From a virus: a stretch of 24,790 nt of DNA. This document shows positions 1 to 24,790 of this stretch, piece after piece. Location: IMG/VR virus record IMGVR_UViG_3300043640_000134, positions 1-24,790 of that record. One strand, written 5' to 3'. The notes beneath the pieces were generated by a model. That model was not told where the DNA came from and made no database searches. It worked only from the letters and a program-made list of their open reading frames with translations. Positions within the stretch are counted from its first letter, which is position 1. Each line of letters starts with the position of its first letter. Position numbers and translations under genes: made by a program.

Positions 1-327
1 CTCCTCGACACGATCTCCGCCACCATCGCCGGCATCTACGCCGACCGCACCGGCACCGCCGCCGACCAGTGGCGGGCCAGCATGTCCGTCGAAACCTGGT
101 ACGACGCCGCTGAAGCCGTCGAAGCGGGCCTGGCCACCGAGATGGCCACCCCGCGCCGGCGCGATGAGCCGGCCGCGACGTTCGACCTGACCGTGTTCCA
201 GTTCGCCGGCCGCGCCAAGGCGCCCGCCCCCAACACCCCCGATGCCGGCGCCGATGCCGACGTCACCGATCCCGATACCACCGCCATCAGCTCGGCGCTG
301 TCGGCACTGAAGGGAGCTTTCCAGTGA
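1..327 (+). CDS. Prohead protease, ClpP-type (3' end only)
   Basis: The frame is open from the first base and ends in TGA at 325-327, so only about 108 C-terminal residues are present. They contain the segment YADRTG..ADQWRASM followed by ETWYDAAEAVEAGLATE. This helical 'T.YtA.EAve.GLADe' signature is typical of the C-terminal part of S14 (ClpP-like) proteases. Phages with HK97-type heads use these to mature the prohead by cleaving the scaffold and the capsid N-terminus. The catalytic Ser and His would lie upstream of the window. The last 50 residues are Ala/Pro/Asp-rich and look disordered, as is common at the tail of such proteases. The stop overlaps the next start by 4 bases (GTGA), which fits coupling to the capsid gene. 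Function is inferred from the motif and from adjacency to the capsid gene. Confidence 0.8.
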   Translation, partial: LLDTISATIAGIYADRTGTAADQWRASMSVETWYDAAEAVEAGLATEMATPRRRDEPAATFDLTVFQFAGRAKAPAPNTPDAGADADVTDPDTTAISSALSALKGAFQ

Positions 328-1670
328 CCACTACGGCCACTCCGAAGAGCGCCTCCGAGCTGGAGGAGATGCTCAGCGACGGCACCGTCGCGCAGATGTT
401 CGAGGGCGGCAAGCCCTCGGATGACTTCGGCAAGTTCATCAAGGACTACGCCCAGGCGGTGCAGGGCGAGAAGACCGAGCTTGCCGCGCAGATCCGCGAG
501 GAGACGCAGCGTGTCCTCGTCGAGTACCTGCGTGAGAACGAGGTCGAGAACGTCAAGCGCGTCAACCTCGACCCGCAGCAGGCCAAGCCCGCTCCGAAGG
601 CCGGCCTGAACTCCCGCACCGCACCGGGTGCGAAGATCGATGACCTGGTCGCTTCGCACGAGGACTTTCTGCGCGGCATCTGGCACCGCAACCAGACCGC
701 TGAGGCGACCACGCTGCAGGACAAGTTCCGCGACGTCCGCAACTCCTTCGGCTCGACGGTCCCCGCCGACGGCGGGTTCCTCATCCCGGAGACGCTGCGA
801 TCGAACCTGCTGCAGGTCGCTCTCGAAGAGGCAGTGGTGCGCCCCCGCGCCACCGTCATCCCCATGGAGACCCTGCGGGTGCCGTTCCCGACCCTGGACT
901 CGACCACGAACTCCGGGTCCGTCTACGGCGGCATGATCGGCTACTGGACCGAAGAGGCCGGCGCGCTCACCCAGTCCCAGGCCACCTTCGGGCGGATCGC
1001 CCTGGAGGCTAAGAAGCTCACCGGGTACAGCGAGGTCCCCAACGAGCTGTTCCAGGACAGCATCGTGTCCTTCTCCGCGTTCCTGAACACTGTGTGGCCG
1101 CGCGCCATCGCGTTCTTCGAGGACGTCGCGTTCATGTCCGGCACCGGTGTCGGTGAGCCGCTCGGCTGGCTCGGCGCTTCGGCTGCGGTCTCCGTCGCGA
1201 AGGAGTCCGGGCAGGCCAACGGCACGATCGTGTGGGAGAACATCGTCAAGATGTACGCCCGCATGCTCCCCGCGAGCCTGGGCAACGCGGTGTGGATCGC
1301 GAACCTCGACACCTTCCCCGAGCTCGCCACCATGGCCCTGTCGGTCGGTACCGGTGGTGCGCCGATCTGGATCAACAACGGCGCCGAAGGCCCGCCCATG
1401 ACCATCCTCGGCCGCCCGGTCATCTTCACCGAGAAGGCCCCGAGTCTCGGTGGCGCCGGCGACATCAACCTCGTCGACCTGTCGTACTACCTGATCGGCG
1501 ACCGGCAGGCCATGTCGATGGACACGTCCCCGCACTACAAGTTCGCCAACGACATGACCGCGGTCCGCATCATCGAGCGCGTCGATGGCCGCCCGTGGCT
1601 GCAGTCGGCGATCACCCCGCAGACCGGCTCGAACACGCTCACGCCGTTCGTGAAGATCGCGGCCCGATAA
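324..1670 (+). CDS. Phage major capsid protein, HK97 fold
   Basis: This 448-residue protein starts at GTG 324, overlapping the protease stop. Residues 1 to about 115 are charged and helical, as in the delta/scaffold domain found in HK97-type capsid precursors. From about residue 150 the sequence is typical of HK97 capsids: a FGSTVPADGGFLIPE entry segment, then E-loop-like and P-domain strands, with KKLTGYSEVPNELFQDS and FFEDVAFMSGTGVGEPLG being highly characteristic. It assembles into the icosahedral shell after the upstream protease removes the N-terminal domain. The exact cleavage site cannot be seen from sequence alone. Length and gene order (protease then capsid) fit siphovirus-type prophages of actinobacteria. 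Confidence 0.95.
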   Translation: MTTTATPKSASELEEMLSDGTVAQMFEGGKPSDDFGKFIKDYAQAVQGEKTELAAQIREETQRVLVEYLRENEVENVKRVNLDPQQAKPAPKAGLNSRTAPGAKIDDLVASHEDFLRGIWHRNQTAEATTLQDKFRDVRNSFGSTVPADGGFLIPETLRSNLLQVALEEAVVRPRATVIPMETLRVPFPTLDSTTNSGSVYGGMIGYWTEEAGALTQSQATFGRIALEAKKLTGYSEVPNELFQDSIVSFSAFLNTVWPRAIAFFEDVAFMSGTGVGEPLGWLGASAAVSVAKESGQANGTIVWENIVKMYARMLPASLGNAVWIANLDTFPELATMALSVGTGGAPIWINNGAEGPPMTILGRPVIFTEKAPSLGGAGDINLVDLSYYLIGDRQAMSMDTSPHYKFANDMTAVRIIERVDGRPWLQSAITPQTGSNTLTPFVKIAAR

Positions 1671-1683
1671 GCCCCTACGCCGA

Positions 1684-1706
1684 GGGGCCGGCAACCGGCC
1701 GGCCCC
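1684..1706 (+). terminator. GC-rich hairpin after capsid gene
   Basis: GGGGCCGG (1684-1691) pairs perfectly with CCGGCCCC (1699-1706) across a 7-base loop, 14 bases after the capsid stop. No T-run follows. It may be a partial terminator or an mRNA-stabilising structure that sets capsid levels relative to downstream genes. Confidence 0.35.
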
Positions 1707-1757
1707 GGTAGGCCGAACCCGCTCGGCATTGAAACCCCGAGCAGGAGAGGAACACAG

Positions 1758-2165
1758 ATGGAAGGTCTCGGCAGGCTCTACAACGCCAGGCTCAGCACCA
1801 CCACGGCAGCGCTCACCGTCAGCCTGAAGGACTGCGGCGGCGTCACGATCTTCGGCACTGCCACCAGCTCCGGCGACGTCACGTTCACTCAGCGCACCGC
1901 CGCCGATGCCGGCGGCTCCAGCCTCGCCTACCAGGTGACGCGCTGGTACGGGCAGACGAGCGGCGTGTGGGCGCTCACCACTCAGGCGGCCGACGATGCG
2001 TTCGCGATGAACGTCACTCTGTGGGCCGTCGAGATCAGCGCCGCGTCGCTGGCCGACGGCTACAAGTACGTCACCGCATCCGCCGCCGCCGGGACGCTGC
2101 TGCTCGTCCAGCATGACCTGAACGTGCAGCGCAAGCCCGCCAACCTCGCCGACATCAGGGCCTGA
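1758..2165 (+). CDS. Small phage protein, possible capsid-surface protein
   Basis: This 135-residue protein starts at ATG 1758 after a good ribosome site (GGAGAGG, about 8 bases upstream). It is rich in Ala, Thr and Ser and alternates hydrophobic residues like a beta-sandwich. There is no signal peptide, membrane segment or catalytic motif. Its place directly after the major capsid gene, and before another small beta-rich protein, suggests a head decoration or fibre component, as in many actinophages. I do not recognise a named family. It could instead be an accessory protein with no virion role. Confidence 0.7.
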   Translation: MEGLGRLYNARLSTTTAALTVSLKDCGGVTIFGTATSSGDVTFTQRTAADAGGSSLAYQVTRWYGQTSGVWALTTQAADDAFAMNVTLWAVEISAASLADGYKYVTASAAAGTLLLVQHDLNVQRKPANLADIRA

Positions 2166-2179
2166 GGGGAGAACAGACC

Positions 2180-2665
2180 ATGAGCGTTCTCATTCAGGGC
2201 GATCAGGTTCGGGCCATCGCGCTCGGCATCAAGGTCGACCGCGCCACGGCGACCCTCCCGCAGACCGCGACCGGCTCGATCTTCACAGTGACCGGCGGGC
2301 GAGTCGTACTCGCCGCGATCCTCGGCGAGGTCACGACCGTTCTCGGCGCCACCACCACGTCGGCGAACCTCGTGCACACCCCGACCGTGGGCACGGTCGG
2401 GGACCTGTGCGCGGCAACGGTGGTCACCTCCGACTCCGTCGGCACCCTCTACTCCATCACGGGGGTCCCGGCTGACCTGATGAGCGCGGAGAAGGTCGGC
2501 GGCACCGTCGTCCCGGTGGACTACAACACCGGAATGCCTACCCGGCAGCTGATCCTGCCGGTCGGGGCCATCGGCCTGAAGACGACCGCGGGCAACACCG
2601 GCTCGGTCAAGTGGTCCGTCGTCTACGTGCCGCTCGACAACGGCGCGACGGTGGCGGCGGCCTGA
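2180..2665 (+). CDS. Probable capsid-associated phage protein (decoration-like)
   Basis: This 161-residue protein starts at ATG 2180, with GAGGGGAG just upstream and 14 bases after the previous stop. It is Gly/Val/Thr-rich and predicted mostly beta. A central segment (about residues 55-85) is dominated by T and V, and the C-terminal half runs through VDYNTGMPTRQLILPVGAIG to KWSVVYVPLDNGA. Similar proteins of this size commonly follow the capsid gene in actinobacterial phages and are usually left unnamed. I infer a capsid surface or decoration role from position and fold type only. No enzymatic motif is visible. Confidence 0.7.
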   Translation: MSVLIQGDQVRAIALGIKVDRATATLPQTATGSIFTVTGGRVVLAAILGEVTTVLGATTTSANLVHTPTVGTVGDLCAATVVTSDSVGTLYSITGVPADLMSAEKVGGTVVPVDYNTGMPTRQLILPVGAIGLKTTAGNTGSVKWSVVYVPLDNGATVAAA

Positions 2666-2666
2666 C

Positions 2667-3029
2667 ATGACGACCTGGACATGCCGGGGGTGCACCGCAG
2701 CGTTCGCTGTGGGCCTCCCGGCGTGCCCGGGGTGTGGCAGCACGGATTACGAGGAGACAGGAATGCCGAAGATCACCGTCGTCGGTGGGCCCAGTTACGC
2801 CGACGGCAACCCGAACGAGGAGGTGGCGTCATCTCCTGGCAGCAACTCACAGACATCACCCGAGAACTCGTCGACGAAGCCCGAGCCGAGCGAGCAGAGC
2901 CGCCCACAGCGTGCCCGAACGACGGGGAACCGCTCGAAGAAGGACCGGACGGGCAGCTCTTCTGCCGGTTCGACGGATGGCGGTCAGACGGCTGCCAACG
3001 AGCAGGCTGACGGCCAGAAGGCGGAATGA
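2667..3029 (+). CDS. Zinc-ribbon N-terminus plus conserved 'PKITVVGGPS' segment
   Basis: The frame gives 120 residues from ATG 2667, one base after the previous stop. Residues 4-24 hold CRGC and CPGC, two CxxC pairs that make a small zinc ribbon. They are followed by MPKITVVGGPSYADGNP, a segment I recognise as recurring in actinophage proteins at this position (from memory, not a search). After about residue 53 the sequence turns into a low-complexity Ser/Pro/Thr/Gln tail. A different reading frame over the same bases encodes a conserved-looking protein, so it is unclear whether this tail is a real, constrained product. The first half is well supported and the C-terminal half is doubtful. Function is unknown. 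Confidence 0.6.
   Translation: MTTWTCRGCTAAFAVGLPACPGCGSTDYEETGMPKITVVGGPSYADGNPNEEVASSPGSNSQTSPENSSTKPEPSEQSRPQRARTTGNRSKKDRTGSSSAGSTDGGQTAANEQADGQKAE
2831..3010 (+). CDS. Nested ORF with CPNDGEPL...CRFDGW motif, no canonical start
   Basis: This frame lies inside the zinc-ribbon gene, offset by one base. Its stop is at 3008-3010. From about 2831 it reads ISWQQLTDITRELVDEARAE, then ACPNDGEPL, GPDG and FCRFDGW. That is a signature I know from a small actinophage protein usually encoded separately right after the zinc-ribbon gene. The strong ribosome site GAGGAGG (2817-2823) is correctly spaced for ATC at 2831 (7 bases) or GTC at 2828 (4 bases). Neither is a normal start, and a normal GTG at 2828 would differ by a single base. 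Options are a rare ATC start, a -1 frameshift from the upstream frame, or a start-codon mutation or sequence error. The product would be about 59 residues of unknown function with a pair of cysteines. Confidence 0.55.
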   Translation: MSWQQLTDITRELVDEARAERAEPPTACPNDGEPLEEGPDGQLFCRFDGWRSDGCQRAG

Positions 3030-3032
3030 CAG

Positions 3033-4127
3033 GTGGCGATCAGCAGGCCCTGCTACGCGAGTAGGGAGGACGTCATGCGGGCTCTGGACTACAAGGAGAC
3101 CTCCCGGTCACACGGGCAGGTCGACCGCGCCTTGGAGTCGGCATCCGATGACGTCGAGGGCCTGACTCATCGCCGCTTCTATCCGCAGGTCGCGACCCGC
3201 TCGTTCGACTGGCCAGACTTGAACCGTTCAAGGTCATGGCGGCTATGGCTCGGCGCGAACGAACTCGTCTCCGTCGCCACGCTGACCTCCGGCGGCGTGG
3301 TCATCCCGCCGTCAGCGTACTTCGCGCGGCGGAGCGACAACCTTGAAGAGCCCCCGTACACCCACATCGAGATCAGCCTGGACAGCAGCGCCACCTTCGG
3401 TGGAGGCGTCACGACCCAGCGGGACATCTCGGTGGCCGGCGTGTTCGGCTACACCGCGGCCGAGCGTACGGCCGGCGCGCTCGCGGGGGCGCTCAACTCC
3501 AGCCAGGCCACCGTTGACGTCACCGATTCCGCGGCGATCGGCGTCGGTCACCTGATCCGCGTCGAGACGGAGCGGATGCTCGTCACCGACCGGGGCATGC
3601 TCGACACCGGCCAGAACCTCGCCGGGAACCTCACAGCGTCCATGGCCGAGGTCACTGTGCCCGTCGCCAACGGCACCGCGTACGGCATCGACGAGGTCAT
3701 CCTCATCGACGCTGAGCGGATGCTCATCGTTGACATCGCCGGCAACAACCTGATCGTCAAGCGCCAGTGGGACGGCAGCACGCTGGCCGCGCACACGACC
3801 GGCGCCGACGTCTACGCGTCCAGGCGCCTCACCGTCGAGCGGGCCGCGCAGGGCACCACAGCGGCCTCACACGGCAGCGGCACGGCGATCGCACGCCACA
3901 CACCACCCGGCCTCATCCGGGACCTGTGCGTGGCTGAGGCGCTCGACCAGATGCTGCAGGAGCCCGCCGGGTACGCACGCGCCGGGTCCGTGCAAGACAA
4001 CTCCCACAACTCGATCAGCGTGTCGAACATCCGCTCATCGAAGTACCAGCTTGGCCTCGGCATCGACGGGCTGCGCGATCGGGCCTATGCCGCGTTCGGC
4101 CGCAAAGCCAGGATCGGAGCCGTGTGA
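3033..4127 (+). CDS. Head-tail connector (adaptor) protein
   Basis: This 364-residue protein starts at GTG 3033. The N-terminal about 70 residues (REDVMRALDY, then a helix ending ASDDVEGLTHRRFYP) match the beginning of gp6/gp15-like head-tail adaptors that dock below the portal. Residues 150-290 contain two copies of a beta module, recognisable by VGHLIRVETERMLVTDRG and IDEVILIDAERMLIVDIAG. The C-terminus (PPGLIRDLCVAEALDQML to YAAFGRKARIGAV) returns to the helical adaptor body. The protein is longer than simple adaptors because of this beta insertion, which I recall as common in actinophage relatives. Its stop overlaps the next ATG by one base. Confidence 0.75.
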   Translation: MAISRPCYASREDVMRALDYKETSRSHGQVDRALESASDDVEGLTHRRFYPQVATRSFDWPDLNRSRSWRLWLGANELVSVATLTSGGVVIPPSAYFARRSDNLEEPPYTHIEISLDSSATFGGGVTTQRDISVAGVFGYTAAERTAGALAGALNSSQATVDVTDSAAIGVGHLIRVETERMLVTDRGMLDTGQNLAGNLTASMAEVTVPVANGTAYGIDEVILIDAERMLIVDIAGNNLIVKRQWDGSTLAAHTTGADVYASRRLTVERAAQGTTAASHGSGTAIARHTPPGLIRDLCVAEALDQMLQEPAGYARAGSVQDNSHNSISVSNIRSSKYQLGLGIDGLRDRAYAAFGRKARIGAV

Positions 4128-4510
4128 TGGGCACCATCGAGATCAACACCCACGGCCCCCTCTTCGACGGCCGGGCCGCACGCGAGGTGCATGCGTTCCT
4201 CGAAGAGGCCAAGCACGACATCGGCCAGCAGGGCTACAGCGACGTCATGCACATGCTCGAAGGCTCGATCCGGCATCCGACGCCGTACTACGAGACGCAG
4301 GTGCTCGCCGAGAACGTCGGCGCCGACGTCGTCGTCCATGACCGCGGGATCATCTACGGCCCGTGGCTGGAGGGTGTCGGTTCCCGCAACGCCCCGGTGA
4401 CGATCTTCCCTGGCTACCACTCGTTCCGCCGCGCCACCGCGCAGCTGCGCGGACAGGCCACCGGGCTGGCCGAGCGCCTCCTGGAGAAGTACGTGCGGAG
4501 GATGCAGTGA
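4127..4510 (+). CDS. Head-tail joining / neck protein
   Basis: I chose ATG 4127, which overlaps the previous TGA by one base, over the in-frame GTG at 4124. The product is 127 residues. The N-terminal half is amphipathic helix (REVHAFLEEAKHDIGQQGY), followed by a compact beta segment (ADVVVHDRGIIYGPWLEG) and a basic C-terminal helix. Size and position between the connector and the tail terminator match gp10/gp16-like head-closure or tail-completion proteins. The assignment rests on gene order and fold class, not on a diagnostic motif. It ends with the GTGA overlap into the next gene. Confidence 0.65.
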   Translation: MGTIEINTHGPLFDGRAAREVHAFLEEAKHDIGQQGYSDVMHMLEGSIRHPTPYYETQVLAENVGADVVVHDRGIIYGPWLEGVGSRNAPVTIFPGYHSFRRATAQLRGQATGLAERLLEKYVRRMQ

Positions 4511-4962
4511 CCTGGGATCCGCGGGCGACCTTCGACGGCCTCATCAGCCATGCCGCCGCATCAGGATGGTTCGACCGCGTACAGGGTCACGAACCGAAGA
4601 ACGCGCCCGGCAACGGGCTGACCTGCGCGGTATGGGGCGACCGTATCCAGCCGATCCGATCCTCTGGGCTCGACGCCACCTCGATGCGGATCGCCTTCAG
4701 CATCCGCGTCTACTCCAGCCTGGCCCAGGAACCACAGGACGCGATCGACCCGAACATCATGTCCGCGGTCGCGGCGCTGATAGCTGACTTCTCCGGCGAC
4801 TTCACCCTCGCCGGCAGCGCTCGTGAGATCGATCTCCTCGGATCGGAGGGCGTGCCGCTGTCCGCACAGGCCGGCTACCTGAACCAGGACGGCCGCCAGT
4901 ACCGGGTCATGACCTTGACCGTGCCCGTGATTTACAACGACGTATTCGAGCAGGTGGCATAG
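4507..4962 (+). CDS. Tail terminator / tail completion protein
   Basis: The real start is GTG 4507, overlapping the upstream stop by 4 bases. The frame extends further upstream, but only as a shadow of the previous gene. The 151-residue product begins TWDPRATFDGLISHAAASG, has a central beta region (MRIAFSIRVYSS) and ends in a strand motif YRVMTLTVPVIYNDVFEQV. This is the layout of small tail-terminator proteins that cap the tube and join it to the head. Position directly before the tail tube gene supports this. Function is inferred. Confidence 0.7.
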   Translation: MTWDPRATFDGLISHAAASGWFDRVQGHEPKNAPGNGLTCAVWGDRIQPIRSSGLDATSMRIAFSIRVYSSLAQEPQDAIDPNIMSAVAALIADFSGDFTLAGSAREIDLLGSEGVPLSAQAGYLNQDGRQYRVMTLTVPVIYNDVFEQVA

Positions 4963-5709
4963 GTGGCAAAGACCAGCGGGCTCGGCGACAACCTCTACGT
5001 CGGCGGCTACAACCTCTCCGGTGACATCGGTTCCCTGTCCCGCATCGGCGGATCGATCGCGACACAGGACGTCACCGGGATCGACAAGTACGGCTTCGAG
5101 CGGATCGGCCTCGGCCGCGACGGCGGCATCGAGTTCACCAGCTTCTTCAACGCCGCGGCCGGCCAGGCGACCCCGGTCCTGAAGACCTTGCCGACCGCCG
5201 ACGTCGTCGTCTCCTACTTCCGTGGTACCGCGATCGGGAACCCGGTCGCGTCGCTGGTCGGTAAGCAGATCAACTACGACCCGACCAGGGCCGACGACGG
5301 GGCGTTGACGCTCAACACCCAGGTCCAGGCGAACGGCTACGGCCTGGAGTGGGGCGACCAGCTCACCGCCGGCCTGCGCACGGACACCGCGGCAACGAAC
5401 GGCACGAGCTTCGACACGGGCGGCTCACTCGCTTTCGGTGCGCAGGCCTACCTCCAGGTGACCGCGTTCACCGGCACCGACGTGACGATCAAGATCCAGG
5501 ACTCGGCGGACAACAGCTCGTTCACCGACGTCACCGGCTTCGCGTTCACGCAGGTGACAGCGGCGCCGTTCACGCAGCGGATCGCCTTGACGAACACCGC
5601 GACAGTCCGCCGCTACCTCCGGGCCTCGACGGTCACCACCGGGGGCGTCACCTCGGTCACGTTCGCCGTGCAGGTCACGAAGAACGCCATCGCAGGGCAG
5701 GTGTTCTGA
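4963..5709 (+). CDS. Tail tube-type protein with C-terminal beta domain
   Basis: This 248-residue protein starts at GTG 4963, immediately after the previous TAG. The N-terminal about 130 residues (MAKTSGLGDNLYVGGYNLSG, then QDVTGIDKYGFERIGLGRDG) match a protein common in actinophage tail modules. The C-terminal about 110 residues form a beta-rich Ig- or discoidin-like domain (AYLQVTAFTGTDVTIKIQDS, then YLRASTVTTGGVTSVTFAV). Domains of this kind often decorate the outside of tail tubes. A shorter paralogue sits two genes downstream. Either could be the main tube subunit, and the protein here may be the tube or an accessory tail protein. Confidence 0.7.
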   Translation: MAKTSGLGDNLYVGGYNLSGDIGSLSRIGGSIATQDVTGIDKYGFERIGLGRDGGIEFTSFFNAAAGQATPVLKTLPTADVVVSYFRGTAIGNPVASLVGKQINYDPTRADDGALTLNTQVQANGYGLEWGDQLTAGLRTDTAATNGTSFDTGGSLAFGAQAYLQVTAFTGTDVTIKIQDSADNSSFTDVTGFAFTQVTAAPFTQRIALTNTATVRRYLRASTVTTGGVTSVTFAVQVTKNAIAGQVF

Positions 5710-6149
5710 TGGGACGCATCGACCCGGTCGGCCCCGTGCAGGCCTACAAGACGTACGGGATCTACACCCCGCTCGCCACGCACTTCCGGCCGGCGACGTG
5801 CGCCGAGGTCGAGTGCTCCCGATACCTGAACGGCTGGGAGACGCGTGTGGACGAGACCACGGACCTCGGCCAAGCCCAGGCCCACTACATCCGCAAGGAC
5901 TCCGGACGGGGCTTCTCCGAGTCCCGCGATGCAGGCCTGACGGTGTTCCGGTTCGAGCCCGGGCAAAGGTGTTTCGCCTCCGACACACACCGGACCCGCA
6001 TCGAACGCCCCGAGATTTTCATTGCCCGCGGCGGCGACCATCGCGGGAACCCGACCGGCCAGGTCACGAAGCACACGAGCCCCGCGCATTGGGTCGAGGA
6101 CTTCGCCGAACACCAGCAGCGAATCGCTGACGAAATAGAGAGGGGCTGA
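5709..6149 (+). CDS. Conserved actinophage tail-module protein
   Basis: The start is ATG 5709, overlapping the previous TGA by one base. The 146-residue product begins MGRIDPVGPVQAYKTYGIYT and contains ATHFRPATCAEVECSRYLNGW, RVDETTDLGQAQAHYIRKDSG and HWVEDFAEHQQRIADEIE. I recognise this pattern as a conserved but unnamed protein between the two tail-tube-type genes of many Streptomyces phages (from memory). Three Cys and several His residues could bind metal, but no catalytic signature is clear. Its fixed position between paralogous tail genes suggests a tail assembly or virion role. Function is unknown. Confidence 0.75.
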   Translation: MGRIDPVGPVQAYKTYGIYTPLATHFRPATCAEVECSRYLNGWETRVDETTDLGQAQAHYIRKDSGRGFSESRDAGLTVFRFEPGQRCFASDTHRTRIERPEIFIARGGDHRGNPTGQVTKHTSPAHWVEDFAEHQQRIADEIERG

Positions 6150-6151
6150 CC

Positions 6152-6559
6152 ATGGCCAAGGCATCCGGACTCGGGTGGACCACCCTGTCGGTCGATGACA
6201 GCGGTGGCACCCCGGTCGTCATCAAGAACGACGTGACGAACCTTCAGTTCGCCACCCCGCGCGCCGTGCAGGACGTGACAGGCATCGACAAGAGCGCGAT
6301 CGAAAGGTTGCTGCTGCTCGCGGATTTCTCGATCACCTTGAACGGCGTCTTCAACTCGGCCACGAGCCACACCGTGTGGAAGACCATCCCGTCCACGTCG
6401 GTCGCGCGGACCACCTCGATCACCGTGAACAGCCAGTCGTTCTCGACGCCGCCCGAGGTGCTGTACACCGACTATCCGCTGACCCGCGCGGACGGCGGTG
6501 AGCTGACCTGGGCGGTGCCCGGTGTGCTCGCTGACGGTGCCGTGCCGACCTGGGCCTGA
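6152..6559 (+). CDS. Tail tube-type protein, short paralogue
   Basis: This 135-residue protein starts at ATG 6152 after GAGAGGGG. It shares with the 4963 gene product the opening MAK.SGLG, the motif QDVTGIDKxxxER, an 'F.FN' strand and a closing LTRADGGELTW segment, so the two are paralogues. It lacks the extra C-terminal beta domain. Its location directly before the frameshifting tail-assembly chaperone genes is the classic position of the major tail protein, which makes it a strong candidate for the tube subunit. Which of the two builds the tube cannot be decided from sequence. Confidence 0.75.
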   Translation: MAKASGLGWTTLSVDDSGGTPVVIKNDVTNLQFATPRAVQDVTGIDKSAIERLLLLADFSITLNGVFNSATSHTVWKTIPSTSVARTTSITVNSQSFSTPPEVLYTDYPLTRADGGELTWAVPGVLADGAVPTWA

Positions 6560-6562
6560 GCG

Positions 6563-6997
6563 GTGGGATACAAGCGGAGCAAGATCTTCCGGCTGGTATT
6601 CGCCGATGAGGAGTTCGAGGGCCTTGAGATCCGCGCGAAGTCCGTACCCGTCGGCGAGTTCCTGAAGATCACCGAGCTGATGGAGCTGGACGACTCGGCC
6701 GACTTCGGTGTCGAGGACATGGAGAAGATCACCGACCTCTTCCAGTCCTTCGCCACGGCGCTGGTCTCCTGGAACCTCGAAGACGACAACGACAAGCCGA
6801 TCCCGGCCACGCTCGAAGGTCTCCACAGCCAGGATCTGGACTTCGTCCTGGAGATCATCAAGGCCTGGATGAGTGCCGTATCGAGCGTGCCCAAGAGCCT
6901 GGGAAAAGACTCCGTCTCTGGCGTGACGTTCCCGGAGGCGTCACTGCAGATGGATCCGTTGTCGGACGCCCGGCTGGCCTTGTCCGGGCAGAGCTGA
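6563..6997 (+). CDS. Tail assembly chaperone, gpG-like
   Basis: This 144-residue acidic protein starts at GTG 6563, 3 bases after the tail protein stop. It is mostly helical (PVGEFLKITELMELDDSADF, FVLEIIKAWMSAVSSV), and lies between the major-tail-type gene and the tape measure, as chaperone genes of lambda gpG type do. These bind the tape measure during tail assembly and are not part of the virion. Codons 113-115 lie on a GGGAAAA slippery heptamer (6901-6907), where a fraction of ribosomes should shift -1 to make the longer G-T product. The unshifted stop is at 6995-6997. Confidence 0.85.
   Translation: MGYKRSKIFRLVFADEEFEGLEIRAKSVPVGEFLKITELMELDDSADFGVEDMEKITDLFQSFATALVSWNLEDDNDKPIPATLEGLHSQDLDFVLEIIKAWMSAVSSVPKSLGKDSVSGVTFPEASLQMDPLSDARLALSGQS
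6901..6907 (+). promoter_or_regulatory. -1 programmed frameshift slippery site GGGAAAA
   Basis: The heptamer is in the correct phase of the chaperone frame (G GGA AAA), so both tRNAs can re-pair after a one-base back-slip. It lies about 30 codons before the unshifted stop. The -1 frame is open from here to 7137 and encodes a typical gpT-like tail. This matches the conserved frameshift in siphovirus tail-assembly chaperone genes. Confidence 0.85.
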
Positions 6998-7137
6998 TCC
7001 TCGGGATCTGCGACCGGTTCCACGTACTCCCGTCGCAGGTCCTGGACGAAGACGTCGAGATCATCCAGCTCCTCCAGATCGAGGACATGGCAGGGCTGAA
7101 CGAGTCGAAGGGGGAGGTGCCGGGCCTTGAGCAATGA
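6907..7137 (+). CDS. Frameshift extension of tail assembly chaperone, gpT-like
   Basis: The -1 frame entered at 6907 adds 76 residues to the first 115 of the gpG-like protein, giving a G-T fusion of about 191 residues. The extension contains RAELILGICDRFHVLPSQVL and EDVEIIQLLQIEDMAG, which match the ICDR.g..P..vL.E.ve.i..L segment of actinophage T-domains. There is no good start codon or ribosome site of its own near its beginning, which supports frameshifting instead of independent initiation. Its stop (7135-7137) overlaps the tape measure start by 11 bases. The fusion is expected to link the tape measure to tail tube subunits during assembly. Confidence 0.85.
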   Translation, partial: RLRLWRDVPGGVTADGSVVGRPAGLVRAELILGICDRFHVLPSQVLDEDVEIIQLLQIEDMAGLNESKGEVPGLEQ

Positions 7138-9310
7138 AGTCGAGATCATTGTCACGTCGAAGGACCGCACCGACTTCGCCGCGATCGGCGCGAAGGCCCG
7201 CACCGCCCTGCACGAGTCCGTCAAAGACGGCCTCGACGACGTCGAGAAGACCACCACGGAACGGTTCAAGGAGATCGGCGACCACTCCGGCGAGGAGATG
7301 GTCAAGTCGTTCGACCCGCACCTGACGAAGTGGGGCGACGGCCTCGACGAAGAACTCGACGTCAAGGTCAAGGAGAAGTTCCGGGTAGTCGGCGAGCACG
7401 GTGGCGAGTCCATGGCTGCCGGCCTGCGCGGCAGCCTCTCCAAGTTCAAGAGCATCGGAGGCGACGCCGGGTCGAGCACCGCGACCTCGTTCGGGAAGTC
7501 GCTGGGTGACGCCGCCGGCGTGATCAAGGGCGCGTGGATCCCGATGCTGATCGCCGCGCTGCTCCCCGAGCTCCCGGCGATCGGCGCGCTGGCTGCGACC
7601 GCGCTGGTCTTCGCGTTCGGCGCCGGCCTCGCCGGGCTGGGCCTGGTCGCCGCATGGCATCTGAAGTCGGTCCAGAAGGAGTTCGGCCAGTTCAAGAAGT
7701 TCCTCAGCGGCTTCATGAAGGACATTGGGAAGCCGTTCGAGGAAACCTGGGCGAACATCTTCAACGTTGCGGGCAACGGCCTGAAGAAGCTCCAGCCGAT
7801 CCTCAAGGGCGTATTCAAGGACTTCGTCGCGCCGGCCGTCACCAGCTTTGTGACCAAGCTGGGCGAAGCTTTCTCCAAGCTCGCGCCCGCCATCCGCCCG
7901 GTCGCCAAGGCGTTCTCGCTGCTACTCGGATCCATCGGCAAGGGCCTGCCGGGGATCTTCAAGGGGATCGCCGATGCCCTTTCCGGCATGGCCGGCACGA
8001 TCTCCAAAAACCCTGACCTGTTCGCCGGATTCATCACCGGGATGTTGAAGGTCGTCGAGGGCGGCCTGAAGGTGATCGACTTCTTGGCGAAGCTGTTCGG
8101 CAAGTTCGCGGACTTCCTGCACACGAAGAACCCGTTCGAGGCCATGGCCGCGGCACTATCCCCGGTCCTGGCGATCCTGATGCACCTGGGCAAGGCCGGT
8201 GATGTCTTCCGCGCCATCGGCGATGCGGCGAAGACGATCGGCCCGCACATCCAGAACATGTTCGACAAGATCAAGGAGAAGGCCGGGCCGATCCTCGACA
8301 AGATCGGCAAGCAGGTCAAGGACGAGCTGGTTCCGGCGTTCGTCGACTTCATGAAGGCCGTGGCCCCGTTGGCGGGGAAGCTCGCGGACATCTTCACCCC
8401 GACCGTGGTGTCGGCGATCACCGACATCCTCGATGCCCTGTCCGGGCTGGTCGATGTCCTGTCCGGCGGTCTGGAGATCGCCTCAGGCTTGTTCTCCGGC
8501 AACTGGGGGCGGATGTGGGACGGCATCAAGGACGTCGCGAAGGGTGGCGCGAAGGAGGCCAAGGCGGCCCTTGAGTCGATCCTGAACATCACGACGTTCG
8601 GTCACGGCGACAAGGTCATCAAGTTCACGCTCAAGGCGATCGACCTGGCCAGCAGCGCCATTCACCGGGTCGCGTCCGCCGCGAGGGGGATCAAGAACAA
8701 GACGGTGAAGCTGGCCCAGTCGGGTGCCGCCGCCGTGGTCAGTGCGGTCAGCCGGGTCGTTGCGATCATCCGCCGGTTCGTTGGGAAGAGGGTCGGGATC
8801 CATCAGGCCGGCGCCGAGGCTGCGCTGCATGCGGTGGAGCGGGTGATCAGTGCGATCAAGCGGTTCGTCGGTAAGGCCGTCAAGGTGCGCGCGAGCGTGT
8901 TCGGTCTCGGCGGGGTGCTGAGCTTGATCGGCGCGATCTCGCGGGTGGTCTCCAAGACGGTGAGTATCGGTGCGAGGATCTTCGGGCTCGCGACGGGCGG
9001 GATCGTCGGCGGTCAGGGGATGGCCACGGGTGGCGTCGTCGGTCACGCGGCGGAGGGTGGTCCGCGTTCGAACCTGACGTTGGTGGGTGAGCGGGGCGCG
9101 GAGTTGGTGAACCTGCCGAGGGGCAGCCGGGTGATTCCGCACGGCCAGTCGATGCAGCAGCTCGCCGGGCTGGGCGGCGGTGGCGGTGGGGCGTCGGTGA
9201 TTGAGATCCATTCGGGTGGGTCGCGGCTGGATGACCTGCTGCTGGAGGTTCTCCGTAACTCGATCCGGGTGAAGGGCGGCAACGTCCAGGTCGTCCTCGG
9301 GAGGAAGTGA
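7127..9310 (+). CDS. Tape measure protein
   Basis: This 727-residue protein starts at TTG 7127, preceded by GGGGGAGG about 9 bases upstream and reading SNEVEIIVTSKDRTDFAAIG. It has long helical stretches, a hydrophobic segment at about residues 137-180 that may insert into membrane during DNA entry, and a repetitive helical region at about 525-630. The C-terminus carries the usual GERGAELVNLPRGSRVIPHG motif after Gly-rich ATGG repeats. Tape measures set tail length. By the usual rule of about 1.5 Angstrom per residue the tail would be roughly 110 nm (inference). The stop overlaps the next ATG by one base. No lysozyme or peptidase domain is visible. Confidence 0.92.
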   Translation: MSNEVEIIVTSKDRTDFAAIGAKARTALHESVKDGLDDVEKTTTERFKEIGDHSGEEMVKSFDPHLTKWGDGLDEELDVKVKEKFRVVGEHGGESMAAGLRGSLSKFKSIGGDAGSSTATSFGKSLGDAAGVIKGAWIPMLIAALLPELPAIGALAATALVFAFGAGLAGLGLVAAWHLKSVQKEFGQFKKFLSGFMKDIGKPFEETWANIFNVAGNGLKKLQPILKGVFKDFVAPAVTSFVTKLGEAFSKLAPAIRPVAKAFSLLLGSIGKGLPGIFKGIADALSGMAGTISKNPDLFAGFITGMLKVVEGGLKVIDFLAKLFGKFADFLHTKNPFEAMAAALSPVLAILMHLGKAGDVFRAIGDAAKTIGPHIQNMFDKIKEKAGPILDKIGKQVKDELVPAFVDFMKAVAPLAGKLADIFTPTVVSAITDILDALSGLVDVLSGGLEIASGLFSGNWGRMWDGIKDVAKGGAKEAKAALESILNITTFGHGDKVIKFTLKAIDLASSAIHRVASAARGIKNKTVKLAQSGAAAVVSAVSRVVAIIRRFVGKRVGIHQAGAEAALHAVERVISAIKRFVGKAVKVRASVFGLGGVLSLIGAISRVVSKTVSIGARIFGLATGGIVGGQGMATGGVVGHAAEGGPRSNLTLVGERGAELVNLPRGSRVIPHGQSMQQLAGLGGGGGGASVIEIHSGGSRLDDLLLEVLRNSIRVKGGNVQVVLGRK

Positions 9311-12300
9311 TGCCGAGCTTCCCGCAGATCCCCCGGGACATTACCGTTGAGATGGACATCGGCGGTACATGGACGGACGTCACGTCGCAGGCGTACGGGC
9401 GGGATCCGTTGACGATCTCGCGTGGCCGCTCCGATGAGGCGAGTCAGGTTGATCCGTCGCGGTTGACGATGACGCTGAACAACCGCAGCGGCCGATTCTC
9501 CCCGCGTAACCCGTCGGGGGCGTACTACGGGCTGATCGGGCGTAACACGCCCGTACGGGTCTCGACAACGCGCGTGCCGGGCAAGTTTCTGGAGTTGGCC
9601 GGCGTCAACGGAGACATGGCCTCAGCCCCCGACGTGACCGCCTTGGGCATCACCGGTGACATCGACGTCCGCATCGACCTGACGGCCTCCTGCTGGACCA
9701 GCCGCGACCTCTGCGGGAAGTACCTGACCGCCACAAACCAGCGATCCTGGGCGGTCCAGACCAACGGTGACGGAACGCTGGTATTTCGATGGTCGACGGA
9801 CGGGACCGCCGCCAACGCCACCACCGTGACCTCGACGCTTCCGATGCCGATCTACCCTGGCCGCCGCGCGGTGCGGGTCACGCTCGACGTCAACAACGGC
9901 GCATCCGGCAGCACGGTGACGTTCTACACCTCCGACACGATCTCAGGGTCGTGGACGCAGCTCGGTGCCCCCGTGGTCACGTCGGGTATCACCAGCGTCT
10001 TCGACAGCACGTCACCTGTTGAGGTCGGCGACAACACGGGTCTCACCGCTTCCGCCGATGGCACCCGCTCGGTCGCGGTCGCTGGGCAGGTCCACGCGTT
10101 CCAGCTCCGCAACGGCATCGCCGGGACCGTGGTCGCCAACCCCGACTTCACCGCGCAGGCCGTCGGCGCGACTTCGTTCGCCGACACCGCCAGCTCGCCG
10201 AACACGTGGACACTCCAGGGCAGCGCCTACCTGACGAACCGCAGGTGGCGCTTCCACGGCGAGATGGCGACCCTGCCGTCACGCTGGGACATCTCCGGCC
10301 GGGACGTCTACGTCCCTGCTGAGGCGGCAGGGATCACCCGGCGGATCGGCGCGGCCGGGACGCCACTGCGGTCGGCCCTGTACCGGGGCATCCTGACCGA
10401 AGCCGGGGTGGTGAGCTACTGGCCGTGCGAGGACGGCTCCGATTCGAAGCTGATCGCCTCGGGTCTGCCGAACGGCCGGCCGATGACACCCTCGGCCCCG
10501 CCCTCGTTTGGCGGCTCCGGCGTCTTCGAGGCGTCCGATTCCCTGCCGACCGTGTCGAACACGAGCTGGGCGGGGCCGGTCGCGGTCTACACCCCGACCA
10601 GCACCGCGCAGGTCCGGTTCCTGCTGTCCATCCCGACCAGCGGGACGACGAACAACGCCATCATCATGCGCATTCTCACGACCGGCACGGCGGCACGGTG
10701 GGACCTCATCTATTTCACGGCGTCCAGCGGATCGATCGGTCTCAACGTCTACGACTCGGACGGGAACCTACTCAAGGCGAACACCGGATCGGGCCCGTTC
10801 AACGGCGCCAACGTCCGGGTGTCGTTCGAGCTCACCCAAAGCGGCGGCAACATCACGGTCGGCGTGCAGCGCACGGCGCCCGGCGCTAGCAGCGCATCCG
10901 GGTTCACCGACTCGGTCACGAGCCGTACGTTCTCCCGCATCAAGACCATCATCGTCGACCCGACCAACAACGTCGACGACGTGGCCATTGGCCACATCTC
11001 CGTGCACTCCCAGATCACCAACATCTTCGATCTTCAAAGCGAACTTGAGGGCTGGCCGGGCGAGACCGCCGGACGCCGCGTCGAACGCCTGTGCTCCGAG
11101 GAGGGCATCACCTTCCGGGGCATCGGGGACCTTGACGACTCCACCGCCATGGGCGTGCAGCGTCCCGGCGCCCTGCTGGACCTGTTGCGCGAGTGCGAGG
11201 ACGCCGACCTCGGCACCCTGTTCGAGCCGCGCGAGATTCTCGGCATCGGTTACCGCACCCGCACCAGCCTCTACAACCAGGACCCGGCCGTCGCCATCGA
11301 CTACGCGGCGCATGAACTGTCCGACGCCCTCAACCCCGTCGACGACGACCAGGCCATCCACAACAGCGTCACCGTGTCCCGGACCGGCGGCGGCTCCGCC
11401 CGCGTCGACATCGCCGACGGCCCCCTGTCCACCCAGGCCCCACCCGACGGCGTCGGCACCTACTCCGACCAGCCCTCCGTCAGCCTCGTCGACGACGAAC
11501 AGTGCGCCTACCAGGCATCGTGGCGCGCCCACCTCGGCACCGTCGACGAAGCCCGGTATCCGCAGCTTCCGGTGGCGTACCACTCCAACGAACTCGTCGC
11601 CAACCCCACCCTCGTCCGCCAACTCCTCGAATCCGAGGTCGGCGACCGGGTCACCGTCACACACCCCCCGAGCTGGCTCCCGCCCGACCAGATCAGCCAG
11701 CTCATCCAGGGCACCAGCGAGACGTTCACCAACTTCCTGCACGACGCGACCCTGAACTGTTCCCCGGCGTCCCCGTACGAGATCGCCGTGTACGGCACCG
11801 ACCGCTACGACACGGCCGGCTCACAGCTGTCATCCTCGGCGACCAGCAGCGCCACATCCCTGTCCGTCGCCACGACCCTCGGCCCCCTGTGGACGACCGA
11901 CCCGGCGGAGCTGCCATTCGACCTCGCTGTCGGCGGCGAGCAGGTCCGCGTCATCAACACCTCCACACGCATCACCGATACGTTCACCCGCTCCGCCTCC
12001 TCCAGCTGGGGGACGGCGGACACCGGCCAGTCTTGGGCCACCTCCGGCGGCAGTGCGGCGAACTACAGCGTGACCGGTTCGGCCGGCCGCGTGTCGTGCA
12101 CGGACGTCACCACCCGCCGGTTCACGGCGATCGGGTCGGCGATCACCGACGCCGCCGTCATCGTCTCTGCGACCACACCCGTCACTGCCGCGACCGACAC
12201 CATCACGGCCGGGATCGTGCTGCGCTACACCGACGACAACAACACCTACCTCGCGCAGGTCAGCTTCAACCCGTCCGGCACCGTCACCCTCGAAGTCTTC

Positions 12301-12699
12301 AAACGCGTCGCCGGGACGTTCACGTCCCTCGGATCACAGGTCGACGTCACCCGCTACACACCCGGTGTCGCCGTACGGATCCGGGCGGCGTGCGTGGGGT
12401 CGCAGATCAGCGCCCGCGTGTGGACCGCCGGCACACCCGAACCGGCCTGGCAGGTCACAGCCAGCGATGCGGCGTTCTCCTCCGGGAAGGTCGGCACGAA
12501 GACCAGTCTCGGCGCCGGGAACACGAACACGCTGCCGGTCGCCGTCGACTACGACGACTTCGACATGCTCACCCCGGCCATCTCGGGGGCCTCCAGCCCG
12601 CAGACGTTCACGGTGACGAGAAGCGTGAACGGCCTGGTCAAAGCCCACTCATCCGGGGATGACGTGCGCCTGTACTCGCCGACGTACCGGGAGCTGTGA
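9310..12699 (+). CDS. Large minor tail protein with three LamG-like insertions
   Basis: I chose ATG 9310 (1,129 residues), which overlaps the tape measure stop; GTG 9307 is also in frame. The first about 90 residues (VEMDIGGTWTDVTSQAYGRD, then LTMTLNNRSGRFSPRNP) are the start of a distal-tail-type protein. The core resumes at about residue 580 (GWPGETAGRRVERLCSEEGI). Three concanavalin/LamG-like beta-sandwiches appear inserted at about 95-330, 365-570 (opening VVSYWPCEDGS) and 890-1090 (opening DTFTRSASSSWG, closing YDDFDML). The C-terminus FTVTRSVNGLVKAHSSGDDV is the standard ending. The insertions are likely carbohydrate- or host-binding. The protein should sit at the tail tip as baseplate hub and adhesin. 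Confidence 0.88.
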   Translation: MPSFPQIPRDITVEMDIGGTWTDVTSQAYGRDPLTISRGRSDEASQVDPSRLTMTLNNRSGRFSPRNPSGAYYGLIGRNTPVRVSTTRVPGKFLELAGVNGDMASAPDVTALGITGDIDVRIDLTASCWTSRDLCGKYLTATNQRSWAVQTNGDGTLVFRWSTDGTAANATTVTSTLPMPIYPGRRAVRVTLDVNNGASGSTVTFYTSDTISGSWTQLGAPVVTSGITSVFDSTSPVEVGDNTGLTASADGTRSVAVAGQVHAFQLRNGIAGTVVANPDFTAQAVGATSFADTASSPNTWTLQGSAYLTNRRWRFHGEMATLPSRWDISGRDVYVPAEAAGITRRIGAAGTPLRSALYRGILTEAGVVSYWPCEDGSDSKLIASGLPNGRPMTPSAPPSFGGSGVFEASDSLPTVSNTSWAGPVAVYTPTSTAQVRFLLSIPTSGTTNNAIIMRILTTGTAARWDLIYFTASSGSIGLNVYDSDGNLLKANTGSGPFNGANVRVSFELTQSGGNITVGVQRTAPGASSASGFTDSVTSRTFSRIKTIIVDPTNNVDDVAIGHISVHSQITNIFDLQSELEGWPGETAGRRVERLCSEEGITFRGIGDLDDSTAMGVQRPGALLDLLRECEDADLGTLFEPREILGIGYRTRTSLYNQDPAVAIDYAAHELSDALNPVDDDQAIHNSVTVSRTGGGSARVDIADGPLSTQAPPDGVGTYSDQPSVSLVDDEQCAYQASWRAHLGTVDEARYPQLPVAYHSNELVANPTLVRQLLESEVGDRVTVTHPPSWLPPDQISQLIQGTSETFTNFLHDATLNCSPASPYEIAVYGTDRYDTAGSQLSSSATSSATSLSVATTLGPLWTTDPAELPFDLAVGGEQVRVINTSTRITDTFTRSASSSWGTADTGQSWATSGGSAANYSVTGSAGRVSCTDVTTRRFTAIGSAITDAAVIVSATTPVTAATDTITAGIVLRYTDDNNTYLAQVSFNPSGTVTLEVFKRVAGTFTSLGSQVDVTRYTPGVAVRIRAACVGSQISARVWTAGTPEPAWQVTASDAAFSSGKVGTKTSLGAGNTNTLPVAVDYDDFDMLTPAISGASSPQTFTVTRSVNGLVKAHSSGDDVRLYSPTYREL

Positions 12700-13187
12700 T
12701 GGGTAACGACCTTCTCGGCGGCACCCGCATCCTGGCCCTGGACTACCCGCCCGCAGTGCAGGTGTTCGATGCGACGACGATCATCAACGGAACCATCACC
12801 ACCACCTATGCGGCCGGTACGCCGGAGGTGGGCGTGACGTTCATGGCGCCGACCACCGGCCGGGTCCTACTCACCATCGGCGGGGGCGTCGAGAACAACG
12901 CGGCGAACAACGACAGGGTCTTTGTCGCGCCCCAGGTTTTCCTCGGGACCTCTGCCGCCGGGACGGAGATCCTCGCGCCGACCGCACCGCAGTACGGCAT
13001 CGCTTCGGGTGGCGGCTACACCACCGATGGATACCAGTTCCTTTCCCGTACGTCGCTCATCGCCGGACTGACGCCGGGATCGACGTACTACGTGCGGACC
13101 ATGCACGCGCAGGTGAACAACTCCGGCGCCACGGCCAGCACCTCCGACCTGTCCGGCCGGAGCCTCGTCGTCGCCCCAGCAAGCTGA
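12699..13187 (+). CDS. Beta-rich tail-tip protein, first of tandem pair
   Basis: This 162-residue protein starts at ATG 12699, overlapping the previous stop by one base. It is Gly/Thr/Ala-rich and beta-type, with VGVTFMAPTTGRVLLTIGGG, NNAANNDRVF, GGGYTTDGYQF and LTPGSTYYVRTMH. These resemble a fibronectin-III or jelly-roll-like fold ending in a 'GSTYYvR' strand. Located right after the large tail-tip protein, it is probably a tail-tip or receptor-binding accessory protein. The next gene is a clear paralogue. There is no signal peptide or membrane segment. Confidence 0.75.
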   Translation: MGNDLLGGTRILALDYPPAVQVFDATTIINGTITTTYAAGTPEVGVTFMAPTTGRVLLTIGGGVENNAANNDRVFVAPQVFLGTSAAGTEILAPTAPQYGIASGGGYTTDGYQFLSRTSLIAGLTPGSTYYVRTMHAQVNNSGATASTSDLSGRSLVVAPAS

Positions 13188-13199
13188 AAGGAGAGGTAG

Positions 13200-13664
13200 A
13201 TGGCTGTAGTCCTCGCAGGTCAGCGCGTCATGCCGACGCCGGTCACCGTGCAGGCGTTCGATAACACAACGAACGCGAACATCGCGTCGACGACCTACAT
13301 CGCCGGGACTCCGGAGACCGGCGTCACGTTCGTCGCTCCGCTGTCCGGGCAGGTGATCGTCACGATCTCCGGAGGAGTCCGGAACAACGCGGCGAACGCG
13401 GACAGGGTTTTCCTGGCCCCGCAGATCTACCTCGGCACCAGCTCGGCCGGAACCCTGTTCCTCGCCCCGGCAGTCGCACAGTACGGCTGCGGGTCCGGCG
13501 GCGGCTACACGACGGACGACTACCAGTACGTGTGCCGCACCTCGCTGGTGACCGGCCTGACGGCCGGGTCGACGTACTACATCCGGGTGATGCACGCGAC
13601 ATCCGCAGGATCCGGAACGGCTGACATCGCGGCCCGTGAGATCACTGTGCAGCCGGCGACTTGA
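13200..13664 (+). CDS. Beta-rich tail-tip protein, second of tandem pair
   Basis: This 154-residue protein starts at ATG 13200 after AAAGGAGAGG. It aligns without large gaps to the preceding gene product over nearly its whole length, sharing AGTPE.GVTF.AP, GGV.NNAAN.DRVF.APQ..LGTS.AGT, SGGGYTTD.YQ and GLT.GSTYY.R.MHA. The two are therefore products of a tandem duplication. The N-termini differ, so the copies may assemble differently. It carries two cysteines absent from its neighbour (QYGCGS and YVCRTS). A tail-tip or receptor-binding role is inferred from position. It closes the tail module and is followed by hairpins. Confidence 0.75.
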   Translation: MAVVLAGQRVMPTPVTVQAFDNTTNANIASTTYIAGTPETGVTFVAPLSGQVIVTISGGVRNNAANADRVFLAPQIYLGTSSAGTLFLAPAVAQYGCGSGGGYTTDDYQYVCRTSLVTGLTAGSTYYIRVMHATSAGSGTADIAAREITVQPAT

Positions 13665-13674
13665 CGTCCCGTCG

Positions 13675-13710
13675 ACACCCCAACCCCGTAGGGGTGTTAC
13701 CGGCGGTAAC
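13675..13710 (+). terminator. Two overlapping hairpins between tail and lysis genes
   Basis: ACACCCC (13675-13681) pairs with GGGGTGT (13691-13697). A competing hairpin, GTTACC (13696-13701) with GGTAAC (13705-13710), shares two bases with it. They lie in the only sizeable gap between tail and lysis genes. A partial terminator or attenuator is plausible. There is no T-run. Confidence 0.4.
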
Positions 13711-13737
13711 ATCAGCTGAAGTGCGAAGGAGGGCCGG

Positions 13738-14004
13738 TTGAGTGGCGAACCAACTTTGTCGGAGATCGGCCGCACCACCGAGCGGCACGAAACCAAGATC
13801 TCCTTCATCGAGCAGCACTACGTCAGCGAGAAGGTTCTGCTGGCGATGCTCAGCCCGATCGGCGACCGGCTCCTTCGCCTGGAACAGAACGACACGTCCA
13901 AGTCGACCGGCAATCGCACGTGGCTGCTCGGCCTCGCCCAGACGGCGTTCGGCGCAGTCCTTGCCCTCTTCGGCGCATACCTCATGACGAAGGGCAACGG
14001 ATGA
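13738..14004 (+). CDS. XhlA-like coiled-coil plus one-TM protein, holin candidate
   Basis: This 88-residue protein starts at TTG 13738, with a strong GAAGGAGG site 5 bases upstream. Residues 5-55 are a charged amphipathic helix (ERHETKISFIEQHYVSEKVL, then DRLLRLEQNDTSK). They are followed by one hydrophobic segment at about 61-83 (LLGLAQTAFGAVLALFGAYL) and a short positive tail. This is the architecture of XhlA/haemolysin-type phage lysis proteins, which help holins act at the membrane. The stop overlaps the next ATG by 4 bases. A two-TM holin occurs later in the cassette, so this may be an accessory holin or anti-holin. Confidence 0.65.
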   Translation: MSGEPTLSEIGRTTERHETKISFIEQHYVSEKVLLAMLSPIGDRLLRLEQNDTSKSTGNRTWLLGLAQTAFGAVLALFGAYLMTKGNG

Positions 14005-14390
14005 ACGTCACGACCGCACTCAAGGCGACGAGCGAACATGGCGGCCCGGTCGTCCTCGGCGCCGGCATCACGATGCTGACCATCGCCGTGCTCATGGGCG
14101 GGCCCGGCCACCCGTCCGCTGCAGCCCCGGCACCGACGGCCACGACGACGGTCACAGCCCCGCCAGTGACCGTCCGCCCGGCCCCGGCCGGTACGACCAC
14201 GGTGAGCGCTCCGGCGGCCGACACGACGGTCCTGGCGGCCGGACAGCCGCTGACTGGTGGCCGCGGCGAGCCGGGCGTCTCGCGGCCTCACCCCGAGCCT
14301 TCACCGCAGCCGACCGCATCGCCGCAGTGCGGTGCGGGGCTGTCGGTGCTCGCGCTCCACGCATGTCTATCTCTCGGAGGAACCCCATGA
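14001..14390 (+). CDS. One-TM protein with Pro/Thr/Ala-rich outer region
   Basis: The start is ATG 14001 (ATGA overlap), although the frame is open upstream. The product has 129 residues. Residues about 18-38 (GPVVLGAGITMLTIAVLMGG) form a signal-anchor-like membrane helix. They are followed by about 70 residues dominated by Ala, Pro, Thr and Val that should be disordered and lie outside the membrane. The C-terminus holds a Cys pair flanking a hydrophobic stretch (CGAGLSVLALHAC). Its place between the XhlA-like gene and the endolysin suggests a lysis-related envelope protein, for example a spanin-like or wall-spanning factor. No family is recognised and the function is inferred. Confidence 0.6.
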   Translation: MNVTTALKATSEHGGPVVLGAGITMLTIAVLMGGPGHPSAAAPAPTATTTVTAPPVTVRPAPAGTTTVSAPAADTTVLAAGQPLTGGRGEPGVSRPHPEPSPQPTASPQCGAGLSVLALHACLSLGGTP

Positions 14391-14500
14391 GCGAGCCAGA
14401 GAACACGCCGCCGGTCGCCGGCGAGCACCTTGAGCCCGAGCTCCAGGAAGGCGTCACCCAGGACCCGGACGACCTCCGGGCCGAGAGGGGAGAGCTGTGA
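14387..14500 (+). CDS. 37-residue acidic protein in lysis cassette
   Basis: ATG 14387 overlaps the upstream stop by 4 bases, has GGAGG 6 bases before it, and its own TGA overlaps the endolysin GTG by 4 bases. The product is strongly acidic (many Glu and Asp: EPELQEG, DPDDLRAERGE), with no membrane segment and no cysteine. Tight coupling on both sides makes it very likely to be translated, or at least to serve as a coupling leader for the endolysin. No homologous family is recognised. Confidence 0.6.
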   Translation: MSEPENTPPVAGEHLEPELQEGVTQDPDDLRAERGEL

Positions 14501-15144
14501 CCGTTCAGAAGATGCTCGACGCCGCTCGCGGCCAGCTCGGCTACCGCGAGGGCAGCAACAACGCGACGAAGTTCGGCAAGTGGTTCGGCGCTGACCACGA
14601 GTCCTGGTGCGACATGTTCCAGTCCTGGTGCGGCAGCCAGTCCGGTGAGGCGAAAGCCGTCGGGCACTTCGCCTACTGCCCGTCCCACGTGTCGTGGTTC
14701 AAGGGCAAGGACGCCTGGAACGGCAAGTCGTTCTGGGGCGTCCACCGCGGTGACATCGTGTTCTGGGACTGGGAGCACAACGGGGTCGCGAACCACGTCG
14801 AGATCATCGAGGGCTTCACGAGCGGCGGGAACGTCGTCACGATCGGCGGGAACACCGGCTCGGCCAGCAACGGCGTGTACCGGCAGACCCGCTCGCTGGC
14901 GTACATGCTCGGCACCGGCCGCCCGGCCTACTCCGACGCGGCGACGCTGTGGCCCGGCCACGTCTACAAGACCGGCGTGCCCAACCTCGGCAATGTCCGG
15001 AGGATCCAGGAGAAGCTCGGAGGCTTGAAGGCCGACGGCGACTTCGGGCCCAAGACCAAGGCCAAGGTCATCGCCTTCCAGAAGGCGCACAAGCTGGCCG
15101 CTGACGGGGAATGTGGCATGGACACCTGGCACGAGCTGTTCTGA
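14497..15144 (+). CDS. Endolysin: CHAP peptidase plus peptidoglycan-binding domain
   Basis: This 215-residue protein starts at GTG 14497, overlapping the small upstream gene. Residues 1 to about 125 form a CHAP-type cysteine peptidase/amidase. The catalytic Cys38 is in the ESWCDMFQSWC segment and the catalytic His100 in NHVEII, with the GDIVFWDW strand between them. Residues about 163-215 are a PG_binding_1 domain (NVRRIQEKLGGLKADGDFGP to AFQKAHKLAADGECG). It should cut peptide bonds in the host cell wall at lysis. There is no signal peptide, so export depends on a holin. The stop overlaps the next ATG by one base. Confidence 0.93.
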   Translation: MTVQKMLDAARGQLGYREGSNNATKFGKWFGADHESWCDMFQSWCGSQSGEAKAVGHFAYCPSHVSWFKGKDAWNGKSFWGVHRGDIVFWDWEHNGVANHVEIIEGFTSGGNVVTIGGNTGSASNGVYRQTRSLAYMLGTGRPAYSDAATLWPGHVYKTGVPNLGNVRRIQEKLGGLKADGDFGPKTKAKVIAFQKAHKLAADGECGMDTWHELF

Positions 15145-15860
15145 TGAGCTGCCGCCTCCTGCGCGTCCTCAGGCCGAAGTCCGGCATCTACGTCATCAAC
15201 AAGAGCACGCTCATCACCGATGACCAGGTGAAGACGTGGACGGCCGCGTGCGCGCGTCAGGTCCGCGAGCACGTCGCGCCGGCGTACGGCCTGCCCTCGG
15301 TACGGGTCAGCTTCCTGTCTGCCGCCAGCCACGCTCCTGCGGGCGCGTGGGTCATCACCGTGCTGGACGACGCGGACCAGGCCGGGGATCTCGGCTGGCA
15401 CACCGAGGACGCCAGCGGCCGCATCTACGGCCGGGTGTTCGCCGGGCCGTGCGTGCAGTACGGCGTGCCGGTGTCCACAACGCTCAGCCACGAGGTCGTC
15501 GAGACGTTCTGTGACCCGGACGTCGACAAGTGGGCGGACACCGGGTACGGCTACAGCGTTGCCTACGAGGCATGCGACCCCGTCGAGGGCGACAGCTACG
15601 AGATCGATGGCGTCGCGGTGAGCGACTTCGTCTGCCCGGCCTGGTACGGCTCGGGCGTCCCCACCGGCCGCCTGCACTGGCTCGACAACGGTGAGGTCGA
15701 CCAGCCCTTCGCCCTCGCTCCGGGCGGCTACTGCGTGCAGCGCTGGCCGGACGGCCACGAAGACCAGGAGTTCGGCGCGACCGCGAACCGCGCCTACATC
15801 GCCGCCAAGCGGCACCAGCTCGGCCGCGCCGACCGGCGCATCACGAAGGAGGCCCCATGA
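15144..15860 (+). CDS. Putative zincin-like metallopeptidase (HExxE), phage accessory
   Basis: The start is ATG 15144, one base into the endolysin stop; upstream in-frame codons are a shadow. The product has 238 residues. The central motif is SHEVVETFCDP, with His116, Glu117, Glu120 and Asp124 in a spacing reminiscent of zincins. It is followed by AYEACDPVEGDSYEI at about 140-154 and SDFVCPAWY. I recall this HE..E...DP / E.CD.VE.DS / SDF..PAW pattern in unnamed phage and bacterial proteins (from memory, not a search). A peptidase role is inferred: the metal ligands are plausible but unproven. There is no signal peptide. Its position between endolysin and holin suggests a lysis or late accessory role. 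Confidence 0.7.
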   Translation: MSCRLLRVLRPKSGIYVINKSTLITDDQVKTWTAACARQVREHVAPAYGLPSVRVSFLSAASHAPAGAWVITVLDDADQAGDLGWHTEDASGRIYGRVFAGPCVQYGVPVSTTLSHEVVETFCDPDVDKWADTGYGYSVAYEACDPVEGDSYEIDGVAVSDFVCPAWYGSGVPTGRLHWLDNGEVDQPFALAPGGYCVQRWPDGHEDQEFGATANRAYIAAKRHQLGRADRRITKEAP

Positions 15861-16087
15861 ACGACCTGCCCAACCGTCACCCCGGTACCCGGCAGATCGC
15901 CCGGTACTTCGCGTATGACCACCTGAAGACGCCGCTGCGCGCGACCTCGCAGGCATGTCACGACCTTGCCGAGCAGATGATCGGCGACCTGCCCGACGGA
16001 CCCGAGCTGACGGCGGGGCTCCGCAAGCTCCTGGAGGCGAAGGACTGCTTCGTCCGCGCCTCCCTCGACACCGCCCAGGAAGGCTGA
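15857..16087 (+). CDS. Small helical protein, possible Acb2/Tad1-type anti-CBASS sponge
   Basis: This 76-residue protein starts at ATG 15857 (ATGA overlap) behind AAGGAGG. It is predicted as two helices. The first is RYFAYDHLKTPLRATSQACH and the second ends PELTAGLRKLLEAKDCFVRA, joined at LPDG. The pattern (a helix with Cys and LA, a short P-x-G-x-E turn, then L..LxEAK/M....R) matches my memory of the hairpin domain of Acb2/Tad1-like proteins. These phage proteins bind cyclic oligonucleotide signals and block CBASS or Thoeris defence. The family is divergent and common in actinophages, mostly untested. The alternative is a structural or regulatory hairpin of unknown role. Confidence 0.5.
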   Translation: MNDLPNRHPGTRQIARYFAYDHLKTPLRATSQACHDLAEQMIGDLPDGPELTAGLRKLLEAKDCFVRASLDTAQEG

Positions 16088-16090
16088 CCC

Positions 16091-16267
16091 ATGAAGTACG
16101 CCAAGTTCGTCGTAGCGGCCGTCACCGCCGCCCTGGTCGCCGTGAGCGACATGCTTCCGGTCGGCTCGTCGGCCACGCAGTGGATCAACCTCGTGCTGAC
16201 GGTCGTCGGTGCGCTCGCGGTGGTGCTGGTGCCGAACACCCCGGCCACGGTCCGGCGCCGCCCGTAG
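16091..16267 (+). CDS. Two-TM holin
   Basis: ATG 16091 follows the previous stop by 3 bases, with AGGAAGG upstream. The 58-residue product has a short positive N-terminus (MKYAK) and a first membrane helix (FVVAAVTAALVAVS). A turn with MLPVGSS leads to a second helix (INLVLTVVGALAVVLV) and a basic tail (RRRP). This is a recurrent type of actinophage holin that would permeabilise the membrane for the endolysin. It is the last gene of the rightward late operon and is followed by a terminator. Confidence 0.75.
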   Translation: MKYAKFVVAAVTAALVAVSDMLPVGSSATQWINLVLTVVGALAVVLVPNTPATVRRRP

Positions 16268-16296
16268 ACCTGCCCCCGGCAGGGTCCCCCCAAGAG

Positions 16297-16340
16297 AGCC
16301 GCCGCTCGCATCCGGATTCGTCCGGACGGGCGGCGGCTTT
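16297..16340 (+). terminator. Composite terminator of the phage late operon
   Basis: AGCCGCCGC (16297-16305) pairs with GCGGCGGCT (16330-16338). Within it, two TCCGGA copies (16311-16316, 16321-16326) pair around a TTCG tetraloop, and TTT follows. It lies 30 bases after the holin stop at the convergence of the two operons. Confidence 0.8.
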
Positions 16341-16416
16341 CGTCGTACCCTGTTGGTAGGCCAACGTGGTGGCCTGAGCTCCGCAAGGACAAGCGGCACC
16401 GCCGTCCACGCACGAA

Positions 16417-16456
16417 GCCCCCGCTTGCTCGGTCTCACGACCGGGAGGGCGGGGGC
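16417..16456 (-). terminator. Hairpin at the 3' end of the leftward operon
   Basis: GCCCCCGC (16417-16424) pairs with GCGGGGGC (16449-16456), with an inner CGGTC/GACCG stem. The structure overlaps the stop codon of the last leftward gene (16435-16437). On the minus strand the stem is followed by TTCG, a weak T-run. It is likely a terminator facing the phage operon. Confidence 0.5.
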
Positions 16457-16737
16457 ACTTCCTTTGCGCGCTGCTCGGCCAGGGCGATCGGATATTCGGC
16501 CGCGTACAGCTCCGAGTACTCCTCGGCATAGCGGCGGGCCAGCTCGGCGCACGCCCGCCGTCGGGCCATGTTGTGCGCCATGGACTGACGCGTGTCGCGC
16601 TTTTCCCGGGCGTAGGCATTTATCGCGAGCCGACACGGATCGCAGACGTCCTCTCTGCGCCTGAGGTGTGCCCTGTAGCCCCTCGGGGTGCCGCAATCGT
16701 TATCGATGGCCAGGTGGTCTGCAGTGGCCTCATCCAC
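16435..16737 (-). CDS. Small Cys/His protein, actinobacterial mobile-element type
   Basis: This 100-residue protein starts at GTG 16737, with AAGGAG about 10 bases upstream. The core is CGTPRGYRAHLRRREDVCDP followed by C, with Cys15, His24, Cys32 and Cys35 as likely zinc ligands. This C-GT..GY..H.rr.E..C..C pattern is a small zinc-binding module common in actinobacterial phages and conjugative elements. The remainder is a basic, helical, Arg/Glu-rich tail. DNA or RNA binding is plausible. It is the final gene of the leftward transfer-type operon and its end lies in a terminator hairpin. Confidence 0.75.
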   Translation of the reverse strand: MDEATADHLAIDNDCGTPRGYRAHLRRREDVCDPCRLAINAYAREKRDTRQSMAHNMARRRACAELARRYAEEYSELYAAEYPIALAEQRAKEVPPPSRS

Positions 16738-16755
16738 GGTGGTGTGCTCCTTCAG

Positions 16756-16953
16756 TCATCGCTGCCGCCGCGCGCCGAGCCGAATGCGCTTCCCTGTGCC
16801 TCCGCACCGCCCGCAGATGCCCCAGCGGTGACGGTTGCTGCCGACACTCCTCCCGGAGCCGCGACACGACCGGCATTTGGCGAACGGCCACAGCCACGCA
16901 CTGATCACGGGCGGGGCGGCGATGGCGAGGATCAGGGCGACAGTCGAGGGCAT
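16756..16953 (-). CDS. Membrane-anchored protein with two CxxCxGxG motifs
   Basis: I chose ATG 16953 (65 residues) because the frame upstream of it has no coding character and a GGAAGG site precedes it. Residues 4-24 are one membrane helix (TVALILAIAAPPVISAWLW). Then come CRSCRGSG (Cys27, Cys30) and CGRCGGTG (Cys47, Cys50), a DnaJ-type zinc centre, and a basic tail. Small TM plus CxxCxGxG proteins occur next to the transfer gene in actinomycete conjugative elements (from memory). It probably sits in the membrane with the adjacent FtsK-like translocase. Its role is unknown. Confidence 0.75.
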   Translation of the reverse strand: MPSTVALILAIAAPPVISAWLWPFAKCRSCRGSGRSVGSNRHRWGICGRCGGTGKRIRLGARRQR

Positions 16954-16972
16954 CGGAAGGCCTTCCCGCGGG

Positions 16973-17009
16973 GAATTACATCCGTCAAAGCGGATTAGGT
17001 TTGTAATTC
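16973..17009. repeat. Inverted repeat upstream of the CxxCxGxG gene
   Basis: GAATTACA (16973-16980) and TGTAATTC (17002-17009) are perfect inverted repeats. TCCG/CGGA nests inside (16981-16984, 16991-16994). It lies 20 bases from the start of the leftward small gene, in an AT-richer patch of the 166-base gap before the translocase gene. It could be an operator or an RNA hairpin. Confidence 0.45.
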
Positions 17010-17093
17010 GCTGGCCTACAGCCCCTGACCTGCGAAAATGATGAAAATTACGTGAACGGAACCCCCGGCAAGACCTGCTCTGACTCCCTCCAG

Positions 17094-17114
17094 GCGCGAT
17101 GTTCCGCATCGCGC
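17094..17114 (-). terminator. Hairpin just after the translocase gene
   Basis: GCGCGATG (17094-17101) pairs perfectly with CATCGCGC (17107-17114) across a 5-base loop, 5 bases beyond the translocase stop. There is no T-run. It may terminate part of the transcription or protect the mRNA 3' end. Confidence 0.5.
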
Positions 17115-17119
17115 ATCAC

Positions 17120-19273
17120 CTAATTCGCTCGTCGCGCGAGCGCGTCAGCGATGAGGGCCGGGCTGATCCACCAGCGGTTGTCGGTCGACGGCACCTTCAC
17201 TCCGTACTCGCGCGCCAGGCGATCCCTGAGGGCCTTGCCGGTCATCCGCCGGTACGGGGCCCAGCCGGGCGCGTGGCGGGCCAGGAGCGCCGGTACGTCC
17301 GCCGCGGGGACGGTCTCCTCGCCGAGCGCAGCCTCCAAGTCCTCCAGCAGGTCCCGCTTCGGAGCGCGCCGCGGCCCGCCCTTGCCGGGCACGGCGCGGC
17401 CGAGGTCCGCGATGGCCTGCAGCGACCGCTCGATGATGGGCGTGAGCTGGTCGTTGCCCTTCTCGATCGAGATGAAGTACGCCTGCACGATGTCCGACCG
17501 CTCACCGGACAGGCCCTTGCAGACCGCGGTGCCCTTATCCACGCCGGGGATCAGCTCGGTGGCCTTGTGGCCGGCCGTGTAGGCGCCCTGCCCGAGCAGC
17601 GCATCGTTGGCCACGTGGTCACCGACGGCGAACGCGATGCCGTTGGAGCAGTTCCTCGTGACGTCGCGGGGCATCGAGTCCTTCGTCGGCGCCTGCGTCG
17701 AGACGATGACGTGGATGCCGCGCTTGCGGCCCAGCTTCACAATGTCGATGAGGAGCTGGGAGATCTCCTTGCCGAACTTCCTGTGCTGGATGGCCAGGTG
17801 CGCCTCTTCCAGCAGGTAGAACAGTGGATGCAGCCCAATACCAGCGTCGGCCAGGCGCCGCGTGGTGGCCGGTTCCTGCTGGTCGATGAGGATCTGCCCG
17901 CGCGACTGGACCTCGGCGTACAGGTCCTGCAGGTCGTGAAGGATCTCCTCGATGCGCTCGTCTTCGGCGCCCATCACGTACCGGGCAGCGCGGCGCTTGA
18001 ACAGTTCGAAGTCGAAGTTCGTGTCCGGGACGTTGATCCAGATCTCGGCGGTCGGATCGAGTGCAGCACCCGCGAGCATCGCCCGCGCGGCACTGGACTT
18101 GCCCTGACCTGGCATCCCTCCCGCGATCGTGTTCCGCTCCATCACGGGCGCGTTGATCGGGTCGCCGCGCAGGGTCTTGCCGAGCGGCACGCCCTTGAAG
18201 ACGTCGACCTTCCCCTCCGTGAGCAGGGGGTACGGCCCGGCGCCTTCAGCCAGCGCGCCCTTGTCGGCAACCCAGGTGGCGAGGATGCCCGCCTCGGTGC
18301 CGGTGGTCGGCCAGACCTCCTTGGCCAGGCGGTGCAAGGTGGTGGCGAAGTCGGCGCGGCGCCGTGAAATCCGCTCAGCGGTCACGCCGCCCGGCAGACG
18401 CACGGCGAAGAACGTGCCGCGCCCGTCCCGCCGGGGAATCGTGATGAACTGCAGCGGATTGCCTGCCTTGAAGTAGGCCGTGACCTGCGGGATTCGCAGC
18501 GCCTCCAGCGCGCGGGCGATGGTGGTCTCGTCGATATCGACGTCCTCGCCCTCGGCCGCGACCTGCAGCCAGGCGGGCCCGGCACCGGAGTTGCGGCCGA
18601 CGTGCCACAGCATGCCGAGGCCGAGCCACGGCGCGAGGATGACGAGTGGCCCCCACACGATCGCCAGGACTGTGACCAGGCCGCGGACACCGTTGGACAC
18701 GGTGACGAACGTCTGCCGGATCTCGTGCGGGTCATGGTCGGCGATGGCGAGAGTGATGCCGATGAGCAGCAGGAACACGATGATCGCGGCGAGGGTGATC
18801 GCGGCCGCCCTGATGAAGTTGACGATCGTTTCCGGTGCGGACGTCCGGCGCCGGTGGCGGCGCTCGCGGGCCTGCTCGCCGCGGGCTTCCCACTCCTCCA
18901 GCTTCTCCCAGTTCCCTGCGGCCATCGCCGCGCGCATCATCTGCTCGTGGATGCTGTTGGTCTTCGCTCGCCACAGCCGCTTCAGCAGAACGCCGGCGCC
19001 GATGGGCACGTAGGCGGCTTCCCGGACAACCGCGCGGGTGCTGCCATGGGCGGCTACCTCGCGGGTCCGTACGACGATGATGTTCAGGACGCGGGGGATG
19101 GCCGGCGGCGGGAGTGGCTCCTCCCACTCGACGACCGCCTCGTCCCCGCGCATGGCCACCTCGTCCGGTCCCGGTACGGCGAGGTCCCGCCCCGGCTCAT
19201 CCTCCGGGACGGGCTCGCCGTCCGGCTGGCCACCTGGACGGAGCTGCCGGACGTTGTCGGGCGGTGCCGTCAC
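17120..19273 (-). CDS. FtsK/SpoIIIE (TraB)-type DNA translocase
   Basis: I chose GTG 19273, which overlaps the upstream stop by 4 bases (GTGA); the open frame beyond it is a shadow. The product has 717 residues. Two membrane helices lie at about 155-178 and 195-221. The P-loop GGMPGQGKSS is at about 385-394 (Lys392), and the Walker B motif FYLLEEAH at about 484-491. The segment STQAPTKDSMPRDVT follows. The C-terminal 40 residues look like a winged helix (GKALRDRLAREYG, RWWISPALIADALA). Hexameric proteins of this type pump double-stranded DNA between Streptomyces hyphae during conjugation of AICEs and plasmids. The preceding gene is its usual DUF2637/SpdB-like partner. Confidence 0.9.
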   Translation of the reverse strand: MTAPPDNVRQLRPGGQPDGEPVPEDEPGRDLAVPGPDEVAMRGDEAVVEWEEPLPPPAIPRVLNIIVVRTREVAAHGSTRAVVREAAYVPIGAGVLLKRLWRAKTNSIHEQMMRAAMAAGNWEKLEEWEARGEQARERRHRRRTSAPETIVNFIRAAAITLAAIIVFLLLIGITLAIADHDPHEIRQTFVTVSNGVRGLVTVLAIVWGPLVILAPWLGLGMLWHVGRNSGAGPAWLQVAAEGEDVDIDETTIARALEALRIPQVTAYFKAGNPLQFITIPRRDGRGTFFAVRLPGGVTAERISRRRADFATTLHRLAKEVWPTTGTEAGILATWVADKGALAEGAGPYPLLTEGKVDVFKGVPLGKTLRGDPINAPVMERNTIAGGMPGQGKSSAARAMLAGAALDPTAEIWINVPDTNFDFELFKRRAARYVMGAEDERIEEILHDLQDLYAEVQSRGQILIDQQEPATTRRLADAGIGLHPLFYLLEEAHLAIQHRKFGKEISQLLIDIVKLGRKRGIHVIVSTQAPTKDSMPRDVTRNCSNGIAFAVGDHVANDALLGQGAYTAGHKATELIPGVDKGTAVCKGLSGERSDIVQAYFISIEKGNDQLTPIIERSLQAIADLGRAVPGKGGPRRAPKRDLLEDLEAALGEETVPAADVPALLARHAPGWAPYRRMTGKALRDRLAREYGVKVPSTDNRWWISPALIADALARRAN

Positions 19274-19980
19274 GCTGGCCCCGATCCGTTCAGCACGGGC
19301 TCGCGAGCCGGCTCCGATTCGGTCGGCTCTTCGATCTTCTTGAGCCGCTCGGACAGCGTGGCTCGGTTGACGCCCCAGGTTGCCGCGTGCTGGCGCAGGG
19401 TCGGCCGTTCGTCCATGCAGTCCCGGGCGTGGAGGAAGGCGACGACGGGGGCGTCGTCGGCCGTCTTGGCGGGCAGGTGCGGGCACTGGTTCAAGTTGGC
19501 TTCGGGCTGGTCCGGCTCGTCGTCGCCGAGGGCTCGCTGACGGGCTCTGCGGATCATCTCCATGAGCGCCTCGTAGGACAGGATCAAAGCCACGGGCACA
19601 CCGCCGTTGAGCAGGCAAGGCCACAGTCCTGACCCCCATGCGGCGGCCACGTTCATGACCACCGTTCCCAGCGCGCCGAACACGAGGCTGATCCAGGCGA
19701 ACACCGGCTTACCGCCACCGTTCCGGGCGGCGTCCAGGATCGACAGCGACGACGTGGCGATCATCAGGTCGGCCACGAGCGGAACCAGGTAGGCCACGAT
19801 GCCGACCGCTCCGGCCATCCGGGCGACTTCCAGGCCGTGCTGGTAGCTGATGACCCCGGTGATGAGGGCGAGCCCGAGCAGGCCGAGGCCACCCAGCACG
19901 CGGCTGATGCCATCGATCGACCAGCCGTCGGCCACTGGCTCGGCTACGGCCGTCTCGGCGGGTACTGCGGGGGCCTTCAC
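19270..19980 (-). CDS. DUF2637 membrane protein, SpdB-like
   Basis: This 236-residue protein starts at GTG 19980, with AAGGAG 8 bases upstream. Four membrane helices lie at about 25-50, 56-82, 91-118 and 121-142 (for example LGLLGLALITGVISYQHGL and VGIVAYLVPLVADLMIA), the typical DUF2637 arrangement. After an acidic linker, residues about 193-220 (TLRQHAATWGVNRATLSERL) form a helix-turn-helix-like segment. In actinomycete conjugative elements such proteins are encoded next to the TraB/FtsK translocase and are linked to plasmid spread. The two genes here overlap by 4 bases. It presumably forms a membrane complex with the translocase and may contact DNA through its tail. Confidence 0.85.
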   Translation of the reverse strand: MKAPAVPAETAVAEPVADGWSIDGISRVLGGLGLLGLALITGVISYQHGLEVARMAGAVGIVAYLVPLVADLMIATSSLSILDAARNGGGKPVFAWISLVFGALGTVVMNVAAAWGSGLWPCLLNGGVPVALILSYEALMEMIRRARQRALGDDEPDQPEANLNQCPHLPAKTADDAPVVAFLHARDCMDERPTLRQHAATWGVNRATLSERLKKIEEPTESEPAREPVLNGSGPA

Positions 19981-20046
19981 GGGTGTGCTCCTTGCGTCGA
20001 TGTGGCCGGCCCAGGGGGTACGTGGCCGGCCGGGTCGTCAGGTGGA

Positions 20047-20334
20047 TCAGGCGGCATCCCGGCGGCCCTTGACGGCCGCCTTGAGCGCTGCCCCGGCGCG
20101 AAACTTCGGCACACGGGTGGCCGGGACGGTGATGGTGGCGCCGGTGGCCGGGTTCCGGGACTGCCGCTCGGGCCGGGTGACGGGCTCCCAGGACCCGAAG
20201 CCAACGAGGGTGACCTTCTCCCCACTGGCGACGGCAGTCGTGATGGCGTCCACGAAGGCGTCGATGGCCACCGCGGCGGTCTTCTTGTCGCCGAGCTTCT
20301 CTGCGACCTGGTCGATCAGTTCGCTCTTCCTCAT
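20047..20334 (-). CDS. HU-family DNA-binding protein
   Basis: ATG 20334 overlaps the stop of the upstream micro-gene (ATGA). The 95-residue product begins MRKSELIDQVAEKLGDKKTA and contains VTLVGFGSWEPVTRPERQSR, with the RNPATG turn of the DNA-binding beta arm and PATRVPKFRAGAALKAAV at the end. This is the whole HU fold at normal length, without the long Lys/Ala tail of host actinobacterial HupB/HupS-type proteins. It should bend and compact DNA. Lying within the transfer operon, 66 bases before the DUF2637 gene, it may condense element DNA or support recombination or replication. Confidence 0.92.
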   Translation of the reverse strand: MRKSELIDQVAEKLGDKKTAAVAIDAFVDAITTAVASGEKVTLVGFGSWEPVTRPERQSRNPATGATITVPATRVPKFRAGAALKAAVKGRRDAA

Positions 20335-20432
20335 GCGGCGGTCCGTTCTGTGATGGTGGCGACCTCGACACAGTTGCCGTTCGCCATGGAGTCGCTGGCC
20401 TTGCGCCAGTCGATCGGGTCGTTCTCGTTCAC
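20331..20432 (-). CDS. Micro-DUF397 protein (33 residues)
   Basis: GTG 20432 has AAGGAGAG just upstream. The stop overlaps the HU start by 4 bases. The product contains DWRKASDSMANGNCVEVATI, the N-terminal half of the DUF397 signature (WRKSS.S...G.CVEVA), then ends after a few residues. DUF397 proteins usually continue for another 25-30 residues (vRDSK...), which are absent here. DUF397 proteins generally partner XRE/DUF5753 regulators in actinomycetes. This one lies inside the transfer operon. Function is unknown. Confidence 0.75.
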   Translation of the reverse strand: MNENDPIDWRKASDSMANGNCVEVATITERTAA

Positions 20433-20449
20433 GTGCTCTCCTTCTATGG

Positions 20450-20495
20450 GCCGCGGCCCCGGTCTCCCCCCGCAGGGAGGATCCGGGGCCGCGGC
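20450..20495 (-). terminator. Very strong hairpin between two micro-DUF397 genes
   Basis: GCCGCGGCCCCGG (20450-20462) pairs perfectly with CCGGGGCCGCGGC (20483-20495), and the stem extends through TCCC/GGGA. No T-run follows on either strand. It may limit read-through into, or shield the mRNA of, the HU and transfer genes. Confidence 0.6.
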
Positions 20496-20512
20496 GTCTA
20501 TGAGCGGGTCGG

Positions 20513-20599
20513 TCAGGACCCGCCGGTGCCGTCGTCGGTCGTGGCGACCTCGACGCAGTTGCCGCCGTTGCCGCTGTAGCTCGACTTGTAGAACTCCAT
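20513..20599 (-). CDS. Micro-DUF397 protein (28 residues)
   Basis: ATG 20599 follows an excellent ribosome site (AAAGGAGG, 6 bases of spacing). The 28-residue product reads MEFYKSSYSGNGGNCVEVAT and ends in an acidic Gly-rich tail. The YKSSYS.NGGNCVEVA core is diagnostic of DUF397, again truncated right after it. It is a sister of the 20331-20432 gene, from which it is separated by a strong hairpin. The strong ribosome site argues that it is translated. Confidence 0.75.
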   Translation of the reverse strand: MEFYKSSYSGNGGNCVEVATTDDGTGGS

Positions 20600-20633
20600 G
20601 TGCTTCCTCCTTTCACCACTGGCCGGATGGTGT

Positions 20634-20679
20634 CCGGTGGCTCCGGGGTCAGGTTCCATCCAGCACCCGAAGCCACCGG
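20634..20679 (-). repeat. Inverted repeat before the 28-residue gene
   Basis: CCGGTGGCT (20634-20642) and AGCCACCGG (20671-20679) are perfect inverted repeats with a 28-base GC-rich loop. They lie between the 43-residue gene and the ribosome site of the 28-residue gene. It is possibly an attenuator or a partial terminator. Confidence 0.4.
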
Positions 20680-20690
20680 GTCTGTATGGG

Positions 20691-20822
20691 CTACTTGTCG
20701 TAGCCCATGGCCTTGATGAGGCTGGAGATCTCGTCCACGCGCTCCTGGTCGTCGCGCTTGCTCGCAGCGGCCAGCAGGGCTGCGAGCCGGATGGCCTGCT
20801 CGTCCTCGGTTTCCTTCTTCAC
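20691..20822 (-). CDS. 43-residue helical peptide
   Basis: GTG 20822 is preceded by GAGGAG at 7 bases. The product is highly charged and helical (KKETEDEQAIRLAALLAAAS, then QERVDEISSLIKAMGYDK), with a regular Leu/Ile/Ala spacing that could pack as a short coiled coil. No membrane segment or cysteine is present. It lies upstream of the micro-DUF397 genes in the leftward operon. I do not recognise a family. A small regulatory or partner peptide is possible. Confidence 0.6.
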   Translation of the reverse strand: MKKETEDEQAIRLAALLAAASKRDDQERVDEISSLIKAMGYDK

Positions 20823-20981
20823 GGTGGTCTCCTCAATGGTTGGCGGGGACATTCAGGGGCCGCCGGGGAGCGCAGCGAGCGGACGGCATCGCGCGCATCA
20901 CCCGGCGGCAAGGGACGCCCGCTCCCGCGCGGACCGAGCGTCCCGGCTCCGGCCAGGGGGTGACACGGAGCCGTCAGGGGG

Positions 20982-21233
20982 TCAGGGCCAGAGGGGAGGT
21001 TCAGGAGCCGAGCTGGCCCCGGACTCGGCCGCAACGAGCTGGGCCTCCAGGGCGATGTGCAGCGCCTGGGGCATGGTGGACATCAGGAACGGAGTGATCC
21101 CGGCTGAGTCGTCCATGCGGCTCGCGCAATAGCTGCCGCTGGGGACTGCGTCGTACATGCGGTAGGCGCGCCAGATCTTCCAGGCGGGCGACCAGCGTTC
21201 TTGGAGGGCGGTCAGCTCGGGATCGGTACTCAC
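20982..21233 (-). CDS. Conserved hypothetical, first gene of leftward operon
   Basis: This 83-residue protein starts at GTG 21233, with GGGAG about 10 bases upstream. The N-terminal helix TALQERWSPAWKIWRAYRMY, then GITPFLMSTMPQALHIALEA, gives the pattern 'el..L...w..W.IwRa......G......t....L...L.aq'. I recall this from small actinobacterial proteins near XRE regulators and element genes (from memory). There is no catalytic motif. It is the gene nearest the leftward promoter at 21295-21323, so it should be the first translated. About 160 bases without a recognisable gene separate it from the 43-residue peptide gene. Confidence 0.65.
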   Translation of the reverse strand: MSTDPELTALQERWSPAWKIWRAYRMYDAVPSGSYCASRMDDSAGITPFLMSTMPQALHIALEAQLVAAESGASSAPEPPLWP

Positions 21234-21294
21234 TTGCGATCACTCCCGCGGTGCCCGGTCGGTAAGGCCGAGCGAAGTGGCTAGGTACGGGGCC

Positions 21295-21323
21295 ATAATG
21301 CTCTCGTGAAACCTAACTCGCAA
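21295..21323 (-). promoter_or_regulatory. Leftward promoter for the transfer-type operon
   Basis: On the minus strand TTGCGA (21318-21323) and CATTAT (21295-21300) are separated by exactly 17 bases, a good SigA-type match in otherwise GC-rich DNA. Transcription would start near 21288, about 55 bases before the GTG at 21233. Confidence 0.65.
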
Positions 21324-21324
21324 T

Positions 21325-21337
21325 ACTCAAATTGAGT
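21325..21337. promoter_or_regulatory. Palindrome ACTCAA-A-TTGAGT, candidate operator
   Basis: This perfect 13-bp odd palindrome lies one base upstream of the leftward -35 element and about 100 bases before the XRE gene. Position between divergent units suits a regulator site, most simply for the XRE protein. Confidence 0.5.
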
Positions 21338-21405
21338 GTCGTCCGTTAAGTAACCCAATGTCTGCTTTCAAAATGACCGCCGATACGGGGTGCCCTACCA
21401 TCACT

Positions 21406-21416
21406 TCACTGAGTGA
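21406..21416. promoter_or_regulatory. Palindrome TCACT-G-AGTGA, candidate operator
   Basis: This perfect 11-bp odd palindrome has an extra direct TCACT copy at 21401-21405. It sits about 20 bases before the XRE start, where bound regulator would repress its own gene. It shares the ACT...AGT layout with the palindrome at 21325-21337. Confidence 0.45.
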
Positions 21417-21438
21417 GATCGACGTGGCGGAGATACCT

Positions 21439-22290
21439 ATGCCTGACCGACAGAGCCCGACCCTGCGTCGCCGCCGACTTGCGCAGCAACTGCGAGGGCT
21501 GCGCGATGCCGCGGGTTTGACGAGCGCCGAGGTTGCCCGGCGACTGGAGTGGAACCCCAGCAAGCTGACCCGTATGGAGCGCCCCGGCGAGGCCAAGCGC
21601 TACAACGTCCGCGACGTCCGGGACCTGTGCGACACCTACCAGGTCACCGATGAGCACACGCGCGAGCGCCTCGTGCAGCTGGCGCGGGACGGCGCCAAGA
21701 AGGGCTGGTGGGACTCCTACGACAAGATGCTGTCCGGGGAGACCGTGACGTTCTTCGGCTTGGAGGCCGAGGCCGCGAAGGTGCTCATCTTCGAGCCGCT
21801 CGCGGTGCCCGGCCTGTTGCAGACCGAGGAGTACGCCAGAGCGATCGTGGCCGGCGCCGCGGGCGAACTTGCCGATGAGCAGGCGCAGGCGCGCGTCGAG
21901 GTCCGCATGCGACGGCAGAAGTCGCTGTACGAGAGCCCGGCGATGGATCTGGTTGCGATCATCGATGAGGCTGCACTCCACCGTCAGGTCGGCAGCCCCG
22001 AGATCACACGCGCCCAGATCGAGTACCTGAAGGAGCAAGCCCGGCTTCCGAACGTCGTGCTGCACGTCATCCCGTTCGCGAGCGGTGCGCACGCGGGGAT
22101 GAGCGGGAGCTTCAACATCTTGCAGTTCCCCGAGCCGGGCGACCTCGATGCGGTGTTCGCCGACCTGGTCGCAGGGCAGATGTTCATCGAAGATGACAAA
22201 GAGGTGCGGCTGTACCATGCCGCTTTCCTGCATCTGCTCGGCGCTGCTGCGAGCCCTGCGAATACGCTGGAGATGCTCACTGACCGGTGA
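21439..22290 (+). CDS. XRE-family regulator with DUF5753 domain
   Basis: I chose ATG 21439 (283 residues), which has GGAG about 7 bases upstream and gives the usual family length. The frame also opens at 21358, but without a ribosome site. Residues about 12-70 are the helix-turn-helix (LAQQLRGLRDAAGLTSAEVA, then WNPSKLTRMERPGEAKRYNV). Residues about 110-275 are the DUF5753 sensor-like domain, with EPLAVPGLLQTEEYARAI, RMRRQKSLYE, IIDEAALHRQVG and LQFPEPGDLDAVF. Proteins of this type regulate adjacent DUF397 genes and sometimes development or element maintenance in actinomycetes. A DUF397 partner follows 30 bases later. Confidence 0.93.
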   Translation: MPDRQSPTLRRRRLAQQLRGLRDAAGLTSAEVARRLEWNPSKLTRMERPGEAKRYNVRDVRDLCDTYQVTDEHTRERLVQLARDGAKKGWWDSYDKMLSGETVTFFGLEAEAAKVLIFEPLAVPGLLQTEEYARAIVAGAAGELADEQAQARVEVRMRRQKSLYESPAMDLVAIIDEAALHRQVGSPEITRAQIEYLKEQARLPNVVLHVIPFASGAHAGMSGSFNILQFPEPGDLDAVFADLVAGQMFIEDDKEVRLYHAAFLHLLGAAASPANTLEMLTDR

Positions 22291-22320
22291 GTGCCCCGTC
22301 TACCGAGGAAGCCTGTACCT

Positions 22321-22419
22321 ATGCCGAAGGATCTGCCCGAGGCTGCCTGGAGAAAGAGTTCGCGTAGTGACGCGAACGGCAGCTGCGTCGAGGTCGTTGC
22401 ACTCGACGACGAGGAGTAA
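22321..22419 (+). CDS. Micro-DUF397 protein (32 residues), partner of the XRE gene
   Basis: ATG 22321 has GAGGAAG about 9 bases upstream. The product MPKDLPEAAWRKSSRSDANG continues SCVEVVALDDEE and stops. The WRKSSRS..NGSCVEV core is diagnostic of DUF397. The second half of the usual domain is missing, as in the two micro-DUF397 genes on the other strand. Location behind XRE/DUF5753 is the standard arrangement. It is followed by a strong terminator. Confidence 0.85.
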   Translation: MPKDLPEAAWRKSSRSDANGSCVEVVALDDEE

Positions 22420-22436
22420 ACCGCCCCTGAAATCGA

Positions 22437-22465
22437 GAAACCCCCCGAACGCGCCGGGGGGTTTC
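22437..22465. terminator. Bidirectional Rho-independent terminator
   Basis: GAAACCCCCCG (22437-22447) pairs perfectly with CGGGGGGTTTC (22455-22465) around a 7-base loop, with TTTC ending the right arm and GAAA beginning the left arm. It closes the XRE/DUF397 unit. Confidence 0.9.
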
Positions 22466-22557
22466 TCTGTACCTATACCGCGTCCCACGATACCCCAGTG
22501 AGGCGCGGGGCTGACGATGGGCGAGACGTCCGGCGCGACCCCTGCGAAGCTGTCAAT

Positions 22558-22594
22558 GCGGCCCGGAGACGCACCCGCATGCGTCCCGGGCCGC
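22558..22594 (+). repeat. Long hairpin upstream of the GntR gene
   Basis: GCGGCCCGG (22558-22566) pairs with CCGGGCCGC (22586-22594), and ACGCA (22569-22573) with TGCGT (22580-22584), making a nearly continuous stem. It is the main structure in the roughly 290-base gap between the micro-DUF397 and GntR genes. A second transcription barrier is plausible. Confidence 0.5.
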
Positions 22595-22636
22595 GCTGTC
22601 GACCGTACGTTGCGGTGGTGCCGTACGTCCAGACAC

Positions 22637-22666
22637 CCGCACCTGTCTGCACTCGTCTGCACCTGT
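22637..22666 (+). promoter_or_regulatory. Three 10-bp direct repeats (CTGCACCTGT-like), candidate GntR operator
   Basis: CCGCACCTGT (22637-22646), CTGCACTCGT (22647-22656) and CTGCACCTGT (22657-22666) repeat head to tail at one helical turn. A -10-like TACTGT (22698-22703) ends 7 bases before the GntR GTG (22711), so the mRNA is probably leaderless and the repeats lie just upstream of its promoter. Autoregulation by GntR is inferred. Confidence 0.5.
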
Positions 22667-22710
22667 AGGGCCGCATCTGGCCACGGGCGCGGACATCTAC
22701 TGTCCTACCT

Positions 22711-22968
22711 GTGTTCGCCGATGATCTTGATCACGAGAGTGGCCGGACGCTCTCCCAGCAGATCGCCGACAGGATCGAGAAGAAGATCCGCAGCGGTGCC
22801 CTGCCCCCCGACCGGGCGGTCCCCTCGGAGTCCCAGATCGCGCAGATCTGGAACGTCTCCCGCGACACCGCCCGGCGTGCCACCAGGATCCTCGTGGAGC
22901 GAGGGATCGTCTACACCGTGGTGGGCAAGGGCTCCTACGTCAGGGCGCCGGAGGAGTGGCCACGCTGA
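22711..22968 (+). CDS. Stand-alone GntR-type winged-helix regulator
   Basis: This 85-residue protein starts at GTG 22711. The whole length is a GntR DNA-binding domain: LSQQIADRIEKKIRSGALPP, then PSESQIAQIWNVSRDTARRA, then the wing ILVERGIVYTVVGKGSYVR. There is no effector-binding domain, unlike full GntR regulators of about 230-250 residues. Short GntR proteins of this kind act as repressors in actinomycete conjugative elements (KorSA-type regulators of AICEs are GntR proteins, though longer). The gene has no clear Shine-Dalgarno and is probably leaderless. Its last 29 bases overlap the convergent exoribonuclease gene. Confidence 0.88.
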   Translation: MFADDLDHESGRTLSQQIADRIEKKIRSGALPPDRAVPSESQIAQIWNVSRDTARRATRILVERGIVYTVVGKGSYVRAPEEWPR

Positions 22969-23482
22969 GGAGGTGCTCGGCCATGACCTTGATGTGCCGG
23001 GCGTCGGCCAAAGCGTTGTGCACGCCGCCCTCCTGCTCGGGCAGGCGTGGATTGCCGAGCCGCTCGGACTCCTGTCGCAAGTCGTTCGTCCACATCGGAA
23101 TCCCGGTCGGCAGGTCGATCATCCGACCGAAGAGCTGCGCCAGGCAGACGTGGTCGTAGGCGCTGTACCAACCCCACAGCTCCGCGTTCGGGGTGTCCAC
23201 TAGGAAGCGGCGGACCTCGTCGCGGATCTGGTCGCGCGGCTTCACGTCCGGGTGCGCACGGTCGAGGAACGGCTTCCGGAGTGGCTTGATCCCGTCGTGT
23301 CGGATCATCGGGAGGGACGGGACGACGTTCGCGCGCAGCCAGTCGTGCTTCATGACTCGATCCACGGGCATGTCCCGGTTGACGGCGTAGTACTCCTTGC
23401 CGTCCTCGCGTACGAGGGCGACGGAGATCGGTGCGATGGTCTCGCCGTCCTCCAGGAACTCCCAGTCCATGTAGATCTTCAC
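22940..23482 (-). CDS. DEDDh 3'-5' exoribonuclease, Rv2179c-like
   Basis: This 180-residue protein starts at GTG 23482 (KIYMDWEFLEDGETIAPISV). The catalytic set Asp6, Glu8, Asp110, His155 and Asp160 is present in DWE, AYDH and HNALADAR, the DEDDh arrangement of RNase T/DnaQ-type exonucleases. The YMDWEFLEDG...PIS, ELWGWYSAYDH and WTNDLRQE segments match mycobacterial Rv2179c, which trims 3' RNA overhangs. It is expected to be a cytoplasmic, Mg-dependent enzyme. Copies of this family are carried by many actinophages and elements. The gene overlaps the convergent GntR gene by 29 bases. Confidence 0.88.
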   Translation of the reverse strand: MKIYMDWEFLEDGETIAPISVALVREDGKEYYAVNRDMPVDRVMKHDWLRANVVPSLPMIRHDGIKPLRKPFLDRAHPDVKPRDQIRDEVRRFLVDTPNAELWGWYSAYDHVCLAQLFGRMIDLPTGIPMWTNDLRQESERLGNPRLPEQEGGVHNALADARHIKVMAEHLLSVATPPAP

Positions 23483-23514
23483 GCTTCGTCCCTTCGTAGG
23501 TGGAGCACGGTGGC

Positions 23515-23799
23515 TTACGGGTGGCTACCGGTCGTGGCCGGATGCGGCGAAGGCGAGCCGGTAACGCTCGTGGGGTCGAGCGGCCGTGGCAGGTTGATGT
23601 GCGCGTTCTCGTACAGCGCGACCTCACCGACGACCCACAGGGCGGTCGCCATGATGACGGCCGCTATGCATCGCTGCCACAGCGGGAACTGGCGCCTCTT
23701 GCGGTTGCGCTGGAGCTCACGCTTCTCGCGGCGGACGGCGCGGGCGAACCGCTTGGCCTCCTCGTCCGGCCAGTCGCCGTAGTCCATAGAGGTGCTCAC
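23515..23799 (-). CDS. Small one-TM membrane protein
   Basis: This 94-residue protein starts at GTG 23799 and overlaps the upstream stop by 4 bases (GTGA). Residues 1-35 are strongly basic (RFARAVRREKRELQRNRKRR) and should stay in the cytoplasm. Residues about 42-62 form one membrane helix (CIAAVIMATALWVVGEVALY). The remaining 30 residues are Pro/Ser/Thr-rich and extracytoplasmic. No family is recognised. Tight coupling to the upstream coiled-coil protein suggests that they work together, with the exoribonuclease gene 32 bases downstream. Confidence 0.65.
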   Translation of the reverse strand: MSTSMDYGDWPDEEAKRFARAVRREKRELQRNRKRRQFPLWQRCIAAVIMATALWVVGEVALYENAHINLPRPLDPTSVTGSPSPHPATTGSHP

Positions 23800-24215
23800 G
23801 ACTCACCGCCGGGAGCCTCGGGAATCGCCAGGATGCCAAGGATCTGCTGTCCGGCGTAGGAGATGCCGTGTCCTGCGTCACTGGCGGTGGGGTAGGTGGG
23901 GCGAATGTCGACCCAGACCTGCGCCATGCGGCGAGCCCGCTCGACTGCGGCCTTGAGCGCATCCCGCTCGGCCTGGTCCGATGCCCACGTTGAGGCGGCC
24001 TCGGCCGCCGTGGCGGTCAGCTCGTCGAGCACGGACTGCAGGGAGGTAATGCATTCCTGGCCTGCGTCCCGCTCGGACCGTAGCCGATAGACCTCGCGCA
24101 CGAGCGCATGCCGGTCCGCTTCGGTCTGGCGGAGGCTCTGATGCTGCCCGTCCTGCGATCGCGCCGCGCGGGCGCGGATGGCCAGCAGTTCGCGGCCGTC
24201 GATCTCCTTGCTCAT
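23796..24215 (-). CDS. Coiled-coil hypothetical protein
   Basis: I chose ATG 24215 (139 residues), which overlaps the upstream stop by 4 bases; in-frame codons beyond it are a shadow. Residues about 15-95 are highly charged helix with heptad-like spacing (ALVREVYRLRSERDAGQECI, then LQSVLDELTATAAEAASTWA). Phage and element proteins of this kind often continue into a conserved C-terminus such as the YAGQQILGILA segment seen here. There is no enzymatic motif or membrane helix. Function is unknown. Confidence 0.65.
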   Translation of the reverse strand: MSKEIDGRELLAIRARAARSQDGQHQSLRQTEADRHALVREVYRLRSERDAGQECITSLQSVLDELTATAAEAASTWASDQAERDALKAAVERARRMAQVWVDIRPTYPTASDAGHGISYAGQQILGILAIPEAPGGES

Positions 24216-24517
24216 CGGACGCTCACCACCGTGCGGCCCACCAGAGGGCCAGGGCAGGAGGTGTGCACGCCGAGGAACGGGTTGCAGCAGCCGGGAGTGC
24301 AGTCGCCGAGCGGGAGCTGCTCGCCTGCGGGCGGCCGGTAGCCGACGGCAGGAGCGCACATCGCCTCGCAGGCGAACACCTGGGAGCCGGTCGTCGCGGA
24401 GATCCCCACGGGGACGCTGTAGATCCCGGTGGTGGTGAAGTCGGCGTTGCAGACGATGCAGGCGTTGCCGTCGGCCTGCTGGTTGTTCAGGTCATCGAAG
24501 ACGGCCGAGGCCATCAT
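24212..24517 (-). CDS. Cys-rich conserved hypothetical protein
   Basis: I chose ATG 24517 because AAGGAG lies 6 bases upstream; the frame is open earlier without a site. The 101-residue product has eight cysteines: CIVC, then CEAMC, then CTPGCC and one near the end. These suggest one or two zinc sites. The NACIVCNADF, then VPVGISATTGSQVFACEAMC pattern resembles small actinobacterial zinc proteins near phage and plasmid genes (from memory). It is the first gene of a coupled leftward group with the coiled-coil and membrane proteins. Function is unknown. Confidence 0.7.
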   Translation of the reverse strand: MMASAVFDDLNNQQADGNACIVCNADFTTTGIYSVPVGISATTGSQVFACEAMCAPAVGYRPPAGEQLPLGDCTPGCCNPFLGVHTSCPGPLVGRTVVSVR

Positions 24518-24580
24518 TTCGGGCTCCTTCAAGATCGTGCGTCGCTCGTGCGTCACGAGTTCGGCAGATCCGCGAGGATG

Positions 24581-24597
24581 CCTGAGGTTCCCTGAGG
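24581..24597. repeat. Direct repeat CCTGAGG x2 at a 10-bp period
   Basis: CCTGAGG occurs at 24581-24587 and 24591-24597, upstream of the leftward Cys-rich gene and next to a -10-like TACCAT on the minus strand (24606-24611). It is a candidate operator for this small operon. No convincing -35 was found. Confidence 0.35.
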
Positions 24598-24634
24598 ATT
24601 ACGAGATGGTAACGGTCCAGGTCATCGGCATTTT

Positions 24635-24742
24635 CTAGCCTCTGACCAGCACCGCCAAAATCTCCACGTGCTGGGTCATCGGGAACACATTGAACAGGCA
24701 TTCTCGCAGGTCACTGATGGTTTGACTGATCGTTAACGGTGG
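24635..24742 (-). pseudogene. 3' remnant of an RNA (uracil-5-)methyltransferase gene
   Basis: A minus-strand frame of 35 residues, bounded upstream by an in-frame TAG, ends LRECLFNVFPMTQHVEILAV then LVRG and a stop at 24635-24637. The segment FxxFPMTxHVExxAxL is the standard C-terminus of TrmA/RlmD-type rRNA or tRNA uracil methyltransferases. The rest of the enzyme (SAM motifs, catalytic Cys) is absent, and the reading frame directly upstream belongs to something else. It could be a decayed gene, a frameshifted end of a gene entering from the right edge, or the piece of a host gene carried at an attachment site. Confidence 0.5.
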
Positions 24743-24790
24743 CTATGCGCTCCTGGTGCGCGTTGATCTTGGACCAAGTGTCCTCGATCC
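24711..24790 (-). CDS. Possible partial ORF entering from the right edge
   Basis: The minus-strand frame from the window edge to TGA at 24711-24713 reads IEDTWSKINAHQERIATVND and a few more residues. It looks like plausible charged helical protein sequence. It overlaps the methyltransferase remnant by 32 bases in another frame, so the two may be one frameshifted gene or unrelated. Only 25 residues are visible and no family can be assigned. Confidence 0.3.
   Translation of the reverse strand, partial: IEDTWSKINAHQERIATVNDQSNHQ

Follow-up and report, generated by a model that had tools for sequence, protein, structure and literature searches.

A conserved actinophage gene nested out of frame in a zinc-ribbon gene, with AUC as its predicted start codon

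Introduction

How can a conserved reading frame inside another gene be expressed when it has a strong Shine-Dalgarno (SD) sequence and no normal start codon? The question is raised by a viral sequence of IMG/VR (IMGVR_UViG_3300043640_000134), of which we analysed positions 1 to 24,790 (hereafter the window, 24,790 nucleotides). A preliminary description had noticed a conserved open reading frame nested out of frame in a zinc-ribbon gene, with GAGGAGG at 2817-2823 followed by GTC (2828) and ATC (2831). Its three proposals were an ATC codon used as start, a -1 shift stimulated by the SD, and mutation of a GTG start. Direct reading of the window and comparison with relatives bear out the nested frame, and the motif, the two codons and the lack of a normal start are all as described. 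From the sequences we consider it highly probable that the nested frame is a real gene, internally initiated at AUC 2831 from this SD, and that both frames are under selection. The conservation, the codon signature of dual coding, the strength of the SD and their co-occurrence are direct observations; initiation at the AUC itself, and a low or IF3-sensitive yield, are what we infer from them.

Results and Discussion

Organisation of the locus

The features of the region are the following:

324..1670, + strand: HK97-type major capsid protein, upstream context (PF05065, E 2.6e-54)
2667..3029, + strand: outer gene (zinc-ribbon gene), from the list of open reading frames; relatives share the layout
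2763..2765, + strand: possible second start of the outer gene, a conserved in-frame ATG (MPKITVxGG) with GAGGAG ahead
2818..2825, + strand: Shine-Dalgarno sequence AGGAGGTG, GGAGG core 7 nt from the ATC, best duplex energy -10.6 kcal/mol
2831..2833, + strand: predicted AUC (ATC) start of the nested gene; of 101 clusters of relatives, 81 have the same ATC and the others only ATG (10) or GTG (10)
2831..3010, + strand: nested gene for a protein of about 59 aa, lying within the outer gene's 3' half
3033..4127, + strand: downstream neighbour, head-tail adaptor (phrog_442, E 1.2e-08)

The outer gene encodes an N-terminal zinc ribbon (CxxC..CPxCG), a linker and a Ser/Thr/Pro/Lys-rich C-terminal tail that lies over the nested gene. 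The nested frame occupies positions 2 mod 3, which makes it the -1 frame with respect to the outer gene, and ends with TGA at 3008-3010. From 2831 to this stop, direct reading of the window finds no ATG, GTG, TTG or CTG codon. Since 55 codons upstream of the ATC are also open in the window, the N-terminus of its nested protein rests on the comparison with relatives.

The MPK/MAK motif of the possible second outer start is present in 75 of the 81 loci with ATC, and an SD-like 4-mer precedes it in 70 of these 75. In some relatives, L057 and L078 among them, the outer frame opens only shortly 5' of the MPK ATG, so that zinc ribbon and MPK protein may be two separate products or alternative ones.

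Relatives of the nested gene

Relatives of the nested peptide ISWQQLTDITRELVDEARAERAEPPTACPNDGEPLEEGPDGQLFCRFDGW number in the hundreds, with 407 loci in IMG/VR and 34 in bacterial genomes. The IMG/VR search was made in steps, the nested peptide giving 14 loci and an alignment then giving 407, of which the best 80 were taken. An extra search with a query made from ATG/GTG-started members gave 80 more loci, some at places already found. Clustering at 90% nucleotide identity left 101 representatives, which we treat as distinct relatives; they derive from the best 80 matches per search, and their proportions therefore differ from those of the whole family. The clusters with ATC include 19 distinct sequences from named bacterial genome assemblies, and the head-tail adaptor gene was found in 96 of the 101 representatives.

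The other searches returned little. The region had no blastn match among annotated phages, the outer protein found nothing when used as an IMG/VR query, and the nested peptide, compared by tblastn with phages and plasmids, matched only Streptomyces phage Dagobah. The preliminary description was right to regard the nested product as a separate conserved actinophage protein, although no family model of Pfam, PHROGs or NCBIfam matched it significantly.

The start codon is ATC, ATG or GTG

The start codon was ATC in 81 clusters, ATG in 10 and GTG in 10 (n=101). Alignment on a conserved Trp places ATC at the start in 78 clusters, to which we added L053, L123 and L156, where an N-terminal extension shifts the Trp downstream while the ATC keeps its position relative to the SD. 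L015 probably behaves in the same way, its ATC following the SD rather than the conserved Trp. The extensions of these four nested genes are 2-9 codons long. Leu codons, GTC and ATT are absent from the homologous start position in all 101 clusters. When the codon is a Val codon it is always GTG and never GTC, though GTC is the commoner of the two (P about 3e-5, given phage usage). The homologue alignment suggested in the preliminary description does reveal relatives with GTG or ATG here, but most of them are cases without an overlap of the two genes. A conserved near-cognate codon therefore occupies the position of the relatives' canonical start, at a workable distance from the SD.

The codon ahead of the ATC is variable (GTC, GCC, CGT, CCG, GAC, GGA and others), and its residue is not conserved. 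In 45 of the 81 ATC loci there is an in-frame stop 1-2 codons upstream of the ATC, so that only AUC initiation, or a frameshift within these 1-2 codons, can express the nested frame there. No ATG, GTG or TTG follows the ATC in 76 of the 81 clusters, and in 62 of those the stretch from the in-frame stop upstream to the ATC also lacks them. Gene callers limited to ATG, GTG and TTG cannot find the nested gene, because there are no such codons for them to use. Dozens of actinobacterial phages share the arrangement, which escapes standard gene finders, and similar genes may be overlooked elsewhere by callers restricted to these three codons.

The extended SD is conserved across the ATC group. The median SD duplex energy is -10.4 kcal/mol in the ATC loci, against -5.7 kcal/mol in the ATG/GTG relatives and -3.3 kcal/mol for control ATC triplets.

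Both frames appear to be translated

Over the same bases, mean pairwise identity is 63% for the nested frame and 52% for the outer frame, and codon differences of a single base are synonymous in 58% of cases for the former vs 17% for the latter. The CPNDG/C..DGW motif is nearly invariant among the nested proteins.

The codons of the nested frame carry the mark of a second frame. Upstream of the outer stop, none of the 4,436 nested codons of the ATC loci is NTG, vs 6,095 of 73,005 codons (8.3%) in other genes of these phages. Nested Leu codons in the ATC loci are 96% CTC and 2% CTG, compared with 48% and 45% in the other genes of the same phages and 48% and 39% in the ATG/GTG relatives. For Leu and Val together, NTG vs NTC gives Fisher P values of about 2e-98 (against other genes) and 6e-22 (against ATG/GTG relatives), which are indicative only, owing to shared ancestry. 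Other codons are shifted too between nested and other genes: Arg CGA (51% vs 8%), Glu GAA (52% vs 18%) and Ala GCC (74% vs 48%). The NTG codons are missing because they would place TGN (Cys, Trp or stop) in the outer frame. Avoidance of NTG for the nested gene's own sake, for instance to prevent internal starts, is at odds with the return of NTG once the outer frame ends: in six loci with an early outer stop (L033, L055, L163, L164, L172, L183), the first CTG falls at the stop position and the remaining NTG codons come after it.

The outer frame is open through the nested gene in 70 of 78 loci, where codon usage would lead one to expect 52.7 (sd 3.6), and in most loci it stays open to +7..+19 nt beyond the nested stop. 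In the overlap, the outer tails of the ATC group contain no Cys, Trp or Tyr, and consist of 25% Ser and 14% Thr. The shared bases thus bear signs of protein-level selection on both frames, which look translated and kept by selection. Judging from the nested codon choice and the openness of the outer frame, the outer tail is under selection as a sequence rich in Ser, Thr, Pro and Lys and devoid of Cys and Trp.

The phase of the overlap accounts for the missing normal start

For this overlap phase, Sabath et al. 2008 (PMC2542354) state that every start codon is formed from a TGN codon (Cys, Trp, stop), and they give this requirement as the reason for the rarity of such overlaps. In our loci, an ATG, GTG or TTG start is missing because the outer frame excludes TGN; an ATC start instead puts TCN (Ser) in the outer frame. 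All 77 ATC loci with an identified upstream gene have an overlap of more than 90 nt, and for 75 loci the overlap was called in this phase. In contrast, at 13 of the 20 ATG/GTG loci the end of the upstream gene falls between -6 and +4 nt of the start, five of these 13 having a 4-nt GTGA overlap, and several ATG/GTG relatives have a SAP-like tail on the upstream gene (motif identified by eye) instead of the overlap. The two arrangements can be a single base apart: in ATGAGC and ATCAGC, the one base that differs decides whether upstream stop and canonical start both exist or neither does. Some loci keep the overlap with a normal start: L076 and L111 have GTG (outer Trp) and L014 has ATG (outer Cys), and none of these has an internal NTG. 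Overlap thus strongly disfavours a normal start but does not ban it absolutely. A benefit of weak or regulated initiation may also contribute to the use of ATC. The family offers a deeply conserved example from nature of a start codon dictated by what an overlap costs genetically, and it makes testable the compositional rule that a start in this phase needs TGN in the other frame.

Some relatives depart from the general layout. In L087 (3001-3183) the nested gene has an ATG (outer TGG) inside an open outer frame that runs 109 nt further and has at its end a helical domain similar to tails seen in other upstream genes. The nested gene of L092 (1508-1684) overlaps the upstream zinc-ribbon gene by 92 nt in the other phase and has an ordinary ATG, which makes it a natural control for the phase rule. 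In L115 (Streptomyces sp. SW4) the upstream zinc-ribbon frame seems broken with the ATC arrangement retained, possibly by an assembly frameshift or in a decayed prophage.

These observations suggest how the arrangement may have come about and may work. In sibling phages the two genes are adjacent, and the ATG or GTG start of the downstream one frequently falls in a 4-nt overlap (GTGA or ATGA). The upstream gene of the ATC lineages continues across the nested gene, in the other frame. Exclusion of Cys, Trp and stop from the outer tail disfavours the three normal starts and would lead to the use of ATC, with a TCN (Ser) codon in the outer frame, and the strong SD inside the zinc-ribbon coding region would drive internal initiation at AUC 2831. 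The tree of the nested protein is built on too few columns to count how often the start type switched. In the tree of the head-tail adaptor, well-supported branches force at least six changes of start type, which means that the start type switched repeatedly or that the genes were exchanged by recombination. Any direction of change between start states would have to be inferred, and the head-tail adaptor tree establishes none of them as ancestral.

Alternative explanations

The same bases could be read in other ways. SD-like sequences can stimulate -1 frameshifting, and a -1 shift from the outer frame leads into the nested one, so the product might be a fusion of zinc ribbon and nested protein, made by programmed frameshifting near 2817-2831 with the SD as stimulator and the Ile as an internal residue. 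ATC is moreover the usual Ile codon of these phages (96%). A slippery motif is a mandatory component of bacterial -1 frameshifting, with Z_ZZN as its shortest form (PMC4066793). Among the 45 loci with a stop 1-2 codons upstream, four have G_GGG within the allowed interval but 41 have no Z_ZZN tetramer. Nor did we find a downstream stimulatory structure in pseudoknot-free folding: from +6 to +96 of the ATC loci, the RNA has less structure than its codon-shuffled versions (mean z +0.86). An internal Ile would also hardly be replaced only by ATG and GTG, as this one is, including in relatives with separate genes, nor would the codons ahead of it be expected to lack conserved residues. The upstream stops without a slippery motif make AUC initiation far better supported, and the SD-stimulated shift proposed earlier is very unlikely. 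Initiation might occur instead at another nearby near-cognate codon, such as GTC 2828, or at more than one neighbouring codon. GTC is the codon before the ATC in the window and in roughly one third of the clusters, and Streptomyces sigR has a proven GTC start behind a ribosome-binding site identical to that of the window, AGGAGGTG (PMC5472188). Yet the codon at the position of 2828 is GCC, CGT, GAC, GGA and others elsewhere, whereas the ATC is invariant and aligns with ATG or GTG. Of the two codons named earlier, the ATC thus stands and the GTC, not being conserved, does not; to a start at such a neighbouring codon we give a very small probability.

Two further readings would deprive the ATC of a role altogether. 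GTG at 2828 would be an ordinary start, and a mutation or sequencing error at 2828-2835 might have removed it from the window; the census refutes this, with the identical ATC in 81 clusters, including the 19 sequences from named bacterial assemblies, and the mutated GTG start can be excluded almost with certainty. The nested frame might also be a relic in phages with ATC, where the outer frame alone would be translated; the lack of a canonical start and a low-complexity outer frame that is open past the nested stop in most loci would fit this. But it is the nested frame that is the more constrained, in identity, in synonymous differences and in its nearly invariant motif, which leaves a relic next to no credibility. 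We therefore retain internal initiation at AUC 2831.

Similarity to infC, sigR and other systems

AUC is ordinarily a poor start codon, repressed by IF3, so the yield of the nested gene may be low. In Escherichia coli, infC starts with AUU, and its odd start serves the autoregulation of IF3. infC is not known to have an overlap of the kind seen here. In three bacterial loci, the host infC starts are GGAGGATCC-ATC-AGC (L203), GGAGGCCCC-ATC-AGC (L200) and GGAGGTCCC-ATC-AGC (L204), with ATC AGC directly 3' of GGAGG; in L204 there is an in-frame TGA upstream and no canonical start codon in between. This agrees with the ATC start reported for Streptomyces infC (PMC5472188). The nested phage gene resembles infC in its AUC AGC start after a strong SD, but infC is chromosomal whereas the phage start sits within another phage gene. 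It resembles Streptomyces sigR, which is repressed by IF3, in a conserved non-canonical start compensated by AGGAGGTG (PMC5472188). The differences are that the sigR codon is GTC, that sigR is not nested, and that its regulation was shown experimentally. By analogy with infC and sigR, the nested gene may be IF3-sensitive. It is conceivable, if rather doubtful, that this actinophage family solved the phase-2 start problem via AUC with an infC-like site that is held down by host IF3, its output reporting the status of IF3 or the ribosome during infection.

Phage T4 gene 26 has an AUU-initiated internal product in the same frame as the longer protein. It is also a near-cognate internal phage start, useful as a lead, but differs in its frame and in using AUU, not AUC. 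Compared with other phase-2 same-strand overlaps, the nested gene escapes the TGN limit by a non-NTG start, a way out that goes unmentioned in the discussion of this phase by Sabath et al. (PMC2542354). A literature search for AUC-started overlapping phage genes found none among the papers covered. Conserved near-cognate starts are very few in bacteria, and the locus supplies one from a phage. The product of Dagobah HUN42_00015 (MT711977) is a distant homologue of the nested protein at the same genome position, but its gene is annotated and separate, with an ATGA overlap and an ordinary ATG.

The nested protein

An AlphaFold2 model of the nested protein (mean pLDDT 84.8) has a helix at 3-22 and then short strands, i.e., an N-terminal helix followed by the CPNDG...C..DGW module. 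Instead of the two CxxC-type metal knuckles of a zinc ribbon, nearly all members have CPxD and CxxD, which makes the protein a degenerate, zinc-ribbon-like one at most; the divergent member L015 has CPKCG. A fold search against the PDB gave no match at E <= 0.001, with weak zinc-ribbon-like matches only. From the position between the capsid and head-tail adaptor genes, our guess is a minor role in the head or its assembly.

A search of the window for tRNA genes, with a phage tRNA decoding AUC at initiation in mind, found none. Elsewhere in the window, 9307-12699 encodes a large protein matching phrog_5313 (unknown function, E 7e-242), part of which matches a phosphodiesterase family.

Follow-up and report, generated by a model that had tools for sequence, protein, structure and literature searches.

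Three open reading frames in the window (the whole stretch of 24,790 nt, from an IMG/VR virus record) encode a half-size variant of DUF397 and are not full members of this family. The half form was found to be an abundant class of its own, which replaces the normal form almost throughout Actinoallomurus. The pairing of XRE and DUF397 proteins is already known and, judged from sequence, the half-size DUF397 partner appears to be what is new. We favour, with moderate confidence, a reading in which the phage carries a WhiJ/BldB-type pair with a miniaturised partner on its lysogeny side, where the micro-proteins would bind and modulate the XRE regulator. The features concerned are as follows:

17120..19980, minus strand: FtsK/SpoIIIE-like gene and DUF2637 gene in a leftward operon (Pfam search)
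20047..20334, minus strand: HU-like DNA-binding protein (Pfam Bac_DNA_binding, 1.3e-28)
20331..20432, minus strand: micro-DUF397 no. 1, 33 aa (MNENDPIDWRKASDSMANGNCVEVATITERTAA), GTG start; PF04149, 27.8 bits, profile positions 2-25 of 55
20450..20495, minus strand: very stable hairpin separating the two leftward micro-genes, nos. 2 and 1 (-52.1 kcal/mol, z -5.5)
20513..20599, minus strand: micro-DUF397 no. 2, 28 aa (MEFYKSSYSGNGGNCVEVATTDDGTGGS), ATG start; PF04149, 31.6 bits, positions 3-25 of 55
20982..21233, minus strand: 83-aa gene of unknown family, divergent from the XRE gene and related to L445:3518-3796 (E 1e-11)
21325..21337, no strand assigned: ACTCAAATTGAGT palindrome in the divergent intergenic region, a weak candidate for an operator
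21439..22290, plus strand: XRE (HTH_31) + DUF5753 regulator of the WhiJ type (Pfam HTH_31 2.7e-14, DUF5753 6.3e-52)
22321..22419, plus strand: micro-DUF397 no. 3, 32 aa (MPKDLPEAAWRKSSRSDANGSCVEVVALDDEE), ATG start; PF04149, 33.0 bits, positions 1-25 of 55
22435..22467, plus strand: strong terminator-like hairpin directly 3' of micro-DUF397 no. 3 (-26.7 kcal/mol, z -5.1)
22711..22968, plus strand: small GntR-type HTH protein, 3' of the XRE-micro unit (PF00392, 2.7e-15)

All three micro-ORFs exceed the Pfam cut-off for DUF397 (PF04149; gathering score 24 bits, profile length 55 positions) and their matches all end at position 25-26, which bears out the first-pass annotation both on the three ORFs and on their being cut after a shared CVEV core. 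A six-frame search of the whole stretch found these three half-DUF397 ORFs and no others, and no NCBIfam model matches them. The alignments contain the N-terminal KSS...CxE core (beta1-beta2), whereas the C-terminal half is absent: beta3 with its RDS motif, beta4 and the terminal helix. Micro-ORF no. 3 lies directly behind the XRE/DUF5753 gene, as had been claimed, and could be extended to 42 aa from an alternative GTG start at 22291. The hairpin at 22435..22467, terminator-like by predicted folding, closes the XRE-micro unit. The two leftward micro-genes do not adjoin any XRE gene. They have strong ribosome-binding sites (GAAGGAGA for no. 1 and AAAGGAGG for no. 2), and GC3 is 0.85, 0.97 and 0.73 for nos. 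1, 2 and 3 respectively. The TGA of no. 1 and the start codon of the HU gene share bases in the ATGA at 20331-20334, and this overlap suggests that the two genes are translationally coupled.

The leftward genes, consisting of the FtsK/SpoIIIE-like protein, DUF2637, the HU-like protein and small ORFs, had been described as a transfer operon. The leftward operon stands; the transfer label is a misnomer because the element is a siphophage with major capsid, tape measure, tail and CHAP/endolysin genes. This phage is probably temperate, a lifestyle inferred from its relatives. No integrase gene was found in the stretch, nor an integrase remnant at its right end; in the related phage G002 the equivalent block sits near a large serine recombinase gene. 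Identity of the XRE unit between related phages is about 38%, against 85-92% for the neighbouring genes (85-87% for FtsK).

The ATG at 21439 was taken as the start of the XRE gene because the Actinoallomurus soli relative also begins MPDRQSPTLRRRRLAQ. This closest relative, in a chromosomal whiJ-type locus, is 65% identical to the phage protein and groups with it with a support of 100 in a quick tree, and micro-ORF no. 3 shares 22 of 32 residues (69%) with the half-DUF397 that follows the most similar Actinoallomurus XRE gene. Since regulator and micro-partner are both closest to the A. soli pair, sequence relationships make an exchange of the pair with a host of this kind probable. The regulator also matches a named NCBIfam regulator, at a score below the cut-off. 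Searches of PDB sequences found no relatives of XRE/DUF5753 or of DUF397. A model of DUF5753 aligns to PLD-like folds with Z of about 9-11, and by this model the C-terminal domain looks PLD-like; the same structure comparison gave no TPR matches, which does not prove that a TPR domain is absent.

Half-DUF397 genes were found in all eight genomes of the Actinoallomurus genus group examined, with 21-106 matches to the half-domain profile per genome; G228, for instance, has 44 DUF397 matches of which 38 are the N-half only. Among 90 DUF397 ORFs sampled in Actinoallomurus, 82 were half forms (median length 32 aa), six long-tailed and two full. Outside this genus, all 164 intact DUF397 copies in the sampled actinomycetes were full length and none half. 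L188, a seeming half form outside Actinoallomurus, was rejected as its locus is cut off at its end. Of the 82 half genes, 78 have a same-strand XRE/DUF5753 gene no more than 600 nt upstream, and in 51 of 70 cases the half-DUF397 core begins within 40 nt after the stop codon of the XRE gene. Many different XRE/DUF5753 genes are followed by a half-DUF397 in Actinoallomurus, where the half genes also form tandem arrays of separate genes. The half state is scattered across the XRE clades, with at least seven changes forced by strongly supported branches of the quick tree. Distances between XRE proteins and between their half partners correlate (r 0.35, permutation p 0.0005; r 0.13, p 0.003 without close XRE pairs), a correlation that may reflect joint inheritance rather than contact. 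In two related phages, too, the XRE/DUF5753 gene is followed directly by a half-DUF397, of 37 aa, and then immediately by a strong hairpin (z -4.6 in L093 and -5.6 in L094), so that such a hairpin is present in all three phages.

The half retains beta1-loop-beta2 only (WRKSS...CVEV) and stops at a predicted turn after beta2. A natural XRE-half-DUF397 fusion was sought for modelling; the search found a fusion to full DUF397 only (L102). Its AlphaFold model (mean pLDDT 92) places beta2 at VEVAAL, followed by a DG turn and beta3, and thereby suggests that DUF397 is cut at a structural boundary; no inter-domain contact is readable from this model. Modelled alone, the 32-aa protein gives an only moderately confident structure (pLDDT 75). 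After CVEVA the Actinoallomurus halves mostly continue with V-V and a short charged tail, in contrast to the turn of the full domain.

The three ORFs might also be full-length DUF397 genes in decay that were cut at similar places by chance, as full-length DUF397 is the norm in most actinomycetes. By the first-pass annotation's own criterion, recent decay should leave second-half remnants downstream, and none was found in any frame within 240 nt of the 84 half loci searched with a profile (best score 5.3 bits, against 4.7 in shuffled DNA); the same profile scored more than 10 bits in 160 of 161 true second halves. Start sites, ribosome-binding sites, hairpins and reading frame are all conserved, and eight close pairs of half-DUF397 genes gave a pooled pN/pS of 0.29, indicating purifying selection. 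This reading is thus largely refuted and is left with hardly any probability. As the same half form is standard almost throughout one genus, arrays included, it looks like a functional miniature of the partner rather than a damaged gene; the earlier suggestion that the short core is itself a functional product is upheld by these observations and by its retention in the related phages.

In the reading that we favour, the XRE protein would bind the intergenic region of the divergent pair (about 21234-21438), and from there regulate the leftward operon as well as its own unit. The micro-protein made from the same transcript would be a small beta hairpin that binds the XRE protein, most likely at its DUF5753 domain, and thereby alters its activity in the way that SCO4542 is proposed to relieve WhiJ repression (PMC4255298, where the genetics of this pair were published) or that Scr1 needs Scr2 (PMC6262351). 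Once the operon is on, the two leftward micro-genes would feed back on the phage XRE protein or act on a related host WhiJ. The XRE-micro unit would then be a lysogeny-side switch, a role suggested by the position of the G002 block near a serine recombinase and by the divergence of the unit in the manner of immunity modules. A micro-protein serving as ligand of the XRE protein, as the first-pass annotation proposed, is plausible. More tentatively, and with somewhat less than even confidence, the proposal may be widened: in Actinoallomurus and the phages exchanging genes with it, the DUF397 partner would have been cut to a beta-hairpin of about 30 residues at the same structural boundary in many regulator lineages, giving tens of specific pairs per genome; the hairpin alone would bind DUF5753 and suffice for regulation, and phages would use the pair as an immunity-type switch.

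The micro-proteins might instead act mainly on host WhiJ-type regulators, imitating the host's partners or competing with them and so steering host development. Three copies occur in one phage, two of them away from any XRE gene, hosts of the Actinoallomurus type own dozens of XRE/half-DUF397 pairs, and BldB is known to hetero-oligomerise with its paralogues (PMC10294661). However, the one copy that all three phages conserve is linked to the XRE gene of the phage itself and the covariation of XRE and half suggests specific pairing, and we regard a decoy role as unlikely. A type II toxin-antitoxin system, with DUF397 as toxin (here miniaturised) and the XRE protein as antitoxin, was proposed by Makarova in 2009 (PMC2701414) and would agree with the two-gene layout, the mobile element and the expansion in genomes. 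It is very unlikely here, as over-expression of Scr2 is not toxic even without Scr1 (PMC6262351), about 25 conserved residues are left in the half, and the extra phage copies lack an adjacent XRE gene.

The very short products adjoining an XRE regulator also recall RRNPP systems such as PlcR-PapR and ComR-ComS, which share the XRE-type HTH and the very small partner, and a secreted or imported signalling peptide read by the XRE protein would make the unit arbitrium-like. ComR and PlcR are indeed among the Foldseek matches, but these matches rest on the HTH domain (ranges 11-87, TM about 0.15), the PLD-like alignments of DUF5753 speak against this reading, and inspection of all three micro-ORFs found no hydrophobic N-terminal stretch that could serve as an export signal. 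A signalling peptide of this type is not supported and is regarded as very unlikely. The published models WhiJ/SCO4542 and Scr1/Scr2, in which the DUF397 protein works as a partner inside the cell, are closer.

With the DUF397/BldB-like proteins (PF04149; SCO4542, Scr2 and the BldB paralogues) the micro-ORFs share the W-R/Y-K-S-S...C-V-E-V core above the Pfam cut-off, the gene position directly behind XRE/DUF5753 and the occurrence of tandem copies, whereas the whole second half (beta3 VRDSK, beta4 and terminal helix) is missing and they measure 28-33 aa against 63 aa for Scr2. Scr1/Scr2 (SCO4441/SCO4442) is likewise an XRE gene with a downstream DUF397 gene whose products act together, but Scr2 is full length and chromosomal. 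Purified Scr2 is insoluble (PMC6262351), and WhiJ-BldB fusions have been published (PMC10294661). The WhiJ-BldB-AbaA loci of Streptomyces share the XRE/DUF5753 regulator with a DUF397-type partner, and their divergent AbaA-like HATPase has counterparts in G002, a related phage, and at the closest A. soli locus; the window differs in its phage location, its half-size partner and its 83-aa divergent gene. In L005/L447 and in A. soli L450 an AbaA-like HATPase stands where the window has this 83-aa gene (HATPase_c_2 matched in L005 and L450). Such a neighbour was reported at five of ten S. venezuelae paralogue loci (PMC10294661) and is therefore not strictly defining for this locus type. Phage repressor/antirepressor immunity modules similarly combine an HTH regulator and a tiny partner near the integrase end and diverge between otherwise close phages, although the regulator here is of the WhiJ/DUF5753 type, the partner is a DUF397 half and an antirepressor role is putative.

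The way in which DUF397/BldB proteins affect WhiJ-type regulators has long been a question in actinomycete development. A half-size form that a genome keeps in tens of copies indicates which part of DUF397 is the minimum that matters, and partners of about 30 residues can be synthesised chemically and are suited to direct binding and structure work. Their genes lie near or below common gene-calling length limits, which suggests under-annotation, and in the window a developmental regulator pair of host type lies on the lysogeny side of a phage.

The ACTCAAATTGAGT palindrome has a length compatible with chance occurrence, and nothing convincing was found among direct repeats upstream of the XRE gene. 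Scanning viral contigs with the XRE protein found nothing, matches to the 28-aa ORF and to the FtsK protein in the phage collection were weak or absent, and a defence-system library gave weak HTH matches and nothing more. The capsid protein had no match in eight Actinoallomurus genomes, a search that had no positive control. The ribosome-binding site, ATG and GAGT of micro-ORF no. 2 recur at the extreme end of the related phage record G001, which has a comparable GC-rich stretch ahead of its HU gene, and the GntR-type HTH protein is 92% identical in G002.

The three short DUF397 genes of the first-pass annotation were found at the coordinates and with the lengths claimed, and they lie in the window together with one regulator gene:

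20331-20432, minus strand, micro-DUF397 no. 1, 33 residues
20513-20599, minus strand, micro-DUF397 no. 2, 28 residues
22321-22419, plus strand, micro-DUF397 no. 3, 32 residues
21439-22290, plus strand, WhiJ-type XRE (HTH_31)-DUF5753 regulator

All three ORFs exceed the Pfam DUF397 cut-off with matches confined to positions 1-26 of 55, which bears out the common truncation, and the window contains no further DUF397 match. These matches have E-values of 7e-8 to 3e-6 in a search of the entire Pfam library and all fall within one 25-kb record, so they are not due to chance. Strong Shine-Dalgarno sequences precede both leftward ORFs, third codon positions are GC-rich in all three, and the 33-aa ORF shares an ATGA overlap with the HU gene start. 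An extremely stable GC-rich hairpin (-52 kcal/mol) occupies 20450-20495 between the two leftward micro-genes; a related stretch is located before HU in the related phage G001.

The term 'transfer operon' used earlier for the leftward block (FtsK/SpoIIIE-like, DUF2637, HU and small ORFs, divergent from the XRE/DUF5753 gene) is wrong, as the record is a siphophage fragment in which capsid, tape measure, tail and CHAP/peptidoglycan-binding lysin genes precede this block. Two related phages, G001 and G002, have FtsK proteins 85-87% identical to that of the window and encode all or the C-terminal part of a large serine recombinase, so the phage group, its lifestyle being read from these relatives, is probably temperate. 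In G002, less than 2 kb separate the XRE-micro unit from the recombinase gene beyond. The G001 record terminates in the RBS, ATG and following bases of the 28-aa gene and at its other end begins just ahead of HU, lacking the 33-aa gene; the 28-aa gene is therefore probably common to G001 and the window, and the 33-aa gene is not.

A 37-aa half-DUF397 (MNVPEKDLSGAPWYKST[R/H]SGDASNCVEVVAVE...), which likewise exceeds the Pfam cut-off and spans positions 1-23, was found 3' of the XRE gene in both relatives. In all three phages a hairpin (z about -5) directly follows the XRE-linked half gene and probably closes the transcription unit, so that no part of the gene seems to be missing. Decay of a full-length DUF397, which downstream remnants would indicate, was rejected: a profile search of 240 nt in three frames at 84 half loci found no second half. 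The best downstream score was 5.3 bits and shuffled DNA reached 4.7, whereas scores above 10 bits were obtained for 160 of 161 real second halves. Eight close pairs of half genes gave a pooled pS of 0.25 and pN of 0.073 (ratio 0.29), which, given the few sites, we take as no more than supportive.

The proposed survey of short DUF397 genes was also carried out. Loci from an XRE-alignment search nearly always carry a full-length DUF397, with the exception of Actinoallomurus soli, and Streptomyces genomes contain full-length matches whereas A. soli and Actinomadura sp. DC4 (counted within the eight-genome Actinoallomurus group by computed genus assignment) contain mostly N-terminal halves. The half-domain profile matched 21-106 times per genome in all eight, often in runs of separate adjoining genes. 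Sampled genus loci, selected in part for half-like matches, comprised 82 half, 6 long-tailed and 2 full genes; those sampled from actinomycetes outside the genus comprised 164 full and no intact half genes. The unbiased figure is the count for a single genome (G228), where 38 of 44 matches are N-terminal halves only. A full-length paralogue (..RNSRFPDGPALLYTR..) is conserved in the genus, and the second half is thus not wholly lost from these genomes. Genus half genes have a median length of 32 aa, and in 51 of 70 cases the half core starts at most 40 nt from the XRE stop. Some proteins (L207, L217, L231, L232, L385 and L439) consist of two DUF397 halves in tandem and lack the second half, which supports the half as a unit. 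Five consecutive separate half-DUF397 ORFs follow one XRE gene at L454 7564-8220 (genome G230). The literature searched, from which subscription papers were mostly absent, yielded no description of a half-size DUF397 and no article that treats Actinoallomurus together with DUF397.

The window XRE protein shares only about 38% identity with those of G001 and G002, whereas the adjoining GntR is 92% identical in G002 and FtsK is similarly close; the XRE-micro unit thus behaves like an exchanged module. Its nearest relative lies on A. soli contig 33 (XRE 65% identical and paired with full support in the XRE tree; micro-proteins identical at 22 of 32 residues). This locus looks chromosomal, with phosphate-transport genes close by and an AbaA-like HATPase as the divergent gene, and no other window gene tested matched the surrounding 39 kb, so the pair was probably exchanged as a unit between a host-type chromosome and the phage, in a direction that is putative. 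Half and full partners are interleaved in a quick-method tree of 109 XRE proteins, where strongly supported branches force at least seven changes. The half state thus tracks genus more than regulator lineage, so shortening or replacement occurred repeatedly.

In Salinispora cortesiana a single ORF (L102 2983-4071) fuses XRE-DUF5753 to a full DUF397; such DUF397-WhiJ fusions have been described (PMC10294661). In its AlphaFold model (pLDDT 92), DUF397 consists of beta1 (WMK), beta2 (VEVAAL), a turn (DG), beta3 (AVACRD), beta4 and a helix, which places the micro-protein cut point at the beta2-beta3 turn. Modelled alone, the 32-aa micro-protein forms two short strands at moderate confidence. A sequence search found no solved DUF5753 structure. 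The DUF5753 part of the L102 fusion model (residues 96-290) aligns to PLD-like folds (SauUSI, NucT, Nuc, Zucchini, FAM83 and TrmBL2; Z 9.4-10.8 over about 120-148 residues), a resemblance of fold only, and DUF5753 may represent a degenerate PLD-like domain for effector function or dimerisation.

Gene anatomy, conservation, linkage and covariation are observed here; the hairpin micro-protein would most likely modulate the XRE regulator directly, with binding, direction of effect and a role in lysogeny all presumptive. According to published genetics, SCO4542 relieves WhiJ, its deletion giving a bald colony phenotype that deletion of whiJ suppresses (PMC4255298), and Scr1 requires Scr2, which is not toxic (PMC6262351). 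XRE and half-DUF397 distances correlate in our data set, resembling the XRE/DUF397 co-evolution that has been reported, together with tandem DUF397 genes per XRE, in S. clavuligerus (PMC8269248). G002 also encodes an AbaA-like HATPase (L005 2852-3364; L447 1957-2469) divergent from XRE/half-DUF397, making this phage locus a complete abaA-whiJ-bldB-type triad. Short palindromes between the divergent genes are candidate XRE operators:

Window 21325-21337, ACTCAAATTGAGT
XRE upstream regions of L447 (the G002 locus) and L445, TGCACAGTGCA
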